Source of the DNA: Oleiharenicola sp.
GTDB taxonomy: Bacteria > Verrucomicrobiota > Verrucomicrobiia > Opitutales > Opitutaceae
Length of the DNA: 55,322 nucleotides
Reading direction: 5' to 3'
NCBI GenBank assembly: GCA_025363455.1
Contig: JANYDW010000032.1
Coordinates: forward strand, 1-55,322
Each line of letters begins with the position of its first letter. The first letter of the stretch is position 1. Of this stretch, positions 1 through 55,322 are shown one piece after another. The position numbers and the translations under genes are program-made. Under the pieces are notes generated by a model. The model saw only the letters and a list, made by a program, of their open reading frames with translations. It was not told the origin of the DNA and ran no database searches.

Positions 1-37
1 CCCCCCCCGCGCGGCCCCCCCCCCCCCCCCCCCCCCC
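1..37. other. Poly-C run at window edge
   Basis: The first 37 bases are almost pure C, broken once by a short GCGCGG stretch. It abuts a repeat element directly and looks like a contig-end sequencing or assembly artefact rather than biology. Confidence 0.7.
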
Positions 38-117
38 CACCCCTCTCCAGCGGGGATTAAAACCAGCATTGTTCGATTCCCCTCTATCAAGAGGGGTGCC
101 CGCAGGGCGGGGTGTGT
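38..117. repeat. Palindromic element E1 (CCCCTCTA-GGGGTG family)
   Basis: A left arm beginning ACCCCTCTCC and a right arm (CCCCTCTATCAAGAGGGGTG, then GCAGGGCGGGGTGTGT) surround a short spacer. The right arm closely matches copies at 19620-19723, 20424-20528 and 23388-23473. It is a non-coding member of the family that brackets the DUF559 gene. From 118 to 385 no gene is seen, only the upstream region of the sigma factor. Confidence 0.8.
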
Positions 118-385
118 CGCTCGGGAAAACGGCCACCTAACGTAGTAGTGCTAGCTGAAATGCGGCGCTTGGTGGGGGCTTTTGAACACAAAGAAGCTAA
201 GGCCCGGACTTGGTGACCACGGACTGCACTTCAGGTCTCAGGTTTTCTGCACGTTCCTAAACTTTTTGGTGTAAGAAATGACCCGTTCCGCGCTACTAAT
301 GCGTTAGAACCCATGAATCCAGAACCGGGCGGTTTCAGTCCCATGATCGTCATTCGCGGCGCCCCGCCCCGGGGAAGGTAGCGCC

Positions 386-895
386 ATGCCCGACATCGAG
401 CGCGATCGAATCTTCGGCGAGTGGCTGGCGGGCCACAAAGGAATCCTCTTCAAGGTGGTTCACGCCTATGCCTTCGAGCATGCCGACCGCCAGGATCTCT
501 TCCAGGAGGTCGCGGTGCAGGTCTGGCGCTCCGTCGATGCGTTCCGGGGCAATTCTTCCGTGCCCACGTGGATGTATCGCGTCGCCCTGAACACGGCGAT
601 GGCGTGGACGCGCAAGGAAGGCCGGCATCGGCGGGGCAAGGAGCCGTTCGAGGGGATGGAAGGCCTGCTCACCACGGAGTCGGCGGCCCAGCGCGACCCA
701 CGCGTGGAGTGGCTGTACCAGCAGATCGCCCAGCTCAAGGATGTCGACCGCTCCGTGGCCCTCCTGCTGCTCGACGGATTTAGCTACAAGGAAATCGCCT
801 CCGTCGTTGGCCTCACCGAGAGCAACGTCGGGGTGAAGATCAACCGGATCAAGTCGGCGCTGGCCGGCAAACGCATGGAGGAAACAAAATCATGA
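386..895 (+). CDS. ECF-type RNA polymerase sigma factor
   Basis: A 169-residue sigma-70 family protein of ECF size. Region 2 spans about residues 15-80 (HADRQDLFQEVAVQVWRSVD, then TWMYRVALNTAMAW). Region 4 spans about 105-160, with a helix-turn-helix around FSYKEIASVVGLTESNVGVK. Such sigma factors direct core polymerase to stress or envelope promoters and are held inactive by a cognate membrane protein. Its stop overlaps the start of the next gene (ATGA), so the two are translationally coupled, and that neighbour is the likely partner. The start is the ATG at 386; a purine-rich GGGGAAGG lies about 8 bases upstream. Region 1.1 and region 3 are absent, as expected for ECF members. Confidence 0.93.
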   Translation: MPDIERDRIFGEWLAGHKGILFKVVHAYAFEHADRQDLFQEVAVQVWRSVDAFRGNSSVPTWMYRVALNTAMAWTRKEGRHRRGKEPFEGMEGLLTTESAAQRDPRVEWLYQQIAQLKDVDRSVALLLLDGFSYKEIASVVGLTESNVGVKINRIKSALAGKRMEETKS

Positions 896-1536
896 ATCTC
901 GACGAATTGATGGCGGTGTGGCGGACGCAGGACGCGGCCCCGCTGCATGACGTGAACCAGACCCTGCTTCATCTCGCGCTGCGGCAGGATGAGGCCAGGC
1001 AGCAGAAGTGGCGGCGCGTCGAAAGATGGATCATCTACATCCTGAGCGCGGGGATCGGGGCCGGCTTGGCGCTTTGCCTCGCCATGATGGTCTACGCCCG
1101 CGACCGCAAGGTGATGACCGGTTGGGATTACGTCATCGGGATCGGCGGCGCGGCCGCCGCCTTGATCAGTGCGCGCGCAGTGTATGTGGGCCACCGGGCG
1201 CAGGCGCTGCGCGAGCAACGCTTTGGCGAGTCGCTGCGGGAACAACTCAACCGGGGTATCGCGCAACTCGACTACCAGGCGACGACCCTCCACCGGACGT
1301 TCTTGCTGGTCCTGGTGCTGCTGACGGGGATCTGTCCGATCGCCCTCCTCCTTGCCCTGTCGCGCCTCAACGAGAAGCCCTTCAGCGACGATGGCTACAT
1401 GGTCGTTTGGCTGAGCTTGATGGCGGTCTTCGGGGTGGCGACCGGTGTCTGGTCACTCCGCCAGCAGACACGGGATGTGGTGTTGCCGCACAAGCGCCGG
1501 CTGGAGACGTTGCTGACGGAGCTCGATGGCCAGTAA
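892..1536 (+). CDS. Four-TM membrane protein, probable anti-sigma partner
   Basis: A 214-residue protein coupled to the sigma gene by a 4-base overlap. The N-terminal ~40 residues are soluble and charged (MNLDELMAVWRTQDAAPLHD, then a Q/R-rich helix). Hydrophobic segments follow at roughly 45-65, 77-95, 130-155 and 170-190, then a basic C-terminal tail. No zinc-binding HxxxCxxC motif of the ZAS anti-sigma domain is visible, so the anti-sigma role is inferred only from coupling and topology. It would sit in the inner membrane and sequester the sigma factor through its cytoplasmic N-terminus. The downstream broken GH31 gene begins about 115 bases later and is probably not functionally linked. 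Confidence 0.75.
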   Translation: MNLDELMAVWRTQDAAPLHDVNQTLLHLALRQDEARQQKWRRVERWIIYILSAGIGAGLALCLAMMVYARDRKVMTGWDYVIGIGGAAAALISARAVYVGHRAQALREQRFGESLREQLNRGIAQLDYQATTLHRTFLLVLVLLTGICPIALLLALSRLNEKPFSDDGYMVVWLSLMAVFGVATGVWSLRQQTRDVVLPHKRRLETLLTELDGQ

Positions 1537-1651
1537 CCGCCCGCCGGCGTCACCCCAAACCCGACGGCCTGACCCGGTTGGCCGCGCCCTGACCTTTCAC
1601 CGGCAATATCTGACCTTCGCTTCTTTGCTTCTTTGTGTGAGGTTGTTTGCC

Positions 1652-2464
1652 ATGCCCCTGTTTCGCAGTTTCCGGCTTCCGCCAACCCTTCGCCGGTCCG
1701 GGCTTGTCCTCTTCCTGGCGGGCGCTGCTGTCGCCGCCAGCCCGGCCTCCGTCCCGATCCGGTTCGCCGGTCACGATATGGAGCTGACGATCAGCGAAGT
1801 CAGCGCCCGCACCGTTCGCCTGCAATTACTGGCGTTCGATCCACAAGGCCGTCCGCATCCCACCCCGGCGAGCGACACCCTGGTTCCTTTTCCTCAAATC
1901 GAAAAACTGCGCGCCCGTGAAATCGAGGGCACGAAGGAACTATCCGTGGGCGAACTGCGCGTGGCCGTCGTGCTGAAACCGCTGACGGTTACCGTGCGGC
2001 GGGGCGATGGCACACTTGTCCAGACGGTTTCCTTCGTCGAGGAACCGTTTTCCGAGGCCGCCGTCACCTTCCAGACCGGGGCGCCCGTCCTCGGCCTGGG
2101 GGAAGGCGGCCAGCAATTCGACCGTCGCGGCGCGCTCCTGGCGATGGAGGCCACCGGCACCACCTCCAAGCCGCGCCGAGGGTCGATCGTGCCTTCGCCC
2201 TTCGTGATCGGCACCGAGGGCTGGGCGCTGTTGGTGCATCAGCCCGACGGTCGCTTCGACCTGCGCGAGGCGACCGCGCGCTTTCTGCCCCGCATCACCG
2301 GGCCTGCAGTGTCGGTGGACCTGTTCGTGATCGATTGCCTGATCACCAGCCCCCGCATGGCCGAGATCGTGCCGACCTACGGCACCGACTATCGCAAACC
2401 AGAGAATGCCACGCAATTTAACAAGCTGGCACTCCAAGCACGCAAAGCCCTGCAACTGGTTTGA
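1652..2464 (+). pseudogene. GH31 N-terminal fragment fused in frame to mqo tail
   Basis: Residues 1-25 resemble a signal peptide (LVLFLAGAAVAASPASVPIR). Residues ~25-227 read as the N-terminal beta-sandwich of a GH31 glucosidase/xylosidase (PVLGLGEGGQQFDRRG; GWALLVHQPDGRFDLREA; VSVDLFVID). At about 2336-2339 the sequence switches to the last ~42 residues of malate:quinone oxidoreductase (LITSPRMAEIVPTYGTDYRK, ending KALQLV). The whole GH31 catalytic barrel is missing here, and a C-terminal piece lies inverted at 9626-10381. The start is the ATG at 1652; an upstream in-frame ATG at 1526 overlaps the previous gene and gives a non-secretory extension. The chimera should be inactive as a glycosidase. 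It is either a real repeat-mediated disruption or an assembly join. Confidence 0.85.
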
Positions 2465-2685
2465 TGGAGGGCTCACGGCTTGCCAGCCATAGGCTCGGCG
2501 GCGGCCGGCCGCTGCGGGCCGTGTATGGAAGACGGAAACGTGGAACCCGGCCCTCAGCCTTCGCCAAGGCTACGGCCGACAGGCCGGATGGGGTGGTTCG
2601 CGCATGTGGGGCCGCCGCCCGCCGGCGGGCCATGCTTGTTTCAGTCGATCAACCCCACACCCCACAACCCGACCCCGTCGGTCGG
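2434..2685 (+). repeat. Long inverted repeat, left copy
   Basis: About 250 bp that is roughly 80-85 percent identical by eye to the reverse complement of 10383-10650. It starts within the mqo tail (CCAAGCACGCAAAGCCCTGC), passes the stop codon, and includes smaller palindromes such as CTTCGCCAAGGCTACGGCCG. It ends at CGACCCCGTCGGTCGG. From 2686 to 2856 no gene is evident. Confidence 0.9.
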
Positions 2686-2856
2686 GCACCGTCGGTCGGG
2701 CCTGCCGCATTTCAGAAAACGAATCGATCTCCGAATACGCGTCCTGTCCCTTTCCGCTCGCTCTAGAGCTAATGTAGCTGGGATCGGTTAGTTCCGGAGC
2801 ACTCAGAGACTAAAGCATAGCTGCAGCCATAACGCCCTCGGCTCTAAGACGGTTTT

Positions 2857-5449
2857 GTGCATATCGTGGGCGCCATGCTCTCGCACTGGCGGCTCCTGCG
2901 CCCGAAACTGACGGATTACTTCCGGAGGGTGCGTGCATGCTGGCAATTCCCGCACCTGCGGACCTTCGAACTCTATCTCTGGCCCTTGTTTTGGCGCAGC
3001 CGCCGGTCTTGGGCAAATTTTGATTTTGAAACGCAGAGTCAGTTCTGGCGTTCCGGCGAGAGCTTCTCCGGCTGGAAACGGCAGGCGGTCATTGGCTGGG
3101 ATTTGTTCAGGTCGATTTTCTTCTCCGGTCTTATCGCCCTCGTACTCGTCGCCGGCCTGAGCCATGCTTGTTTCATCTGGCCGGTCCTGGATTGGCCATG
3201 GGCCGGCTGGCAACTGAACTCGGAAGCAGAGCTGGGTTTTCTGACGACCCTTGGGCAGGTCTCAGCCGGCATGCTCGCGCTTTATTTTACAGCCATTAGC
3301 GTCGTGGCGAGCACCGGCTACGCCACGGTGCCCGGCGACATCCGGGCACTGATAGTGCAGCACCAGGTCGGCAATTTTTATTTCCGAATGCTCACGCTTT
3401 TTACCGCCACCACCATCGTGATGCTCACCGCACTCGCTTTCGGTGTTTCCCTCGGCCCATTGAACCTCCTGCTGGCATCTTCTCTCGCGCTGTTCAGCAT
3501 CCTCAGCTTTTGGGTCCTAGGCCAATTGGCATTGAGGCTCTTCGACTCCACCACGCTTTCCCAGCAGCTCAACCACGACCTGCACGGTGCGATCACCGCC
3601 GCTACCGCAGCCCGGTTTGGCTGGTCTGAGCGGGTCCCTACAGGCACACAACCAACGCCGTGCTGCCAGCGCCCTGAACAGTTACGGTAACTTGGTGGCC
3701 ATAGCGCTCGAGTCCAAATACGCTGGCGGCAGGCAACTGGTCGACCTGAGCCGGGCGCTCCTGTCTATCTTAAGATTCTACATCGTCCAGAAAACGCGCA
3801 TTCCCTCGGCTAGTTTTTGGTTCCGGCGTACAAACAAGCACAAGGATTGGTTGCGCGCCACACAGCATGAGGTAGATCTCGCATTGGCCACCGACACCTC
3901 GCTCGTTCCGGAACAGATTCCGGACCCCAACTGGTTCGAACTCAAGGCGGCGACTGTACTCCGGGACATCGCCAGAGCCCTGGCGGACCGTCGCGATTTT
4001 GCGAACCTGTCGCGGTTCGCCGACGACCTGCGGTCTAGCATGGACGTCTTTGGCGGCCACGGCGCCATTGAGGAGGGGATTCTGATCGCCCGGATCGCGG
4101 GCATGCCGATCATCGACCGCTGCCGCCAAGAAGATTTCAGTGCGGTCCCAGAGGCCGAACTCGTGCGCGTCACTCACGCCCTCGAGGCTTTTGAATTCCA
4201 GTGCTGCGCCTTCATCGAGGTGTTCCTTGGCCTGGTACGCGTCCTTGAGCAGTTGAGTCCCGCCGCTCTTGATCGCCGCTTGGCGCACGTCGACTGGGCC
4301 GCGGAGAAATCTATCTATGCCCCCGGCCTCAACCCTCGCAAAGTCGTCGAGCAGATGGAAAATCTGCACCGATGCCTCAAGTTTGAAGCCGCTTTGGAAG
4401 GGCAAGTGCTCAGCCCCGTATGGCTTCGCACTGAGATGGCGTCGCGCGGCATGGTCCAATTCCTCGACCATGCGGTCACGCAGATCCTGGTGGAACTCGA
4501 GCGAGCTTTCGCCCCGCCACCCGCGGGCACTGCACCCCACGCGGTGATGGTGGCCGAGCATTGTCTCTGGGGCATGGAGGCCTGCAACAAGCTGGCCAAG
4601 CATTTCCAAGCCGTCGAGACCCTCGTCGCGGCGCACATCGCAAGCAACCGTAGCAAGGAATATACTTGGCCCGCGACCGACTAGGAGAAGACTCGGCAGC
4701 GAGTCACGCAACTACGCCGCCGGCTCATCTCCCAACTTGCAACCAGCGCGGTGGCTCTTGCGAGCCTGCCTGGGGACGGTGCGTGGCCGGATTATTTCGG
4801 CCGGAGCTACTCCGTGCTCGCCGACGAGACATTTGACGCACTCGTTCGCGGAGATGAGGAATTCTTCGTCCAAGTGTTTCCGACTCTCTTCCAGTGTGCC
4901 TTTCTCGCCATGGCCCGGCTTATCCGGGCCGACGGCGATATGAGTCGCGGCATGGTGGTCCAAATGAGCCCGGTGAAGGACCTGCTCGACCTCTCCGGCT
5001 ATGGTCTGTTATTCAGCGCGCTCGACGGCAAGAATTTCGAGGCCACCGTTCGACGGTGCTGGGATGATCGTTTCGCCCATACTGCTGGAGGCCCAGGGCC
5101 GAGCGCGCTGATAGCCACGCTCACTCATATCGCCGAGCCTTCGCTATGGCAGGATCCCGGCGCCCGGCTCCGGACTCGATGGCACTACGGCACGGAGCGC
5201 GCCCTGCGTGGTCGCGGCATCATCGGCGACCAGCGGCGGCGAGAATGGGATGACGACGAGTCGGTCCACCCTCAGGCGCTAGTGCGAGCCTATGCCCGCT
5301 CCCTCAGTGTGCTCTTCGAGGCCCACGATATTTTCCTCTCCCGCTATCTCTATGTCCGGCCCGAAGCCGCCAGCCTCGTCAAACCGGCCGGGATCCGGAA
5401 CTTCGACGCCGAGTTCGCGCGTGAAAACCAAGCCAACGCCAATGCCTAG
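2857..5449 (+). pseudogene. Large membrane protein gene split by a frameshift and an amber codon
   Basis: Three open segments join into one protein of about 864 residues. Segment 1 starts at GTG 2857 (or ATG 2875) and has four hydrophobic helices (GLIALVLVAGLSHACFIWPV; GMLALYFTAISVVASTGY; ATTIVMLTALAFGVSLG; LALFSILSFWVLGQLALRLF). Near 3632-3634 a GGG run shifts the frame; removing one G gives ER-SLQAHNQRRAASAL and continues segment 2. Segment 2 ends at TAG 4682-4684, yet the same frame stays open with credible sequence (EKTRQRVTQLRRRLISQL) to TAG 5447-5449. The soluble part is helical with no family I recognise. Two lesions suggest decay or sequence error. The following gene starts inside its last codons, so they once formed an operon. 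Confidence 0.75.
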
Positions 5450-6404
5450 GCAAATCACCAATCTCCGGCGGCAACGTCCGTCTGTCGTTCGTCGGAAATC
5501 CATCCGGTATTTCCTGCCCAACTCTGGCCCCGACCTACTGGCGGTGAACCTATTCGATCGAATGTTCAACGAGGACGTAGCTCTTGGGTTGATGCCGTAC
5601 GCTCGCTCCAGCCCGGACTTTCGGGTACGTTTGGATCCAGCCGCGGCCGCTCATGAGTCAGCCGTTTCACTCGCCCTTGATGGCGGGGCCGAACGCGACC
5701 TGGCTGGCGGTCTGCGTTCTTTCCTACACAAGGCGGCTGGTGAAATTCTCGACGACGGCCGGTGCGCCTATGAAATCGCTTACCTCGCCGACAGCGATAC
5801 CGCGGCCCCCAGCCAGTTTCAGCTCGCCTATATTGTTGCCGGACAACTCACCGAACACGGCGATTCCTTCGTGCAACACGTTCCAACAGACATCGCCGTC
5901 GAACGCCGTGTGGCGACGGCAATCACCATTCCTAAGACGGACGTCCTCATGCTCAGCTTGCCGCCCGACCTTGCGGCCAAGGTGAAGCAGCTCAAGTCCG
6001 CTCTCTACCGGATCGGTGCACCGGAATATCTGGGGTTCGTCACCCACGCCTATACCCGGCAATTGCCTTACGACTTCGCCGCGCATGAACGCGTTAAGCA
6101 GCTGGCACTCGCCGAGGCCGGACGGTTGGTCGAATGGACTGCGCGCGGCTCGTTTAACGGCGAGGTGCTGAGTTACTACTGGATTCAACTGCAGCTTGAA
6201 TTTGAGACCTTCAAGTTACGGGTTCGAGAACATCTCGTGTCCCAGTTAAACGAGGCTTTGCGACATGCTGGGCAGCAAGTCGGTTTCTCTGCCATGATTC
6301 ACATTGAAGGCCTACCCACTTTAGCGGACATCTCTCTGGCCCGAGAGCAACTAAAGGCCGGCAACATTGCGTTCACCGAGGTGATGAAACCCTTTCAATA
6401 CTGA
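5442..6404 (+). CDS. Hypothetical cytosolic protein, coupled to the broken membrane-protein gene
   Basis: A 320-residue protein I do not recognise. The start ATG at 5442 overlaps the upstream stop by 8 bases, so translation is probably coupled; in-frame starts further upstream (from 5292) lie inside the previous gene and were rejected. There is no signal peptide or membrane helix. The N-terminus is basic (RQITNLRRQRPSVVRRKS) and the middle and C-terminus look mixed alpha/beta (LAYIVAGQLTEHGDSFVQHV; KTDVLMLSLPPDLAAKVKQL; YYWIQLQLEFETFKLRVREH). Its size and intact frame contrast with the damaged neighbour, so it may still be made. The two genes plus the C39-like peptidase form a small accessory island inside a repeat-bounded segment. 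A role in defence or competition is possible but unsupported by any motif. Confidence 0.7.
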   Translation: MPRQITNLRRQRPSVVRRKSIRYFLPNSGPDLLAVNLFDRMFNEDVALGLMPYARSSPDFRVRLDPAAAAHESAVSLALDGGAERDLAGGLRSFLHKAAGEILDDGRCAYEIAYLADSDTAAPSQFQLAYIVAGQLTEHGDSFVQHVPTDIAVERRVATAITIPKTDVLMLSLPPDLAAKVKQLKSALYRIGAPEYLGFVTHAYTRQLPYDFAAHERVKQLALAEAGRLVEWTARGSFNGEVLSYYWIQLQLEFETFKLRVREHLVSQLNEALRHAGQQVGFSAMIHIEGLPTLADISLAREQLKAGNIAFTEVMKPFQY

Positions 6405-6524
6405 AGTGGCATGATAGCTCCGGGCTACTACCCGCGACGGTTCATCATATAGACGATCGCAAAAGCGGGCCAACATGCTTTGCGGCGTCGGGTCTGGGCG
6501 ACAACCACCGGTCTCTAGCTCACA

Positions 6525-7013
6525 TCAGGTAATACATACGACCACGATCGATTTCAGAAACTCGGTGTCGTTCCAATCGATGGGCCGGAAATGGTTAGGA
6601 TACCCTAAGGCGGGCTCCATGACATAAACATTGTTCGGCTCCGTGACATTCTCCACGCGCACGCAATGATAAGTTTCGCCGACACCATTTTGCCCCGTGG
6701 TGGTGAGGAGAAAAATTCCGTCCGACACACGTTTCGCATGACGCTCCAGAAACGATTTTCCCGTGCCGACGGCAAAGTGCTTTGCGAGGCCCTCGGCTTT
6801 CTGGAGATGAAAGAACTGATGCGGTACAAGCGCCCCATCTTTCGGCTTTGTATTGTTCGGTGGGTCAAAAAATGTTCCCTTGTTTGTTTCTGACGGATAT
6901 TTTTCGATCAGCTGTTGCTGTGAAAAAGGACGGTTCTTATCGGTCAGCAACGACGACATACATGCGAGCATGCAGCACTGCGAGTCCTGCTGCCGGACAT
7001 AGGTAACAGCCAT
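6525..7013 (-). CDS. C39-like papain-fold cysteine peptidase
   Basis: A 162-residue protein. The N-terminus (VRQQDSQCCMLACMSSLL) matches the QxDxxDCGxACL pattern of peptidase family C39, with Cys14 as candidate nucleophile. A later HCVRVEN segment (in GETYHCVRVE) supplies the likely catalytic His, and VMEPALGYPNHF resembles the region holding the third triad residue, although an Asp/Asn is not obvious there. There is no transporter domain, so it is a stand-alone peptidase rather than a bacteriocin exporter. The gene is visibly AT-richer than its neighbours and lies in the rearranged block, both signs of transfer. Its substrate is unknown. It is convergent with the hypothetical gene ending at 6404. 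Confidence 0.7.
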   Translation of the reverse strand: MAVTYVRQQDSQCCMLACMSSLLTDKNRPFSQQQLIEKYPSETNKGTFFDPPNNTKPKDGALVPHQFFHLQKAEGLAKHFAVGTGKSFLERHAKRVSDGIFLLTTTGQNGVGETYHCVRVENVTEPNNVYVMEPALGYPNHFRPIDWNDTEFLKSIVVVCIT

Positions 7014-7428
7014 GATGCGTCAGGTTGCGAGCTTGTCGTTGGGTTGTCGATCTTCAGGCCGCCGAGAGCACCGAAAGGGGTCAGATCGCTGATTCCCGAT
7101 CAGAGATCCCCGCTTACCGGCCGAGTCGCTCACGGACCCCCTTACAGCGGGTGCGGCCTACGGGCAGCACCTGGCCCGTGGCCAGTTCGGCGGTGCACTG
7201 GCCCCCGGCATGAGTAGACGGAAGGGATCGGGCCTCACCGTGCACCTTTCCGAGCCGCCCCAATACTTTCAAACCCCGGCTTCACGCTGATAGCTGCGGA
7301 AGCGGAGCCGAAGGGGCCGGGTTGTGGGGTGTGGGGGCCGAAATATAGGGTCGGGGTTTGGGGCTTGGGGTTAGTTCTGAATCGCCTGTAACCTCCAACA
7401 CCAAACCACGGCCCCGCCGGCTCGGTCT
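7014..7428. other. Gene-poor gap with short repeat fragment
   Basis: No convincing coding region. Around 7315-7345 the string GGCCGGGTTGTGGGGTGTGG resembles part of the long inverted repeat copies at 2434-2685 and 10383-10650, so a decayed third copy may be present. Confidence 0.5.
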
Positions 7429-8472
7429 TTAACTCTCCGCCTCGCCCCCGAAGATGCCGCGGCGCATGAGGGTGCTGGTTTTTTCGGAGGGGGCCCAGAC
7501 GAGCAGGACGGCCATGATGCCGTAGATCGGCAGGTGGCCGACGAGTTCGACCCAGCTGAAAATCGTGAGCGTCAGGTTGATGGCGCCCCAGGCCGCGATG
7601 ATGATGACGCGCGGGAAAATCCCGAAAGCCAGGAACAGGCCAATGAGCAGTTCGGTCGTCCCGGCACACCAGATGAACGCCTCGTTGGACAGGGGGAAGC
7701 CAACCGCCCCGGTGAAGTTCAGCTGGAATTGCGCCAGGAACGTGTGCGCCAGCGCGGGGTTGGCCAGTTTCTCGGTGAACGCGACGAAGACAAAGCCCGC
7801 GCCCAGGGAAATGCGCAGCAACTTCAGCCCGTGCTTCGCCAGCGCGGGCGACGGCGCCAAGCCCGGAAACAGCAGGCGGTCGATCGAATGCGGCCCGCGG
7901 CCTTTGCAGAAAAAGAAAACCGCAGCGCCGAGGTAATGCAGGTTCTCGAAGGTGGTTTCCCAGCCCACGACGAAGCCGGCGACGACCCACAACACTGCCA
8001 GCGAGGCCGCGAAGAGTCGCGTCATGCCGCCGTAGAGGAAGCTCAGGGCAATGGCGATTTGCCAGGTGCCAAGAATGTAGTTCCAGGGCGCGGCGGGCGC
8101 GTTGTTCGGCGAGAAGAGCCGGCCCTGCACACCGAGCACGAGGAGCGGCACCGCGAAATGGATGCCAATCACCACGGGCACCCAGCTATAGAACCGGGCC
8201 ATACCCTCATCCGTGGCGCCCAGGCGCTCGGGTCCGGGGATCAGGTCGCGCTGCCCACGGCGCCGCCAGAAAAACGCGGCGACCACTGTGATGGCAACGG
8301 CTGCGGCCACGGCCGAGAGGCAGAAGGACGAGAAGAAGCCCGGAGCGGCCAGCGCGGGGGGCTCGCCCGCGACAAACCACTTCTCGTGGGCCTGCGCGGG
8401 CGTCGCACCCGCGAAACCGGCCAGCAGGAGGGCGATCGTTGCAAAGATGCGTCGGAACCGCGGGCAACTCAT
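7429..8472 (-). CDS. DoxX-like multi-pass membrane protein
   Basis: A 347-residue membrane protein. It has a cleavable-looking signal (IFATIALLLAGFAGATPAQA), then HEKWFV, and about eight to nine hydrophobic segments. The second half (LRISLGAGFVFVAFTEKLAN; FIWCAGTTELLIGLFLAFGI) has the short-helix, Glu-containing pattern of the DoxX/SURF4 superfamily, which is often tied to redox or organosulfur roles. The ATG at 8472 was chosen because it directly precedes the signal; an upstream ATG at 8508 adds only polar residues. The gene is monocistronic in appearance, with a repeat hairpin at 8547-8617 upstream. The specific function is unknown. Confidence 0.72.
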   Translation of the reverse strand: MSCPRFRRIFATIALLLAGFAGATPAQAHEKWFVAGEPPALAAPGFFSSFCLSAVAAAVAITVVAAFFWRRRGQRDLIPGPERLGATDEGMARFYSWVPVVIGIHFAVPLLVLGVQGRLFSPNNAPAAPWNYILGTWQIAIALSFLYGGMTRLFAASLAVLWVVAGFVVGWETTFENLHYLGAAVFFFCKGRGPHSIDRLLFPGLAPSPALAKHGLKLLRISLGAGFVFVAFTEKLANPALAHTFLAQFQLNFTGAVGFPLSNEAFIWCAGTTELLIGLFLAFGIFPRVIIIAAWGAINLTLTIFSWVELVGHLPIYGIMAVLLVWAPSEKTSTLMRRGIFGGEAES

Positions 8473-8546
8473 GGAGCCGTTGATGGTAGGTACCCGGCGG
8501 GACGTCAACGGTGGCGGGGGAGGCCACAGTCAGGCTACGTCCTTGA

Positions 8547-8617
8547 ATCGTTCTCTTTCTCGTTAGTCGTTCTCATTCTCTCGAGAGAACGAGAAGGAGC
8601 CGGAGAACGAGAACGAT
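8547..8617. repeat. TC/GA-rich hairpin element, copy 1
   Basis: A pyrimidine-rich arm (CGTTCTCTTTCTCGTTAGTC) and a purine-rich arm (GAGAACGAGAAGGAGCCGGA, then GAACGAGAACGAT) can pair into a long hairpin. It is related to elements at 12876-12960 and 43308-43407. All three lie just downstream of the stop codon of a minus-strand gene. Confidence 0.85.
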
Positions 8618-8671
8618 GGGCAGCGCCCGGGGCGGGGCTGAACTCCTCGTTCCGCGTCTCTTGGATTCGCC

Positions 8672-9469
8672 TTATCGCCCAATCTCCCGCCAATCCTGGT
8701 TGTTGTCGTTGTTGCTGCCATTGTTCGGCCCATTCCGGCTGCCGCTGCTGTTGTCGCGGCTGGGCCAACCCTGGCTGGATTGAGTTGACTTCGAGTTCTG
8801 GGAATTGCGATCCGACCAGCCCTGTCCAGCCGGACGGTCGGCATCGCCGGTGCGATTGCTGACAGGAAGACTGAAACGAACATCGCTAGCGTATGAGACT
8901 CGCTGGCCGTGGTCGCTTTGCTGCACGAGGTCCGCCAGCCGTTGCCTGGCTTGGGGGACCGTCAGGCGTCCGGAGAGAATGTCACTGGCCAGGTTCAGCG
9001 CGATCAGGTTGTGCTCTTCCCGATTGCAACAGGCCGTGAACTCGCCGGCGGTGCGGCTGGCGGAGACACTGCCGTCAAACGCCGCCAGGTCGCCATACCG
9101 GTCGACCGGCACGTCGATGGCGAGCGTTTGGGCCAGCACGTCGATATGCTGGCTGGGAAAATTATGCGACAGGTCCTGGTTGATGACCTCGGTGCGCTTC
9201 CAAGGCCGGTTGTCGTGCCAGATGAGCCGGTTCGTTGTTACTTCCTGGGGGGCGCCATATTTCTCAAACATTTGCCGCGCTGCGGTCCGCGCGGTTTCGT
9301 TCCAATTCGCTGTCACCTGGTCCAAGCTGGTTTGACCCTGCTGGCTGTTGCCGGCGAAGGCCTCGACCCCGGCGCGCAGGAGATTGCCGAGATTGTCATT
9401 GCGGTTGGTCTGGGCGGCCGCCGTGCCCACGAGGACGCCGGCCAGGAGGAAAGCGATGGATGTTTTCAT
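8672..9469 (-). CDS. Secreted hypothetical protein with Asn/Ser-rich tail
   Basis: A 265-residue protein of unknown function. The signal peptide is clear (MKTSIAFLLAGVLVGTAAAQ), which fixes the start at ATG 9469 rather than 9529. The mature region (QMFEKYGAPQEVTTNRLIWH; GEFTACCNREEHNLIALNLA) looks folded and is predicted periplasmic or outer-membrane associated. The last ~45 residues are low-complexity and rich in Ser, Asn, Gly and Asp. No known domain is recognised. It lies next to the GH31 C-terminal fragment on the same strand and is followed by a hairpin repeat. Confidence 0.7.
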   Translation of the reverse strand: MKTSIAFLLAGVLVGTAAAQTNRNDNLGNLLRAGVEAFAGNSQQGQTSLDQVTANWNETARTAARQMFEKYGAPQEVTTNRLIWHDNRPWKRTEVINQDLSHNFPSQHIDVLAQTLAIDVPVDRYGDLAAFDGSVSASRTAGEFTACCNREEHNLIALNLASDILSGRLTVPQARQRLADLVQQSDHGQRVSYASDVRFSLPVSNRTGDADRPAGQGWSDRNSQNSKSTQSSQGWPSRDNSSGSRNGPNNGSNNDNNQDWREIGR

Positions 9470-9625
9470 GCCGCTATTGTCGCCGATCACGCTCCTCCCG
9501 CCAATGGGGCGCAATGCGGTAGGAGGCATCCGAAACCGCCCGAGCCACCAGGCGGGGGTCGGATCGCTAGACGCCCAAGGAAGCCGGAAGGGGCCGCAGC
9601 GATTAGGGATGTCCTTCCCAGTAGA

Positions 9626-10381
9626 CTAAAGCTCTGCCGTGATTTTTTCCCCGCGGAAGATGATCTGGCGGGGCGGGTGGGTGCGGTCGGTGATTTCGAG
9701 GGAGAACACGCGGGGCTCGCCGGGCCAGTGGGGCATACGGTCGTCGCGTTCGAGGGTGAGGGTGCGCTTCGTGTCATCCCAGCGGAAGCGGATCCATTGC
9801 GTGCGGGCGTCGGCGCCGTCGCGGTAGGCGAGGCTTTGGCCGTCATCGTCGTAGAGGGTGAAGGCGCCGTCGGCGCCGGGGAAGACGCGGATCGTGGTCG
9901 GATCGGACGCGGGTTGGGCGGTATACTGGCGGACGGGATCGAGGGGCAAAATCGTGCCCGCTCGGACGTACAGCGGCAGGGTGGCGAGATCGACGGGCCG
10001 GTCCACCCAGCGGCCGCCGGTGATCTTTTCATGAGTCCACCAATCGTGCCAGGTACCGGCGGGGAGGTAGACGCGCCGGGATGTCGCGCCTTTTTCGAGT
10101 ACGGGGGCGACGAGCAAATCGCGACCCCACAGGTATTCGTTTCCGATTTTCACGGCCTCCGCGTCGGCGGGATAGTGGAGCCACAAGGCGCGCATCATGG
10201 GCAGGCCGGTGTCGCAGGCCTCGCGCGCTAGGCTGTAGTTGTAGGGCAGCAGGCGGTAGCGCAGCTCGAGATACTGCCGGCAGATCGGCTCGACCGCGGC
10301 GTTGTGCAGCTCGCTCGCGGGCGGGAGTTGGTCCGCGGGGCCCTCGATCGGACCGTATTCGCCGGTGTTCCAACCCCAGGG
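9626..10381 (-). pseudogene. GH31 C-terminal fragment
   Basis: About 251 residues from PWGWNTGEYGPIEGPADQLP through ELHNAAVEPICRQYLELRYR and LLPYNYSLAREACDTGLPMM to the beta-sandwich tail (NEYLWGRDLLVAPVLEKGAT; VRAGTILPLDPVRQYTA) and stop at 9626. These are late catalytic-domain and C-terminal motifs of family GH31. No start codon or promoter leads in, because the fragment begins within two bases of the inverted-repeat boundary at 10383. It is the missing 3' part of the gene whose 5' part is at 1652-2335, now on the opposite strand. The intervening ~300 residues with the nucleophile and acid/base are absent from the window. Confidence 0.88.
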
Positions 10382-10382
10382 A

Positions 10383-10650
10383 CCGACCGACGGGGTCGGG
10401 TTGTGGGGTGTGGGGTTGATCGACTAACGCGAGCATGGCCCGCCGGCGAGCGGCGGCCCAACATTCTCGAACCAAACCCGTCCGGCCTGTCGGCCATAGC
10501 CTTGGCGAAGGCAGAAGGCCGGGTTCCACCTTTGCGTCTTCCATACACGGCCCGCAGGGACCAGCCGCCGCCCCGTTCGACAAGCTCAGGGCTATGGCCG
10601 GGAAGCCGTGAGCCCTCCATCAAACCAGTTGCAGGGCTTTGCGTGCTTGG
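10383..10650 (-). repeat. Long inverted repeat, right copy
   Basis: The reverse complement matches 2434-2685 over its length, from the last codons of an mqo tail (CCAAGCACGCAAAGCCCTGC) to CGACCCCGTCGGTCGG. The GH31 C-terminal fragment begins immediately beyond it. Recombination between the two copies would invert 2686-10382. Confidence 0.9.
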
Positions 10651-10783
10651 GGCAATCCGACGGGGTCACGTCGCTTGACGCCTCAATTGTCGTCCGTTGT
10701 AGCCGTACTCTCAGAGCCCGGACCGGGGGCCAGGGACCCCGGCTACAGCTTCTATCTCGGCCCGCAGGGACGCGGGCCCTCCA

Positions 10784-10985
10784 TCATATTAGCTTCAGCT
10801 GCTGGCGGGCTTGAATCGCCAGCTCGTTGAAGCGTGCGGCATTCTCGGGCTTACGGTAGTCGCTCCCGTAGGTCGGCACGATCTCGGCCATGCGGGGGCT
10901 GGTGATCAGATGCGGGAAGGATTGCTTGATCACATCGAGGACGATGTTGACGCAAACCGAGGCGCCGGGGCTCGCGCCGAGGATC
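10784..10985 (-). pseudogene. mqo 3' tail duplicate
   Basis: About 66 codons matching the C-terminus of malate:quinone oxidoreductase (ILGASPGASVCVNIVLDVIK; LITSPRMAEIVPTYGSDYRK; ending QQLKLI). It has no upstream gene body. It shares the exact 44-base stretch 2339-2382 with the tail fused to GH31. A still shorter tail (KALQLV end) lies at 10618-10650. Each tail is followed at its stop codon by a GGAGGGC-type palindrome. Confidence 0.85.
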
Positions 10986-11020
10986 CGCCTACGCCAAGGC
11001 TTCGGCGCGACAAAGGGGCG

Positions 11021-12535
11021 TCAAATCAACTCAAGCTGCTTGCGGGCCGCGGTAGCGAGTTTGTCGAACTCCGCTGCCTTTTCCGGCGCACGATAGTCCG
11101 TTCCATAGGTGGGAACGACTTCGGTGATTCGCGGGCCAGAGAGTAAGGCCGGGAAACACTGCTTGATCACTTCGAGGACGATGTTGACGGACACCGAAGC
11201 TCCAGGAGAGGCACCCAAAAGTGCCGAAAGGGACTTGTCGGCGCTGGTGAGGACTTCCGTGCCGAAATGGACGATGCCGGCCTCGCCGTCGGTCTTCTTG
11301 ATCGCCTGCACCCGGATGCCGCCGTCGACGAGCTTCCAGTCCTTGGCCTGTGCGTTGGGGTAGAAGATGCGCATGACCCGCATGCGGTCCTCCATACTCT
11401 GCGTGCCTTGCTGCAGCAGGTAACGCACGAGCGGGAAATTGGTGGCGGCGATCTTCAGCAGCGTGCCGAGGTTGTGCGGCTTCACCGTGGCAGGAAGGTC
11501 GGTCCAGCTGCCCGTGCGATGCAGGAAGCGCGTCGTCCACGCGGCAAAGGGACCGAAGAGGAGTGTCTTCTTGCCGTCGAGGATGCGCTGGTCGAGATGC
11601 GGCACCGCCATCGTGGGCGCCTCGGGCAGATTCTGCCCGTAAACCTTGGCTTGGTGCCGTGACACAATCGCCGGGTCCTCGCACACGAGCCAGTGTCCGC
11701 CAATGGGAAAACCGCCGAGGCCTTTCGCCTCGGGCAGACCGGCCAGCTGCAACAACGCCAGGCTGCCGCCACCGGCGCCGACAAAGACGAACTTGGCGTG
11801 CACGGTGCGCTCCGAGCCGGTCTTCAACTCGCGCGCGGTGACTTCCCATGCTGGCGGGGTTCGGAGACCCCGCCCTACATCCTCCGCCGCTCGGTGGAGG
11901 CCGACCACCTTGTGCCCCGCCGCCACGCCGCAGCCGGCCTGGTCGGCGAGCCAGCCGAGCAGCTTGCGCGAGACGACGCCGAAGTTCACATCGGTGCCGC
12001 CGTCCATCTTGGTGGCGGCGATCGGCACGGCGGGGTCTCGGCCCTCGGTCAGCAGCGGGGCCCAGGCACCGATCTTCGCGCGATCGGTGCTGAACTCCAT
12101 CGGGGCGAAGAAATGGTGCGCGGCCATGCCGGCGTGGCGATCGCGGAGGAATTCCACCTGCTCGGCCCCGTGCACAAAGCTGATATGCTGGACCGGGTTG
12201 ATGAACTCCTTGGGTTGGGCGATCATGCCGCTGGCGATCGCGTGGCCCCAGAACTGGAGCGACTGCTCGAACTCCTGGAAGATATCGATCAGCTTCTTCA
12301 CGTTCACCGTGCCGTCGGGCTCGCGCGTGGGCGTGTAGCTCAGCTCGCAGATGCCGGCGTGACCGGTGCCGGCGTTATTCCAGCCGTTCGAACTCTCGTA
12401 GGCCAGTTCGTCCGCGGCCTCATACACCTGGATCCGCAGCGCCGGGTCGAGCCGGCGGAGGAGCGCGCCCAGGTTGGCCGACATGACGCCACTGCCGATC
12501 AACACTACGTCAGGGTTTTCGATGTGAGAGTTCAT
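11021..12535 (-). CDS. mqo: Malate:quinone oxidoreductase
   Basis: A 504-residue FAD-dependent membrane-associated enzyme that oxidises L-malate to oxaloacetate and passes electrons to quinone. The Rossmann motif is near the N-terminus (DVVLIGSGVMSANLGALL), followed by the family signature SSNGWNNAGTGHAGICELSY. The C-terminal signature is GASPGASVSVNIVLEVIKQC. The start is ATG 12535; the alternative at 12550 adds MVDSF. Around residues 218-229 the protein contains an extra VGRGLRTPPA segment encoded by a palindromic repeat identical over 27 bases to an intergenic repeat at 45038-45064. It lies downstream of rhaA on the same strand but is separated by long repeats, so co-transcription is uncertain. 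Three duplicated 3' tails of the gene lie in this window. Confidence 0.95.
   Translation of the reverse strand: MNSHIENPDVVLIGSGVMSANLGALLRRLDPALRIQVYEAADELAYESSNGWNNAGTGHAGICELSYTPTREPDGTVNVKKLIDIFQEFEQSLQFWGHAIASGMIAQPKEFINPVQHISFVHGAEQVEFLRDRHAGMAAHHFFAPMEFSTDRAKIGAWAPLLTEGRDPAVPIAATKMDGGTDVNFGVVSRKLLGWLADQAGCGVAAGHKVVGLHRAAEDVGRGLRTPPAWEVTARELKTGSERTVHAKFVFVGAGGGSLALLQLAGLPEAKGLGGFPIGGHWLVCEDPAIVSRHQAKVYGQNLPEAPTMAVPHLDQRILDGKKTLLFGPFAAWTTRFLHRTGSWTDLPATVKPHNLGTLLKIAATNFPLVRYLLQQGTQSMEDRMRVMRIFYPNAQAKDWKLVDGGIRVQAIKKTDGEAGIVHFGTEVLTSADKSLSALLGASPGASVSVNIVLEVIKQCFPALLSGPRITEVVPTYGTDYRAPEKAAEFDKLATAARKQLELI
11849..11880. repeat. In-frame palindromic element inside mqo
   Basis: Positions 11853-11879 are identical to 45038-45064, which lies between genes. 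The unit reads GGCGGGGTTCGGAGACCCCG followed by CCCTACA and encodes the non-conserved VGRGLRTPPA segment. Confidence 0.85.
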
Positions 12536-12556
12536 GAAGGAATCGACCAAGTCATT

Positions 12557-12801
12557 TTAGCCACGAAAAACACGAGAAACACAAAAAGGAGAAATCAGGT
12601 TTCGGGTCATGAGACGCAGAAGGAATTCGGGTTACAGGAGAAAACGGAGGGAACGGAGGTTAACCACCAATGGACACTAATTATCTCTAATTTCGGAAGA
12701 GTTTGGATTCGAACACCCCAGCCTGGGTCATTCACTAGTGTCTATTAGTGTAGATTAGTGGTTAAACAGCTCGGGATCCGTTTTGTGTTTTTTGTGGCCA
12801 G
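12557..12801. repeat. Nested palindromic element N1
   Basis: Outer arms GCCACGAAAAACACGAGAAA and TTTTGTGTTTTTTGTGGCC enclose inner arms built on TTAACCACCAATGGACACTA and TAGTGTAGATTAGTGGTTAA. The same architecture recurs at 14244-14449, including a shared internal CGAGTTTGG-type spacer. Confidence 0.85.
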
Positions 12802-12875
12802 ACCTGCATTGGAAGGCTGCCGATGAGGCCGACGTCCGGGCTGTCGATGTGGGTGTTCATGTCAGAGAGGCCGAA

Positions 12876-12960
12876 ATCGTTCTCTTTCTCATTCTCGTGC
12901 TCTTTCTCTCTGCAGAAAGCCCGAGAGAACGAGAAGGATTAAGAGAATGAGAACGAGTGA
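12876..12960. repeat. TC/GA-rich hairpin element, copy 2
   Basis: The arms are ATCGTTCTCTTTCTCATTCT and AAGAGAATGAGAACGAGTGA. It sits 3 bases downstream of the rhaA stop codon. The purine arm closely matches that at 43385-43405. Confidence 0.88.
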
Positions 12961-12963
12961 TCA

Positions 12964-14232
12964 TCAGCGCTTCGAAAGCACCGTCTTTTCGTAGCGGCTG
13001 ACGTCCTTCAACCAATCCGCGCCCGCCGGCACGCCGTCCTGCTCGCAGAGCTGGTCCCACACCGCGCCCCAAGGGAGCGAGCGGGTGAGCTCCATCAGCG
13101 CGAGACGTTCGTGGCCGCGGCCGGAAGCTTCGGCCGCTTGCAGCGCGGCGGACGGATCGAGCAGGCCGCAGAGGATCGCCTGGCGCGTAGCGCGCGTGCC
13201 GATCACGTAGGCCGCGAGGCGGTTGATCGAGGCGTCGAAGAAATCGAGGGCCACGAACACGCGGTCCCAGGCATCGCCGCGGGCGATCTCGAGGAAGAGA
13301 TTGCGGACGGCGTCGTCGAGGATGACAACGTGGTCGCTGTCCCAGCGGATCGGCCGGCTGGTGTGGAGGAGCAGGCGCTCGTGGAACTCGAGGTGCGCGG
13401 AAACCTTGTCAGCGACGGACTCGGTCGGGTGGAAATGCCCGAGGTCGAGGCAGAGCACGAGGTCGCGCGTCAGCGCGTAGTTGGAATAGAACTCCTGCGA
13501 GCCAACGGTATACTCCTCGGAACCGAGGCCGAAGAGCTTTCCCTCGACGGAGTCGACGCAGAGTTTCCGGTTCACGGTCTTGTCGGCGAAGATGGCGTCA
13601 TAGGACGCCGCGAGGCGCTCGCGCGGCGCGAAGCGGTCAGCCGGGGCGTCCTTGGCGCCGTCCGGCACCCAATGGTTGTGCACGCTGGGCGAGCCGAGCG
13701 TTTTGGCAAAGCTCGCGGCGATGTGCCGGCACGCCTTGCCGTGGCGGATCCAGAACCGGCGGATGGCCGGATCGGCGCTGGAGAGCGTGAAGCCCGAGTT
13801 GGCCAGCTCGTGGGCGAAATAGGTCGGATTGAAATCGAGTCCGACGCGGCGGGCCTTGGCCCAGCCGAGCCAGCGGGCGAAGTGCTGGGGTTCGAGTTCG
13901 TCGCGGTCGACGACCTTGGCGCCGGTCTCGGCGTAGAAGGCGTGGAGATTGAGGCGCTGCTTGCCGGGGAGGAGTTTCAGGACCTGGTCGAGGTCGGCGC
14001 GCATCTCGTCACCGTTGCGGGCGCGGCCGGGATAGCCCCCGGTCGCCATGATGCCGCCGCCGGCGATGCCGTCCTTCGGCGTTTCGAGTCCGCGCACGTC
14101 ATCGGCCTGCCAGCAATGGAGGGAGATGGGCACGCGCACGGCGGCCCGGATGGCGGCATCGGTGTCCACGCCGAGGTCAGCATAGCGCGAGCGGGCGAGG
14201 CGATAAGCAGCGGAGATTTGTTTGGAGGTCAT
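12964..14232 (-). CDS. rhaA: L-rhamnose isomerase
   Basis: A 422-residue cytosolic metal-dependent enzyme interconverting L-rhamnose and L-rhamnulose; the length fits the RhaA family (~420). Metal and substrate motifs seen include HNHWVPDGAKD, VEGKLFGLGSEEYTVGS, LCLDLGHFHPTE and RWDSDHVVILDD. GGGIMATGGYPGRARNGDEM near the N-terminus is also typical. The start is ATG 14232 (MTSKQISAAYRLARSRYADL); the upstream extension to 14349 is repeat-derived, hydrophobic and rejected. It follows rhaB on the same strand with a ~220 bp gap filled by a nested palindromic element, and precedes a hairpin element right after its stop. It is the first step of the rhamnose pathway encoded with rhaB and rhaEW. Confidence 0.96.
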   Translation of the reverse strand: MTSKQISAAYRLARSRYADLGVDTDAAIRAAVRVPISLHCWQADDVRGLETPKDGIAGGGIMATGGYPGRARNGDEMRADLDQVLKLLPGKQRLNLHAFYAETGAKVVDRDELEPQHFARWLGWAKARRVGLDFNPTYFAHELANSGFTLSSADPAIRRFWIRHGKACRHIAASFAKTLGSPSVHNHWVPDGAKDAPADRFAPRERLAASYDAIFADKTVNRKLCVDSVEGKLFGLGSEEYTVGSQEFYSNYALTRDLVLCLDLGHFHPTESVADKVSAHLEFHERLLLHTSRPIRWDSDHVVILDDAVRNLFLEIARGDAWDRVFVALDFFDASINRLAAYVIGTRATRQAILCGLLDPSAALQAAEASGRGHERLALMELTRSLPWGAVWDQLCEQDGVPAGADWLKDVSRYEKTVLSKR

Positions 14233-14243
14233 GGGGAATTTGT

Positions 14244-14449
14244 TTTTAGCCACGAAAAACACGAGAAACACAAAAAGGATGGCAGGTTGAGTTAACCAAT
14301 AATGGACACTAATCATCACTAATAACTGAACGAGTTTGGGCTCAAGCACCTCAGCCTCGGGTATCCATTAGTGTCTATTAGTATGGATTAGTGGTTAAAC
14401 GATTCGGTGTCCGTTTTTGCGTTTTTTGTGTTTTTTGTGGCCATAAAAT
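14244..14449. repeat. Nested palindromic element N2 (rhaB-rhaA gap)
   Basis: Outer arms GCCACGAAAAACACGAGAAA and GTGTTTTTTGTGGCCATAAA enclose inner TTAACCAATAATGGACACTA and GATTAGTGGTTAAAC. It is a paralogue of N1 at 12557-12801. Confidence 0.85.
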
Positions 14450-14456
14450 GCCTTGG

Positions 14457-16046
14457 TCAGACTCTGGGCTGGTAGATGGTTTGCTTCAGGTCCGCGGCCA
14501 GTGCCACGCGGAAGGCCGCGAGGTTCTTCACGGCGCCCAGCGCGACCAGTTGGTTGGCGAGGTTGCCAACGGCGGTGCCTTCGAGCGCGAAGGCGTGCAC
14601 CGGCAGGCCGGCGGCATCGGCCGTCGCCTGGCAGAGCACGCGGTTTTTTGCGCCCCCGCCGACCATGAGGATGCGTCTGAAGGTCCGGCCGGACAATCTC
14701 TCGAAGTCGCGAATCGCCATGGCGTGCCCCGCGCCGAGGGAATCGCAGATCAGTCGGACGTAACCGGCGAGGTTCCTGGGCAACGGAAGTTTCCGGCGCT
14801 TCAACTGCGCGTCGATGGCCCCCTTCATCGAGGGTGGATTGGCGAACTCGGCGAAGATCATGTCGAGGGTGGTGGATGTGGGAGGGGCTTTACGCCCCGA
14901 CGGTTTCGATTTCGAATGTTCAATGTCGGGGCGTAAAGCCCCTCCCACATTCAGGCCACCGAGTTTCTCCGCGGCTGAAATCAACTTCGCCCATTCGCGG
15001 TCATTCTTCGGACGCTTCGCGAAATCCTTGAGCGTCTGTTCCAGCATCCACAGTCCGATGACGTTGACGAGCGGACGGAATTCGCCGCGGCCCGTGCGGT
15101 CGTTGGCGATGCGGGCGGTGAGGGCGTCGGGCCCGAGCAGGGGCGTCTTGCTTTCAAAGCCCACGAGCGACCACGTGCCGGAGCTGAGGAAAATATCGGC
15201 GCCGTCCGCGGCGGCTGGCATGGCATCGTAGGCGCAGGTGGTATCGTGGCCCGGCACGGCGATGACCTGGGTGTCGGCCAAGGGATCCTTCCTGGGTAGA
15301 GCGGCGACTCCGTCACCGCCGCTGCGCGGACGGAGTCCACGCCCTACCTCGGGTTGCACCCGACCTAATTTCAAACCGCTTGGCACAGGCGTGGTCAGCC
15401 AGAGGTGAGGCACGCGGAAATAGTCCAGCGCGACACGTGACCAGTCGTTGCTGTGCACGTCGAGCAGTTGCGTCGTGCTGGCAATCGACAGCCCGTTGGC
15501 CATGCGACCGGACAACAGGTAGTTGAAGTAATCGGGCAAGAAGAGGCAGCGCGTGGCGAGATCGGTGATCGCGGGACACGACCCGACGGTCTCGGCCAGT
15601 TGGAGCGAACTGTTGTAGAAGACCGCCGGGATGCCCGTGGCCGCGTAGATGCGGTCAAGCGCGGCGCGGGTGTTCGTCAGGTGTTGCAGGCCCGGCTGCG
15701 TGCGGGCGTCGCGGTAGGCGTGCGGGGGAAAGACGATCCTGCCCGCATCGTTCACGAGCACGTAGTCCACACCCCAGGTGTCGACGCCGACCGACGCGAG
15801 GGTCGCGCCCTTCGGCAAGGCGGCCACGGCGGCGCGGAGGCCGGCCTGCACTTCCGTCCACAGGCCGGGGATATCCCAATAATCGTGTCCGTTAGCCGAG
15901 CGCAGTGAGTTAGGAAAGCGATGGACTTCCCGCAAAGACAGTCGCGGCGTAAAGCCCCTCCCACCCTGCTGCCACGTGCCAAGGATGACCCGGCCGCTGG
16001 TAGCGCCGAGATCGATGGCCGCGCAGTGGATGGTTTTAGGAGGCAT
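14457..16046 (-). CDS. rhaB: Rhamnulokinase with in-frame repeat insertions
   Basis: A 529-residue FGGY-family sugar kinase that phosphorylates L-rhamnulose to L-rhamnulose-1-phosphate using ATP. Motifs are AIDLGATSGRVILG (phosphate 1), VDTWGVDYVLVND, VIAVPGHDTTCAYDAMPAAA, FLSSGTWSLVGFESKTPLLG and a C-terminal LMVGGGAKNRVLCQATADAA. Typical RhaB is about 490 residues. The excess is explained by segments encoded by palindromic DNA at residues ~27-35 (GGRGFTPR), ~233-250 (VGRGLRPRSGGDGVAALP) and ~366-390 (a perfect 25-base-arm hairpin). None breaks the frame and catalytic motifs are intact, so the enzyme may be active. The start is ATG 16046. It is third in the deoR-rhaEW-rhaB-rhaA order. Confidence 0.93.
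   Translation of the reverse strand: MPPKTIHCAAIDLGATSGRVILGTWQQGGRGFTPRLSLREVHRFPNSLRSANGHDYWDIPGLWTEVQAGLRAAVAALPKGATLASVGVDTWGVDYVLVNDAGRIVFPPHAYRDARTQPGLQHLTNTRAALDRIYAATGIPAVFYNSSLQLAETVGSCPAITDLATRCLFLPDYFNYLLSGRMANGLSIASTTQLLDVHSNDWSRVALDYFRVPHLWLTTPVPSGLKLGRVQPEVGRGLRPRSGGDGVAALPRKDPLADTQVIAVPGHDTTCAYDAMPAAADGADIFLSSGTWSLVGFESKTPLLGPDALTARIANDRTGRGEFRPLVNVIGLWMLEQTLKDFAKRPKNDREWAKLISAAEKLGGLNVGGALRPDIEHSKSKPSGRKAPPTSTTLDMIFAEFANPPSMKGAIDAQLKRRKLPLPRNLAGYVRLICDSLGAGHAMAIRDFERLSGRTFRRILMVGGGAKNRVLCQATADAAGLPVHAFALEGTAVGNLANQLVALGAVKNLAAFRVALAADLKQTIYQPRV
14876..14950. repeat. 75-bp perfect-arm palindrome inside rhaB
   Basis: Arm 14876-14900 is the exact reverse complement of 14926-14950 (25 bases each) around a 25-base loop. 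The total is 75 bp, exactly 25 codons. The arm GAGGGGCTTTACGCCCCGA is found in related form between genes at 19540-19618 and 20396-20420. Confidence 0.92.
15295..15348. repeat. Second in-frame palindrome inside rhaB
   Basis: Arms GGTAGAGCGGCGACTCCGTC and GACGGAGTCCACGCCCTACC pair at 17 of 20 positions. The 54 bp equal 18 codons. It belongs to the GTAGGGCG family also seen at 26482-26541. Confidence 0.82.
15941..15966. repeat. Third repeat fragment inside rhaB
   Basis: GTCGCGGCGTAAAGCCCCTC plus CCACC matches one arm of the 14876-14950 palindrome. It encodes GGRGFTPR next to the phosphate-1 loop, where RhaB proteins normally run directly into LSLREVHRF. Confidence 0.75.
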
Positions 16047-16051
16047 TTGGT

Positions 16052-16263
16052 TTAACCACGGATTACACGAATGGCACGGATCAATCCAAGGCAGGTTTGG
16101 CCACAAAAAGGCACAAAGATCGTTTGGCCTGCAGCCGAAAATAACTTCGTGCGCCTATTGGCGCCTTAAGAGCATCAGATGCCGTTGGATTCTCGTGCCT
16201 TTTCGTGGCCATAAATTCCGGTGGTTTGGGAATCCGTGTTAATCAGTGAAATCCGTGGTCAAA
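16052..16263. repeat. Nested palindromic element N3 (rhaEW-rhaB gap)
   Basis: Outer arms are TTTAACCACGGATTACACGA and AATCAGTGAAATCCGTGGTC. Inner arms are TGGCCACAAAAAGGCACAAA and TCGTGCCTTTTCGTGGCCAT. It fills the whole gap between rhaB and rhaEW. Confidence 0.8.
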
Positions 16264-16286
16264 ACTTCAGGGATTGATGGGGAGCA

Positions 16287-18479
16287 TCACCGCAGGAACG
16301 CCTCGTGCAATCCGCCGTCGACGGTGATGACCTGACCGGTGGTTTTGCTGAGGCGCTGGGACACGAGGAGAAAATACGCCTCGGCCTGGTCGGCAAGCGT
16401 GATCGGCGCCTTGGTCAGGGTGCGGTCGGCGTAGAACTGGGCCAGTTTCTTCACGAGGGAGTCGGTCGCCTCATCATCCGTATAGGGAATATTGTATTTG
16501 GCGAGCGAACCGATGACCCGGTCGCGGGGGAACATGGCGGAACCCTGCACGACGGTGGCGGGAGCGACGCCGTTGACGCGGACCAGCGGGGAGAGCTCGA
16601 TGGCGAGTTCGCGGACGAGATGGTTGCCGGCGGCCTTCGAGACGTCGTAGGCGACGGAGCCCTTCTTGGCGACGGCGGCGTTGGCCGAGGTCGTCAAGAC
16701 GAGCGAGCCCTTGAGGCCCTGCTCCTTCCACGTCTTGTGTGCTTCGTCGCCCACGAGGTAGCTGCCGGTGACGTTGATGGCAAACGTGACGGCCCATTTA
16801 TCATCGGGGATGTGGCCGGTGGTGTCGCTCGGCACGAAGATGCCGGCGGTGACGCAGATGGAATCGAAGCCGCCGTAGGCCAGCGCGACTTCGTCGAGCA
16901 TCTTCCGGATGCTGGCGCGGTCGGTGATGTTGGCGGCGAGGCCCACGGCCGGGCCGCAATTGGAGAGGCCGGTGCCCGCGACGCCGATGCCGACGCCGTA
17001 CTTGTCGGTGATTTCCTTCGCGGTGGCCGTGGCGGCGTCGGCGTTGAGATCGACGCAGACGATGTGCGCGCCCTCCTTGACCAGGCGGTGGGCGGTTTCC
17101 TTGCCGATGCCCGAGCCGGCGCCGATGACGACGATGACCTCGCGGGCGAGTTCCTTCTCGGCGGGCATGCGCTTCAATTTGGCTTCCTCGAGCAGCCAGT
17201 ACTCGATGTCGAAGGCTTCCTGCTGCGGGAGCGCGATATATTTATCGATGGCCTCGGCGCCCCGCATGACCTCCACGGCGCAGTTGTAGAACTCGGCGGT
17301 GACGCGGCTCTCGGACTTGTCCTTGCCCCAGGCGATGAGGCCCAGGCCGGGGATGAGTACGACGGTCGGGTTCGGATCACGCATCGCCGGTGAATTGGCG
17401 TGTTTGCAGCGCTCATAGTAAGCGCGGTAGTCTTCCCGGTATTGAGCGATGCCGTCACCGAGGAGTTTCTTCAGGTCCGCCACGGATGAGACGGATGGGT
17501 CCCATGGGACGTATAGGGGTTTGATTTTTGTCCGCAGGAAGTGGTCGGGGCAGGACGTGCCCAGCTCGGCGAGGCGGGCGGCATCCTTCGAGTTCACGAA
17601 GCAGAGTATCTTGGCGTCGTCCTGGACCGTGCCGATGAAACGCTTCTCCTTCGAGACTTGGCCGCGGAGCCAGGGGAGAATGGCGGAAAAGGTCGCCCGG
17701 CGCTTCGCCTCTTCGAGCGTCTGGTACTTCGCGCCACCGAAGGCCGTGGCGTCGCCGCCCTTCGCGGCGTACTTCGCCTCGATGTAGTCGGAGGCCCGCT
17801 CGATGCAGTCGAGGGTGTAGGTGTAGCAGGCCTTCTCATTGTCGTCCCAGGAAATGAAGCCGTGCTGGCCCATCATGATGGACTTCACCTTGGGGTTCTT
17901 TTGCACGATCGCCTGCATGGCGAGGCCGAGCTCGAAGCCCGGGCGCATCCACGGCACGTAGGCCATCTCGCCAGCGAAGATTTCCTGCGTGAGCTTCTCG
18001 CAGTTGGCCGAGGCCGCGATGGCGATGACCGCGTTCGGGTGCATGTGGTCGACGTGCTTGCCCGGGATGAAGCTGTGCAGCGGCGTGTCGATCGACGAGG
18101 CGCGGGGGTTGAGGTTGAACGTGGTATGCGTGTACATGCCCACCATGTCGTCCTCCGCCTGCGACTTGAGGCCCCGGTCGGTGCGGGCGGCGTAGAGTTG
18201 CTGCAGGTCGATCAGCTTTTGCTGGTAGAGAGAGGAGAAGTTCTCGCGCGTGCTGGTGCGGAGATCACCGCCCGAGCCCTTGACCCAGAGTACCTCGGTG
18301 GGTGCGCCATCGAGCGGATCCGGTGCGGAGAGCTTCGACGACGTGTTGCCGCCGCCGGTGTTGGTGATGCGCTGGTCGCTGCCGAGCAGGTTCGAGCGGT
18401 AGACGAGGCGGCCGACGGGATCGAGGGACGCGGCCTTGGCGTCATCCCAGCCGAAGTTGACGTATTGGTAGATACTCAT
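16287..18479 (-). CDS. rhaEW: Bifunctional rhamnulose-1-phosphate aldolase / lactaldehyde dehydrogenase
   Basis: A 730-residue cytosolic fusion. Residues ~1-430 form a class II aldolase domain that splits rhamnulose-1-phosphate into dihydroxyacetone phosphate and L-lactaldehyde (NTGGGNTSSKL; SSIDTPLHSFIPGKHVDHMH with the zinc histidines). Residues ~450-730 form a short-chain dehydrogenase with VIVVIGAGSGIGKETAHRLV and the catalytic SVAYDVSKAAGNHLV (YxxxK), oxidising lactaldehyde. The size and order match the RhaEW/YuxG type found in Bacillus and other phyla. It lies between the DeoR-type regulator and rhaB on one strand. No internal repeat insertion was seen here, in contrast to rhaB. Confidence 0.95.
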   Translation of the reverse strand: MSIYQYVNFGWDDAKAASLDPVGRLVYRSNLLGSDQRITNTGGGNTSSKLSAPDPLDGAPTEVLWVKGSGGDLRTSTRENFSSLYQQKLIDLQQLYAARTDRGLKSQAEDDMVGMYTHTTFNLNPRASSIDTPLHSFIPGKHVDHMHPNAVIAIAASANCEKLTQEIFAGEMAYVPWMRPGFELGLAMQAIVQKNPKVKSIMMGQHGFISWDDNEKACYTYTLDCIERASDYIEAKYAAKGGDATAFGGAKYQTLEEAKRRATFSAILPWLRGQVSKEKRFIGTVQDDAKILCFVNSKDAARLAELGTSCPDHFLRTKIKPLYVPWDPSVSSVADLKKLLGDGIAQYREDYRAYYERCKHANSPAMRDPNPTVVLIPGLGLIAWGKDKSESRVTAEFYNCAVEVMRGAEAIDKYIALPQQEAFDIEYWLLEEAKLKRMPAEKELAREVIVVIGAGSGIGKETAHRLVKEGAHIVCVDLNADAATATAKEITDKYGVGIGVAGTGLSNCGPAVGLAANITDRASIRKMLDEVALAYGGFDSICVTAGIFVPSDTTGHIPDDKWAVTFAINVTGSYLVGDEAHKTWKEQGLKGSLVLTTSANAAVAKKGSVAYDVSKAAGNHLVRELAIELSPLVRVNGVAPATVVQGSAMFPRDRVIGSLAKYNIPYTDDEATDSLVKKLAQFYADRTLTKAPITLADQAEAYFLLVSQRLSKTTGQVITVDGGLHEAFLR

Positions 18480-18518
18480 AAGAAAAAGGCGAATTGAGAG
18501 GGAAAATGAAGGGATTGG

Positions 18519-18655
18519 TTAGCCAGAGAAGGCACAAAGGCGCAGAAGGATTGGCCACGAAAAACACGAGGAACACAAAAAGACGGAGTCGATCCCATCG
18601 ATCGATCAGGTCCGAATCTTTTTGTGTTCTTTGTGTTTTTCGTGGCCATAAATGT
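18519..18655. repeat. Nested palindromic element N4 (deoR-rhaEW gap)
   Basis: Arms TGGCCACGAAAAACACGAGG and TTGTGTTTTTCGTGGCCATA surround a central CGATCGATC-type spacer. It is the same outer-arm family as N1 and N2. Confidence 0.85.
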
Positions 18656-18672
18656 CTTGTTGCTCGGGTTGG

Positions 18673-19455
18673 TTACCGGGACGTGATCAGCCGGTCGGGT
18701 TTTAGGGCGAGGCCGGCGGCGGCGAGCTTGGCGGGGGTCGCGTCGGTGACGAGCGTGCCGAGCTGGTTCCAGCCGGCGACGCGGTGCGGGGTGACGCGGC
18801 CGAGCTTGGTCGCATCGAGGCAGAAATAAGCCGCGGTCGTGTGCCGCAGCACGGCCTGCTGGAAGGCTGCGATGTCCGCGTGGGAGTTGGTGACCCCCTT
18901 GTCGTCCATCCCCTCCCCGCCCAGGAAGGCGGCCGCAAAGCGCCACCCCGCCAGTGCGCGCACGGCGTCGGCTCCGAGCAGGACGGCCTGACGGTGCAGA
19001 AAAGTGCCACCGAGCACGTGCAGGTCGAGGCCCCGGGCCCCGCCCAGCATGGTGGCGACCGGCAAGCTGTTGGTTACGACCGTCAGGCCCGTGAGGTCGC
19101 CGCGCCGAAGCAGGAGGCGGGCAATCGCCGAGACCGTGGTGCCGGCGTCGAGAAAAATAGTGCCACTGCGTGGGCAGCGCCCCAGCGCGGCAGCGGCAAT
19201 GCGGCCCTTGGCGGTGCGGGCGCGGCCTGAACGCTCGCCGAGCGAGGCGAAGGAGGCGTTGTAGTCGGCGAGGGCCCCGCCGTGCGTGCGCGTGATGTGC
19301 CCGTTGGCCGCCACGACCGACAGGTCCCGGCGGGCGGTGGCCTCGGACACCCCCAGCCGCCGGCAGATCTCCCCCACCGGCAAAAAACCATCGGTGCGGA
19401 TCAGGCCGCGCAATTGCTCGTGGCGGCGATCGACGATGTGGCGGGGGACGCGCAT
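18673..19455 (-). CDS. DeoR/GlpR-family transcriptional regulator
   Basis: A 260-residue regulator. The N-terminal DeoR winged helix-turn-helix spans about residues 10-60 (FLPVGEICRRLGVSEATARR; NGHITRTHGGAL). A DeoRC sugar-phosphate sensor follows (GTIFLDAGTTVSAIARLLLR; TVVTNSLPVATML; DATKLGRVTPHRVA). It is first in the run that continues to rhaEW, rhaB and rhaA, so it probably represses this operon and itself and is released by a rhamnose-pathway phosphate. A perfect inverted repeat at 19481-19504, 25 bases before the start codon, is the obvious operator. The start is ATG 19455 (MRVPRHIVDRRHEQLRGLIR). Confidence 0.92.
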   Translation of the reverse strand: MRVPRHIVDRRHEQLRGLIRTDGFLPVGEICRRLGVSEATARRDLSVVAANGHITRTHGGALADYNASFASLGERSGRARTAKGRIAAAALGRCPRSGTIFLDAGTTVSAIARLLLRRGDLTGLTVVTNSLPVATMLGGARGLDLHVLGGTFLHRQAVLLGADAVRALAGWRFAAAFLGGEGMDDKGVTNSHADIAAFQQAVLRHTTAAYFCLDATKLGRVTPHRVAGWNQLGTLVTDATPAKLAAAGLALKPDRLITSR

Positions 19456-19480
19456 GAAAAGGACGGCGACGGTCCGGATT

Positions 19481-19504
19481 TATATGATTGGAGTCAATCA
19501 TATA
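19481..19504 (-). promoter_or_regulatory. Perfect inverted repeat, candidate DeoR operator
   Basis: TATATGATTG-GAGT-CAATCATATA has perfect 10-base arms around 4 bases. It lies 25 bases upstream of the regulator start codon, a position where a bound repressor would block transcription of the rha operon. Binding is inferred. Confidence 0.78.
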
Positions 19505-19539
19505 TCCCCGGGCCTGTTTTCGGAGCGTCCGAATGGGTC

Positions 19540-19723
19540 CGTCCCCGTAGGAGCGGCTTTATGCCGCGATGATTGCCCGCCGACATTCGGGGCGGGGCGG
19601 AAAGCCCCTCCTGCATCCAACACACCCCGTCGCTTCGCGCCACCCCTCTTCCTAGAGGGGAATCAATCGTGGGTGGTTACTGATCCCCTCTAGGAAGAGG
19701 GGTGCCCGCAGGGCGGGGTGTGT
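19540..19723. repeat. Composite repeat with element E2 (left copy of a direct pair)
   Basis: A GTAGGAGCGGCTTTATGCCG-type palindrome is followed by E2 (19620-19723). E2 has a left arm ACACACCCCGTCGCTTCGCG ending CTTCCTAGAGGGG and a right arm CCCCTCTAGGAAGAGGGGTG ending GGGCGGGGTGTGT. The unit AAAGCCCCTCCTGCATCC plus E2 plus TAGGCGCC recurs at 20396-20545. Confidence 0.88.
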
Positions 19724-19766
19724 AGGCGCCTTACGTCGAGCGGGCCTTTCATGCCGCTTCTAACCC

Positions 19767-20333
19767 TTACTTCCTTGCCCGAAGGGCGATAAAGGCCACC
19801 GCACAGGGCTTCTTCGTGTTCCAGTCTCCCTGCAGGTGCCAGCGCGTCACCTTGCTCCAGTTCATTTCGCTGTCCTTCCCCTTCTCGCCGGGGTTGAGTT
19901 TGAAATCCGCCTTCCGGGCCCGAACCCAAACCGGCTGTCCGGGAGCCAGCTGGTCGATCGCAATGCGCGCCGTGAACTGCGTGCCATCAGCGTCGTTGAG
20001 TGCAATCGTGACCTGCGGGACCTCGTTGCCCGGCACCACGGCGAGGGCGAGCTCGATATCGGTCACGGCGGTGAGATCAAGTTCCGACCCGAGGTCGTGA
20101 CCGAAGCCACCGGCTCCCTGCGCGCCCTTGGCGCCGAGCACGATCAGGCCGCTCTTGGTTACCGCGACCTTTTTCTCCCAGGTGCCATATTGGAAAATGG
20201 CCGCGGTGTCGGTCCGCAGATCGGCGATGCTGAGTGTGTCATCGGCCGCAGGCTTGGCGGGGTCGGCAGCATCCAAGCCGGACGCCAGCAGCAGACCGCA
20301 GGAAAACAGGATGATGTGGGGCAGGTTTTTCAT
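19767..20333 (-). CDS. Secreted hypothetical protein between direct repeats
   Basis: A 188-residue exported protein with a good signal peptide (MKNLPHIILFSCGLLLASGL, DAA). The mature part looks like a small beta-rich domain (IFQYGTWEKKVAVTKSGLIV; DIELALAVVPGNEVPQVTIA; WSKVTRWHLQGDWNTKKPCA) resembling carbohydrate-binding or heparinase-associated jelly-roll folds, but no family is certain. The start is ATG 20333; the longer frame to 20426 reads into a repeat and is rejected. The gene is bracketed by two nearly identical ~150 bp direct repeats (19540-19735 and 20396-20545), a layout that would let it be gained or lost by recombination. Confidence 0.75.
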   Translation of the reverse strand: MKNLPHIILFSCGLLLASGLDAADPAKPAADDTLSIADLRTDTAAIFQYGTWEKKVAVTKSGLIVLGAKGAQGAGGFGHDLGSELDLTAVTDIELALAVVPGNEVPQVTIALNDADGTQFTARIAIDQLAPGQPVWVRARKADFKLNPGEKGKDSEMNWSKVTRWHLQGDWNTKKPCAVAFIALRARK

Positions 20334-20395
20334 GAGAGGTGATGACCTAGTCACTACCGGCTGATCGGAGCAGGACAAATGCTTGCAGCATTTGG

Positions 20396-20545
20396 GTCGG
20401 GGCGTAAAGCCCCTCCTGCATCCCACACACCCCGTCGCATTGCGCCACCCCTCTTCCTAGAGGGGAACCAATCCTGCGCGGTCACTAGTCCCCTCTATGA
20501 AGAGGGGTGCCCGCAGGGCGGGGTGTGTAGGCGCCCTACGTCGAA
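20396..20545. repeat. Composite repeat with element E3 (right copy of a direct pair)
   Basis: GTCGGGGCGTAAAGCCCCTC, CTGCATCC, then E3 (20424-20528), then TAGGCGCCCTACGTCGA. It parallels 19540-19735. Its distal end supplies the TAG stop codon of the UxaA-family gene at 20536. Confidence 0.88.
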
Positions 20546-23286
20546 ACCCCCAACAACCCCCGGGCGAGTTGGAAATCCACGAAGCCGCCGGCGGTCGAGG
20601 CCGTCACGTAGTCCCCTCGCGCCGTGGCGATAACCATCGCCAACAAAGGACCGAGGTCGGACTCGCCGGTGAGCACATGGTCGACTTCGTCCCGAGCCGC
20701 GACCTGGTGGGGGGATTGCGCGACCTGGATTACCGGCACCAGCGGGTGGCCCTGCTGCGGCGTCTCGGAGATAAGTCCGACAAACACCTGTGCCCCGCAG
20801 GCGCCGAGGCCGGTGAGGTTCTCAACCCAGTGGACGGTGTCCGTCGCCACCACATGCAACCCCGGTCGCTCGAGTGGCTGACCGTAAGCCAGCGTGGCGT
20901 GCGGGACGACCGCGCCAAGGACGCGAGCCCGAAAAATCGAGTCGGCCAGCAGGGCATCGGCCTCCGGCACCAGCACCGAACCGCCACCGGCCAGGACGCA
21001 ATGGGCAAGTTCGCCCAAAACGGTGGCCGCGAGTCCGCCAACGGCCCCAGCGCTTAACAAGCCGAGATTGAAGCCGCCGAATCCGGTCGGGACGCGGGTG
21101 GTGGCCGGCCGGTTGGCCGTGGCGCGTTCGAACCACGCCGCGACATTGGCAATCGCCTTGTCGATACCGCCGTCGAGCTGGACGCTGGCCCAGCCGAAAC
21201 GGTCGAGCGGGAGCTGAGCCGCCTCGAATTGCCGGCGCATGGCGTCGTTCGGGATTTTTTCGCAACCGTGCTCGAGCAGCAGCGCCGCGGCGACGTTCGG
21301 GTGCGTGGCGTAGCCGCGGTAGGTGCGATAGAGCGTGTGATACATCGTCTCGCCGCCGAAGCCGCAGCCTTCGGAGTGCGCCAGCGCAACGAAGCGGTCG
21401 ATACCGGCGGCACGGGCTAGACCAGAATCGTTCATCCGGGCGGCCGCCAGCCTCGCGATCTGGGCCGAGCACATGCTCGTCGGCAGGACAAGGCCGACGC
21501 GCTCGGTGGCGAAACGATTACCGTTGGGAAAAAGGTGGAGCGCGGCCTCCGGACGCGCTTCGTTCGGAGAACCCGTCCTCCCCGCGACAAGCTCGGGGTC
21601 CTGAGCCCGTCGAACGGAGAGGCCGGGTTCCACCAGGGGCTTTCCGTCCGGCGCCGTGCGCGCGCGGATGGCGGCGAGCTGCGAAGAGTCGGTCTGCCGC
21701 CAGTCGCGCCAGAGCGAGACCTGCGAGTGTCCCGCGTGCTCGCCCTTGGTTTTCAGGCCCGAGGCGGTGGTCACAACGTGGTCGAAGGCCTCCGCCGCCA
21801 GCGCCGCCATCGGTTCGCCGTCGAGGTAGCGCCCGGCGTTGAGATCCATCTCGTGCTCCAACAGCTGGTGGCGCCGCGTGGTGGTGGTGATCTTGAGCGT
21901 CGGTACAAACGGGAAGTTCGTGATCGAGCCGTTGCCCGTGGCGAAGAGGAAGAGGTTGCAGCCCGCGCCGACCTGCCCGGCGATACCCTCAAGGTCGTTG
22001 CCCGGGCTGTTCATGAAGTAGAACCCCGGCGCACCGAGCGGGACGGCATAATCAATCACGTGGTCGATCCGGGTGCGCGGGTCCTTCTTGTGCACCGCGC
22101 CCAGCGACTTGAGCGTGATGTTGTAGAGGCCGCGGAATTTGTTTCCGGCGGAAGGATTGCTTTCCGGGGTGACGCCATGCCAGGACAGCCGCTCCTTGAA
22201 GGCCGCGATGTAATGCAACACCGCCAGCGCGGTGGCGAGGTCGCGGATGTTGCGCATGACATAGGCCTCGGCGCCCGAGAGCTCGTCGGTCTCGCACAGT
22301 ACCCCGATGCCCCCGTGCCGCAGCAGCTCGTGCACGATCGCCCCGGCCAGCGGATTGCCCGACACGCCCGAGAAGGCGTCCGACCCGCCGCACTGCAGGG
22401 CGATGCGAAGGCCGGACAGCGGCTCGGGCGTACGCTGCTGGGCGGAGACTTCCGGCAGCCAGCGCCGCACGATGGCCTCGCCTGCGGCGAGACCCGCGGC
22501 CAGGCCTGCGCGCAGGCTCAAAAACTCGTGCGGCACATCGGCCAGCGGGTAACCGCGTTTGGTCAAGAAGTCGCGGAGCCGGTCGTTGTTGACCGGCTCG
22601 ACGCCGAAATCCACCGCAAGCACGGCGCCGACGTTCGGGTGCACCATGAAGCCCGCCAGCGCCCGCAGCACCTCCTCGGCATTGTTCGGCTCACCCAGGC
22701 CTCCGCCCTCCGTGTGCGCCACCGCCACGATGCCATCGAGCGAGGGATGCACGCGCGCCAGCGGCTGCAGCCGCGCCGCGAGCTGGCGGACGAAGCTCGC
22801 GGTGCGCGACGTCGTGCCGAGGATGACGATGGTGTTGCGCGTGCCAACGCCGCGACGGCCCGGCCGCCGGTAACCTTGAAACGTCCGCGGCGCCGCGACG
22901 AGTTCCACCGGCGGCCCCGGCCGGAACGTCGCCTCGTCGAGTTCATATGGCTCGAGATAATCGGCAAAATTCGGCTGCTCCGGCAGCGGCACCCCGAGGC
23001 GACGCACAGCCAGCGCGTCGAGCATCGAGCGGTTGCACACGTAGTCGGCCGGCGCGATGGGCCCGAGCGCGTGCCCAAACGGCAGGCCCCACGACAACAG
23101 CGCCTCGCCGGCCGCGATCGGCCGAACAGCAAAACGATGCCCCTCCAGCACGCAGGACGCAAGCGGGCGGACCACGCCCCCGATCTCGACCAGCGTGCCC
23201 GCCTCGAGCCGCCGGATGGCGATCGCCACGTTGTCCCCCGCTGCGGGCAATCGACCGACGGCGGAAAGGGGCAGCGGGGTGGACAT
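20536..23286 (-). CDS. Enlarged UxaA-family (altronate/galactarate) dehydratase
   Basis: A 916-residue cytosolic protein; ordinary UxaA enzymes are about 500. Residues ~15-90 form an SAF-like domain and ~150-540 a complete dehydratase core (RRGVGTRNTIVILGTTSRTA; VAHTEGGGLGEPNNAEEVL; ALQCGGSDAFSGVSGNPLAG; GFYFMNSPGNDLEGIAGQVG). A second partial copy of the GD_AH start follows from ~590 (VGLVLPTSMCSAQIARLAAA; VALAHSEGCGFGGETMYHTL; THPNVAAALLLEHGCEKIPN), then a novel C-terminal part. The linker at ~551-584 is encoded by a palindromic repeat, and the stop codon lies in repeat E3. The start is ATG 23286. The substrate is probably an aldonate or aldarate made from pectic sugars; kdgD nearby supports this. 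Confidence 0.85.
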   Translation of the reverse strand: MSTPLPLSAVGRLPAAGDNVAIAIRRLEAGTLVEIGGVVRPLASCVLEGHRFAVRPIAAGEALLSWGLPFGHALGPIAPADYVCNRSMLDALAVRRLGVPLPEQPNFADYLEPYELDEATFRPGPPVELVAAPRTFQGYRRPGRRGVGTRNTIVILGTTSRTASFVRQLAARLQPLARVHPSLDGIVAVAHTEGGGLGEPNNAEEVLRALAGFMVHPNVGAVLAVDFGVEPVNNDRLRDFLTKRGYPLADVPHEFLSLRAGLAAGLAAGEAIVRRWLPEVSAQQRTPEPLSGLRIALQCGGSDAFSGVSGNPLAGAIVHELLRHGGIGVLCETDELSGAEAYVMRNIRDLATALAVLHYIAAFKERLSWHGVTPESNPSAGNKFRGLYNITLKSLGAVHKKDPRTRIDHVIDYAVPLGAPGFYFMNSPGNDLEGIAGQVGAGCNLFLFATGNGSITNFPFVPTLKITTTTRRHQLLEHEMDLNAGRYLDGEPMAALAAEAFDHVVTTASGLKTKGEHAGHSQVSLWRDWRQTDSSQLAAIRARTAPDGKPLVEPGLSVRRAQDPELVAGRTGSPNEARPEAALHLFPNGNRFATERVGLVLPTSMCSAQIARLAAARMNDSGLARAAGIDRFVALAHSEGCGFGGETMYHTLYRTYRGYATHPNVAAALLLEHGCEKIPNDAMRRQFEAAQLPLDRFGWASVQLDGGIDKAIANVAAWFERATANRPATTRVPTGFGGFNLGLLSAGAVGGLAATVLGELAHCVLAGGGSVLVPEADALLADSIFRARVLGAVVPHATLAYGQPLERPGLHVVATDTVHWVENLTGLGACGAQVFVGLISETPQQGHPLVPVIQVAQSPHQVAARDEVDHVLTGESDLGPLLAMVIATARGDYVTASTAGGFVDFQLARGLLGVST
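21534..21634. repeat. In-frame palindromic element inside the UxaA-family gene
   Basis: Arms GGTGGAGCGCGGCCTCCG and CGGAGAGGCCGGGTTCCACC enclose GACAAGCTCGGGGTCCTGAG. The same words occur in intergenic copies near 2550 and 10530-10600. It encodes the linker between the two UxaA-like modules. Confidence 0.85.
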
Positions 23287-23387
23287 GAAGACAGGGTAGT
23301 CCTGCCGAACCACGAGTCATGGCGAAAATGCGTTCTTTTTCGCAGGTTTCGCACGGGACGACCCACCCACCCCGGTCCCGCGGCCGC

Positions 23388-23473
23388 GGGACCACCCCAC
23401 TTCATAGAGGGATTCAAACTTCGCTCCAGAGATCCCCTCTATCAAGAGGGGTGCCCGGCAGGGCGGGGTGTGT
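23388..23473. repeat. Palindromic element E4 at the 3' side of DUF559
   Basis: A degenerate left arm (CACCCCACTTCATAGAGGG) and a right arm (CCCCTCTATCAAGAGGGGTG, then GGGCGGGGTGTGT). The right arm encodes the last ~20 residues and lies over the stop codon of the DUF559 gene. Confidence 0.85.
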
Positions 23474-23851
23474 TGGCTCGGGTATATTCGTCGTCAGTCG
23501 ATTCGCGACAATCCACCTGTCGATGCCCAATACAACGCCGTCGAGATTACGCCGGACTTCACGATCAGGAAACCGCAGAAATCGGATGCCGAGTGCCTCC
23601 AAGCCTGCTTGCCTTGCATCGTCTTCCGGTCCCTTGAGCTTGTGGCTGCAACCATCGATTTCCACAGCCAGCATCAGGTCGTTCGAAAAAAAATCCAAGA
23701 TGTAGCGGTTCACCGGTTTTTGGCGGTGGAAATCGAATCCACCCCGCTGGCCGCCTTTAAGTTTTTGCCACAGGATAATCTCGGACACCGTGCTGTGATT
23801 TCGCAGTTCACGCGCGAGCCTTTGAAGGCCCGGGTCGTCCCACAGTTTCAC
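23414..23851 (-). CDS. DUF559 (Vsr-like) endonuclease-fold protein
   Basis: A 145-residue protein of the DUF559 family, a restriction-endonuclease-like fold related to very-short-patch repair nuclease. The core motif is visible: FHRQKPVNRYILDFFSNDL, then LAVEIDGCSHKLKG (candidate catalytic Asp53, Glu64, Asp66 and His70), and GLEALGIRFLRFPDREV. Residues 1-30 form the usual helical lead-in (STVSEIILWQKLKGGQRGGF). The start is a GTG at 23851. The last ~20 residues (EPTHPALPGTPLDRGDLWSE) are read from repeat E4. Repeat arm E5 lies ~40 bases upstream of the start in inverted orientation, so the gene is bracketed by inward-facing arms. Nuclease activity and a role in repeat movement are inference. 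Confidence 0.88.
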   Translation of the reverse strand: MKLWDDPGLQRLARELRNHSTVSEIILWQKLKGGQRGGFDFHRQKPVNRYILDFFSNDLMLAVEIDGCSHKLKGPEDDARQAGLEALGIRFLRFPDREVRRNLDGVVLGIDRWIVANRLTTNIPEPTHPALPGTPLDRGDLWSEV

Positions 23852-23888
23852 CTGCAGAGCCTCCCTGGATTCTATCCGCAGCGCAAGA

Positions 23889-23930
23889 ACACACCCCGTC
23901 GCTTCGCGCCACCCCTCTTCCTAGAGGGGA
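23889..23930. repeat. Half element E5 at the 5' side of DUF559
   Basis: ACACACCCCGTCGCTTCGCG, CCACCCCTCTTCCTAGAGGGG: only the left arm of the family, without a right arm. With the right arm of E4 it forms terminal inverted arms around the DUF559 gene. Confidence 0.88.
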
Positions 23931-24023
23931 TCTTTATACCGTTCACCGGTGAAAGACGCAACCGGCTCGGCACTTGCCATCGATCGGGCGGCCCGCACGC
24001 TCGGGCGCAACCCCTCGCACCCC

Positions 24024-24935
24024 ATGAGCCCTGAAGTGCTGAAGCGAACCATGTCGGCGGGACTGCTGTCCTTCCCCATCACTGATTTTGACGCCGCGGG
24101 CGATTTCCGCGCCGACACGTACATCAAGCGGCTCGAATGGCTGATGCCTTACGGGGCCACGGTGCTCTTCGCGGCCGGCGGCACCGGGGAGTTTTTCTCG
24201 CTGACACCGGCGGACTTCACCGCGGTCGTCGGTACCGCGGTGCAGACCTGCCGCGGCCGGGTGCCGATCATCGCCGGCGCGGGCGGGGCCACGCGCACGG
24301 CGATCGCCTTCGCGCAGGAAGCGGAGCGGCTTGGCGCGCAGGGTGTGCTGCTGCTCCCGCATTACCTGACCGAAGCCGGCCAGGAAGGCCTCGCCGCCCA
24401 CGTCGAGGCGGTGTGCCGCTCCGTGAAGCTCGGCGTGATCGTCTATAACCGCGGCGCCTGCCGCTTGCTGCCCGCTGCGCTCGTCCAGCTCGCCGACCGC
24501 TGTCCCAACCTGATCGGCTTCAAGGACGGCTTTGGCGACATCGAGCTGATGGTCTCGATCCGACGGAAGCTCGGCGACCGCTTCGCCTACCTCGGCGGAC
24601 TTTCCACGGCGGAAGTCTATGCCGCCGCCTACAAGGCCATGGGAGTGCCGGTCTACTCGTCGGCCGTGTTCAACTTCATCCCGAAGACCGCGATGAATTT
24701 CTACCGCGCCGTTGCCGCCGACGACCACGCAACGATCGGCCGCCTCCTCGACACTTTTTTCCTCCCCTACCTCGAGATCCGGAATCGCAAGCCCGGCTAC
24801 GCGGTCAGCATCATCAAGGCCGGCGCCAAGATCGCCGGCTACGACGCCGGCCCGGTGCGGCCGCCACTCACCGACCTCAGCGCCGAGGAATGCGACAAGC
24901 TGGCCGCGCTGATGAAACCGCTCGGTCCGCAATAA
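24024..24935 (+). CDS. kdgD: 5-dehydro-4-deoxyglucarate dehydratase
   Basis: A 303-residue DapA-superfamily enzyme that dehydrates and decarboxylates 5-dehydro-4-deoxy-D-glucarate to 2,5-dioxopentanoate in glucarate/galactarate breakdown. Family marks are [50 protein letters not shown] (Tyr of the active site) and [15 protein letters not shown] with the Schiff-base Lys. The start is ATG 24024, giving the usual length; the GTG at 23949 would add 25 residues running into repeat E5. It is followed on the same strand by an MFS carrier of the aldarate/hexonate type. The upstream UxaA-family dehydratase may supply its substrate class. Confidence 0.93.
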
Positions 24936-24963
24936 TAGGAGGACGCTTATGCGCTGCCAAAGG

Positions 24964-25142
24964 ATTGTCATCGCGAGGCCGGCGCAGCCGACCGTGGTGA
25001 TCCATCCAATCGGAATTGCTTCGCCGCCATCCCAGGCTCCTCGCAATGACAAGTCAGGACACAACCGACAGCCCAGAGACCTTGCGTGGGTCGAACTAGC
25101 TGGATTGCTTCGTCGGCCCTCGCGGGCCTTCTCGCAATGACA
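24964..25142. repeat. Two TCATTGCGAGG-type palindromic units
   Basis: Unit 1 (24964-25052) runs from TTGTCATCGCGAGGCC to CCTCGCAATGACAA. Unit 2 (about 25094-25142) ends CTTCTCGCAATGACAG. The ATG in the second unit is the likely start codon of the MFS gene. Confidence 0.85.
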
Positions 25143-26483
25143 GACCAAGGAAATAGCAACCCCACACGCGCGCGCTACGGGATCATCTTTGTCCTGTTCC
25201 TGATCACGACGCTCAACTACGCGGACCGGGCGACGCTCTCCATCGTGGGCCCGGACCTGACCCGCGAGTTCAAGCTCGATCCGGTGGCGCTCGGTTACCT
25301 GCTCTCGGCGTTCTCGTGGACCTATGTCGCGCTGCAGATTCCCGGCGGCTGGTTGCTGGACCAACTCGGCTCGCGACGCGTCTACCGCTGGAGCATCCTC
25401 ACCTGGTCGCTGTTCACGATGGCGCAGGGGTTGGTCGGTTTCATTGGGGCGGTGCGCGTCGCCGCCGGTTCCCTGTTTGGGCTGCGCCTGTTGCTGGGAG
25501 CGGCCGAGGCCCCGTCTTTCCCAGCCAATAGCCGTATTGTCGCCGCGTGGTTCCCGGCCGCGGAGCGCGGCCTGGCCTCTGCGATCTTCAACTCGGCCCA
25601 GTATTTCTCCACGGTGCTCTTCTACCCGATCATGGGCCTGATCGCACATAATCTCGGGTGGCAGGCAGTGTTCTGGGTGATGGGCGCGGCCGGTGTCGTC
25701 TTTGGCCTGTTGTGGAACCGCCTCATCCACAATCCGCGCGAACACCCCCGCGCCAACGCCGCCGAGCTCGAACTCATCCAGCGCGGGGGCGGCCTCGTCG
25801 ACCTCGACCAGGCTGGCCCGGTTGCCGCGAAGACTCCGGCCCGTCCCGGGCTCCTTGTCGATCTCCTGAAAAACCGGATGCTGCTCGGCATCTTCCTCGG
25901 GCAATACTGCATCAACGTGCTCACTTGGTTTTTCCTCACCTGGTTCCCGATCTACCTCGTGAAGGATCGCGGCATGACAATCCTCAAGGTTGGTTTCGTC
26001 GCCACCCTGCCGGCGCTCTGTGGCTTCATCGGCGGCGTGCTGGGCGGCTGGATCTCGGACCGCCTGCTCCGGCGCGGGATGGCGCTCAGCCCGGCCCGCA
26101 AGATCCCGATCGTCGCCGGGCTGCTCCTCTCCACCACCATCGTCGCGTGCAACTACGTCGATTCCCAGTGGGCGGTGATCCTGTGCATGAGCCTGGCGTT
26201 TTTCGGCAAGGGCATCGGCGCCCTCGGCTGGGCGGTGATGGCCGACGTGGCCCCGCGCGAGGCGACCGGCCTGGCCGGCGGCCTGTTTAACATGTTCGGC
26301 AACCTGGCCGGCATCATCACGCCGATCGTGATCGGCTATATTTTGCAAAGCACCGGCTCGTTCAACAACGCGCTGGTCTACGTCGGCGCGCATGCCCTCC
26401 TCGCCGTGGTGAGCTTCCTTTTCATCGTCGGGGAAATCAAGCGCTTCGAGCTGCCGGCGGTGAGCGGGGCCTCTCCGAGGTAG
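25137..26483 (+). CDS. MFS transporter, glucarate/hexonate (ACS) type
   Basis: A 448-residue, 12-helix permease of the anion:cation symporter family (GudP/ExuT-like). The first helix and signature are IIFVLFLITTLNYADRATLS. Others are SWTYVALQIPGGWLLDQLGS, RLLLGAAEAPSFPANSRIVA, a central loop around residue 205-240 and GLAGGLFNMFGNLAGIITPI. It probably imports acid sugars released from pectin, in keeping with kdgD just upstream. The start is ATG 25137 (MTDQGNSNPTRARYG); the longer frame from 25086 is translated repeat. Both the start codon and the TAG stop (inside GAGGTAGGGCGCG) are supplied by repeat elements. About 200 bp of repeats separate it from kdgD. Confidence 0.92.
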   Translation: MTDQGNSNPTRARYGIIFVLFLITTLNYADRATLSIVGPDLTREFKLDPVALGYLLSAFSWTYVALQIPGGWLLDQLGSRRVYRWSILTWSLFTMAQGLVGFIGAVRVAAGSLFGLRLLLGAAEAPSFPANSRIVAAWFPAAERGLASAIFNSAQYFSTVLFYPIMGLIAHNLGWQAVFWVMGAAGVVFGLLWNRLIHNPREHPRANAAELELIQRGGGLVDLDQAGPVAAKTPARPGLLVDLLKNRMLLGIFLGQYCINVLTWFFLTWFPIYLVKDRGMTILKVGFVATLPALCGFIGGVLGGWISDRLLRRGMALSPARKIPIVAGLLLSTTIVACNYVDSQWAVILCMSLAFFGKGIGALGWAVMADVAPREATGLAGGLFNMFGNLAGIITPIVIGYILQSTGSFNNALVYVGAHALLAVVSFLFIVGEIKRFELPAVSGASPR

Positions 26484-26541
26484 GGCGCGACCGCTGGGCG
26501 CGCCGAACAACCTGCGCGGACGGCCCGGCGGTCCGTCCCTA
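26482..26541. repeat. GTAGGGCG palindrome after the MFS gene
   Basis: Arms TAGGGCGCGACCGCTGGGCG and GGACGGCCCGGCGGTCCGTC(CCTA) form a weak hairpin between converging genes. It provides the MFS stop codon and may act as a bidirectional terminator. Confidence 0.7.
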
Positions 26542-26560
26542 CCGGCGCTGCCGCGCCATA

Positions 26561-28567
26561 TCAAATACCCCGCAGCACCCGCCACGCGTAGCGCGCGAGC
26601 TTGAGCGGGCCAGCGGGGAGCTTCTTGCCCGTGAGGGCGTCAGTCGCACCGGACGGCAGACGGACTTTCCCGCCCTTGCCGTCCATGTTCACCACGACCC
26701 AGAGTTTCTTGCCGTCGGTGGTCACGCGCGGGCACACCAACGTGCCGGGGGTGACGCTGAAACGTTGGGTAACGCCGGCCCGCGTCGCGTAATGCGCGAC
26801 GAGTTTCGCTAGCATCTTCGCGCCCGCCTTGCCATCGGGCAGCGCGCCCAACACGACAACCGCGCCCCTCCCCAGCTTGCGTTCGGTGAGGAAGGCGAGC
26901 CCCGGCGCCTGCGCGCTCTTGAGCGTGCCGACGACCTTCGTGTCGGGTGACGCCGGTTTGAGCGCCGAGCACCAGCCGGCGACCGGGGCAGTAAGTCCGA
27001 AGGCTTTGCCGGTCGAACCCGTGCCGGTGATAGGAAAGGAATAGACCGTCTCGACGCCGGCGAAAGCGTCCACCGCGCCGAGCCCGGTGTCGGTCGGCAC
27101 CGTGTGCTCGGCGCCGCGGGTGCCGGTCGTCGGGACACAGAGCCACACGCCGCCGGCGCGGACGAATCTCTCCACCTTCTTCAAAAATGCCGGCGACACA
27201 TACGGCATCATCGGCGTGATGAGCAGCTTCAGGCCATCGAGGGCCGCGCCCTCGCAGCGAACGTCGCGGTGAATGCCGGCGTCAAGCAGCAGCTGGTGCC
27301 ACGCGGCGACAGTCGGAATGTAATCCACCTCGTGACCCGGGCGCGCGCCGAGCGGCTCGGTCTGGAGCATGGCCCGGCCGAGGTCGGACCAGGTCACGGC
27401 GGCCTCGGCGACCGCGGGCCGGCTCGCGAGCAGCAGGGGCTCGAGCTGTTTTCGCGCGGACTCGACGGCCTGCACCGCGGCGTAGCCGAGGGAGGGCTTG
27501 AACCACGTGCTCATGATCGCGCTGTGCGGCAGCTCGCAACCGGTACGCTGCTGGCGCCAGAGCCAGTAATTGATCGCCTGGGCACCGAGACCGAAGGAGG
27601 CGACCGCTTCGACGGCGAGGAAGCCCGGCGGATGCGCGGTCTCGTGGCTCCCGAACCAGCCGTTGTGCGCCACGCTCGTCTCCATGAACCAGTGGGCTCG
27701 ACCGGGCTTCATCGAACGGCAGAAATCGTTGTCGAAGACCAGGGAGGCCCAGTGATCGAGGTCCGGGTAAGCGTCGAACGAGGCGAAATCGAGGGACGCG
27801 AACATCCGCTCCTGGTTCAGCGAGAAATGCGCGACGGTGTTGTGCGTGATCGGTTTATTCGTGTGGCGCCGGAGGATGGCCACTTGCGCGTCCATGAAGC
27901 CGGCGATGCTCTCGCGACTGAACATCCGCCAGGCGGTGCTCAGCGAGGCGTTGTGCAGGAAGGGCGTGCGTAACGGCGCGGGCACCTGGTCGAACCGCTG
28001 GTAGCGCTCGCTCCAGGTCTCAGTGCCCCACGCGTCGTTCAGTTTGTCGATGGTACCATGGCGTGCCTCCAGCCAGCGGTGCCAGTGCGCGACGGCATGC
28101 GGGTTGAAATCCTCGCCAACGTGACACTTGAATTCGTTGTCGATCTGCCAGGCGATGATCGCCGGGTGGTTCCCGACCGCCGCCGCCAGCGTCTCGACGA
28201 TGCGGAGGCAGGCCGCGCGCACCTCGGGATTCTCGTAACTGGCGTGTTGCCGCGCGCCGTGGATCATGACGCGGCCCTCGGCGTCCACGAAACAGCGGTC
28301 GGGCCGGCCGTGCGTCAGCCACACCGGCGGCGTCGGGGTTGGCGTGCAATACACGACGCCCAGTCCGGCCGCGTGCAGCTTGTCCAATACCCGCACGAAG
28401 AAATCCACTGAAACCTTGCCCTCGTCCGGCTCCAGCTTGGACCAGGTGAACTCGCCCATCCGCACCATGTTGAGGCCGAGCTTCTTCATTTCCGCGATGT
28501 CGCGGTCAATGTCTGTCTCGGGCCAGAGCTCGGGGTAATAGCAGGCGCCATGCAGGAGTTGGTTCAT
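26561..28567 (-). CDS. GH42 beta-galactosidase
   Basis: A 668-residue retaining beta-galactosidase of family GH42 with the standard three-part layout. The TIM barrel has GACYYPELWPETDIDRDI, MGEFTWSKLEPDEG and AWQIDNEFKCH (acid/base Glu145). The nucleophile strand is HWFMETSVAHNGW. The trimerisation domain is at ~395-600 and a short beta domain is at the end. No signal peptide, so it is probably cytoplasmic and acts on imported galacto-oligosaccharides from RG-I side chains. The start is ATG 28567. A nested palindromic element (28578-28677) lies directly upstream. It is convergent with the MFS gene. Confidence 0.93.
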   Translation of the reverse strand: MNQLLHGACYYPELWPETDIDRDIAEMKKLGLNMVRMGEFTWSKLEPDEGKVSVDFFVRVLDKLHAAGLGVVYCTPTPTPPVWLTHGRPDRCFVDAEGRVMIHGARQHASYENPEVRAACLRIVETLAAAVGNHPAIIAWQIDNEFKCHVGEDFNPHAVAHWHRWLEARHGTIDKLNDAWGTETWSERYQRFDQVPAPLRTPFLHNASLSTAWRMFSRESIAGFMDAQVAILRRHTNKPITHNTVAHFSLNQERMFASLDFASFDAYPDLDHWASLVFDNDFCRSMKPGRAHWFMETSVAHNGWFGSHETAHPPGFLAVEAVASFGLGAQAINYWLWRQQRTGCELPHSAIMSTWFKPSLGYAAVQAVESARKQLEPLLLASRPAVAEAAVTWSDLGRAMLQTEPLGARPGHEVDYIPTVAAWHQLLLDAGIHRDVRCEGAALDGLKLLITPMMPYVSPAFLKKVERFVRAGGVWLCVPTTGTRGAEHTVPTDTGLGAVDAFAGVETVYSFPITGTGSTGKAFGLTAPVAGWCSALKPASPDTKVVGTLKSAQAPGLAFLTERKLGRGAVVVLGALPDGKAGAKMLAKLVAHYATRAGVTQRFSVTPGTLVCPRVTTDGKKLWVVVNMDGKGGKVRLPSGATDALTGKKLPAGPLKLARYAWRVLRGI

Positions 28568-28577
28568 GGGGTAGGGA

Positions 28578-28677
28578 AATCAGGCTAAACCACGGAACAC
28601 ATAGAACACACGGAAAGAAGATTGGATTTCATGGCCATCGCTTCGAAATTCTGTGTGTTCCGCGTGTTCTGTGGTTA
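28578..28677. repeat. Nested palindromic element N5
   Basis: Arms AACCACGGAACACATAGAAC (then ACACGG) and GTGTTCCGCGTGTTCTGTGG (then TTAATA) pair around a short centre. It lies upstream of the GH42 gene. From 28678 to 28820 there is no gene. Confidence 0.8.
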
Positions 28678-28734
28678 ATAACTGGGCAGCCGTCCAGTCA
28701 ACCTCCCCGCCCTCCGTCCGTCAAAGGCCACTCC

Positions 28735-28800
28735 AATCGGATTGTCCGGAACGGGAGCCGGAAGCTACCGGAGCCTTCCAACGGGTTGGGTGGGACAGGA
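28735..28800. repeat. AATCGGATTGTCCGGAA duplication, copy 1
   Basis: The 17-base string AATCGGATTGTCCGGAA occurs here at 28735-28751 and again at 29754-29770, flanking the 272-residue anchored protein gene. A GGGTTGGGTGGGA stretch follows, and its inverse (TCCCACCCACCCC) follows copy 2. Confidence 0.7.
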
Positions 28801-28820
28801 CCGCAAGTCGAATCGAAGCC

Positions 28821-29639
28821 TCACGTCTTGGGGTCCGGATAAAACCCAAGATTCGTCGGAGCTTTCGGTTTGGCGGTTTCCGGTTTCAACATGTTGGTCG
28901 CAGGCACCTCCGGCCCGACAACTTCGATGGTCTGGCCGTTAACCCACATCTTGCCGCTGCCTGAAACAAAGAATCCGTAGTTCATCGATGCGGCGCCGGC
29001 CGGAACATCCAGCACCACGGAGGCCTCCTGCCAGTCGGTCGTCCCTTTGACGGCGCGGTTGTCCATATTGTCGAAGCCCAGCATCTGGCCGCGTTCCTGG
29101 CCATCAATGCGGAGCCAAAGGTGCCCACCCCCGTCGTTAGCGTCCTCGGTTTTGACCCATGCGTTCAGCCGCACGCGCTTGCCCGCATAGTTTTCAGCCG
29201 AGGAAGATTGCATCATGCCACCAAACCCATCCTTGGTCTCTCCGAGCGATTTGACATAGGCACTCGGCATGCCGCCCCACGACTGGAGTGTGTCCACCCC
29301 GACTACGTAATTCTCGGGATTCCGGCCGTTCTTCCACCACCCTTTGGGAGCCGCGATAGTCACCCCCGGAGGGGCCACAGGTTCAACGGGGGTGGGCGAT
29401 GAAACCTTGGCTGGTAGTGGAGACGTGGTCCCTGCTGGGTTTGGTCCCGATGCCACCGTGGTGCTCGGACGTTCACTGAGTCTAGTGTTTAATTTTTTTA
29501 GTTCGGAACGGACCTCATCGCGATCCTTGGTCAGGCCCTCTACATTGGCTTTAAGTTCACCGGTCACCGCGTGCTGGCGGATCAGAAGAATGGCCATGAT
29601 CAGGGTCGCTACCGCCAGAAGAATCGAGAGGGGTTTCAT
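28821..29639 (-). CDS. Membrane-anchored protein with coiled coil and carbohydrate-binding-like domain
   Basis: A 272-residue protein. Residues 4-22 form one membrane helix (LSILLAVATLIMAILLIRQH). Residues ~25-60 are a short coiled coil (NVEGLTKDRDEVRSELKKLN). Residues ~62-95 form a Pro/Ser/Thr-rich linker. Residues ~100-255 are a beta-sandwich-like domain (GWWKNGRNPENYVVGVDTLQ; YAGKRVRLNAWVKTEDANDG; GTTDWQEASVVLDVPAGAAS; GSGKMWVNGQTIEVV). That last part resembles CBM-type ligand-binding domains found with regulators and peptidases, but I cannot name a family firmly. The topology suggests a periplasm-facing sensor or binding protein. Short direct repeats flank it on both sides. Confidence 0.72.
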   Translation of the reverse strand: MKPLSILLAVATLIMAILLIRQHAVTGELKANVEGLTKDRDEVRSELKKLNTRLSERPSTTVASGPNPAGTTSPLPAKVSSPTPVEPVAPPGVTIAAPKGWWKNGRNPENYVVGVDTLQSWGGMPSAYVKSLGETKDGFGGMMQSSSAENYAGKRVRLNAWVKTEDANDGGGHLWLRIDGQERGQMLGFDNMDNRAVKGTTDWQEASVVLDVPAGAASMNYGFFVSGSGKMWVNGQTIEVVGPEVPATNMLKPETAKPKAPTNLGFYPDPKT

Positions 29640-29753
29640 GGGTGGATCAAGTTAAGGGGTGCTACTTGGAAAATCCTCGGGTCGATTTGTTCCGATGCTT
29701 AACGGTTCCGATTCTTTTATCCAGCCCACAGCCGGGCCGGCCACTCGCAGAGG

Positions 29754-29832
29754 AATCGGATTGTCCGGAATGGGTAACCGCGGTTCCATTTGCGCCAGAG
29801 GGCATATTGCCCAAGCTCATCCCACCCACCCC
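29754..29832. repeat. AATCGGATTGTCCGGAA duplication, copy 2
   Basis: AATCGGATTGTCCGGAA at 29754-29770 repeats 28735-28751 exactly; CATCCCACCCACCCC follows. No gene lies between 29640 and 29915. Confidence 0.7.
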
Positions 29833-29915
29833 ATGCGCCGCTTTGTACCCCTGTGCTTGCTGCCCGGCTCGATCGCTTTGCGCCTGATCGCATCGCAGAT
29901 CGGCTCCACCCAGTC

Positions 29916-30845
29916 ATGAAACTACCGCTGCTTGTGTCCTCGCTTCTCGCCACTTCCGCCCTCGCCCACAACCTCGTGATCCCGCTTTGGCCCGAGGGCG
30001 TGCCCCCCGCCGTCCGGGCCGATGCGCCGGCGGCCAAGGGCCCGATCGGCGATGAGAAAATCCTCGAGGGCCGCATCTCCAATGTCTCCGTCCCCACCCT
30101 GACGGTTTATATCCCGGCGGTGGACCGGCCCAATGGCACGGCCGTGATCGTATGCCCGGGCGGCGGCTACGGTTTTCTCTCCAACGATCGCGAGGGCATC
30201 CAGTACGCGACCTGGCTCAGTCACCTCGGCATCACGGCCTTCATCCTCAAGTCCCGCCTGATGGAATACGGCCACCCGGCGCCGTTGCAGGATGTGCTGC
30301 GCGCCGTGCGGATCGTGCGTTCGCGTGCCGCGGAGTTCAAAATCAACCCCGCCCGCCTCGGGGTCATTGGCAGCTCCGCCGGCGGCCACCTCGCCGCGAG
30401 CGCCGGCACGCTCTTCAACCATCCCGATGGCAAAACGGGTGCGGCCCTCGACGCCGTGAGCGCCCGGCCCGACTTTTTGATCCTCCTCTATCCGGTCATC
30501 AGCATGGTCGACGGCGTCGCCCACGAGGGCTCGCGCCAGCACCTGCTCGGGGACCACCGGACATCGGAAATGCTGGCATTGGCTTCGCTGGAAAATCAGG
30601 TCACCGCGGCCACGCCGCCGACCCTGCTGATCCACACCCAGGAGGACACCTCGGTACCGGCGGAGAACAGCATCCGATTTTTCCAGGCTCTCACCCGCGC
30701 GAAGGTCCCGGCGGAACTCTACCTCTTCGAGCGCGGCACCCACGGCATGGGCATGAAGCCCGAGTTCGGCACTGCCTCCGACTGGCCGAAGCGGGCGGAA
30801 GAGTGGCTGCGTGCCCGCGGTCTCCTGCAAGCCGCCAAGCCTTAA
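29916..30845 (+). CDS. Secreted alpha/beta-hydrolase esterase
   Basis: A 309-residue esterase of the acetyl-xylan-esterase/BD-FAE-like alpha/beta-hydrolase group. The signal peptide is MKLPLLVSSLLATSALA. The oxyanion-side motif is AVIVCPGGGYGFLSNDREG, the nucleophile elbow GVIGSSAGGHLAASAG, the acid TLLIHTQEDTSVPAENS and the His FERGTHGMGMKPE. It probably removes acetyl or similar esters from plant polysaccharide in the periplasm. The start is ATG 29916; the upstream extension from 29790 is not signal-like. It is the first of a plus-strand run of carbohydrate enzymes reaching 39297. Confidence 0.88.
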   Translation: MKLPLLVSSLLATSALAHNLVIPLWPEGVPPAVRADAPAAKGPIGDEKILEGRISNVSVPTLTVYIPAVDRPNGTAVIVCPGGGYGFLSNDREGIQYATWLSHLGITAFILKSRLMEYGHPAPLQDVLRAVRIVRSRAAEFKINPARLGVIGSSAGGHLAASAGTLFNHPDGKTGAALDAVSARPDFLILLYPVISMVDGVAHEGSRQHLLGDHRTSEMLALASLENQVTAATPPTLLIHTQEDTSVPAENSIRFFQALTRAKVPAELYLFERGTHGMGMKPEFGTASDWPKRAEEWLRARGLLQAAKP

Positions 30846-31075
30846 CCACGGAGCCACCGAGGCACGGAATGCAACCCTGAGGCATTTATGGCCACATAAA
30901 ACACAAAATGCTTCACTCCGAGCTCCATGCTTCTGTGCCTTCTGTGGCTAAATCCCGGTTCCAACCTTTTTTGTGTTTTTCGTGTTTTTCGTGGCTAAAC
31001 CCGTCTGGAACTTTGTGCCGGTGCCTGTCAGCCATAGTCTTGGCGACGGATGGTGTCTTTGTGGTTAATTGGAAA
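30843..31075. repeat. Nested palindromic element N6
   Basis: Outer TTAACCACGGAGCCACCGAG pairs with GATGGTGTCTTTGTGGTTAA. Inner arms are TTTATGGCCACATAAAACAC and GTGTTTTTCGTGGCTAAAC. It occupies the whole gap before the rhamnogalacturonan acetylesterase gene. Confidence 0.75.
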
Positions 31076-31084
31076 ATGAATCTT

Positions 31085-32386
31085 ATGAAGAACCATTCCC
31101 GCTTTGTCTTTGCGACACTCGCACTGGCGGCCGGCTCCCTCCACGCCCAGCGGCCCGAGGACAAACCCCTTCCGCCACCGCCGGTCCACTTGGAGTTCAG
31201 GGCATTCAGCTTCGCCCCCGGCGAGCACCCTGGTTTCGCCAGCGTGAGGACCGATGACGTCTATTCCCTGGAGAAAGGCTATGGCTTCGACCTCGGCACC
31301 AAGCCCGGCGGGGACATCCCGTTCTTCTTCTCGGTGAAAGTCCCCGAGGGAAATTATCGGGTGACGGTCACGCTCGGCGACGCCGCGAATGAGTCGGACA
31401 CGACGATCCGCACCGAGTCGGGCCGCATCATGGCCGTGGACCTCAAGACGGTGCCGGGGAAGTTTTTGACCCGCACCTTCTACGCCAATGTCCGCCGGCC
31501 GCAGATCACGCCACCGCCGCCGCAGAACGCACCGGGCGGGACGATGGTCCACATGTTTTTGGCCGGCGAGGCCGAGGCACGCCATTGGGACGAGAAACTC
31601 ACCATCGAGTTCAACGGCGCCAAGCCGGCCGTTCAGACAATCGAAATCATCAACGACGTCACCGTGCCCACCCTTTTTGTTGCCGGCGACTCGACGGTCG
31701 GCGACCCGCGGCGCGGGCCGGGCGGGAACTGGCCGACGCAACTCTGCCAGTTCCTCAAACCCGAGATCGCCGTCTGCAACAGCGCCGAGGGTGGCGAGAC
31801 GACCAAGAGCTTCATCACCGGCCAGCGGCTGGACAAGGTCCTCAGCCAGATGAAGGCCGGGGACTTTTTCCTGGTCCAGTTTGCCCACAACGACTCGAAG
31901 CCGCAATGGCCGCAGAGCTACACCGAGCCGGCGACAACCTTCAAGGCCTACCTCGGCGTGTTTCTCGCCGAGACGAAGCGCCGCGGCGCCACCCTCGTGC
32001 TGGTGACACCGATGGAGCGCCGGAGCAACGGCGACACGGTCGGGCCGTGGGCGCGGGCGATGCGCGAGTTCGCCTTGGAAAGCAATGTGCCGCTCATCGA
32101 TCAGTGGACGATGAGCAAGCAGATGTGGACCGCGCTCGGGCCGGATGTCGGCACCGCTTTTGCCGACCAGACCCACCTCAGCGGCTACGGTGGCTATCTG
32201 CTCGCGAAAAATATTGTGCGTGGCATCAAGGCCAGCGTCCCCGCGTTGGCAAAGTTCATCGTGGATGATTTCAAGGACATGGACCCTGCCCACCCCGAAC
32301 CACCGCCAGGATACCTGAAACAGGCCGCCGGACCCGGGGGCCGCGCTCCCACCCCGCCGGAACCAGGCATAACACCGACGTCGTGA
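31085..32386 (+). CDS. Rhamnogalacturonan acetylesterase, SGNH family
   Basis: A 433-residue exported esterase (signal MKNHSRFVFATLALAAGSLH). Residues ~30-190 form a beta-sandwich (ASVRTDDVYSLEKGYGFDLG; VPEGNYRVTVTLGDAANESD). Residues ~195-400 form the SGNH/CE12-type catalytic domain: TLFVAGDSTVGD (Ser), NSAEGGETTKSF (Gly), VQFAHNDSKPQ (Asn) and FADQTHLSGYGGYLLA (Asp, His). It removes acetyl groups from galacturonate of RG-I so the lyase can act. The start at 31085 has a GGA about 9 bases upstream; ATG 31076 is an alternative adding three residues. The C-terminus is Pro-rich. Confidence 0.92.
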   Translation: MKNHSRFVFATLALAAGSLHAQRPEDKPLPPPPVHLEFRAFSFAPGEHPGFASVRTDDVYSLEKGYGFDLGTKPGGDIPFFFSVKVPEGNYRVTVTLGDAANESDTTIRTESGRIMAVDLKTVPGKFLTRTFYANVRRPQITPPPPQNAPGGTMVHMFLAGEAEARHWDEKLTIEFNGAKPAVQTIEIINDVTVPTLFVAGDSTVGDPRRGPGGNWPTQLCQFLKPEIAVCNSAEGGETTKSFITGQRLDKVLSQMKAGDFFLVQFAHNDSKPQWPQSYTEPATTFKAYLGVFLAETKRRGATLVLVTPMERRSNGDTVGPWARAMREFALESNVPLIDQWTMSKQMWTALGPDVGTAFADQTHLSGYGGYLLAKNIVRGIKASVPALAKFIVDDFKDMDPAHPEPPPGYLKQAAGPGGRAPTPPEPGITPTS

Positions 32387-32437
32387 AACCCGATAATCGG
32401 CCATCTCGAATCTAAAATTTCAACCCACCCTCGTTCC

Positions 32438-32520
32438 GTCATCCCGAGCCTTGCGAAGGATCCAAGAGTTGTCCGTGATCGACCGTTCCTTGGATCCTTC
32501 GTTCCACTCAGGATGACCGC
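32438..32520. repeat. TCATCCTGAGCG-type palindrome, copy 1
   Basis: GTCATCCCGAGCCTTGCGAA, GGATCCAAG ... CTTGGATCCTTCGTTCCACT, CAGGATGAC. Related copies lie at 35098-35183 and 48372-48455. Confidence 0.85.
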
Positions 32521-32593
32521 TGCGAATGTTAGCCAATTTCACTAGCCCCGATTGAAGATATCGCCCCGTTCGGTACACGATTCCCTACCCCCC

Positions 32594-35050
32594 ATGAAGC
32601 TCACTTTCGCCCTCTGTGCACTCGGCCTCACTACCACCCTGCCGGCGGCCGAGCCCCTCGCCCTCCGTTACGATCATCCCGCCACGCGCTGGACCGAGGC
32701 GCTGCCCGTCGGCAATGGCCGGCTCGGCGCCATGGTCTTCGGCGACCCGACCGTCGAACACCTGCAACTCAACGAGGACAGCCTGTGGTCCGGCGCGCCC
32801 ACCGACTGGAACAATCCCGGCGCGAAGGAAGTCCTCCCGCAAGTCCGCGCCGCGCTCTTTGCCGGCGACTTCGTTAAGGCCACCGAGCTCAGCAAGAAGA
32901 TGCAGGGCGTCTACACGCAGGCCTACCAGCCGCTCGGCGACTTGCGCCTCACGTTTGTAGGCACTGACGCCGCCACCGGCTACACGCGCACCCTCGATCT
33001 CGACCGTGCCGTGGCCACGGTCCGTTATCAGGTGGGCACGGCCACATTCACCCGCGAGGTCTTCAGCAGTTTTCCCGACCAGGTCATCGTCGTCCGCCTG
33101 ACCTGCGACCAGCCGGGCAAGATCAGCTTCACCGTCGCGGCCGACAGCCTGCTGCGGTATGCCGTGGAAGCGGAGGCCACCGGCGTCGTTGTCATGCGAG
33201 GCCGCGCGCCCCTGCACTCCGAGCCCAGCTATCGCCGGGTCGACGGCCCCATCATCCGGTATGACGATAACCCGAATCCCGAAGGAATGACGTTCGAGTT
33301 GTTGGTCAAGGTGCTCAACGAGGGCGGTCGCGTTGTCACCGGCGGCTCGACGCTCTCAGTGGAAAAAGCCAATGCCGTCACGCTCCTGCTTTCCGCCGGT
33401 ACCAGCTTCAACGGCTTCGATAAATCTCCCGGCCGCGCGGGCCGCGACTCCGCCACCGAGGCGCGGCGACCGCTCGCCGCGGCGACGAAACTTTCCTACG
33501 CCGACCTGCTGGCCCGGCACCTTGCTGATTACCAAAATCTCTTTCACCGGGTGACGCTCGAACTCGGCACCACACCCGAGGCCGGGGCCTTGACCACCGA
33601 CGCCCGGCTGGCGCGCTTCGCCTCGGGCGCGCTCGATCCCGGCCTCGCCACCCTCCTCTACCAATACGGCCGCTACCTCCTGATCGCCAGTTCGCGGCCC
33701 GGCGACCAACCGGCGAACCTGCAGGGTATCTGGAACGACGCGATGCGCCCGCCGTGGAGCTCCAACTACACGTTAAACATCAATACCGAGATGAACTACT
33801 GGCCGGCTGAAGTGGCCAATCTCGCCGAGTGCCACGAGCCGCTGCTCGCCTTCATCGAGCATCTCGCCGTCAACGGCGCGAAGACCGCCGCGGTCAACTA
33901 TGGCGCGCGCGGCTGGGTCGCCCATCACAACTCCGATCTCTGGGCGCAGACCGGTCCGGTCGGCCACTTCGGCGAGGGTGACCCCAAGTGGGCCAGCTGG
34001 TCGATGAGCGCCGGCTGGCTGGCGCAGCATATGTGGGAGCACTACGCCTTCGGTCGCGACGCGGCCTTCCTGCGTGCGCGCGCCTGGCCCGTCATGAAGG
34101 GTGCCGCCGAGTTCTGCCTCGACTGGCTGGTCGACGACGGCCACGGCCACCTCGTCACCGCGCCCTCGACCTCGCCCGAGACCGATTTCATTTTGCCCGA
34201 CGGCAAACGCGCCAGTGTCGCCATTGGTGCCACGATGGACCTGGCGATCATCCGCGATCTCTTCGTCAACTGCTTGGACGCCGCCCGCGTCCTCGGCATT
34301 ACCGATGACTTCACCCGCTCGGTCGCCGCCGCTCAGGCGAAGCTGCTCCCGTTCCAAATCGGCAGCCGCGGCCAGCTGCAGGAATGGGCCGGGGACTTCC
34401 TGGAGACCGACGTCCACCACCGCCACACCTCACATCTTTTCGGCGTCTATCCCGGCCGGTCTATCACATCTGCGACGCCAGAATTTTTCGCCGCCGCGCG
34501 GAAATCCCTCGATCTCCGCGGTAACGAGAGCACCGGCTGGGCGCTCGGCTGGCGCATCAACCTCTGGGCCCGCTTCCTCGACGGCGACCGCGCCTATGTC
34601 TTCGTGCAGAACCTCCTCCGCCCGGTCGGCGGCAGCTCCGGCACCAACTACGGCGGCGGAGGCGGGGTCTACCCCAACCTCTTCGACGCCCACCCGCCGT
34701 TTCAGATCGACGGTAACTTCGCCTTCACTGCCGGCGTTTCGGAGATGTTGATGCAGTCGCACCTCCCTCCGACGGGTTCGACCGGCTCACCGCTGGCAAG
34801 CTCTGGACCGGCGGGGACTTCCATCGATCTGTTGCCCGCCCTGCCGACGGCCTGGCCCTCTGGTTCCGTCAAGGGGCTCCGCGCCCGCGGCGGCTTCGAG
34901 GTCGAGCTGGCCTGGGCCGCAGGCAAGCTCACGGGCGCCACAGTGCGCAGCGTGACCGGAACCGGCGGACAGCTCCGCTACGCCGGCAAGACGGTTGAGT
35001 TGAACCTCAAGCCGGGTGAGAGCCGGAGCTTTGGACCAGAACTGCACTGA
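32594..35050 (+). CDS. GH95 alpha-L-fucosidase/galactosidase
   Basis: An 818-residue exported enzyme (signal [20 protein letters not shown]). The family start motif is [20 protein letters not shown] with [20 protein letters not shown]. The (alpha/alpha)6 barrel motif is [20 protein letters not shown], then [20 protein letters not shown] and [15 protein letters not shown]. The C-terminal beta domain ends with [22 protein letters not shown]95 enzymes are inverting and remove terminal alpha-L-fucose or alpha-L-galactose. The [20 protein letters not shown] segment near residue 725-745 is absent from the usual [13 protein letters not shown] join and is encoded by repeat-like DNA (34769-34809). The start is ATG 32594. 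Confidence 0.94.
34769..34809. repeat. Probable repeat-derived insert inside GH95
   Basis: CGACGGGTTCGACCGGCTCA and CTGGCAAGCTC share words with the TTCGACAAGCTCAGGG-type repeat at 10576-10592 and the UxaA-gene element at 21580-21615. It is frame-preserving. The assignment rests on short similarity only. Confidence 0.55.
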
Positions 35051-35097
35051 CTTGGAAATACCAAGCCCACCACCATGAACCTTCCGTCACCTTCACT

Positions 35098-35183
35098 CCG
35101 TCATTCTGAGCGCAGCGAAGAATCCAAGAGGTTCGTCGCCATGTCCGTCTTCCTTGGATCCTTCGCTGCGCTCAGGATGACGA
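35098..35183. repeat. TCATCCTGAGCG-type palindrome, copy 2
   Basis: CGTCATTCTGAGCGCAGCGA, AGAATCCAAG ... TTGGATCCTTCGCTGCGCTC, AGGATGACG. Its last ATG (35177) is the likely start codon of the next gene. Confidence 0.88.
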
Positions 35184-36331
35184 ACGCGAGTGATCGATTC
35201 CGCGCTCCGCGAAACCCGTGGCTGGCGTTTTCATGCTTGGCCGTGGCGTCCATGACTCTCGTCCTCCCCATCCGCGCGCTCGAGAAACCCGACATCACTT
35301 ATCAAGTCTTCCAGTTCCCCGCGGACAAGATCCCGCGCATCGACGGTGACCCCTCCGACTGGGCGATGGTGCCGGAAAGTTATGTCATGGGGAAAGACCA
35401 GCTGATCAACGACAGCAAGGAGCCGCCAGCCGCGGGCGACAAGTCGCTGGCCGTGCGCGTGAAAGTCGGCTGGGTCAAGGGCCTCAACCGGCTGTATTTC
35501 CTCTATGAGGCGGAGGATGATTACTGGGACTTCGCCGACCCCGGCCTGCGCAACGACACCTTCGAGGTCATGGTGGACGGCGATGCGTCGGGCGGACCAT
35601 TCATCGGCCGCGACCAGGGCCGTTTCTGGACGCCGGAGCACGTGGGCGCGGCCGCGACGCCGGACCCGCGCATCACCGACAGTGAATTCAAATGGGCGAC
35701 GCAGGGCGTCCACGCCCAGAACTACCACATCATGACCCCGGCCGTGAACAAGGACTGGTGCATGGCGTGGAATTCGGCCACGTGGACCAAGGAGCTGCCG
35801 TGGGCGAACTCCGCACAGTCGTTCAACTTCAAGCCCGGCGAATCCGGCAAATATACCCTCGAGTTCTGGATCACGCCCTTTGATTACGCCGGCCCCGAGG
35901 GCCCGGCCCGGGCCGTCGAGTCGGTCCTGACCGAAAACAAGATCATCGGCCTCTCGTGGATCGTGATCGACTACGACGGAAAATCACCGCGCGGTTTCGG
36001 GATGCTCTCGCCGAAGCGGCAGGCTTTCGGCCACGCCTCGGAGCTGTGCGCGTTCCGGCTCATGCCACTCGATCCTTCGGTCGCGCCCAAGCTGGCCGCG
36101 CAGTGGACCTGGACGGTCGTGGACCTGGACCGACGCCTCGTGGCGTTCAAGGACCTGTCGATCGGCGCCATCACGGGGTGGAAATGGGATTTCGGCGACG
36201 GCACGAGTTCCACCGAGCAGCACCCGCAACACGTTTTCGCCAAGCCCGGCAATTATGTGATCATCCTCGATGTCACCGGTCCCGACGGCACGGCGCGCCG
36301 GTCGAAAATCTGGGACGTGCAACTCAAGTAA
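35177..36331 (+). CDS. Exported CBM9-like/PKD-domain protein
   Basis: A 384-residue protein. The signal-like segment is WLAFSCLAVASMTLVLPIRA. Residues ~35-310 contain a CBM9-like carbohydrate-recognition fold (IPRIDGDPSDWAMVPES; NRLYFLYEAEDDYWDFADPG; NDTFEVMVDGDASGGPF). Residues ~310-384 form a PKD domain (AFKDLSIGAITGWKWDFGDG; PQHVFAKPGNYVIILDVTGP). No catalytic motif is seen, so it is probably a binding or scaffolding protein for pectin fragments at the cell surface. The start at ATG 35177 lies in a repeat; an in-frame ATG at 35075 would translate the whole palindrome (RHSERSEESKRF) ahead of the signal and is less likely. It is followed closely by a GH43-like gene. Confidence 0.82.
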   Translation: MTNASDRFRAPRNPWLAFSCLAVASMTLVLPIRALEKPDITYQVFQFPADKIPRIDGDPSDWAMVPESYVMGKDQLINDSKEPPAAGDKSLAVRVKVGWVKGLNRLYFLYEAEDDYWDFADPGLRNDTFEVMVDGDASGGPFIGRDQGRFWTPEHVGAAATPDPRITDSEFKWATQGVHAQNYHIMTPAVNKDWCMAWNSATWTKELPWANSAQSFNFKPGESGKYTLEFWITPFDYAGPEGPARAVESVLTENKIIGLSWIVIDYDGKSPRGFGMLSPKRQAFGHASELCAFRLMPLDPSVAPKLAAQWTWTVVDLDRRLVAFKDLSIGAITGWKWDFGDGTSSTEQHPQHVFAKPGNYVIILDVTGPDGTARRSKIWDVQLK

Positions 36332-36442
36332 GACCATGCCACCTTCCCCTGCGGCAACCAGGCCCCGGCTCGTATGACGGTAACGCGCGACGGAGATTTC
36401 AGATTCCGACCAACCGGAGACATGATGCCGTTACCCCGCCCC

Positions 36443-37585
36443 ATGAAATCCCTCGCCCTTGTCTTTCGGTTGATCGTAGCTGCGCTGCTGCTGGGCCGCG
36501 CGCTCACGAGCTTCGCTCAGGCGGTCCCCGCCGGGTCTCCTGGATTGGGCTCGTCGAACGCGGCAAAGAAACCCGGCGGCATTGAAATCGTCTCCGAGCT
36601 CATGCCGCCGGCGCGCGCCCGTCCCTTCAAGGCGACAGAATTGGCGGGCTATGTGATGGTCTATTTCAAGGATGAGACGCATTCAGCCTATCTGGCCATC
36701 AGCCGTGACGGCTACACCTTCACCGACCTCAACGGCGGCCAGCCCGTCTTCGACGGCGCGAACCTCGCCGAGCAGAAAGGCGTGCGCGACCCGCACCTCA
36801 CCCGCGGGCCCGACGGGGCTTTCTATCTCGCGATGACCGACCTGCACATTTTCGGCAAACGGGCAGGCCTCCGGGAGACGGAATGGCAGCGGCCCCAAGA
36901 GAAATACGGCTGGGGCAACAACCGGGCCCTCGTGCTCATGAAGTCGTGGGACCTCATTCACTGGACCCACTCGGATTTCCGCGTCGACCTGGCCTTCCCT
37001 GCGCTCGGCGACATCGACTGCGCGTGGGCGCCGGAGACGACCTACGATCCCGTGGCAGGCAAGATGATGGTGTATTTCACGATCCGCTACGGAAACAAGA
37101 ACGCCAACATCTACTATGCCTACGCCAACGACGCCTTCACCAAGCTCGAGACGACCCCGCAGATGATTCGCACCATCGGCGGCATCGATGGTGACCTCAC
37201 CCACGTGGGCGACCAGTGGCATCTTTTCTATGTGGGCGGCGCCAAGATCCTGCACGCCGTCTCCAAGGAAATCACGCAGGGCTATGTGGCCGAGACGCGC
37301 CGCATTGATCCCGAAACCAAGGCGACCGAGGCGCCCAATGTTTTCAAACGTCTGGGCACCGACATCTATGTGCTCATGTACGATGTGTATGGCGCCCGGC
37401 CCAATAACATGGGCTTCAGCGAGACGAAGGACTTTGTCACTTACAAGGACCTCGGTCACTTCAACGAAGGCGTGATGCGCGGGACCAACTTCGAACGCCC
37501 CAAGCATGGCGCCGTCTCCTACCTGACGCTGGACGAGCTGAAGGCGGTCGCGGCGCATTGGAATGTGCCCATCGATCTCAAGTGA
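36443..37585 (+). CDS. GH43-like exported glycosidase
   Basis: A 380-residue five-bladed beta-propeller enzyme of the GH43 type. The signal is SLALVFRLIVAALLLGRALT. Propeller motifs are GVRDPHLTRGPDGAFYLAMT (conserved RDPH, catalytic-base region), GDIDCAWAPETTYDPVAGKM (WAPE with the pKa-modulating or acid region) and GGIDGDLTHVGDQWHLFYV. The family commonly acts on arabinan, galactan or xylan; the surrounding genes favour an arabinan or galactan side-chain role, but the exact substrate cannot be read. The start is ATG 36443 (MKSLALVF). The short PAGSPGLGSSNAAKKPGG stretch after the signal looks like a linker. It is 26 bases from the GH39 gene, so probably co-transcribed. Confidence 0.88.
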   Translation: MKSLALVFRLIVAALLLGRALTSFAQAVPAGSPGLGSSNAAKKPGGIEIVSELMPPARARPFKATELAGYVMVYFKDETHSAYLAISRDGYTFTDLNGGQPVFDGANLAEQKGVRDPHLTRGPDGAFYLAMTDLHIFGKRAGLRETEWQRPQEKYGWGNNRALVLMKSWDLIHWTHSDFRVDLAFPALGDIDCAWAPETTYDPVAGKMMVYFTIRYGNKNANIYYAYANDAFTKLETTPQMIRTIGGIDGDLTHVGDQWHLFYVGGAKILHAVSKEITQGYVAETRRIDPETKATEAPNVFKRLGTDIYVLMYDVYGARPNNMGFSETKDFVTYKDLGHFNEGVMRGTNFERPKHGAVSYLTLDELKAVAAHWNVPIDLK

Positions 37586-37611
37586 ACGGCCACCCCTTTG
37601 TTTCCTCCCCC

Positions 37612-39297
37612 ATGAAATTCCCCTCCCTGTTTCTCCTCGCGGCGCTGGCGCTGCCCGCCTTGGCCCAGCCCGCCCCGGCCCCCGCCGCCGCCTTTCCCGT
37701 CACCATCACCGTGGACGCCGCGCACCCGTCCGGCCCGTTGCGCCCGATCTGGCGTTATTTCGGCGCGGACGAGCCCAACTACGCCACGATGAAAGACGGC
37801 AGCAAGCTGATCGGCCAGCTGGGCGAGCTGAAGCCCAAGGCCGTTTATTTCCGCGCCCACAATCTGCTTACCACGGGCGACGGCACTCCGGCCCTGAAAT
37901 GGGGCAGCACGAACGCCTATACCGAGGATGCGCAAGGCCACGCGGTCTACAACTGGACGATTCTCGATGGCATTTTTGACAGCTACCTGGCGAAGGGCGT
38001 GCGGCCGTATGTCGAGATCGGCTTCATGCCCAAGGCCCTCTCCCCGAAGCCGGAGCCTTACCAGCACGACTGGAAGCCCAATGCGAAATCCAAGTTGAAC
38101 ACCGGCTGGGCGTACCCGCCCAACGATTATCCGAAGTGGGGTGAACTTGTTTTCCAGTGGGTCACGCATTGCCTCACCCGCTACGGCCGCGCGGAGGTTG
38201 AGACCTGGTATTGGGAGGTGTGGAACGAGGCCAACATTTCGCCCTATTGGAACGGTACACCGGAAGAGTTCCTGAAGATGCACGACTACGCCCTCGCCGC
38301 CGTGCGCCGCGCCCTGCCGACCGCGCGGGTGGGCGGGCCTGACTCCGCCGGCTCCGGCGGCAAGTTCATGACGGACTTCCTCGAGCACAGCCTGCACGGC
38401 ACCAACTTTGCCACCGGCGAAAAGGGAACGCCGCTGGACTTTGTCTCCTTCCACGCCAAAGGCTCGCCCACGGTCGTGGACGGCCACGTGCGCATGGGCA
38501 TCAGCGCGCAGCTGAAGACGGTCGAGACGGCCTTCGCTGCGTTCGCCACCTACCCGGAGCTGAAGGGCAAGCCCGTCATCATTGGCGAGTCCGACCCCGA
38601 AGGCTGCGCCGCCTGCCAGGGACCGGCGCTGGCGTACCGCAACGGCACGATGTATGCCAGCTACACGGCGGCGGTTTTTGCCCGGAAGCATGACCTCGCT
38701 GAGCGGCATGGGGTCAACCTCGAGGGCGCGCTCACTTGGGCCTTCACGTTCGAGAACCAACCGTGGTTCGCCGGTTTCCGGCAGATCGCGAGCAACGGCG
38801 TGCCGATGGCGGTGTTCAATGTTTTCCGGATGTACGCGCTGATGGGACCCGAGCGTCTGCCCGCCGTCAGCACCGGCGAGGTTCCTCTCACGCAAATCAT
38901 CGACCAGGGCGTGCGCGCTGCGCCCGATGTCTCTGCGCTGGCCAGTCGCGCGCCGAACCAGGTCGCCGTGATGGTGTGGCATTATCATGATGACGATGTC
39001 GCCGGCCCCGACGCGGCAGTGCAGCTCGTCATCGACGGCCTGCCCGCCAGCCTCAAGGCGGCGAAACTCACGCATACCCGCATCGACCAGCAGCACAGCA
39101 ATGCCTACGCCGAGTGGCTGCGCATGGGTTCGCCCGCCGCCCCCACCGCGGCGCAATATGCACAGCTGGAAAAATCCAGCGCGCTGATGCCCCTCACGGG
39201 CGCGCCCGCCACGGTCCCGGTCGCCAATGGCAAAGCAACCCTCGCCTTCCCCCTCCCACGCCAAGGTGTGTCGCTACTGGTGCTGAGCTGGGAGTAA
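37612..39297 (+). CDS. GH39 exported glycosidase
   Basis: A 561-residue retaining glycosidase of family GH39 (beta-xylosidase/iduronidase type). The signal is MKFPSLFLLAALALPALAQP. The TIM barrel carries WRYFGADEPNYATMKDGSKL, the acid/base motif WYWEVWNEANISPYWNG and the nucleophile motif KPVIIGESDPEGCAACQG. The C-terminal beta domain is ~430-561 (NQVAVMVWHYHDDDVAG). The substrate in an RG-I locus could be xylose or arabinose side chains; this is not certain. The start is ATG 37612. It is the last gene of the plus-strand run and faces the convergent panE-like gene, with a GGGACGCCCCTACC repeat fragment between them. Confidence 0.92.
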   Translation: MKFPSLFLLAALALPALAQPAPAPAAAFPVTITVDAAHPSGPLRPIWRYFGADEPNYATMKDGSKLIGQLGELKPKAVYFRAHNLLTTGDGTPALKWGSTNAYTEDAQGHAVYNWTILDGIFDSYLAKGVRPYVEIGFMPKALSPKPEPYQHDWKPNAKSKLNTGWAYPPNDYPKWGELVFQWVTHCLTRYGRAEVETWYWEVWNEANISPYWNGTPEEFLKMHDYALAAVRRALPTARVGGPDSAGSGGKFMTDFLEHSLHGTNFATGEKGTPLDFVSFHAKGSPTVVDGHVRMGISAQLKTVETAFAAFATYPELKGKPVIIGESDPEGCAACQGPALAYRNGTMYASYTAAVFARKHDLAERHGVNLEGALTWAFTFENQPWFAGFRQIASNGVPMAVFNVFRMYALMGPERLPAVSTGEVPLTQIIDQGVRAAPDVSALASRAPNQVAVMVWHYHDDDVAGPDAAVQLVIDGLPASLKAAKLTHTRIDQQHSNAYAEWLRMGSPAAPTAAQYAQLEKSSALMPLTGAPATVPVANGKATLAFPLPRQGVSLLVLSWE

Positions 39298-39455
39298 CTC
39301 GTGCGGGCGTCCACAAGGGACGCCCCTACCTATCAGCTGGCGATTAGCCGGCCCCTGAAGCCAAACGGCGGTGCCGATCAGCCACCGCACACTTCGTAGG
39401 ATTCCTCCATTGAGGAATCCCATTAGTGGTCAACCAAAGTCCGAGTTCGTCCGAG

Positions 39456-40319
39456 TCACATCGCCGCCAACAAAATGGCGGCCATTTCGTTGCGCGGCGT
39501 CGGGATCCCATGCTTGCGGCCGAAGCGCACGACCGCGCCATTGCGGGCATCGACTTCCATCGGCCGGCCGGCCGCGCGGTCCGCGTGCAGCGAATTGATC
39601 CCGTCCCGCGGGGCGGCCCGGAATCCGGCGAGCAACTGGTCGGGTAGCGCATCCTCGAGTATTGCGCCCTCGGCGCGACCAACGGCCATGCACTCACGGA
39701 TCATCTCGCGTGCGAGCTGGGCCGCGGCTTCGTCGTGAAACACGCCGGTCGGCTTGAGCAGAAGCGCGTTGATCGCTCCCGGGGCGTTGAGGCAGAGCTT
39801 TCGCCAGACCGCCGTCGTGAAATCGCCGGTCGCGGAGACGTCCAGGCCGGAGTTCGCAAACAATTGCACAAAGTCCGCCCCGGCCGCGCCCGCTGGGACG
39901 ACCATCTTGCCGGGCCCGCGCTGCACGATGCGATCGGGCGACGGCCGTTCGCCGGGACAGTCCACCATCACGGGCAGGATTTTCTCCGCCGCCAGGTAGG
40001 GCGCAAAGCGTTCCCGGTGCTCAACGCCATTCTGTAAGATTGCCACGCGGGTCCGCGGTCCCACGAGTTGTGGAAACCAAGCCGCCGCGCCGGCCGCATC
40101 GTAGGCCTTGGTCGCGACCAGCACCCAGTCGACGGCGATCGCTTTCGCCGGGTCGGTCGTTACCGGGGACGTCAGCTTGATGTCGCCCGACAGCAAGCTC
40201 ACCGTCACGTCCCCCATCGCGCGGCGCGCGCACAGGGTTACCTCGTGGCCGGATTTCAATAACGACGCGGCGATGACACCGCCCACGGCCCCGGGCCCGA
40301 TGATTGCGATGGTGCTCAT
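39456..40319 (-). CDS. 2-dehydropantoate 2-reductase family protein
   Basis: A 287-residue cytosolic NADPH-dependent reductase of the PanE/ApbA family. The nucleotide-binding start is STIAIIGPGAVGGVIAASLL, the middle VDWVLVATKAYDAAGAAAW and the C-terminal catalytic helix has NSLHADRAAGRPMEVDARNG (ExDxxNG type). PanE makes pantoate for coenzyme A. In a sugar locus, paralogues may instead reduce other 2-keto acids, which remains possible here. The start is ATG 40319. It sits alone on the minus strand between GH39 and the PL26 lyase and has a repeat-filled upstream gap. Confidence 0.88.
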   Translation of the reverse strand: MSTIAIIGPGAVGGVIAASLLKSGHEVTLCARRAMGDVTVSLLSGDIKLTSPVTTDPAKAIAVDWVLVATKAYDAAGAAAWFPQLVGPRTRVAILQNGVEHRERFAPYLAAEKILPVMVDCPGERPSPDRIVQRGPGKMVVPAGAAGADFVQLFANSGLDVSATGDFTTAVWRKLCLNAPGAINALLLKPTGVFHDEAAAQLAREMIRECMAVGRAEGAILEDALPDQLLAGFRAAPRDGINSLHADRAAGRPMEVDARNGAVVRFGRKHGIPTPRNEMAAILLAAM

Positions 40320-40369
40320 GGTAATTCAGATGTCAGAGGACAGAGGTCAGAAAACAGTGGGAACCATAG

Positions 40370-40530
40370 AATACACGGAAGTCGATCCGAGCTTTTGAAC
40401 CTCTAATAAACACTAATGGCTCACTAATCAGGCAGCACAATAATGTCGGCGAGGTGGATTGCATTAGTATCCAATTTGTGGGGATTAGTGTTTAACTCCT
40501 TCTTCCGGGAGTTCGGTGTATCTCGTGGTT
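40370..40530. repeat. Nested palindromic element N7
   Basis: Outer AACCATAGAATACACGGAAG pairs with TCGGTGTATCTCGTGGTTAA. Inner arms are AATAAACACTAATGGCTCAC and GGGGATTAGTGTTTAACT. It lies between the lyase stop and the reductase start. Confidence 0.75.
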
Positions 40531-40545
40531 AAAGGCCTGATATTT

Positions 40546-43287
40546 TCAGCTGGCAGGTTGCGCCTCACCCACCAAGGCGAGGCACTCGATGGCGGCGAGG
40601 CCCCACTGGGCGGTGGCGTTGGAGGAAACCCAGGCTGCCTCGTCCACGGGCCGCAGTACGGCCGGGCCCGAGGTTTTCTTCGGTTCGAAGCGGCCGGAGG
40701 CACGCTGCCCGCCGCCGGCGTGATTGAACTCCGCCCAAGCCCGCTGCGCCAGGGCAGCATCGCCTTTCATCTTGGCGGCATAGGCCGTGAGACGCGAGTG
40801 CCCCTGCTGGAGGCCGACACCCTTGAGCGCCGAACCGAGCCGCTTGGTCTGTTCCTCGGCGGTGGCGTTGTAGAGTTCGCAGTAGTCCAGCCACGCCTGC
40901 CGGAACGCGGGCACGTCGAGCAGCTGGATCAGCTCGGCGCAGACTTCGACGAGGCCGAAGACCGCGTTGAGGTGCGACACCGAGAGCTTGTCGCTCTTGG
41001 TGATCTCAAACGCACCGGTCTCGACATTCAGCACGAGTCCCGTGCTGAAAAAACCCTTCGGCTGGGCGCCGAGGGTATGCATGCTGGCAAGCAGGCGGTC
41101 GCGGATCCGCACATCGCCTGTGCGCTCCCACTCGGTGAGCCAGGCGCCGGCCAGCGAGCCCCAGTCGGTACCCATGCTGGCGCCGACGCTGTTGGGCGCG
41201 GTGGGCGTGCCGCGGGATTGGTCGCCGGCCTCGTTAGCAACCCCCAGCTTGCGGCCCGGTGGAAAGCGCAGGAGCGCACGCCCGGCCTCGACCTGTTCGC
41301 GCATGAGGTCGCCCACGCGCTCGTCGCCGGTCAGGTAGTAGTAGTAGCGCCGGTTCGTGGCGGTACTGATGCGCAGCTGCTTGGCGCTGCAGCCCCAGTG
41401 CTGGACATTGTGCCGCGAGCCGAGTGGCGCGAAGCGTCCGAGGTGGTGCACGTCTACCTCGCCAGTATGCCGCGTCATCGCCTCGGCGAAACGAAACACA
41501 TCCGCCCGGCCGCTCTTCAGGAAGAAGAGCCAGAGCCAGAGGTCGGTCGACAACTCGGAATTGTCCCAGGCAAAGCCACCGACGTCGTAGCGCCATTCAT
41601 GGCGGTCAGTATCGTAAGTGTGCATCACGTCGCCGTAGTTCCAGAAGCCATACCAACGGTGCTGCTCACGCTGCGTCTGGTAGTAGTCGAAATGGGCAGC
41701 CAGCCGGTCCTCCAGGTCGGCGCGCGCCGGCGTGGCGCGGTCCATCGGGTTCCAAAGCGAACCGAACACCCCGCACTCGTGGAGGTAACGCGGTGAGCTC
41801 ACCAACAGCGGTGGCGCCTCCAGCGTCCGCTGCAGCGCATTGAGTGTCTCGCGCGCCGGCGTCGCGGCCAGCATCCACAGGTGCAGCTCGCTCGTGCGGG
41901 CAACGCCCTCGGGCGAGTTGAACCCCGGCTCGTAGTCCTCATAGGTGATCTCGAGCCCGCCGTTGTATTGCTTGTCGAAGGTATCCATCCCCATGCCGTC
42001 ATGGTAGGGCCGGAGGTCCATGGCGCCGGACTCCGGCGACCACATCCAAACCGTGACCTCCGCCGCCGCACCGGTGGCGCCGCGGATGTCGAGCTGCGCC
42101 GGGTAGCTCTGCCAGAAATTGCGCAGGCCGAACGCCACGCCGCCCGTGGGTGTGCCGACGTAGCCGAGGCCACCCGCGCGCGTGCCGCGAGCCGAGTCAA
42201 GCCAGGTGCAACCCTCGTGGGTGCGCTTGCGGATGGTGAAACCGTCACAGGTGGGCTGCGCCAGCGTCCAGTCGGCGTAGGCTGCGACGTATTGCAGCCG
42301 CTCAGTGACCTGCGGGCTCCACTCCGCCAAGGGCGGGGTGGCCCGGCCGGCGACCTGCGCCTCGCGAATCGCCGGACCCGGATCGCGGCGCAAGCCCGTG
42401 ACGCCCCGCACCGCTTCACCAAATAGGCCCGCTTCCTGGCCGCTGAAACGCACATGCCGATCGTGGAGCTCACCCGCCAATGGCACGGTGAAGGTCATGC
42501 CCAGGCCAGTGAGGAAATCCTTCTGCGCGTCACCGTCGAAGACGATGGTGTGCATCAGGCGCACCAGGTCGCCGCCGGCGTGGAAATAAAGGCGGACCGT
42601 AAACGGCAGCCACATACGCGCATTTCCGACATGCCGGCCCTCGATTTTAATCACGGCGCGCACCAGACCAGATTGCTCCACGGTAACTGCGGTGATTTCG
42701 CCCATGAAGGCCTCCGTCCGTTTGACGGCGGGATCCCCGCGGTTTTCCAGCTGGCATACCAGCCGGCCGGCACGGGCAATTTCCCGGCCGGCGCGCGTGA
42801 TGGAACGGATCAGAGTAGTCCCCTTGCGATCGATCACGGCACGGATCAACCCGGTATCAACCTCAACGGCCGAGGTAGTCTCGGTCACGGTGACCGGTCG
42901 CGTTGGCGCGGCCGGCGTCCCTGGCCCAATCCGGTATTCGGTGCTGGCGGCGGCATCGGCTGGGATCGCGTGGCCCGTCCATTTCAGCGAACCGTCGGGC
43001 CAGGTGGCCAGCGGCCAGGTCTGCAGCGGGACCGCTCCGCCGGTGCTCTGTAGGGCAAATGAGGTGTTACTCGGGTGGCGCCCGCGAGGCCAGGCCCGGC
43101 CCCAACTCACACCCGGCATCACCGGTGGGGTCGAACCTTCCAACCAGCGCAGCACATCAGGTTCAGTGGCCGCAGCAGACGTCGCGGCCGGGGCGGACTC
43201 AGCGGAGCGCAGCGTGGTGGCCAGCTGGGTGGCGGCGGCCACGAGGGTGGTCTTGGCGACGAATTCGCGGCGGGTGAGTGGGGTCAT
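40546..43287 (-). CDS. Exo-rhamnogalacturonan lyase-like protein (PL26/YetA type)
   Basis: A 913-residue exported protein. The N-terminus is a Tat-type signal (TRREFVAKTTLVAAATQLAT). The body fits the RGLX/YetA family (PL26): SWGRAWPRGRHPSNTSFALQ, PLATWPDGSLKWTGHAIPAD, DGDAQKDFLTGLGMTFTVPL, then the (alpha/alpha) barrel with DVHHLGRFAPLGSRHNVQHW and YNATAEEQTKRLGSALKG. Such enzymes split unsaturated galacturonate-rhamnose units from RG-I ends by beta-elimination. A rhamnose mutarotase gene lies just upstream on the same strand, supporting rhamnose release as the outcome. The start is ATG 43287. The catalytic residues were not assigned with certainty. Confidence 0.87.
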   Translation of the reverse strand: MTPLTRREFVAKTTLVAAATQLATTLRSAESAPAATSAAATEPDVLRWLEGSTPPVMPGVSWGRAWPRGRHPSNTSFALQSTGGAVPLQTWPLATWPDGSLKWTGHAIPADAAASTEYRIGPGTPAAPTRPVTVTETTSAVEVDTGLIRAVIDRKGTTLIRSITRAGREIARAGRLVCQLENRGDPAVKRTEAFMGEITAVTVEQSGLVRAVIKIEGRHVGNARMWLPFTVRLYFHAGGDLVRLMHTIVFDGDAQKDFLTGLGMTFTVPLAGELHDRHVRFSGQEAGLFGEAVRGVTGLRRDPGPAIREAQVAGRATPPLAEWSPQVTERLQYVAAYADWTLAQPTCDGFTIRKRTHEGCTWLDSARGTRAGGLGYVGTPTGGVAFGLRNFWQSYPAQLDIRGATGAAAEVTVWMWSPESGAMDLRPYHDGMGMDTFDKQYNGGLEITYEDYEPGFNSPEGVARTSELHLWMLAATPARETLNALQRTLEAPPLLVSSPRYLHECGVFGSLWNPMDRATPARADLEDRLAAHFDYYQTQREQHRWYGFWNYGDVMHTYDTDRHEWRYDVGGFAWDNSELSTDLWLWLFFLKSGRADVFRFAEAMTRHTGEVDVHHLGRFAPLGSRHNVQHWGCSAKQLRISTATNRRYYYYLTGDERVGDLMREQVEAGRALLRFPPGRKLGVANEAGDQSRGTPTAPNSVGASMGTDWGSLAGAWLTEWERTGDVRIRDRLLASMHTLGAQPKGFFSTGLVLNVETGAFEITKSDKLSVSHLNAVFGLVEVCAELIQLLDVPAFRQAWLDYCELYNATAEEQTKRLGSALKGVGLQQGHSRLTAYAAKMKGDAALAQRAWAEFNHAGGGQRASGRFEPKKTSGPAVLRPVDEAAWVSSNATAQWGLAAIECLALVGEAQPAS

Positions 43288-43307
43288 GGGGAAGAAGTTG
43301 AGGTCTT

Positions 43308-43407
43308 GATCGTTCTCGTTCTCCTAATCGTTCTCTCAATCTCGACGCGGATTTGGAAACGCGGTCAGGAGGAGAACGATTAGGATTAAGAGAATGAGAA
43401 CGAGTGA
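43308..43407. repeat. TC/GA-rich hairpin element, copy 3
   Basis: GATCGTTCTCGTTCTCCTAA, TCGTTCTC ... GAGAACGATTAGGATTAAGA, GAATGAGAACGAGTG. It is the longest-armed of three copies, placed 23 bases past the rhaM stop. Confidence 0.88.
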
Positions 43408-43430
43408 GGCGGAATGGCCCACCCAAGAGG

Positions 43431-43745
43431 TTAATCGATATGGAAGACCTCGCGCAGGTCGGCGGCCACCGGACTGTGGTCCGGATTCGACGGCATGATG
43501 CCGCCCATGTGCCCCCACCAGCGCTGGCACTCGGGGGTGGCGGCGATGGCGGCCCAACGGGCCTCGTCCTCGATTTCGACGTAGCCGAAGAGCTGCCGCG
43601 TGTCGGGATGGAGGAAGATCGAATAGTTGTGGACCCCGTGGTCCTTGAGCACTTTTTCCAATTCGGGCCAGATAGGCCGGTGGCGGCGCTCATATTCCTG
43701 CTCGTGGCCGGGATGGACGGACATGACAAAGGCTTTGCGAATCAT
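43431..43745 (-). CDS. rhaM: L-rhamnose mutarotase
   Basis: A 104-residue dimeric alpha/beta-barrel protein that interconverts the anomers of L-rhamnose, feeding the form used by RhaA. The family core is visible: [60 protein letters not shown] and [20 protein letters not shown]. The length is exactly that of known RhaM. The start is ATG 43745; the longer frame to 43847 is unsupported. It is divergent from the LacI regulator, with a perfect operator-like palindrome between them, and upstream of the PL26 lyase on the same strand. Confidence 0.96.
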
Positions 43746-43848
43746 GGGACGAAAGGGGTTGGGATGAAGGCCACTGACCAAACGAGACGAACACCCTACC
43801 CTCCGTCTCACCGGCCGCAAGCGCGAGTCCTTGCCGTTTGAGGCCAAT

Positions 43849-43869
43849 AAATTCGGACGCTCCGAATTT
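43849..43869 (+). promoter_or_regulatory. Perfect inverted repeat, candidate LacI-family operator
   Basis: AAATTCGGA-CGC-TCCGAATTT has perfect 9-base arms. It lies in the 172-bp divergent region between rhaM and the LacI gene, 48 bases before the regulator start, and could control both directions. Confidence 0.78.
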
Positions 43870-43917
43870 GACGTTGAGCTTTAGGGAAAGGCGTCCGATT
43901 TTTCCGGACCCCACCCC

Positions 43918-44958
43918 ATGTCCGCCCCGACTCTGCGCACCCTGGCCAAGACACTCGGCCTTTCCCGCACGACGATTTCCGACGCCCTGCGCGGCTCGCC
44001 GCGCGTCAAGGCCGACACGGTCCGCCGGGTCCGCGAGGCGGCCAAGGCCGCGGGTTACGAACACAATCCCCTGACCGGCGCCGTGATGTCACAGCTGCGG
44101 CGCTCGCGTGGCCAGCAGTTCCGCGGGGTCCTGGCCGTCCTGGAGATCGTGGAACCGGACCGGGGTGCGCATGCGGTGCGCTACAACGAAGCCGTGTTGA
44201 AAGGGATCTCGGACCGGGCCGGCGAGCTGGGCTTCAAGATGGAGCGCTTCGTGATCGGATCCGGGCCCGAGGGCATGCGCCTAAACCGGCTGGACACGAT
44301 TTTGCACACCCGGAACATCCAAGGGCTCGTGCTGCTGCCGGCTTCCGGCTTGCCGGATCTTTCAGGTCTGAGCTGGGAGCGCTACACCGCCGTCTACGCC
44401 GACCTTTTCATCAAAAACCCGCCGCTGCACTGCGTGTGCATGGACCACTACCGCTCGATGGTCATGCTGCTGCGTGAGCTGCACACGCGCGGCTACCGGC
44501 GGCCCGGCCTGTTCATGGAGATCGCGATCGATGAGCGCCTGCAGTACCGGTGGGAGGGCGCCTTCCTCGCCGTGCAGAAATATCTGCCCAACATCACCGA
44601 GGTCCCGGCGCTGCGCGCCCACAGCATCACCCGTGAGGATTTCCTGCCGTGGTTCCGGAAATACAAGCCCGACGTCGTCCTCGGTCATTTCCCCACCGCG
44701 ATCGAGTGGATGCGCCACGCCGGGGCGCGTGTGCCCAAGACCCACGGTTTTGTGTGTTTGAACTCGCTCCGCGTCACGACCGACCTGTGCGCCTCGCTGG
44801 ATTTCCAGCCCGGCCAGATCGGCGCGCGGGCGGCCGAGCTGGTCATTGGCCAGCTCCTGCACAACGAGCTCGGCATCCCGGTGCAACCCTCGCTCACCAC
44901 CATCCCGGCCCGCTTTATCGAGGGCCCGACGCTCCGCGCGGCGACGATCGGGGGGTGA
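43918..44958 (+). CDS. LacI-family transcriptional regulator
   Basis: A 346-residue regulator. The LacI helix-turn-helix and hinge fill residues 3-58 (TLRTLAKTLGLSRTTISDAL; RRVREAAKAAGYEHNPLTGA). The periplasmic-binding-like effector domain spans ~65-340 (GVLAVLEIVEPDRGAHAVRY; NIQGLVLLPASGLPDLS; SMVMLLRELHTRGYRRPGLF; VCLNSLRVTTDLCASLDFQP). It probably senses a rhamnose or galacturonate derivative and controls rhaM-PL26 and nearby enzymes through the palindrome at 43849-43869. The start is ATG 43918. It is divergent from rhaM. Confidence 0.94.
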   Translation: MSAPTLRTLAKTLGLSRTTISDALRGSPRVKADTVRRVREAAKAAGYEHNPLTGAVMSQLRRSRGQQFRGVLAVLEIVEPDRGAHAVRYNEAVLKGISDRAGELGFKMERFVIGSGPEGMRLNRLDTILHTRNIQGLVLLPASGLPDLSGLSWERYTAVYADLFIKNPPLHCVCMDHYRSMVMLLRELHTRGYRRPGLFMEIAIDERLQYRWEGAFLAVQKYLPNITEVPALRAHSITREDFLPWFRKYKPDVVLGHFPTAIEWMRHAGARVPKTHGFVCLNSLRVTTDLCASLDFQPGQIGARAAELVIGQLLHNELGIPVQPSLTTIPARFIEGPTLRAATIGG

Positions 44959-44972
44959 TGGATGCAGCTGTA

Positions 44973-45064
44973 GGGCGGGATTTCCAAATCCCGCCGGCTC
45001 GGAAATGGAGGGCCGTCCTCCCAGTCGACAGTTCCAAGGCGGGGTTCGGAGACCCCGCCCTACA
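44973..45064. repeat. GTAGGGCGGG palindrome pair (intergenic)
   Basis: TAGGGCGGGATTTCCAAATC, CCGCC ... GGCGGGGTTCGGAGACCCCG, CCCTACA. The 27 bases 45038-45064 are identical to the insert inside mqo (11853-11879). It sits between converging genes. Confidence 0.88.
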
Positions 45065-45071
45065 GATTACT

Positions 45072-46682
45072 CTACTTCGCAAATCCGCCCAGCGGGTCAC
45101 CCGGCAGGGCGCGCAACGCCGCCGCCACGATCTCCGCGTTCACCTTCGCGCCGGCCAGGCTGGTGTGTAGGTTGGGATCGCCGAACAGCGGATTAACCGC
45201 GGCCTCGCCGATCATCTCGTAGCGCGTGGCAACGAGGTCGTTCACGTCGAGAAAAGCCGCCTTTTCCTGCTCTGCCACCTGACGCGCCCAGCCACCGTAA
45301 CTATCCACCCCACTCCGCACGATCTTCCCGTCCTTCCAAGTCTTGCGCGGAGTGTGCGAACACACGATCGGGGTTGCGCCGGCGGCCCGCGTTTCACGGA
45401 CAATCTTACGGATGTACCAGCCGTAGCTGTGCACGACTTCGTGCCGCTTGGTCAGGATGTTGTCGATCTCCTCGGTTTCCTCCCCGGTGCCCTTGATCGT
45501 GCCGCGCGCGCGCTTGTCGTCGTTGAGCGGGGAGGCGTCATTGTGCCCGAGCTGGATGACAACGAAATCGCCGGGCTTGATCAACGTGAGCGCGCGCTCC
45601 CAATGGCCCTGCGTCAGGTAGGTGCGGCTGCTCAGGCCACCGACGGCGCGATTCGCGACATTGATCCTGGCCGGGGCAAAGTGGTCGGCCAAAAAATCGC
45701 CCCAGCCCCACTGCCCGCCCTCGCCGTCGTCCCGACCGTTGCGCACGAGTGAGTCGCCGACGAGGACGATCGACGGCAGCTTCGGGTCCGCCGGCTCCGG
45801 CAGGTTGAGCCAGCCGATCGAGTCGGCCTCGACTGTCTGGCCCTTGGCGGAAAGATACGAGGCCCACGGCCCCTTGCGGATACCCTTGAGGCCGGCGACC
45901 ACCGCGGCCGCGTGGAGATCCGCGCCGGCCCCGTTGGGGTGCGTGTGGTCAGGGCCGTAAAGCGCATGGACCTTCTCGGCGCCGAGCGCTTGGTATTGGT
46001 CGGCGACGATCCGGGTAACGTCGACAAAGGCGACGCCGGCCTGTTCGGCGATCTCCAGGTCCCAGCGACGGAAACTGCCCGAGCCCCGCTCAACTTTGCC
46101 GTCCTTCCAGATATCGCGCACCGTGAGGGAAAGGATGACCGGCGTGGCCCCCTTCGCCTTCACGTCAGCGACCATCTTCCGGACATACCACCCGAAGGTG
46201 TGGATCGTCTCGTGCTTCTTCGTGACGACGTTGTCGATCTCGCTCGTTTCCTCCCCGAGACCCGGCAGCGACCCGCGGGAACGCCATTTTTCGCGTGGCA
46301 CGGATGCATCCTCGTTGACGGGACTTCCGTCGTTGTGCCCGAACTGGATCAAAACGAAATCGCCCGCCTTCACCTGCGCGAGCAGTTCGTCCCACAAGCC
46401 CTCGCTAATGAAAGTGCGGGTACTGCGCCCGCCGCGTGCCAGGTTGACGACGTTGATTTTCGCCGAATCGAAATAGTCGGCGAACGGCACGGCCCAACCC
46501 TGAATCGGGCCTCCGCTGTACTTCGCGGCGGTGGAATCGCCGGCGACGAACAAGGTAGGCAGGCCCGGGTTGAGCGCCTTTTTCTCGGCGGCGGCATTGA
46601 CCGCCAGGTCGGGTGCCGGCGTTTGGGCCGAAGCCAGCATCGGCAGCAGGAAAAGAAGGGAATGCAGCAGCGTGATTTTCAT
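45072..46682 (-). CDS. Tandem two-domain SGNH rhamnogalacturonan acetylesterase
   Basis: A 536-residue exported protein with two SGNH esterase domains. The signal is MKITLLHSLLFLLPMLASAQ. Domain 1 (~40-290): TLFVAGDSTAAKYSGG, LARGGRSTRTF, IQFGHNDGSP and YGPDHTHPNGAGAD (DxxH). Domain 2 (~300-530): IVLVGDSLVRNG, RAVGGLSSRTY, IQLGHNDASPLN and FGDPNLHTSLAGAK. In domain 2 the residue three before the His is Pro rather than the usual Asp (GDPNLH), so its catalytic triad may be altered. It deacetylates RG-I. The start is ATG 46682. Confidence 0.92.
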   Translation of the reverse strand: MKITLLHSLLFLLPMLASAQTPAPDLAVNAAAEKKALNPGLPTLFVAGDSTAAKYSGGPIQGWAVPFADYFDSAKINVVNLARGGRSTRTFISEGLWDELLAQVKAGDFVLIQFGHNDGSPVNEDASVPREKWRSRGSLPGLGEETSEIDNVVTKKHETIHTFGWYVRKMVADVKAKGATPVILSLTVRDIWKDGKVERGSGSFRRWDLEIAEQAGVAFVDVTRIVADQYQALGAEKVHALYGPDHTHPNGAGADLHAAAVVAGLKGIRKGPWASYLSAKGQTVEADSIGWLNLPEPADPKLPSIVLVGDSLVRNGRDDGEGGQWGWGDFLADHFAPARINVANRAVGGLSSRTYLTQGHWERALTLIKPGDFVVIQLGHNDASPLNDDKRARGTIKGTGEETEEIDNILTKRHEVVHSYGWYIRKIVRETRAAGATPIVCSHTPRKTWKDGKIVRSGVDSYGGWARQVAEQEKAAFLDVNDLVATRYEMIGEAAVNPLFGDPNLHTSLAGAKVNAEIVAAALRALPGDPLGGFAK

Positions 46683-46738
46683 GGGGAGAAAGGAGTTTTT
46701 GCGGTGGCCAATCAGGGAGGAATGCCTGTGCTGGAGGC

Positions 46739-47431
46739 ATGGGAAAATGGCTGTTGTGGCTGGCACTTCTGCCCGGGTGGCTTCGGGCGGACAACCTGTT
46801 GTTCAGCGACGATTTTCGGCACGGCAGCACGCAATGGCGAACCGAAGGGAACGCCAGCGCGATACTGATGTTCGGCGATGAGCCTGGGATGAAGATCGAC
46901 AACAAGCTGGGCATCACTGTCTGGTTTCGCGAACGACTGGCCGCACCTGTCACGATCAGCTACACCGCACGCATCCTGTCCACCGGACGGGTGTCGGACC
47001 TCAACTGCTTCTGGATGGCGACCGATCCAGCACAGCCCGACGGAAATCTTTTCGTGCCCCACGTTGTGCGTTCTGGCGAATTTGCCGTCTATGATACGCT
47101 GCGCACCTACTATGTGGGCTATGGGGGCAACAACAACACGACGACCCGCTTCCGCCGCTACGATGGTACCGGCGCTCGTCCGCTGCTCCCGCAACACGAC
47201 CTCTCCGCTCCGAAATTCTTGCTCGTGCCCGATCACGCCTACCACATCACGCTCGTCGCCGGGGCTGACGGACACGTACAGTTCATCCGCGATGGCGAAG
47301 TGGTGTTCGACTGGCTGGACCCGCAGCCGCTGCGGAGCGGCTGGTTCGGCTTCCGTTCGGTCGACAGTCAGATTGAAATCACCGATTTCCAAGTGCATGC
47401 GGGAGTGCCGGCGAGCGCAGCCGGTCGATAA
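46739..47431 (+). CDS. Exported DUF6250-like protein
   Basis: A 230-residue secreted protein (signal GKWLLWLALLPGWLRA). The mature part is a concanavalin-like beta-sandwich (NLLFSDDFRHGSTQWRTEGN; VSDLNCFWMATDPAQPDGN; YYVGYGGNNNTTTRFRRYDG; DGHVQFIRDGEVVFDWLDPQ; GWFGFRSVDSQIEITDFQVH) and matches the DUF6250 pattern often found beside plant-polysaccharide lyases. It may be a binding protein or an uncharacterised enzyme. It is divergent from the double esterase (56 bp) and convergent with the GH43-like gene, overlapping its 3' end by 53 bases. Confidence 0.82.
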   Translation: MGKWLLWLALLPGWLRADNLLFSDDFRHGSTQWRTEGNASAILMFGDEPGMKIDNKLGITVWFRERLAAPVTISYTARILSTGRVSDLNCFWMATDPAQPDGNLFVPHVVRSGEFAVYDTLRTYYVGYGGNNNTTTRFRRYDGTGARPLLPQHDLSAPKFLLVPDHAYHITLVAGADGHVQFIRDGEVVFDWLDPQPLRSGWFGFRSVDSQIEITDFQVHAGVPASAAGR

Positions 47432-48359
47432 GGACGCGGGGTACAGCGATCACCGTGCCGTGTTTCATCCGTTCCGGGGTGCCCTCGAACAGAAACTGCA
47501 CCTTGTCCGTCACATCGTCCCAGGTTTTCAGGTCCCTGGAGCGCATCGCGCAGTAGTGCTTCTTCATGTAGGCCTCGAAGTAGACCAGATACTCGTCGCC
47601 GATTTTCACGGCCGTCGGGCCCTCGGACCAGAGCCCGGGCGGGGAAAACGGGGCGGAGAGCGGACCGAACGGCCCCTGCACGCTTTCGGCGGAGGCGATC
47701 CGCAGGTTTTTCTCCGGTGACGGAAATTTGGTTTCGTTCTTCAGGATCAGCCACGACCGGCCGTCAGCGCGCAGGAAGGTGGCGTCGATGCAGCTGAAAC
47801 CGGGATCGTAGAAGAGCGCGGTCGGCGTGAAGGTTTTGAAGTCCTTCGTCGTGGTGCGGTAAATTCGGTGGTTCAGTTTGTCCTCGGACGCGGCATCCGT
47901 CTCCGCGAAGCGCCCCGGAATGGTCGTGGCCCAGAAGATGACAAACTCGCCCTTGGCCTCGTCGTAAACGATCTCGGGCGCCCAGCTGTTCCGCGCGGTG
48001 GGCTCGTGCGCCATGACGGGAATCTCCCGCTGCTCGGACCAGGTGATGAAGTCCTTCGTTGACGCGTAGCCAATGCCCTTCTCCCACCAGCCCGAGGTCC
48101 AGACCAGGTGGTAGGTGCCATCGGGCCCGCGCGCCACGCACGGGTCGCGCAGGAGCTGCTCCTTGGAACCGATCTTCGGCGCGAGCACACTGCGGCCCTC
48201 GCGCAGCGACTGCCACTTGTAGCCGTCCTCCGACCAGGCGAGGTGCAGGCCGTCCTCGCCGTTCTTCGTGAAATAGGTGAACAGGTAGGCGGTGTCGGAG
48301 GCTGCGAAGGAGCCGACGGTCAGGCTGAAAAACAAGAGGAGTGGGCGAAGTTGCTTCAT
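47379..48359 (-). CDS. GH43-like exported glycosidase
   Basis: A 326-residue single-domain beta-propeller. The signal is MKQLRPLLLFFSLTVGSFAA. Motifs are LLRDPCVARGPDGTYHLVWT, NSWAPEIVYDEAKGEFVIFW, DPGFSCIDATFLRADGRSWL and GLWSEGPTAVKIGDEYLVYF, which give the GH43-type arrangement of an RDP base strand, WAPE and SEGP. It probably acts on arabinan-type side chains; the substrate is unproven. The start is ATG 48359. Its last 53 coding bases overlap the convergent DUF6250 gene, an unusually long 3' overlap for this gene-sparse style of genome. Confidence 0.87.
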   Translation of the reverse strand: MKQLRPLLLFFSLTVGSFAASDTAYLFTYFTKNGEDGLHLAWSEDGYKWQSLREGRSVLAPKIGSKEQLLRDPCVARGPDGTYHLVWTSGWWEKGIGYASTKDFITWSEQREIPVMAHEPTARNSWAPEIVYDEAKGEFVIFWATTIPGRFAETDAASEDKLNHRIYRTTTKDFKTFTPTALFYDPGFSCIDATFLRADGRSWLILKNETKFPSPEKNLRIASAESVQGPFGPLSAPFSPPGLWSEGPTAVKIGDEYLVYFEAYMKKHYCAMRSRDLKTWDDVTDKVQFLFEGTPERMKHGTVIAVPRVLIDRLRSPALPHALGNR

Positions 48360-48371
48360 AATAAAATCTCC

Positions 48372-48455
48372 CGTCATCCTGAGCGCAGCGAAGGATCCAA
48401 GCCCGCGAATGCGATTTTCGAATTCGTGGATCCTTCGCTGCGCTCAGGATGACGG
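48372..48455. repeat. TCATCCTGAGCG-type palindrome, copy 3
   Basis: GTCATCCTGAGCGCAGCGAA, GGATCCAAG ... GGATCCTTCGCTGCGCTCAG, GATGACGG. It lies between two minus-strand genes. Confidence 0.9.
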
Positions 48456-48472
48456 ATAAAGGACATGAATCG

Positions 48473-49768
48473 TCAGTCCCCGAGGGGACGCTGGTTGGTG
48501 AAGTTCGGACTCGGCGGGACGTTAAAGGTCTTCAGGTTGTCTGGCTTGGCGGGATCGAACTTCCTGAATTCGCGGATCAGCTCGCCCGCCAGCGGAAGCT
48601 TGGCGTCGGTGATACCCTGGGCCACGCAACGCGCGAGCTCGTAGCTGCCGTAATTGTTGTGGTGGGTGTTGTCCACGTGGCCACCGGGCGCGGCGAAGGC
48701 TTGCGCGGACGCTTCCGGTCCCAGTGCCTCGTAGAACGGGATCGAAAGTGCGTTGAGGTCGATGAAGGCCACGTGCTCGGCGGCCGCGGTCTCACGGGCG
48801 GCGCGGGCGTAGTCGGCCAGCGAGGGCAACACCTTGCCCGCCGCGTCAAAACCCCGGCGCTCCATCGGCGAGAGAACGACGGGGATGCCGCCGACCCGGC
48901 AGACGGCCGCGATGTGGGCCTTCAGTTCCTCCACGTAGGTCGTGAATGGCCCGCCGGAGCTGGCGGCGATCTGTTTCTGGTCGTTGTGGCCAAACTGCAT
49001 GAACAGGTAGTCGCCCGGCTGCATCACGCTAACGACCTTGTCGAGGCGGCGGCGGCCGATCGAGTCGCGGTAGGTCTCGCCTGACTCGCCATGGTTGGCG
49101 ATGGCGACGGTCGGCTTGAAGAAACGGGGCAGCATCTGCCCCCAGCTGTTGTAGGGCTCCCGCGACTGATCGCAGACCGTCGAGTCGCCAAGCAGGAAAA
49201 TGGTCGGCACGTGCGCGGGCGTGATTTCCACGGCGGCCAGCACGGCGCCATCGACCTCGAGGGTCAGGCAGTCGTCCCATGCCCAGGCCTCCTGCGTCGT
49301 CTCGCGGGGGGCCTTGAGTTTCACGACGCCGGCGGCGACGCCGTTCTGCGCGGCGATGCGGTGCGAGCGCGTGTTGACGATGAACGTCTGCTCCAGCTTT
49401 TTATTCTCGGCCAGTTGCACTGGCCCGACCATGAGGCGGCGCAGCTCGGCCTTCACCGCGGCCAGGCCACCACCCGGCGCACCCCGCAGGGTGACTTTCA
49501 CCCGCCAATTGCCCTCGGGCAGGTCGGTCGTGAAATAGAAAGCGGGCGCACCCATGATCCCGCCGGGGATAGTCTTCACCGCGACGCCGGGTTCAAATCC
49601 GAAACCGTGCGCCGCGGTGTAGACGTCGCCAGCCGCGACGAGGCGGGCGTCCACCCCAGCCGGCAGGTCGGGGGAAAAGACAAAGCGTCTCACTGCTGGC
49701 TGGGCAGCCAGCGCCGCACCCGACAACAAGGCGGAACAAACCAGCGTTTGGAGGAGGAACCAGCGCAT
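48473..49768 (-). CDS. Rhamnogalacturonan acetylesterase, SGNH family
   Basis: A 431-residue exported esterase. The signal is LQTLVCSALLSGAALAAQPA. The N-terminal beta-sandwich is ~25-200 (AAGDVYTAAHGFGFEPGVAV; LPEGNWRVKVTLRGAPGG), paralogous to the one in the 31085-32386 gene. The SGNH domain is ~205-405: TIFLLGDSTVCDQSREP, NHGESGETYRDSIG, MQFGHNDQKQI and HVDNTHHNNYGSYELAR. It acts on acetylated RG-I. The start is ATG 49768. It lies four bases downstream of the DUF4450 gene on the same strand, so the two are likely co-transcribed. Confidence 0.92.
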   Translation of the reverse strand: MRWFLLQTLVCSALLSGAALAAQPAVRRFVFSPDLPAGVDARLVAAGDVYTAAHGFGFEPGVAVKTIPGGIMGAPAFYFTTDLPEGNWRVKVTLRGAPGGGLAAVKAELRRLMVGPVQLAENKKLEQTFIVNTRSHRIAAQNGVAAGVVKLKAPRETTQEAWAWDDCLTLEVDGAVLAAVEITPAHVPTIFLLGDSTVCDQSREPYNSWGQMLPRFFKPTVAIANHGESGETYRDSIGRRRLDKVVSVMQPGDYLFMQFGHNDQKQIAASSGGPFTTYVEELKAHIAAVCRVGGIPVVLSPMERRGFDAAGKVLPSLADYARAARETAAAEHVAFIDLNALSIPFYEALGPEASAQAFAAPGGHVDNTHHNNYGSYELARCVAQGITDAKLPLAGELIREFRKFDPAKPDNLKTFNVPPSPNFTNQRPLGD

Positions 49769-49772
49769 GGGG

Positions 49773-52700
49773 TCAGCGTTCAAGGGTGGCGGCCATCAGG
49801 CCGATGACGACATCGTTGGCCAAGGCACGCACGGTGACTGAACGCAATTCCTTGCCTGGATCAATCGCCAGCCCCAACACGGTGGCCGCACCGCCCGGCA
49901 CCACTTTGCCTAGGCCTTTAAAGGTGGCGGCATCGAGCACGCGAATGGCACCGGTCTTGAGGTCCACGCGGGTGGGGAGCGGCCCGGCGAGGCGGAACTG
50001 ATAGTCGTCCGTGAAGTAGTCCTGCTCGATCGGCCACCACGTTTCCGGATTGCGCAGCGCGAGCCGGGTGGTGGTGCCGTCGGCGTAGGCGACAACGACC
50101 TCGCCGTTGTCGAGTCGGCTTTGCATCGCATTAGTCGACCCGGCCATCAGGAGGTCGAGGTACCGGGCCTTGCCGGTGAGCGGCATGGTGGCCTCGCGAG
50201 GGTAGTTGTCCCATTGGGACACAAAGATAATGTTCGGCGTCGCGCCCGGCCCCGGCGTGGCAAAGGGTACGCCGTTGGGCAGGGTGATGCGGCCGGAGTG
50301 GGCGGCCGCGGCGTCGCGCAGACCGGTGTCGTCGATTTCCGCCGTGGCGTTGACGTGCCCGGCCCAGTAACCGATGCCCTGCGACGGCAGCGCGAGCGAA
50401 ACAAAGGGCGAGCGCGGCGACAGGTATTTGTCTGGCTTGAAGATATCCGTGACGCGGTCGTTGAAATGCGTCGTCAGGTCGATCGGGTCTGAGTGGATCG
50501 ATCCAACTGGGGAAACCTGGCCTCTAGATGGCGGGTTGGCTGCAGTCGTGAATTCAACAAGCCCGTCCGGAGGCCGGGCTCCACCAGTGATATCCCCCTC
50601 CCAGCTGATCTTGATGGTAGCAGATTCGGCGGGCGCTGAGTCGAAGACGAGCCATTCGTTATACACCTCTGACGCGGTTTGCTGACCGTTGATTTCCACC
50701 ATGGCCGAGAGGCCGCGCAGTGGAACTTGCAGCCGCAAAGTCATCGGACGGTCGAACCCCGACGAGATAGTGAAATGTTCTATGCGCCCTTCGCGCCGAT
50801 AGTCCAAGCGGACCCGCGGGTGCTCGAGTCGGACGTGCGTCCAGTCGGTCGGCCAACCTGGTGCGATCACCAACTCGCCCGCCAGGGCGTCAGGTCGCAC
50901 GCCAAACAAGCCCTCTACGACTGCGCGCGATAGCACGCCGGAGCCATCGGCAAAGTCGCGCTGGGATTCACGGCGGTAGGCATCGAGATAATTCATCGAA
51001 CCGACGTTGCCCGGCGAAATACCCATGAACATTGAGGTCAGCAGGGAACTCTTCAGCAGCGTGAACGCCTCGGCCGGGCGTTCCGCCTGCCACAAACCCA
51101 GCGCAGTGTGCACGTTTTCCCCCATGACGACGTTGTTCAGCGACCACGTGTACGGCACCCAATCGGTAGTCGGCAGCAGGCCGTACTTCGCATCGTCCGG
51201 CACACCCGGACCGCGGACCGACAGTCGAGGCATTCTTTTGATAATGTCGTCGACCATCTGCTTGTCTTCTTCCGGCGTCGGTATCCCGGAGTCCATCGTG
51301 TGATAGAAGGTCCAGAGCGCCGCGCTCGGATGGACTAGCTGCATACCAAGCAGATCTTTGCTCTCGGCGAAGTGTCCGTCAACCCAGAGCAGCTTTCGCA
51401 TGCCGGTCGCGATCAGTTCGGCTTCACGAGCATAAGGCGCGGGATCGGCCCCGACAAGAGGTGCGAGGCGTGCGGCCATCTTGTTGTGCCAGTAATTATA
51501 AGCCGAGGCGTGCGCGGTGCCGCCACCGCTGTATTGCAGGTCGTCGCTCGCCCAGATGGCGGCGTAGGCCTCGTAAAGCGGGAGTTTCTCGCCTTTTACC
51601 TCAAACTCGCGACGGAAGAGCCGGCGTTCCCAAGCGAGGTGGCGCTCGATGACCGGCCACATCTTCTTCGCGAACTCGACGTCGCCGGTCCACAGCAGGT
51701 GACGGAACAGTGCGTCGATGAACACCAGGTTCATGTCGTAGTGGCTGTTCGAGAGGTCGCCGTTGCTGTGTAGCGCGGCCTCGCTGCGGGCGAGGTTGGA
51801 TTTCCCGTCGGGCGGCGGGAGTTTGGCCGGGATCGGGTCGGTGTTCTGGCGCGTGGCCCAATACTCGAAGTGTTTCCGCGCGCGGTCGGGCCAGCCCAGG
51901 GCGTCGAGCGCATAGGGCCCGCGCCACCCGAGGAGCCTGGTGCGCCACGCGATGGCGCCGTGCATGATCGCCTGCGAGGGCTCGTCCCACACCGCGTCGG
52001 CCGCGACATTGAGCGCGCCGACCGCAGCGTTGAGGTACGGATCGGGCGTCTCCACTGAAACGCGGCCGCGCAGGGCGGCGTAGTGAGCCTCGGTCGCGGC
52101 GAAGAGTTGGGGAAGGTCGGCTTGGTGGAATGCGCTGACCGCAGCGGATTTTTCCGTGACAGACGTACCGGGGTCAGCGCGCTCCACCCGCGGTGCGGTC
52201 ACTTCGCGGTAAGTTTCGAGATCGGTGGTGGTGGTTCCATCCGTTGCCAGACGCTGGAGAGAAAGGTAAAGTGGCGTGGCGTTGGCCAGCGCCACACGTC
52301 CGACCACGACCGGATAGTCCGGTGCGCGGATGAAGACCGCCGAGAGCAACGTCGACAGGTCGTTCCATTGGCCGGCGTCGCCGACCGTGAGCCGGGAGCC
52401 CGCGGGCCCAAGGCCGGTGATGGTCGCCGCCTTGGCGCGCAGGGTGAAGGCCCCGTCGGCGAGCCCGACGGCGTTGTCGCGGCAGAACTCCGGCTGCAGC
52501 TGGAACCATTCGCTGATCGGCACTTTCTCGGTGCCGATGTCGCCGTCGCGGATGCCGCGCTGGCCGTTGACGCCACCGAAGGCCCAAACGAGGTCCAGCC
52601 CGGGCTCGAGCCCCTCCCCCTCCACACGGACGCCCAGTCCCTCCGTCTGGTGCCAGGCCACCACCGCGAGCCGGAGCACCCCCGCCGGGCCGAGCAGCGG

Positions 52701-53174
52701 GTCGCGGATCTCGTAGAGCAGTTCGCCCGGGCGGTAGCGCGTAGTGATCTGCGCGGCTTCGTGCAGCCACTTGGAGGAAAACGCGCTGGGGTCACCGCGA
52801 TCCACCTTGCGAATTCCCAAGCGCAGATTCCCACCCCGGCCGGGCAGGTAGAGGATGAACTCGGGCTTGTCTCCGCCGTCGACCCGGAAGGCGGTGTTGC
52901 CGCCATAAAGCGGGCGGTTGAAAAACTCGGTCCCGTTCTCGATGACAAAATCGCCGTGGTCCGGCCGGTAGCGCAGCGGCCGTTCGATATTGCCGGCGAG
53001 GTTGGGCCACAGCCGGTTCGCGGTCGGCGCCTGTGCCCTCAAGGGCCTGCCGCCATCCGGCCATCCACCGAGAACGACCCAAGCCAATGTGTAACGTAAT
53101 ACGTTACATATTTCGCGGGGTAGGCCGGGTTTGGCTCGGGGTGATCCCAAAGAGGGCTGGCTTGGATCGGACAT
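49773..53174 (-). CDS. DUF4450-like large glycosidase-type protein
   Basis: A protein of up to 1133 residues. The body resembles DUF4450 proteins, which have a six-hairpin glycosidase barrel (possibly GH142-related; recalled, not verified). Motifs are NIERPLRYRPDHGDFVIENG, FFNRPLYGGNTAFRVDGGDK, RTRLLGWRGPYALDALGWPD, LHSNGDLSNSHYDMNLVFID and ISPGNVGSMNYLDAYRRESQ. Extra residues around 865-885 (GARPPDGLVEFTTAANPPSR) coincide with repeat-like DNA at 50520-50592. The true start is unclear: an operator-like palindrome at 53090-53108 lies inside the frame, and no clean signal follows ATG 53174, so initiation may be downstream. It probably acts on an RG-I or RG-II side chain. Confidence 0.8.
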   Translation of the reverse strand: MSDPSQPSLGSPRAKPGLPREICNVLRYTLAWVVLGGWPDGGRPLRAQAPTANRLWPNLAGNIERPLRYRPDHGDFVIENGTEFFNRPLYGGNTAFRVDGGDKPEFILYLPGRGGNLRLGIRKVDRGDPSAFSSKWLHEAAQITTRYRPGELLYEIRDPLLGPAGVLRLAVVAWHQTEGLGVRVEGEGLEPGLDLVWAFGGVNGQRGIRDGDIGTEKVPISEWFQLQPEFCRDNAVGLADGAFTLRAKAATITGLGPAGSRLTVGDAGQWNDLSTLLSAVFIRAPDYPVVVGRVALANATPLYLSLQRLATDGTTTTDLETYREVTAPRVERADPGTSVTEKSAAVSAFHQADLPQLFAATEAHYAALRGRVSVETPDPYLNAAVGALNVAADAVWDEPSQAIMHGAIAWRTRLLGWRGPYALDALGWPDRARKHFEYWATRQNTDPIPAKLPPPDGKSNLARSEAALHSNGDLSNSHYDMNLVFIDALFRHLLWTGDVEFAKKMWPVIERHLAWERRLFRREFEVKGEKLPLYEAYAAIWASDDLQYSGGGTAHASAYNYWHNKMAARLAPLVGADPAPYAREAELIATGMRKLLWVDGHFAESKDLLGMQLVHPSAALWTFYHTMDSGIPTPEEDKQMVDDIIKRMPRLSVRGPGVPDDAKYGLLPTTDWVPYTWSLNNVVMGENVHTALGLWQAERPAEAFTLLKSSLLTSMFMGISPGNVGSMNYLDAYRRESQRDFADGSGVLSRAVVEGLFGVRPDALAGELVIAPGWPTDWTHVRLEHPRVRLDYRREGRIEHFTISSGFDRPMTLRLQVPLRGLSAMVEINGQQTASEVYNEWLVFDSAPAESATIKISWEGDITGGARPPDGLVEFTTAANPPSRGQVSPVGSIHSDPIDLTTHFNDRVTDIFKPDKYLSPRSPFVSLALPSQGIGYWAGHVNATAEIDDTGLRDAAAAHSGRITLPNGVPFATPGPGATPNIIFVSQWDNYPREATMPLTGKARYLDLLMAGSTNAMQSRLDNGEVVVAYADGTTTRLALRNPETWWPIEQDYFTDDYQFRLAGPLPTRVDLKTGAIRVLDAATFKGLGKVVPGGAATVLGLAIDPGKELRSVTVRALANDVVIGLMAATLER
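50520..50592. repeat. Probable repeat-derived insert inside the DUF4450 gene
   Basis: CCGTCCGGAGGCCGGGCTCC, ACC matches the arm CGGAGAGGCCGGGTTCCACC of the element in the UxaA-family gene. The frame is kept. The left boundary is vague. Confidence 0.6.
53090..53108 (-). promoter_or_regulatory. Perfect palindrome, candidate operator
   Basis: TGTAACGTAATACGTTACA is a palindrome with perfect 8-base arms around AAT, typical of LacI or GntR-type operators. It lies about 70 bases into the longest frame of the DUF4450 gene, suggesting the real start is downstream of it. Confidence 0.7.
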
Positions 53175-53205
53175 GAGGAAAGGCCGGTCGCATCACCGCC
53201 GCGTC

Positions 53206-55230
53206 TCAGCCGCTCGCGAGTTTCAGCAGGAACACGAACAGGCCCACGATCGCACCGGAGAGCGCGCTGCAGACGAGGAAGCCGATCGTGTCCACCCGGT
53301 CCCACTTGCAGAATTCCCAGTTGGACGCGGGCAACAGCTTGGTGTGGTCGAAGCGGGCCGGGTTGCGCCGGGTCTCCTCCATCGCAGCGGCCTCGAGCTC
53401 GGGCGTCTCACCCACAGGCGTTTTCATCTTACCGTAGAATTGGGCCACCCGGGCCGGATCGGTGGGCCGGGTCAGGAGGCTGCCCAAAATCAGAACCACG
53501 AAGGGGAAGATGCCATCGAAGTAAAACTGCGCGGTCAGGCGCTGGCTGGGCGAACGCCCGGCGGCATCGAAACCGGCCTTGCTCAACAGCCAGCACTCGA
53601 GATTAAAGCGTCCACCCCCGACCACCGGGCTGGCGAGGTTCCTGGCGTCGGCGTGCACCACCGTGGCGAAGAACACTCCGGCGGGCCGGCCCTCGGGCGT
53701 CAGGCTGGTCTGCGCGAGGGCCTGATTGTCGCGCAGGGCCGGGATTTTCGCCGCGGTCCACGGAATGACGATGATGATCAGGGTCGAGAGCACGACGCAG
53801 GCCCAGACGCCCGGGGCGTTGAGGCGGCGCCAAAAATACGAGAGCAGCACACAGGCGCCGAAAGGAATGTTGACCGTGAGCACGATGTTCACGATCGAGA
53901 GGAAGTCGCCCATCAGCCACGCGGAGAGCGCCCCGAGCGCGAGCACAACCACGATGGTGCAGCGGGCGTAGTAAACGCCCTGCGCCTGCGTGATGTCGGG
54001 CCAGACCTGGCGGTAGACGTTGCGCACGAAAAGCGAGGAGATGGCGAGGGCCTTGGCGGCGAGCGTGGACATCGTGCCCGCCAGCACGCCGGCGAGCATC
54101 AGGCCGATAAGGCCCGGACCGAGGAGCTTGTTGGACAGGGCGCCCCAGGTGGCGTCGGGATCCGCCAGGCCGCCCGCGCCGAACACGGCGACGGCGATCA
54201 AGCCGGCGAACGACCACAGGATGATCATGAAGCGCTTGAGGTAGGTGCCGGTGACGCCCGAGCGCGCGGCGAACTCGTTCTTCGCCGAGCCGCAGATGCC
54301 CATGTTGTGGCTGAGGCCGGCGTTCTGGACGATGCTCACCAGCAGGATGCCGCAAAGGCTGATGACGGAGAACTGCCCACTGTTGGCGGAGCCGAAGAGG
54401 TCGAACATTCGCGCCGGCACTTTCTCGGCCAGCGCGTGCCAGCCGCCGATGGCGGCGAGGCCCGTCGGGATCAGCAGCAGGGAAAAGACGATGATGAGGA
54501 TACTCTGCAGGCCCTCGTTGACGGCGGCAGCGGCCATGCCGCCCATGACGATGTAGGCGCCGACAATCACGGTGAACACCGCGTAGAAGAGCACGTCGTT
54601 CAGCACGGTGATGTAGCTGTGCAGCTCGCCGCGGGTGTTGCGGTCGCGCAGCGTGTCGAGCTTGGCTTGCTCAGGAGCGGCCAGTGGCGCGGCGGCGCTT
54701 TGCTTCTCCAGCGCCTTCATCTCCCGGTAGCCCTCGACCGAGGCGCGGTCTGCGGCGGTCCACTGGACCTCCTGCTTCACCACGAGGGACGAGGCGATCT
54801 TGTAGGCGGTGACGTTGCCGAAGCCGAGGAAGACGCACGCCACGAGGATCTGGAAGATCGCGTAGAACAGGCTGAGCTTCTTGCTCGCGTAGCGGTTTTC
54901 GAACAGGTCGGCGAGCGTCGTGAGCCGCACACGGCGGAACCAGACGTTCATGAACCAGAAATACGGGTTCATGAACACGGTCTGGAACGACAGCCACGCG
55001 CCCGGTGCGCCCTGCTGGTAGACGAAGCTCGCCGTGCTGACCGCGCCCTGCGGCTCGGTGGCGTTGCCGAAGTTCAGGAAGAACTGGTAGAGCTTGCCCA
55101 GCTTGCGGCCGGCGAGGAAAAAGCCTTCCTCGTTCTTGGTCGCGGCGCCGGCCCGCTTGCCGATGTAGACGACCGCCGCCAGGTAGGCGACGACGATGAA
55201 AATGTCCAGGGGGTGCAGGCTGCCGAGCAT
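53206..55230 (-). CDS. Sodium:solute symporter (SSS family)
   Basis: A 674-residue inner-membrane transporter with about 14 hydrophobic segments. The start is MLGSLHPLDIFIVVAYLAAV. Family marks are EEGFFLAGRKLGKLYQFFLN, GNATEPQGAVSTASFVYQQG, TVLNDVLFYAVFTVIVGAYI and GLMLAGVLAGTMSTLAAKAL. It probably co-imports Na+ with a pectic monosaccharide or oligosaccharide such as rhamnose or unsaturated galacturonosyl-rhamnose. The large loop at ~495-560 and soluble tail (MKTPVGETPELEAAAMEETR) lengthen it beyond the usual ~500-550. The start ATG is at 55230, 61 bases from a near-perfect palindrome at 55291-55311. The DUF4450 gene follows 31 bases downstream. Confidence 0.92.
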   Translation of the reverse strand: MLGSLHPLDIFIVVAYLAAVVYIGKRAGAATKNEEGFFLAGRKLGKLYQFFLNFGNATEPQGAVSTASFVYQQGAPGAWLSFQTVFMNPYFWFMNVWFRRVRLTTLADLFENRYASKKLSLFYAIFQILVACVFLGFGNVTAYKIASSLVVKQEVQWTAADRASVEGYREMKALEKQSAAAPLAAPEQAKLDTLRDRNTRGELHSYITVLNDVLFYAVFTVIVGAYIVMGGMAAAAVNEGLQSILIIVFSLLLIPTGLAAIGGWHALAEKVPARMFDLFGSANSGQFSVISLCGILLVSIVQNAGLSHNMGICGSAKNEFAARSGVTGTYLKRFMIILWSFAGLIAVAVFGAGGLADPDATWGALSNKLLGPGLIGLMLAGVLAGTMSTLAAKALAISSLFVRNVYRQVWPDITQAQGVYYARCTIVVVLALGALSAWLMGDFLSIVNIVLTVNIPFGACVLLSYFWRRLNAPGVWACVVLSTLIIIVIPWTAAKIPALRDNQALAQTSLTPEGRPAGVFFATVVHADARNLASPVVGGGRFNLECWLLSKAGFDAAGRSPSQRLTAQFYFDGIFPFVVLILGSLLTRPTDPARVAQFYGKMKTPVGETPELEAAAMEETRRNPARFDHTKLLPASNWEFCKWDRVDTIGFLVCSALSGAIVGLFVFLLKLASG

Positions 55231-55290
55231 GGGGTAAGGAGTAAGCGAAGCGGGTCAATCCAACGGGGCCGGGGCGGTCAGGCAGGGCCA

Positions 55291-55311
55291 AATCCTACTG
55301 ACAGTAAGATT
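55291..55311 (-). promoter_or_regulatory. Near-perfect 21-bp palindrome, candidate operator
   Basis: AATCCTACTGACAGTAAGATT pairs at 9 of 10 arm positions around a central A. It sits 61 bases upstream of the SSS transporter start codon, a good place for regulator binding. Confidence 0.65.
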
Positions 55312-55322
55312 GGGGTGCAAAG

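Follow-up and report, generated by a model that had tools for sequence, protein, structure and literature searches.

A REPIN lying in frame within a rhamnulokinase gene of a Verrucomicrobiota genome, in a loop that carries other inserts in related genomes

How does an exact palindrome come to lie inside the coding sequence of an enzyme, and does it belong to the protein or to a mobile repeat? This is the question raised by the rhaB gene found in the window, i.e. the whole stretch of 55,322 nucleotides that was analysed. The features needed to follow the argument are these:

14457..16046, minus strand: rhaB, rhamnulokinase, 529 aa from the ATG, with Pfam FGGY_N and FGGY_C; host of three in-frame REP insertions
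14876..14950, no strand assigned: REPIN, two inverted REP-A units with a 23-base spacer, in frame in rhaB
14877..14901, plus strand: REP-A unit TGTGGGAGGGGCTTTACGCCCCGAC, exact match
14925..14949, minus strand: REP-A unit, inverted copy, exact match
15295..15348, no strand assigned: second palindrome in rhaB, REP-F, GTAG-tagged, in frame, with 20-base arms containing mismatches, encoding VGRGLRPRSGGDGVAALP
15941..15965, minus strand: single REP-A unit with 2 mismatches, in frame near the rhaB start, encoding GRGFTPR
20396..20420, minus strand: single REP-A unit with 2 mismatches, probably intergenic

The open frame of rhaB extends to 16106. The best NCBIfam match of its product was the rhamnulokinase family TIGR02627, below the curated cut-off of that family, and the best Foldseek match was E. 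coli RhaB (2cgj). An earlier note on this DNA had described a 75-bp palindrome with 25-base arms and a 25-base loop. The total is exact, and the division is different: the 26 bases of one arm (14876-14901) are the exact reverse complement of the other (14925-14950), a spacer of 23 bases separates them, and at 97% complementarity the arms reach 29 bases (14873-14901 and 14925-14953). The palindrome lies, without a stop, in the single open frame of rhaB on the minus strand, although the 75 bases start at the second base of a codon. The resulting peptide is VGGALRPD-IEHSKSKP-SGRKAPPT. Each arm contains the unit TGTGGGAGGGGCTTTACGCCCCGAC, in which GTGG (GTAG in many copies) precedes a GGGGC/GCCCC stem-loop. 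The 75-base palindrome is a REPIN, made of two inverted copies of a GTGG/GTAG-tagged REP, which we call REP-A. The earlier note had overlooked the two additional in-frame REPs of rhaB, as well as the other repeat families present in the same loop of relatives. The REP-F unit was found in 6 of 14 genomes, and at four places in the genome under study if the rhaB copy is counted.

REPs are defined as extragenic elements, and their usual location is outside genes. A 24-base REP unit (up to 3 mismatches) occurs 4 times in the window versus 0 expected from 100 shuffles, and the whole genome (4.23 Mb) has, with up to 3 mismatches, 48 + 56 = 104 units versus 0 for the reversed pattern; because both controls gave 0, chance is excluded for REP-A. 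In the genome stretches taken for closer study, which contain all 104 units, 119 matches with up to 4 mismatches were distributed over 79 sites. Inverted pairs of 58-84 bases, most commonly 73, make up 40 of these 79 sites. In most units the first bases are TGTGG or TGTAG, and a GGGGC..GCCCC stem comes next. REP-A therefore presents what characterises a REP, namely a GTAG/GTGG tetranucleotide beside a short stem-loop and a high number of dispersed copies, often in inverted pairs, and this arrangement is the anatomy of REPINs. The related arm copy at 20396-20420, which had been placed between genes, is real; an ORF of at least 150 aa that overlies it (19767-20426, minus strand) matches no Pfam family, so that its location is probably intergenic. 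REP-A is present in 14 of 57 genomes, including the one studied here.

A mobile repeat of this type would need an enzyme. Genome-wide, 11 matches to Y1_Tnp were obtained, and one of them (G000:C42:61982-62497, 172 aa; G000 is the genome under study) has REP-A on both sides, inverted. This protein, a predicted REP-associated tyrosine transposase (RAYT), scored 86.6 bits against NCBIfam REP_Tyr_transpos, the cut-off being 80. We examined 28 RAYT-like loci out of 30 retrieved, from 45 matches listed in the genus, and REP-A lay on both sides in five of them: the one just mentioned, one each in G010 and G005, and two in G011. For REP-A, then, a RAYT bordered by the same REP is found in its own genome and in three others. 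The five loci are those that are unbroken and share at least 50% identity with the RAYT of G000:C42. An inverted flank with a score of at least 17, counted with no shuffled control, is common to 22 of the 28 loci, and in many cases it is a REP from a different family. Across genomes, the pairing of RAYT and REP-A is incomplete. In G004 and G012, with 64 and 56 REP-A units, no REP-A was found beside any RAYT-like locus examined there; in G007 (25 units) the sole relative is broken and has no REP-A beside it; in G017 (46 units) and G018 (17 units) the relatives are flanked by other REPs. Judging from its sequence and its flanks, the RAYT at G000:C42 is likely the cognate enzyme of REP-A. In addition, two RAYTs with 45-48% identity to it (L201 in G017:C125 and L210 in G000:C25) have a sister REP, GTAGGTCGGGCTTTACGCCCGAC, at their flanks, which may be an instance of a RAYT and its REP changing in step.

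We consider, with a probability of about 0.85, that the palindrome is a REPIN of this dispersed family, likely mobilised by a RAYT and likely inserted into a loop of rhaB predicted to be flexible, where the frame was left open. The RAYT would move the REP-A element in single-stranded form; frameshifting insertions and those in structured parts would be purged, and REPs would persist only in loops able to tolerate a linker of some 20-30 residues. To our knowledge, RAYT transposition has never been caught in the act. The protein model used here (67 sequences, mean pLDDT 83.5) replaced an earlier one built from 20 similar sequences, which was discarded with a mean pLDDT of 54.7. In the model, the REPIN residues have low confidence (pLDDT below 50 at 366-378 and 384-388) and form no secondary structure; helices 349-361 and 407-417 lie on either side. 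The REPIN is predicted to add a floppy loop of 25 residues to RhaB. We infer that these residues are harmless and neutral to the enzyme, so that the insert would be a flexible linker without a catalytic role.

The comparison with other RhaB proteins shows the same loop in different states. Between the anchors PKNDREW and SMKGA, the protein under study has 65 residues and that of Lacunisphaera limnophila (G003) has 40; the difference of 25 residues equals 75 bases, and this is the gap that the earlier note had anticipated in close relatives. No target-site duplication was recovered, and no exact pre-insertion sequence either: the loop of L. limnophila has a different sequence. Among 17 genomes of the genus, one row was cut by a contig end and 16 were counted: the loop is occupied in seven, and nine have no long insert. 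REP-A fills the loop in G000, G005 and G017, and G004 has a pair of REP-C units there. G011 and G014 each carry a REP-D pair, which may go back to a single common event, and G016 has a putative repeat. REP-C was found in 8 of the 14 genomes searched, with 15 units in G004, and REP-D also in 8 of 14, with 18 units in G011 and 30 in G014. The G016 insert (class B) gave one match in its own genome, which was itself; it was therefore ruled out as a demonstrated dispersed repeat, and not every occupant of the loop is a proven REP.

In a wider set of 230 RhaB rows, consisting of 120 proteins (the best 120 of 6515) and 110 loci (the list of RhaB loci being the best 80 of 167), near-duplicates included, 154 have no long insert at the loop, 26 carry the REP-A peptide and others carry different inserts. 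The class without insert was defined as at most 43 residues between the anchors and takes in the contig-end row L141, at least one single short REP (L047), and rows such as L130 and L132, which have short loops resembling direct repeats; classes E, G, H and I of the peptides, like the mixed class X, are based mainly on protein sequence. The claim that RhaB proteins have no counterpart of this region is thus correct for the 154 rows, and fails for those with different inserts at the same place. On a FastTree tree built with the insert columns removed, the minimum number of changes was 20 for REP-A, 6 for REP-C and 4 for REP-D; after collapsing branches with support below 95, it was 10, 4 and 4. 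These counts come from one gene and do not distinguish gain from loss. The rhaB loop appears to be a landing spot used again and again, and we propose that it collects REPs repeatedly because only linker-tolerant loops retain insertions.

A different way to populate the same place in many species would be the spread of the repeats by recombination among the rhaB alleles of these species, rather than by fresh transposition each time. The recurrence of the site itself would agree with such a process, and the tree that suggests many changes is a FastTree tree of a single gene. However, the spacers differ, and for families A, C and D the family found in the loop is the one dispersed in that very genome. 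We regard recombination as an unlikely general explanation.

REP-A also reaches other genes. At least 12 of the 79 sites lie inside nine recognisable genes, in which a known family surrounds the insert or lies next to it: SufD, CysJ-like, DmsB/C-like, HrpA, a carboxyltransferase, DUF748 (2 sites), an M29 peptidase (2), HolB-like and rhaB (2). In the DmsB/C-like fusion the unit sits between the two domains. The count is a lower bound, since sites beyond those translated were rated by codon score alone. Outside the window 15 sites were translated, and five were left out of the intragenic count: C39:15825-15897, whose 339-aa frame has no Pfam family, and C40:35720, C77:24593, C37:1985 and C47:18409, where according to the codon scores the REP is outside the likely coding part or the frame is doubtful. 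Genes are strongly avoided by REP-A (binomial p about 2e-49, given an assumed coding share of 88%), and this avoidance would persist if part of the remaining 67 sites were intragenic as well. As a separate observation, the C-terminal half of HrpA (L182) contains more repeat-like stretches besides the REP-A unit, e.g. RTTGRAGFPQDESKANLPGGQVPPQG.

One reading frame prevails among the intragenic copies. Eleven of the 12 sites encode VGGALRPD, SGRKAPPT or both, in this or a closely similar form; the first insert of rhaB (GRGFTPR) does not. The naive p of this preference is 6e-4 under a null of our own, in which the frames open to pairs, forward singles and reverse singles give 1/2, 1/3 and 1/2, respectively, and units are taken as independent. 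A pair length of 1 mod 3 was observed in 5 of 5 pairs in genes and in 17 of the 35 others, a borderline difference (p = 0.053).

The frame preference could also be read as the sign of inserts selected for, either as a useful new surface on RhaB and other enzymes or as a regulator of the mRNA through a strong hairpin. Indeed, folding of the 195 bases around the REPIN site of rhaB gives -99.3 kcal/mol, 11 of 12 sites use the favoured frame, and three of the nine genes are hit twice. Against this, the same loop is filled by different families with unrelated peptides, nine of the 16 congeners do without a long insert, and the genes hit span unrelated functions. We find selection of the inserts quite improbable.

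That the region is an ancestral loop of RhaB, palindromic by happenstance, can be dismissed as practically untenable: a peptide of the form VGGALRPD...APPT does occur at the same place in 26 of 230 rows, near-duplicates included, but the same units are found in unrelated genes and between genes, a minimum of 10 to 20 changes of insert state is needed on the tree without insert columns, and the arms are nearly identical in rhaB genes whose remainder has diverged. The earlier note had set this comparison as the test of its claim that the insert is not ancestral, and the claim is borne out. Between the gene under study and that of G017, third codon positions agree in 58% of the cases outside the inserts, whereas the REPIN arms agree in 47 of 48 bases and in 15 of 15 third positions, with unrelated spacers. 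With G005 the arms agree in 42 of 48 bases and 12 of 15 third positions, versus 48% outside the inserts; by this divergence, the REP-A arms shared with G005 look older than those shared with G017.

The carboxyltransferase (L166) offers a possible parallel to rhaB. In the genome under study it holds a REP-A pair in a loop (G000:C37:27768-27840). In this protein and 120 homologues (P0123-P0242, the best 120 of 8000 scored), the loop measures 58-93 residues, and 58-60 in 28 of the 121 rows; several rows have the REP-A peptide and others resemble different repeats, as seen at the protein level. It looks like a second landing site of the same kind. A broader proposal, which we put forward tentatively and hold to be somewhat doubtful, is that a few loops (rhaB, the carboxyltransferase and probably others) in Lacunisphaera and its kin are shared landing pads where several RAYT systems repeatedly insert their REPINs at the same codons, and that REP sequences have been moulded to encode in one frame a harmless linker rich in Gly and Pro. 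If so, REPINs would act as protein linkers that move and would continually supply new loops.

Rickettsia palindromic elements (RPE) are in-frame palindromes located in many unrelated genes. REP-A shares with them the in-frame insertion in unrelated genes, a likeness drawn from their description; it differs in phylum and in having a likely RAYT. The host is not one of the Rickettsiales and belongs to the same genus as L. limnophila (G003). The earlier note had seen here a coding-compatible mobile palindrome comparable to RPE in an unrelated phylum. The dispersed, coding-compatible family is supported; the RPE-like novelty is not, since the element is a REPIN, or GTAG REP, with a likely RAYT. 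Like the known REPINs or BIME-like GTAG REP dimers associated with RAYT (TnpA-REP), the rhaB element has a GTGG/GTAG foot and a short stem-loop, and REP-A shows inverted pairing, high copy number and a RAYT flanked by the same REP. Those elements are mostly described as extragenic, whereas the rhaB copy is intragenic, and its movement is one that we infer.

In-frame REPs are not new for the Verrucomicrobiota, because they were reported in Opitutus terrae in 2013. That work (Di Nocera et al. 2013, PMC3733652) records the largest number of intragenic GTAG REPs in O. terrae, where in-frame dimers encode 20-30 residues and some genes are hit twice; it also notes that recB carries different REPs at nearly the same position in two species of Xanthomonas. 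Another report (PMC8266576) describes how TnpA-REP cleaves REPs, with GTAG acting as a guide. The phylum, the in-frame dimers of 20-30 residues and the doubly hit genes are common to both cases; what differs here is one loop with three REP families verified as dispersed in one genus, the frame bias and a RAYT for one family. Searches of an open-access library, the supplementary tables of PMC3733652 aside, gave no description of a single loop that several REP families occupy across a genus with a biased frame. Sister species whose common loop holds different REP families offer a natural insertion series, with near-empty sites and likely cognate transposases, from which one could measure how targets are chosen, how frames are selected and what an insert costs a protein. 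It is also a warning for annotation, as inserts of some 12-30 residues in such proteins may be repeat DNA and not evolved domains.

The window contains further repeats. One of them is in a coding frame:

52124..52188, minus strand: REP-C-like pair, in frame in a 1133-aa DUF4450 ORF (49773-53174, minus strand), encoding VERADPGTSVTEKSAAVSAFH

Its peptide VERADP... resembles the REP-C insert of the G004 RhaB. Inverted repeats of the type CGTCATCCTGAGCGCAGCGAAGGATCC, which resemble CGTC-tagged REPs, were seen at 48371-48455, 35099-35182 and 32438-32517. Finally, more palindrome families (GTAGGGCGGG.., GGCCACGAAAAACACGAGG.., CACCCCTCTTCCTAGAGGGG..) are present at 44968-45065, 18552-18648, 19641-19704 and 20446-20509, apparently in intergenic positions.
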